Part shown: piece by piece, positions 1 through 6,720 of the stretch
Layout: the number at the start of each line of letters is the position of its first letter
Position numbering within the stretch: position 1 is the stretch's first letter
DNA from: Nitrosomonadales bacterium
GTDB lineage: Bacteria > Pseudomonadota > Gammaproteobacteria > Burkholderiales > SG8-41
Assembly (NCBI GenBank): GCA_009885185.1
Contig: VFLF01000458.1
Location: 1-6,720 of the forward strand
Reading direction: 5' to 3'
Length of the DNA stretch: 6,720 nt
Position numbers and translations under genes: made by a program
The notes under the pieces: model-generated
The model's input: only the letters and a program-made list of their open reading frames with translations
Database searches by the model: none
What the model was told of the DNA's origin: nothing

Positions 1-118
1 CGCGCATGCTGCCGTGGCCGCTTTGGCTGCGGAAGGGCGTATGAACAGTAAGGATGTTGCGCGGGCGATCAAGCAGTACAAGATTGATCCGGAGAAGGGG
101 AATCCGGTCGGGGCGTAG
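1..118 (+). CDS. aceE: Pyruvate dehydrogenase E1 component, homodimeric type (3' end only)
   Basis: The frame enters open at base 2 and stops at TAG 116-118, giving 38 residues that end in IDPEKGNPVGA. This matches the C-terminus of homodimeric AceE; the E. coli protein ends in IDADKVNPRLA, preceded by the same Val-Ala-x-Ala-Ile pattern, here VARAIKQYKIDPEKGNP. AceE is the thiamine-diphosphate enzyme that decarboxylates pyruvate and passes the acetyl group to lipoyl-E2 in the cytoplasmic pyruvate dehydrogenase complex. Only the extreme C-terminus is present, so no catalytic residues can be checked. No terminator hairpin with a T-run follows the stop. The next gene starts 34 nt later and is not aceF (E2), the usual partner. 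The call rests on a short but characteristic tail recalled from memory. Confidence 0.72.
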   Translation, partial: AHAAVAALAAEGRMNSKDVARAIKQYKIDPEKGNPVGA

Positions 119-140
119 TCACGCGACAAATGATTGCAGC

Positions 141-151
141 GAGGAAAAGGG
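141..151 (+). promoter_or_regulatory. Ribosome binding site for the zinc-ribbon/NDT-like gene
   Basis: A purine-only run (GAGGAAAAGGGA begins at 141) lies just before ATG 153, with GAGG 8 nt from the start codon. It decides the start: the open frame runs further upstream, but that extension (from about 54) is arginine-rich and overlaps the aceE end out of frame, so it is unlikely to be translated. Confidence 0.7.
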
Positions 152-152
152 A

Positions 153-1076
153 ATGGCAATCGAACAATGTCCCGTCTGCCGCTTGGCGCAATTCAAGCTT
201 ATCGGCGAGTCGGATAACGGAAACAAACTACACATAGATTGCGCAATTTGCGGAAGATATGTCATAGGGAAGATGGCTGCATTTAGGTTGAAGTCAATGG
301 CGAAGCCTGACTTCAGAATTTCAGCCTGGATACGTCGAGCCAATCTTAGGCATCCCGAACAAGAAGTTGTAATTGTCCAGAACGAACTCGAAGACATTCT
401 TGCCAGTCTTCCGAGCATAGACGTAGGCGATAGGCCGACTGCCTTGTTGGAGGCCATTGCCATTCAAACTACCGTCCCCGGTCAAGCTGTAACTGCCATT
501 TCTGCGGCGGATTTTCCATGGGCGTCGGCATCGAACAGCGATGAGTTCGAATTTCATTTGGCGGCTCTCGAGGAAGGCGGGTTGGTATCGGTACAGCGCA
601 ATATGGCCGCCGAATCAAAAGTTGTGGTTACACACGCAGGCTGGCAGCTGCTTCGGTCAAAAACGGTTGCAAGTTCTCCAACTGCTTTCGTCGCAATGTC
701 ATTCTCAGAGGACCTCCTTCCAATTTGGTCGAATGGAATTAGGCAAGGAATCCTCGCAGCGGGGTATGACCCTCGGCGGGTTGATACGCAGCCGCACATC
801 GAACGAATCGATCTGAAGATGTTGGGCGACATTCGTGCGGCGAGGTTCATTGTCGCGGACGTAACTCAACAGAAGCAGGGTGTGTATTTCGAAGCAGGAT
901 TTGCGCTAGCGCTGGGACGGCCCGTTATCTGGACAGTGCGAAAGGATGAGATCGATTCAGTTCATTTCGATACGCGTCAATTTGTACATATTCTTTGGAC
1001 CGATGCTGGCGACTTTAAGGAACAACTCACAGGTGTAATTCGTGGAGTTATCGGGCAAGGTCCGCTAAATGTGTAG
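153..1076 (+). CDS. Zinc-ribbon protein with C-terminal nucleoside 2-deoxyribosyltransferase-like domain
   Basis: This is a 307-residue soluble protein in three parts. Residues 6-33 form a four-cysteine zinc ribbon (CPVC at 6-9, CAIC at 30-33). The middle is helical and ends in a winged-helix-like stretch at about 130-168 (LAALEEGGL, then VVVTHAGWQLL). Residues about 177-290 form a Rossmann-like domain of the nucleoside 2-deoxyribosyltransferase type: AFVAMSF at 178, the strand FIVADVT at 232-238, GVYFEAGFALALGRPVIW at 243-260 and HFDTRQF at 271-277. In the enzyme family the Glu of this region is the nucleophile, so E247 is the likely catalytic residue. Known members cleave N-glycosidic bonds of deoxynucleosides or nucleotides; relatives with regulatory N-termini are common but mostly uncharacterised. 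The substrate cannot be inferred, and a related nucleotide- or NAD-consuming activity is possible. A strong ribosome binding site precedes it, and expression may come by read-through from aceE. Sampled base composition is near 45% G+C, well below the flanks. Confidence 0.75.
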   Translation: MAIEQCPVCRLAQFKLIGESDNGNKLHIDCAICGRYVIGKMAAFRLKSMAKPDFRISAWIRRANLRHPEQEVVIVQNELEDILASLPSIDVGDRPTALLEAIAIQTTVPGQAVTAISAADFPWASASNSDEFEFHLAALEEGGLVSVQRNMAAESKVVVTHAGWQLLRSKTVASSPTAFVAMSFSEDLLPIWSNGIRQGILAAGYDPRRVDTQPHIERIDLKMLGDIRAARFIVADVTQQKQGVYFEAGFALALGRPVIWTVRKDEIDSVHFDTRQFVHILWTDAGDFKEQLTGVIRGVIGQGPLNV

Positions 1077-1220
1077 GTAATAACCTCCCATCTGCAAGCC
1101 AAGCGTCCAATCTGCTCAAGAAATCGTGTGCGCGTAGTGTGGACGCCATACGCAAGAAACCTGGAAATCGCCAATTGAGCAGCCTGAGTCGATACCGATG
1201 TTCCACACCCAAGGATCAGT
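1077..1220. other. Intergenic gap with nested inverted repeats
   Basis: The gap between the NDT-like gene and the membrane-protein gene holds no plausible ORF. An outer 8-bp inverted repeat (CTGCTCAA 1112-1119, TTGAGCAG 1175-1182) encloses an inner imperfect one: GCGTA 1132-1136 with TACGC 1149-1153, plus TGG/CCA pairing around a small bulge. No T-run follows, so it is not a standard intrinsic terminator. It could be a folded leader, a small RNA or chance. No convincing -10/-35 pair was found. Confidence 0.4.
1211..1215 (+). promoter_or_regulatory. Ribosome binding site supporting a GTG start
   Basis: AAGGA lies 5 nt before GTG 1221 and is the main reason to accept that non-ATG start for the small membrane protein. 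Confidence 0.55.
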
Positions 1221-1478
1221 GTGCTGACAATTAGAATCATATTGTTGCTTTCAATCGCAGCGTGCATTGGCTGGTACCTATCACTTCCCGGATATGAGCC
1301 AGTTATTGTTGCGATGACGTCGATTGTTGCGTTGATTGGGACGTTTTACGGAAGTTATCGACGCCAAATGGCACCAACGCAGCAACAGTCCGTCGCGAAA
1401 AATGCGCTAGGAATCCAGGCGGGCAGAGATGTTTCGATCGGAAGCATCAATGGCACAGACGAGCGCAAGGATGATTAA
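1221..1478 (+). CDS. Small two-helix membrane protein with C-terminal QAG motif
   Basis: This 85-residue protein has a GTG start preceded by AAGGA. Residues about 3-22 (IRIILLLSIAACIGWYLSL) and 26-46 (EPVIVAMTSIVALIGTFYGSY) are two hydrophobic helices joined by a tight turn at LPGY. Arginines at 47-48 and the N-terminal Arg5 predict, by the positive-inside rule, that both ends are cytoplasmic. The tail carries LGIQAGRDVSIGSI at 63-76, a beta-prone Gln-Ala-Gly motif that recurs near the N-terminus of the next protein. Its stop lies 8 nt inside the next gene's preferred ORF, so the two are probably translationally coupled. I do not recognise a named family. The architecture suits a membrane anchor or a small membrane-disrupting effector triggered through the tail motif; that role is inference. 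Confidence 0.72.
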   Translation: MLTIRIILLLSIAACIGWYLSLPGYEPVIVAMTSIVALIGTFYGSYRRQMAPTQQQSVAKNALGIQAGRDVSIGSINGTDERKDD

Positions 1479-2523
1479 GGACCAAGACCAAATTGTCGGT
1501 GAGGGAGGGCTTGCTGTGCAGGCCGGAGGCAACGTAACAGTCACGGCTGTTGGGCTTACCTTGGCGGAAGCAAGAACTGTTGCGATGGATGTTGCCAAGG
1601 CAACATTTTATGAGCTCTCTGGTGCTGCCAAGGAAACCGCAGCCGCGCGAGTCGAGGAGATCACAGAGCGGGTGTTGGCAAAGCTATTGAAAGACTACCC
1701 TGAGGGACTTCAGAAAGCGATTGACCCTGATTTTCAGTACGCCTTGTTTTCTGTACAGAAGGAGTTTGCGCGCAATGGTGACAAGGATTTGGGGGATCTG
1801 CTCGTCGATTTGTTGGTTGACAGAAGCAAACAAGACCAGCGAGATATTCTCCAGATTGTTCTGAACGAATCCATCAACACAGCCCCAAAACTGACTGAGC
1901 AACACTTGGCCGCGTTGGCTGTTATTTTTCTACTTAGATACACAAGAAATAACGGCGTTGGCAATCACGACTTGTTCGGCAAGTACCTTGACGAGCACGT
2001 TAAGCCTTTCGCATCTAAACTTCCGCGAAGTAACGCAGCGTACCAGCATCTGGACTTTACAGGCTGCGGATCAATATCTATTTCTTCTGCGATCCTTGAG
2101 TCGATCCTGGGATCTACGTATCAAGGTCAATTTTTGAATGGCTTCGAAAGTGCCGAGATTGAATCAAAGGGGATTTCAATTGGGCGAGATGCCCGTTTTT
2201 TTATACCGTGCTTGAACGACGCTACAAAAACTCAAGTTAGGGCGAATAGCCAATCTGGACTTGAGGAGCTGTTCGACACCTACAATATCAAGGAAGAGGA
2301 TCGCGGAAAGATACTGGAGTTATTTAACGTAGCTAAGTTTGGTGACGATGAGATACGAGAGAAGGTAATTGAAATCCGCCCGTACATGAAAGAGGTATTT
2401 GACTGCTGGTCCAGCACTCCGATGAAGAATTTCACGTTGACCAGCGTTGGAATGGCAATCGGGCATGCAAACATAAAGCGTTTGGTAGGCGAGTTCGCAA
2501 GTCTTGCGATTTGGATAAATTAG
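1471..2523 (+). CDS. LPO_1073/Vpar_1526-family-like protein, N-terminal QAG motif
   Basis: This 350-residue soluble protein starts with a short beta-prone motif (LAVQAGGNVTVTAV, residues 14-27). A helical body follows: LTLAEARTVAMDVAKATFY at 29-47, an Ala/Glu-rich helix to about 75, then DPDFQYALFSVQKEFARNGD at 85-104 and KDLGDLLVDLLVDRSK at 105-120. The stretch LQIVLNESINTAPKLTEQ (127-144) and YQHLDFTGCGSIS (191-203) follow. From memory this pattern is that of the family NCBI names LPO_1073/Vpar_1526, which has no known function. I see no catalytic motif, signal peptide or membrane segment. The start is uncertain. ATG 1471 gives the family-like N-terminus (MIKDQDQ) and overlaps the upstream stop by 8 nt, but has no well-spaced ribosome site. 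ATG 1450, with GGAAG at 1440-1444, would add seven residues. Sampled G+C is near 43%. The pairing with a membrane protein suggests a sensor or regulator role (inference). Confidence 0.72.
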   Translation: MIKDQDQIVGEGGLAVQAGGNVTVTAVGLTLAEARTVAMDVAKATFYELSGAAKETAAARVEEITERVLAKLLKDYPEGLQKAIDPDFQYALFSVQKEFARNGDKDLGDLLVDLLVDRSKQDQRDILQIVLNESINTAPKLTEQHLAALAVIFLLRYTRNNGVGNHDLFGKYLDEHVKPFASKLPRSNAAYQHLDFTGCGSISISSAILESILGSTYQGQFLNGFESAEIESKGISIGRDARFFIPCLNDATKTQVRANSQSGLEELFDTYNIKEEDRGKILELFNVAKFGDDEIREKVIEIRPYMKEVFDCWSSTPMKNFTLTSVGMAIGHANIKRLVGEFASLAIWIN

Positions 2524-2663
2524 CCGCAGAACACGAGGCGTACATTGCTAGCCAATAGGGGCTTCTCTAACTCGCCATTACCGAGCCGCAGCCGCGGAAG
2601 CTGTGCGTTGCCAAGACCGGTATAGTGAGCGCGCTCAAATGACTGGTGTCGATTCCGTCCGCA
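2524..2663. other. Convergent intergenic gap
   Basis: These 140 bp separate the stops of two convergent genes. A weak imperfect stem (CGCAGC near 2587 with GCTG/TGCG near 2600) and a perfect palindrome at 2626-2637 are present. Neither is followed by a T-run in either direction, so no classical intrinsic terminator can be called although one would be expected here. No ORF is seen. Confidence 0.4.
2626..2637. repeat. Perfect 12-bp palindrome
   Basis: TGAGCGCGCTCA is its own reverse complement and does not extend further. It lies between two convergent genes. It has no loop, so it is better suited to a dimeric DNA-binding protein site than to an RNA hairpin; chance is also possible. Confidence 0.45.
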
Positions 2664-4115
2664 CTAGAATTGTGGTTTGCTCTTTACCCATCGGCGGCGA
2701 ATAACGTCGTGATCATCTGTCTTGAATTCCACGCGAAGCACTCGATGAACTTTGAGCGATGAGAGATCCACGCGCAGCGTTGAATGTCGTCCATCCCGGT
2801 CTAAGTGGGTCGAAAAAAATCCCTCGAAATCAAATAACGGACGACGGTGCTTCTTCTTGTGAACTCGACGAGGGACTTCTTCTGTCACTTCATAGGATAC
2901 CTCCCAGCAATCTTCGTACATCTGTCCCGTGGATGCAGAGACTGTTGTGCCCTCTGGTAGTTCCATCGGCTCGATGCGCGCCGCCTTGTGAAAGAGAACA
3001 ACATTCATGGAATTGTCGCGAGCTTGCACTGATGGAAAGACTATTCCATCGAATGGTGGCTCGTTTTCGGAAGCAAGAAAGTCGGCGATGGCCTGAGTTG
3101 GCAAGTAGTTAAATGCCTCATCGTCGGGCATTATTGGCTTTGCAATTCGTGCGCCAAGCGAGCGGAGAAATGCTGCGCGCTCTAGCCTGTTTGCAATTTC
3201 GGGGTCAAAAATGCTGCCCGTTTCTCGCACATCTCCGAGTGCCGTCAGGTCGAGAAGCTTTACTGGTCGGATAATCGTGAACGCTGCGGTCGCGACCTGA
3301 CTTCCTACCGGAGGGCGTACTTCTGCGATCGCGGTAGTTGGTAACGTGGCACCGTAAAATACCGAAATTCCGTGAGCATTCATTCGGCCCGCAGTCGCAT
3401 TGAGCGAAGATGGGGGCCCGAGATGAAGATCTGGGCGACAAAGGGCGACCTCAAGCCGCTCATCGGATTGGAATACGCGTGCACGAAATAGGACGCCGAG
3501 CGAGGAATCGGGGCCGCCCTCGACAACAAGTGGGCGTCCGTCAATGGCCTTCATCGAGTCTATCCCGCCGAAGACCGATGCGAGATGGACCGTAGCCGAT
3601 CGATTGAAGTGACGTGCCTCAGTCTTGATCGACTTTTCAAATTCCGCCCAGGCTTCTCGCCACCTGCTTTCGTCCGTTTCTCGTTTCTCGTAGTAGCTTT
3701 CAGAGTCGAATTCGCTTTCCTCGAATGGAGCGCTGGGGTCGTAATCGGAATGTTCATGTTCGAGAATCGCCTGCACATCCAAAGCAGCGCCAGAAGGAAT
3801 GTCTGCGGCATTCTCAATGGCCTCGACGACGGGCAGTCCGTCCCGCTCCCAATCGTAGGTCGACTCTCGATCAGAGATCATTGATCGCTGTAACGAAGTC
3901 GGCTGATCCGACGTTCTGCGAAAGTGCTGATCGAACGCGACACATACTCGCTCGGCAAGCTCGTTCACCGAAATGGCTTTCAGTTGTCTTGTGCAGTAAG
4001 TGCATCGATGACGGCGACCACTCTTTCGAATCTCTTCGCTAAGAAACGCCTCGCCAACGCACTCATGGCATATCCACTTGCTTTTGCCTAGCGCTGCGTT
4101 ACTGATTCTAGTCAT
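2664..4115 (-). CDS. RES-domain protein with N-terminal zinc finger/HEPN-like region
   Basis: This 483-residue protein opens with a four-cysteine zinc-binding module (CHEC at 16-19, CTYC at 38-41). A helical region to about 185 resembles the HEPN/RES N-terminal domain, including ARHFNRS at 167-173. The RES domain spans about 205-380: LFRARV (209-214), GRMNAHGISVFYGA (243-256), TAIAEVRPPVG (261-271), LLDLTALGD (287-295), FNYLPTQAIADF (335-346), DGIVFPSV (356-363) and NVVLF (371-375). The family's conserved Arg, Glu and Ser are present as R211 or R213, E265 and S362. RES toxins such as MbcT degrade NAD+ by phosphorolysis, so NAD+ attack is the expected activity. A basic tail of about 100 residues (381-483) follows and I do not recognise it. 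ATG 4115 overlaps the preceding stop by 8 nt; a TTG at 4136 would add seven residues. It is the last gene of a three-gene unit and the likely effector. Canonical Xre-RES toxins are much shorter. Confidence 0.82.
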   Translation of the reverse strand: MTRISNAALGKSKWICHECVGEAFLSEEIRKSGRRHRCTYCTRQLKAISVNELAERVCVAFDQHFRRTSDQPTSLQRSMISDRESTYDWERDGLPVVEAIENAADIPSGAALDVQAILEHEHSDYDPSAPFEESEFDSESYYEKRETDESRWREAWAEFEKSIKTEARHFNRSATVHLASVFGGIDSMKAIDGRPLVVEGGPDSSLGVLFRARVFQSDERLEVALCRPDLHLGPPSSLNATAGRMNAHGISVFYGATLPTTAIAEVRPPVGSQVATAAFTIIRPVKLLDLTALGDVRETGSIFDPEIANRLERAAFLRSLGARIAKPIMPDDEAFNYLPTQAIADFLASENEPPFDGIVFPSVQARDNSMNVVLFHKAARIEPMELPEGTTVSASTGQMYEDCWEVSYEVTEEVPRRVHKKKHRRPLFDFEGFFSTHLDRDGRHSTLRVDLSSLKVHRVLRVEFKTDDHDVIRRRWVKSKPQF

Positions 4116-5238
4116 CGACGAAGCTCTGAAACTCAATCTTGTCCTTGGGTCGATGCTTCGGCTGTCCCTTGGTGTTCAGCTTCGCCAATCCTAGAATGAC
4201 AACCGGTTGTCCCCAACGGGGCCTCACGATGTCCTCCATCATCTCCGGGGGTACGACCACCGTTGCGACCCTCTTTCCCCGTTCTCCCTCAAGGGCAACT
4301 TCGTGTCGGCCGCCGATGTCATTCGCGAATTTGAGAACGCCCTCGACTCGAACCTCGACTAAACGATCTGAACGCATGCTGTGTAATTCGACAGAGTTCC
4401 TGGCGCGAGTAACAGACACACTCCTCCTGCCGGAAATGAGATTCGCGTCAAGCCGGACAATCGTGATCCGCTCTCCGTCAGGCAGGATATCGCGCGCGAG
4501 CGCCAAAAAGTTTGCGTAATAGTGTTCGTCGGCGATTCTGTCCTTCAAGCGCTCAGCATCGCCGCTTTGAATGAGTTCGAAGCAACTTACGAGTTCTGCA
4601 AGGGCCTTGTCTGCCATGGAAAACACCGGTAACTCAGGCGCTTCAACCGATCCCAATCGGACATCAATTGCGAAGCTTCCGGCCATCGGGGCGCTAACAT
4701 ACTGGGTCACTGCTTGGTGTTTGCTAGGTCGTCCAATTGAATCCTCAAAGGGAAGGCCCGCAATTCGCTCGTAAGTTCTCTTTACCAGTCGCAAAATTGA
4801 ATTCAGTTTCTGCTGAAATACATCGGTGCGAATTAGGCCGAACCCGACAGCGCTACCATCAAAAGCGACTCGAAGAGACTCAGATAGCAGTTTGACGCCA
4901 TCTTCTGCTAGGGTCTGTTCATACGCAGCCTGCTTGATAATTTGTCGAAATTCCGTAGCCAGCTCCTCGGGGCAATTTCCGGCCAGTCCCTCGCTCGCCA
5001 ATTGCTCGGCTGCGCGAAACTCGTGGGCGGACATCGCCAGTGTCGCAGCACTGCGGTAGAGGACGGACCGAGACGGTTCTTCGTCGCGCTTCTCGCGCAT
5101 CAATTGAGCGGCACACTTCTCCAATTCGAAAGCTTCATGAAGAAGTCTTGCCCTGTCTTTCGACGCAGATTCTCGAATCAGCAGCGCCGCTTCGTATTTC
5201 GCCATACTCTGGCGATGCAATAAGGTTACGTCACTCAT
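4108..5238 (-). CDS. Conserved-looking protein of unknown function, middle gene of RES operon
   Basis: This 376-residue soluble protein has no family I can name. Residues about 10-105 form a TPR-like helical array (AKYEAALLIRES, then EEPSRSVLYRSAATLAMSA at 53-71, then FRAAEQLASEGLAGN at 74-88). A further helical stretch spans about 110-165. Residues about 185-215 look beta-rich (AGSFAIDVRLGSVE), followed by helices to about 250. The C-terminal part, about 255-376, alternates charged beta strands (LVEVRVEGVLKFAND at 293-307, GKRVATVVVPPEMMEDI at 321-337, WGQPVVILGLAKLN at 342-355) and suggests a small beta-barrel. No catalytic signature, signal peptide or membrane segment is visible. The start is firm: ATG overlaps the upstream TGA as ATGA, with GGAGGT 9 nt before it. 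The helical-repeat architecture and its place between the other two genes fit an adaptor, sensor or inhibitor of the RES protein; this is inference. Confidence 0.75.
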   Translation of the reverse strand: MSDVTLLHRQSMAKYEAALLIRESASKDRARLLHEAFELEKCAAQLMREKRDEEPSRSVLYRSAATLAMSAHEFRAAEQLASEGLAGNCPEELATEFRQIIKQAAYEQTLAEDGVKLLSESLRVAFDGSAVGFGLIRTDVFQQKLNSILRLVKRTYERIAGLPFEDSIGRPSKHQAVTQYVSAPMAGSFAIDVRLGSVEAPELPVFSMADKALAELVSCFELIQSGDAERLKDRIADEHYYANFLALARDILPDGERITIVRLDANLISGRRSVSVTRARNSVELHSMRSDRLVEVRVEGVLKFANDIGGRHEVALEGERGKRVATVVVPPEMMEDIVRPRWGQPVVILGLAKLNTKGQPKHRPKDKIEFQSFVDD

Positions 5239-5768
5239 GCGTTTACGACCTCCGCGGCGGGCGAACTGAACTCAACCACCGCAACAAACCCAGCCAACCC
5301 ACTCGCCGCGGACTTTCCGATCTGCTTTCGTTTAGCAACAACTCTTCCGCGGATCTGGCTCGGAGACTCGAGGATTCCTGAAACTTCGAGTCGACTCGTT
5401 CCTTGAAAAAGATCACCGGTCCAATTCGGCTCAGCCACGTAGTAATCGAATCCACCACCCTTGGCCGAGCGCTCTACCACCACCAACCCCGTCTGCTTTT
5501 GCAGCAACGCGATCGCGACCCCGCAGGCACCGAATTCCGTAGCTTCTTGAATATCGGCATACGAGCTCACCAGCTGAGACATCGGTACAGTCTGGGACCA
5601 ATTCAGCGAGTATTTGGCGGATGCGAGTCCCTCTACGCTGATCACCGTGCCGGGCGCGTGCCCAAAGCGTGAAAAGCAAACGATGGCCGCTTCGGCCAAG
5701 GCAGTCCCGAATGCAGGCGTCAGGCCTGGCATTCCGGTAGTCAGCACAGTGAGGTCAAGGGTAGTCAT
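5235..5768 (-). CDS. 177-residue protein of unknown function, first gene of RES operon
   Basis: The protein begins MTTLDLTVLTTGMPGLTPAF. Positions 18-35 are Ala-rich and helical, 41-56 beta-like, and 75-94 a helix with acidic residues E75 and E78 (EATEFGACGVAIALLQKQTG). A strand-loop-strand core follows: LVVVERSAKGGGFDYYV (95-111) and SRLEVSGIL (125-133). The end is a basic stretch (RGRVVAKRKQIGKS, 140-153) and a last strand, AGFVAVVEFSSP (159-170). The helix-E, D108 and E128 spacing loosely recalls a PD-(D/E)XK fold, but the catalytic Lys after E128 is absent, so I do not call it a nuclease. ATG 5768 has a weak ribosome site. A GTG at 5849 would add 27 Arg/Pro/Trp-rich residues that look non-native. 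The TGA overlaps the next ATG by 4 nt, showing coupling. I do not recognise a named family; the protein could be the controlling partner of the operon. Confidence 0.72.
   Translation of the reverse strand: MTTLDLTVLTTGMPGLTPAFGTALAEAAIVCFSRFGHAPGTVISVEGLASAKYSLNWSQTVPMSQLVSSYADIQEATEFGACGVAIALLQKQTGLVVVERSAKGGGFDYYVAEPNWTGDLFQGTSRLEVSGILESPSQIRGRVVAKRKQIGKSAASGLAGFVAVVEFSSPAAEVVNA
5248..5253 (-). promoter_or_regulatory. Strong Shine-Dalgarno for the 376-residue protein
   Basis: Read on the minus strand, GGAGGT lies 9 nt before ATG 5238, inside the end of the upstream gene. With the ATGA overlap it fixes the start and suggests the middle gene is translated strongly relative to its neighbours. 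Confidence 0.75.
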
Positions 5769-5934
5769 AAAGGGCGTCTGATACTGCCAGAGTAACAGCG
5801 GGCGACGCCAGATGTTTCTGACCTTGCTACTGCAAGGTGTTGGCCTCACTTCGTATTTCGAGTCTATTCGTCGCGCTCCGCGCTCTTGTCATGGGGTGCC
5901 ATGTCCGTTCGGACGGGTTTGGCGTCATTCGCGA
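5769..5934. other. Operon leader region rich in small inverted repeats
   Basis: This stretch lies between the remnant stop at 5935-5937 and ATG 5768 and must hold the promoter of the minus-strand operon. I could not find a convincing -35/-10 pair. It contains three small inverted repeats: CATGG 5890-5894 with CCATG 5899-5903, GTCC 5903-5906 with GGAC 5911-5914, and the stronger one at 5821-5838 listed separately. Confidence 0.4.
5821..5838. promoter_or_regulatory. Perfect 7-bp inverted repeat upstream of the RES operon
   Basis: ACCTTGC, a 4-nt spacer (TACT) and GCAAGGT form a perfect inverted repeat 53-70 nt before ATG 5768. It could be an operator for a dimeric regulator or a hairpin in a 5' leader. 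A TTGCAG inside it could act as a -35 box on the minus strand, but the hexamer 17 nt further on (TCTGGC) is a poor -10. Confidence 0.45.
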
Positions 5935-6138
5935 TCAGTACCTCAGCGCCGCAACCAACATCCTACACGTCATGAAGGCCAGAATGAACAAGCCCACAGG
6001 CCAAAAGGTCGCGCGCGTTTCGTGATTCCGCGCGTCGAGATACGCGGCGAAATGCAGCAGGCGCGATAGCACATAGCCATAAAGCAGTGCGCGCGCCAGC
6101 AATAGCGACGAACACTTACCGGCGCTGCAGTTCGGCGA
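5935..6138 (-). pseudogene. C-terminal remnant of a MAPEG-family membrane protein
   Basis: The minus-strand frame from just after a TGA at 6141-6139 to TGA 5937-5935 encodes 67 residues without a usable full-length start. Its distal part reads LLLARALLYGYVLSRLLHF, AAYLDARNHETRATFWPVG and LFILAFMTCRMLVAALRY. The pattern S-R-x-x-H-x-x-A-Y followed by R-A-x-F-x-x-V-G matches the C-terminal helices of microsomal glutathione S-transferase-like MAPEG proteins (A-R-x-x-H-T-x-A-Y in MGST1). Intact members are about 130-150 residues with four helices; only the last two are here. The N-terminal half is missing because the TPR-like gene ends at 6150, so the fragment is probably a deletion remnant. It has the GC-rich composition of the chromosome, not the island. 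The family call is from memory and rests on about 50 residues. Confidence 0.5.
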
Positions 6139-6149
6139 TCAGGCTCATG

Positions 6150-6720
6150 TCATCCGCCGCCCCGGAATTTGGTCAGATTGGCGCGGTACGCGTCCATGGA
6201 TTCCTTCAGCCGCGGATCGTTCCAGACTGCGAGCCAATCGGGATCAGTGCTGATTTCCTCCGGAAGCTTCTGCCCCTCCGACGTGTTGAGCAATTTGTCG
6301 TAGCCGAACCACTGCACGCTCTCCAACGAAGCGCGAATCTCCGGCGCGGCGCGGTGCGGATCGTGCATGGCCACCAAATACAGCGTCGCCAGTCCGACGG
6401 CGCCTTTCACGCCGCCGACCTGCACCAAGGGCTTGCCCGCGCGCACCTCGGCAACGATCTCGGCCAGCTCCTGCTCGGCCTCGGCAAGGCGGCCCAGTGC
6501 GGCGACCAAGGGAATGCGCAACACGCGGCAGCGACGGAGTTCGTCCGGAGTGGCGGTAGTGCAGTTCGCATCATAGGTGCGCTGCGCATCCGTGGCGTTG
6601 CCAGCACGTAGTTGCATCATGAGCACGTTTCCCCAGATGGTGTTGGCGCCGATGGCCTTGCCGAGCGCCGCACCGCGCTGTGTGTACTGCAGCGCCTCGG
6701 TTAGACGGCCTTGCGAAGCC
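6150..6720 (-). CDS. TPR-like repeat protein, C-terminal part (5' end beyond window)
   Basis: The minus-strand frame is open from the right edge to TGA 6152-6150, giving about 189 residues. Helix-turn-helix repeats of TPR type are visible: GRLTEALQYTQRGAALGKA near the start of the visible part, then NVLMMQLRAGNATDAQRTYD, then RLAEAEQELAEIVAEVRAGK. The tail ends WLAVWNDPRLKESMDAYRAN, a terminus often seen in TPR-containing regulators and kinases, where a final 'DPR' helix caps the repeats. The N-terminal output domain lies outside the window, so function cannot be stated. GTG 6626 is unlikely to be the true start, because the frame and the repeats continue past it. The base composition (about 70% G+C in a sampled line) marks it as chromosomal backbone, unlike the island genes. 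Confidence 0.7.
   Translation of the reverse strand, partial: ASQGRLTEALQYTQRGAALGKAIGANTIWGNVLMMQLRAGNATDAQRTYDANCTTATPDELRRCRVLRIPLVAALGRLAEAEQELAEIVAEVRAGKPLVQVGGVKGAVGLATLYLVAMHDPHRAAPEIRASLESVQWFGYDKLLNTSEGQKLPEEISTDPDWLAVWNDPRLKESMDAYRANLTKFRGGG

Follow-up and report, generated by a model that had tools for sequence, protein, structure and literature searches.

A candidate amyloid-signalling pair with a non-NLR partner: matched terminal motifs in a small membrane-type protein and its LPO_1073 family neighbour

The window, the whole 6,720-nucleotide stretch of Nitrosomonadales bacterium DNA that was analysed, contains two overlapping genes on the forward strand, here called E and R. E (1221..1478, GTG start) encodes an 85-aa small membrane-type protein, the predicted effector, which matches PHROGs family phrog_27656 (E-value 4.2e-8). 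R (1471..2523) encodes a 350-aa protein, the predicted sensor, which is a clear member of the LPO_1073/Vpar_1526 family (NF045477, 318.5 bits against a cut-off of 45, E-value 3.7e-95). The ATG at 1471 was chosen as the R start because homologues prefer it, positions 1450 and 1429 being alternative starts, and with this choice the 8-nt overlap of the two genes (1471..1478, forward strand) given in the initial annotation was confirmed. The LPO_1073/Vpar_1526 family has no named function, PHROGs annotates both the E and the R family as unknown function, and the NF045477 model covers the longest R reading only from residue 42 on, beyond the motif described below. A Pfam search (alignment A5) found no NLR-type NTPase domain (NACHT/NB-ARC) in 46 R proteins including that of the window, in agreement with the initial proposal of an LPO_1073-like rather than an NLR receptor. 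The 56 E proteins had only weak Pfam matches; the name "Bell" is absent among the 25 of 26 matches listed, and Pfam may hold no Bell model.

Two further genes of the window lie close to the pair. The gene at 54-1076 on the forward strand, which ends 144 nt before E, has an N-terminal Cys pattern and a C-terminal nucleoside-deoxyribosyltransferase/TIR-like segment (PADLOC TIR effector, E-value 2.5e-6; Pfam PF05014, E-value 3.8e-5, below the cut-off), and is possibly another conflict gene. At 2664-4136 on the reverse strand, convergent to R, lies a gene for a toxin-like RES-domain protein with a weak HEPN/RES match at its N-terminus.

In its AlphaFold2 model (56 rows; mean 68.6), E is predicted to form two membrane helices, residues 2-21 (1224..1283; hydropathy 2.05) and 26-49 (1296..1367), followed by a low-confidence tail that bears the motif. 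The second helix ends in a basic stretch and, given the positive-inside rule, this suggests that the E tail is cytosolic. The corresponding model of R (46 rows, whole-model mean pLDDT 86.9) consists of a predicted helical core, which begins at residue 38 in the model (1561..2520), preceded by a low-confidence N-terminal tail in which the R motif is located. Fold comparison of R returned no confident match.

The initial annotation had noted that E residues 63-76 (LGIQAGRDVSIGSI, nt 1407-1448) resemble R residues 14-27 (LAVQAGGNVTVTAV, nt 1510-1551), and both the positions and the five identities held on inspection. The likeness is, however, longer than that 14-mer, and extends without gaps over 21 residues, with QQQSVAKNALGIQAGRDVSIG in E (residues 54-74, 1380..1442, forward strand) aligned to QDQIVGEGGLAVQAGGNVTVT in R (1483..1545, forward strand). 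Motif columns are numbered here from -12 to +8 around the core Q, in a single register. The 14-mers score 31 with BLOSUM62, a value that 10 in 1000 shuffled E tails attain, whereas the 21-mers score 41 against 16.0 ± 5.0 for shuffles, only 1 in 1000 of which did as well. Additionally, a profile built from the other 37 E motifs gives 43.3 bits at the motif in the window's R, compared with a best score of 11.2 bits among 142 proteins encoded next to the relatives' pairs. Over all loci, the E-only profile scores a median of 40.9 bits on R, and 36 of the 38 R proteins exceed the best of the 142 neighbours; the R proteins of loci L016 and L052 have low scores.

The seven-residue core IQAG[R/S]DV is common by itself. 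Viral contigs contain 39 loci with a pattern encoding it. Scores over the full 21 positions were obtained for 35 of them, and since a single one of these (L084, 49.3 bits) falls in the E/R range, with the next at 26.9 bits, the core alone is not diagnostic. L084 (368-1285) encodes a 305-aa protein of a viral contig with an NKTWLFSG membrane segment, the motif QQQSGGISSQNIQAGRDVNI and about 250 further residues, and by its sequence it is the same module on another protein. The locus that scores 26.9 bits (L087:4305-4745, reverse complement) encodes a 146-aa viral-contig protein beside a helix-turn-helix-like open reading frame; as it carries GSANIQAGRDVNI, other oligomers may make use of the core as well. 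Other proteins also bear the motif in different settings: three E-like proteins (P0136, P0143 and P0153) continue for about 110 residues past it, with extensions of two different kinds, and P0172-P0181 are short one-helix proteins that end in it, one of them named Flavobacterium.

Searches with R yielded 42 loci, or 43 with the window (L003 and L004 are identical in sequence). That the two genes belong together was supported from both sides: an E-type open reading frame with a C-terminal motif lies directly upstream of R in 34 of the 43 R loci, and R lies downstream in all ten loci of an E-side set. The latter was collected from viral contigs by motif pattern and tblastn, and was thus selected for the E motif and not for R; two of its contigs were already in the R set, and L063-L065 are near copies. 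In all ten, the downstream R bears its own motif. The 61 collected E proteins all have a QAG-like core, which the profile used to search for them itself contained. On the R side, the pattern Q.[QL].{9}QAG occurs within the first 70 residues of 118 of the 120 best R homologues out of 1082, the window's own included. Of the 43 more diverse loci, 36 have the motif and one has a broken R; the other six (L026 and L054-L058) lack it, the profile reaching between -8.5 and 3.7 bits at best. The arrangement described for the window, with the motif at the effector C-terminus and at the N-terminus of the adjacent partner, is that of the 34 loci, and is the same as in the bacterial amyloid signalling sequence (BASS) pairs discussed below.

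Nine R loci are without an upstream E. L028 is a broken copy; L032, whose R has the motif (53.5 bits), L055 and L056 have no readable stretch before R, since the locus or contig ends there or 175 N cover it; and no E is visible in L026, L054, L057 and L058. In L053 the R motif is present (QNQQSGDNSFNCQAGGNITI, 43.5 bits) and an adjacent E is absent. In the broken copy (L028:1824-2219), the first E residues run straight into R past the motif, which resembles a natural deletion. The pair of L003/L004 lies within an array of direct repeats of about 243 bp, in up to 8 copies; identical E and R sequences appear both under Serpentinimonas and in a Chloroflexi bin, which makes it probable that one of the bins is mistaken.

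The link between the two motifs that the initial annotation had put forward is borne out by their co-variation within pairs. Of the three observations that the initial annotation named as refuting it (homologues without the motif, no co-variation, genes rarely together), none was made. For 38 pairs (40 were collected, and L004 and L061 were dropped as copies or near copies; L064 and L065 had been left out as near copies of L063, while L035 and L063, alike in R, were both kept), the mean score of E motifs with their own R was 46.2 compared with 37.4 ± 1.3 for shuffled partners, and none of 20,000 shuffles scored as high. The result for hairpin-type pairs alone (n=31) was the same (0/20,000). 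When pairs were permuted as clusters of R-core identity, from which the motif was excluded, no shuffle in 20,000 was as good with 31 clusters (70% identity) or 19 clusters (60%); coarser clustering gave 1 (15 clusters), 17 (11), 25 (8), 108 (6) and 1766 (4) per 20,000. Three columns drive the co-variation, each shifting towards identity: -7 (55% identical versus 26% expected, 0/5000), -2 (39% versus 20%, 0/5000) and +3 (66% versus 41%, 2/5000), values that are uncorrected for the 21 columns or for kinship. At identical residues the same codon is used in 137 of 365 cases within pairs (37.5%) and in 37.5% of cases between loci, which argues for selection on the protein and not for recent DNA conversion. 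The matching is a shift and not a lock, since by raw score the own R ranked first for just 2 of 33 E motifs (that of the window ranked 20th), and since short-type E motifs, described below, average 31.7 with their own R, 30.8 with hairpin-type R and 22.4 with other short-type R. Tree-aware sign tests for single columns on the R-core tree, where changes are few, were not significant (median p 0.125-0.5; -7, 0.125; +3, 0.25). On that tree R is unchanged in many pairs, and where it has changed, this is nearly always along with E.

Two unlike membrane modules are found beside related R cores, and the motif differs between them in both partners. Hairpin-type E proteins have 74-108 aa, whereas a short type, unlike the former, has 61-80 aa and one hydrophobic segment, often with NKEWxFSG. 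On the R-core tree, a quick one with 13 weak branches among its 35 inner branches and several long end branches, the E type switches at least four times, and at least two of these switches are forced by starred branches. For instance, L010 (hairpin) and L016 (short) have sister R cores (95*) and yet differ in E module and motif type, and L009 and L030 (short E, 97*) are nested among hairpin-type R cores. The R motifs of L009, L016 and L030 have the short-type form TN(I/L)Q, matching their E; such switching of the R motif together with the E module is what a coupling code predicts. A different arrangement occurs in L057, where the R chain itself starts with a hydrophobic segment (2.53) and the motif is absent, as if fusion of a membrane segment to R had made the motif needless. 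N-terminal hydrophobic segments in L026, L055 and L056 are borderline (1.58-1.85).

Comparison with known motifs points to two relatives. RHIM motifs have the core G-(I,V)-Q-(I,V)-G (PMC7885112). The cores of the window (GIQAG in E, AVQAG in R) are close to it and to the fungal PP motif (RIPK1-RIPK3 necrosome; HELLP), as are NIQIG and NIQVG in the E proteins of L009 and L030. The E/R motif differs in that its third position is nearly always A and its partners are unrelated; the window lacks the strict RHIM core, (I,V)Q(I,V)G occurs in 2 of 38 E motifs and in none of 38 R motifs, and G[IV]QxG is found in 24 of the 38 E motifs. The second relative is BASS3. When ten core columns of the combined E and R motifs (38 of each) were made into a profile that tolerates as many as two inserted residues, the Frankia BASS3 peptide, a single peptide and not a set of BASS3 profiles, scored 20.6 bits with one insert, and none of 2000 shuffles was as good; the E/R motif is one residue shorter than this peptide past the core. 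Shuffles equalled the scores of an archaeal BASS3-like peptide in 241 of 2000 cases, and those of two fungal sigma-type peptides in 627 and 1537. All of these peptides but the second fungal one were reported as Congo-red positive, and for the BASS3 peptide an aggregate-type infrared spectrum was reported in addition (PMC8086366). Of the three amyloid-positive peptides, then, only BASS3 stands out, so that the profile picks BASS3 and not amyloids in general.

BASS motifs were described from gene pairs of Bell-domain and NLR proteins (Dyrka et al. 2020, as cited in PMC7889193, PMC8086366, PMC12261475 and PMC9815663), and matched motifs at the effector C-terminus and receptor N-terminus are thus already known. 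The E/R pairs share with them adjacent or overlapping genes, a membrane-type effector whose C-terminal motif equals the N-terminal motif of its partner, and a BASS3-like motif. In contrast, R is a non-NLR partner, and E is a predicted two-helix hairpin or one-helix protein without significant Pfam match. Additionally, BASS were reported from multicellular actinomycetes, cyanobacteria and archaea, whereas E/R pairs also occur in Pseudomonadota and E. coli prophages. More rarely, BASS motifs are also reported to accompany CHAT or TIR domains, and what amyloid signalling in NLR-Bell pairs leads to was described, as of 2021, as a matter for further study (PMC7889193). For BASS3, motif-dependent foci that disappear with Q-to-P substitutions in the core have been reported (PMC9815663).

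The preferred reading, to which a probability of roughly 0.6 is assigned, is that R is a non-NLR sensor which templates a RHIM/BASS3-like assembly on the membrane effector E, probably in phage defence. An unlikely though credible alternative is that the coupling is non-amyloid, the motif being a small homotypic beta adaptor of finite size, similar to effector-associated domains (EADs), through which E would be brought to R with no templating of fibres. Like bacterial Death-like domains, EADs are terminal homotypic adaptors with effectors swapped on a core, and those of adjacent genes are also most alike (PMC7159879, PMC8195603). EAD10 (Pfam PF19954) matches three E tails over the motif (best 15.8 bits, E-value 0.015), and the single-chain form L057, with its R domain behind a hydrophobic segment, would suit an adaptor, as would the borderline cases L026, L055 and L056. 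However, all EAD10 matches lie under the cut-off of 24.1. EADs are folded domains from NTPase-centred systems, unlike E/R (PMC7159879, PMC8195603), and a motif of about 21 residues in low-confidence surroundings is short for a folded domain; moreover, it matches the BASS3 peptide reported as amyloid.

The small hydrophobic E, its larger soluble partner, the overlap of their genes and the presence of R in 10/10 E-side loci could also fit a toxin-antitoxin-like pair, in which R would silence a small membrane toxin by binding its tail. This is improbable, as toxin and antitoxin surfaces would be expected to be complementary and not alike, whereas the E/R columns move towards identity, and the membrane segment that L057 carries on its R chain does not suggest an inhibitor. 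Finally, the frequency of the seven-residue core in viral contigs might indicate that the likeness is due to chance, or to a generic Q/G-rich linker without function. The partner permutations already contradict such an origin, and the fixed 21-residue register, the co-variation, the codon control and the profile specificity leave it very little credence.

The pair is sparse: R was found in 12 of 1381 genomes of five sampled groups, five of the 12 being seed genomes. Record titles place the R set in many phyla, some of the records being metagenome bins. Of 5426 complete E. coli genomes, 6 contain 80% or more of the pair, and in all five loci examined (the sixth, a plasmid, was left out) it lies between the replication endonuclease and portal genes of a P2-like prophage; in PEC422 the cargo next to the pair differs. 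The P2 gpA-gpQ interval is an anti-phage hotspot (PMC9122126); the pair of the E. coli relatives, as distinct from that of the window, therefore sits in a known defence locus. Chromosomal neighbour families, among those listed, are mostly housekeeping, and against PADLOC R gave a weak partial HEAT-ARM_XIII match (E-value 0.00087) in 2 of 46 proteins.

If R is indeed a templating sensor, it would perceive an infection cue and expose its N-terminal motif, and on this template the matching motifs of E tails would assemble into an amyloid-like stack. The predicted membrane hairpins of E would thereby be brought together and breach the membrane; the outcome would probably be abortive infection against phages, with mobile elements as carriers of the system. 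In its broadest form, held tentatively and at somewhat less than even odds, this would amount to a minimal, mobile, NLR-free bacterial necrosome, in which a RHIM/BASS3-like amyloid code relays the signal of a new kind of sensor, LPO_1073, to interchangeable membrane killers of one or two helices, and which would work in unicellular bacteria, E. coli prophages included. No description of a non-NLR LPO_1073 partner, of hairpin effectors or of an E. coli prophage home was found in the portions of the literature searched. If true, RHIM-type death signalling would extend past NLR immunity and multicellular bacteria, with each locus keeping its own matched seed, and a function would be assigned to the widespread LPO_1073 family. 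The two-gene version with a non-NLR partner on P2-like prophages would, furthermore, be open to work in E. coli.
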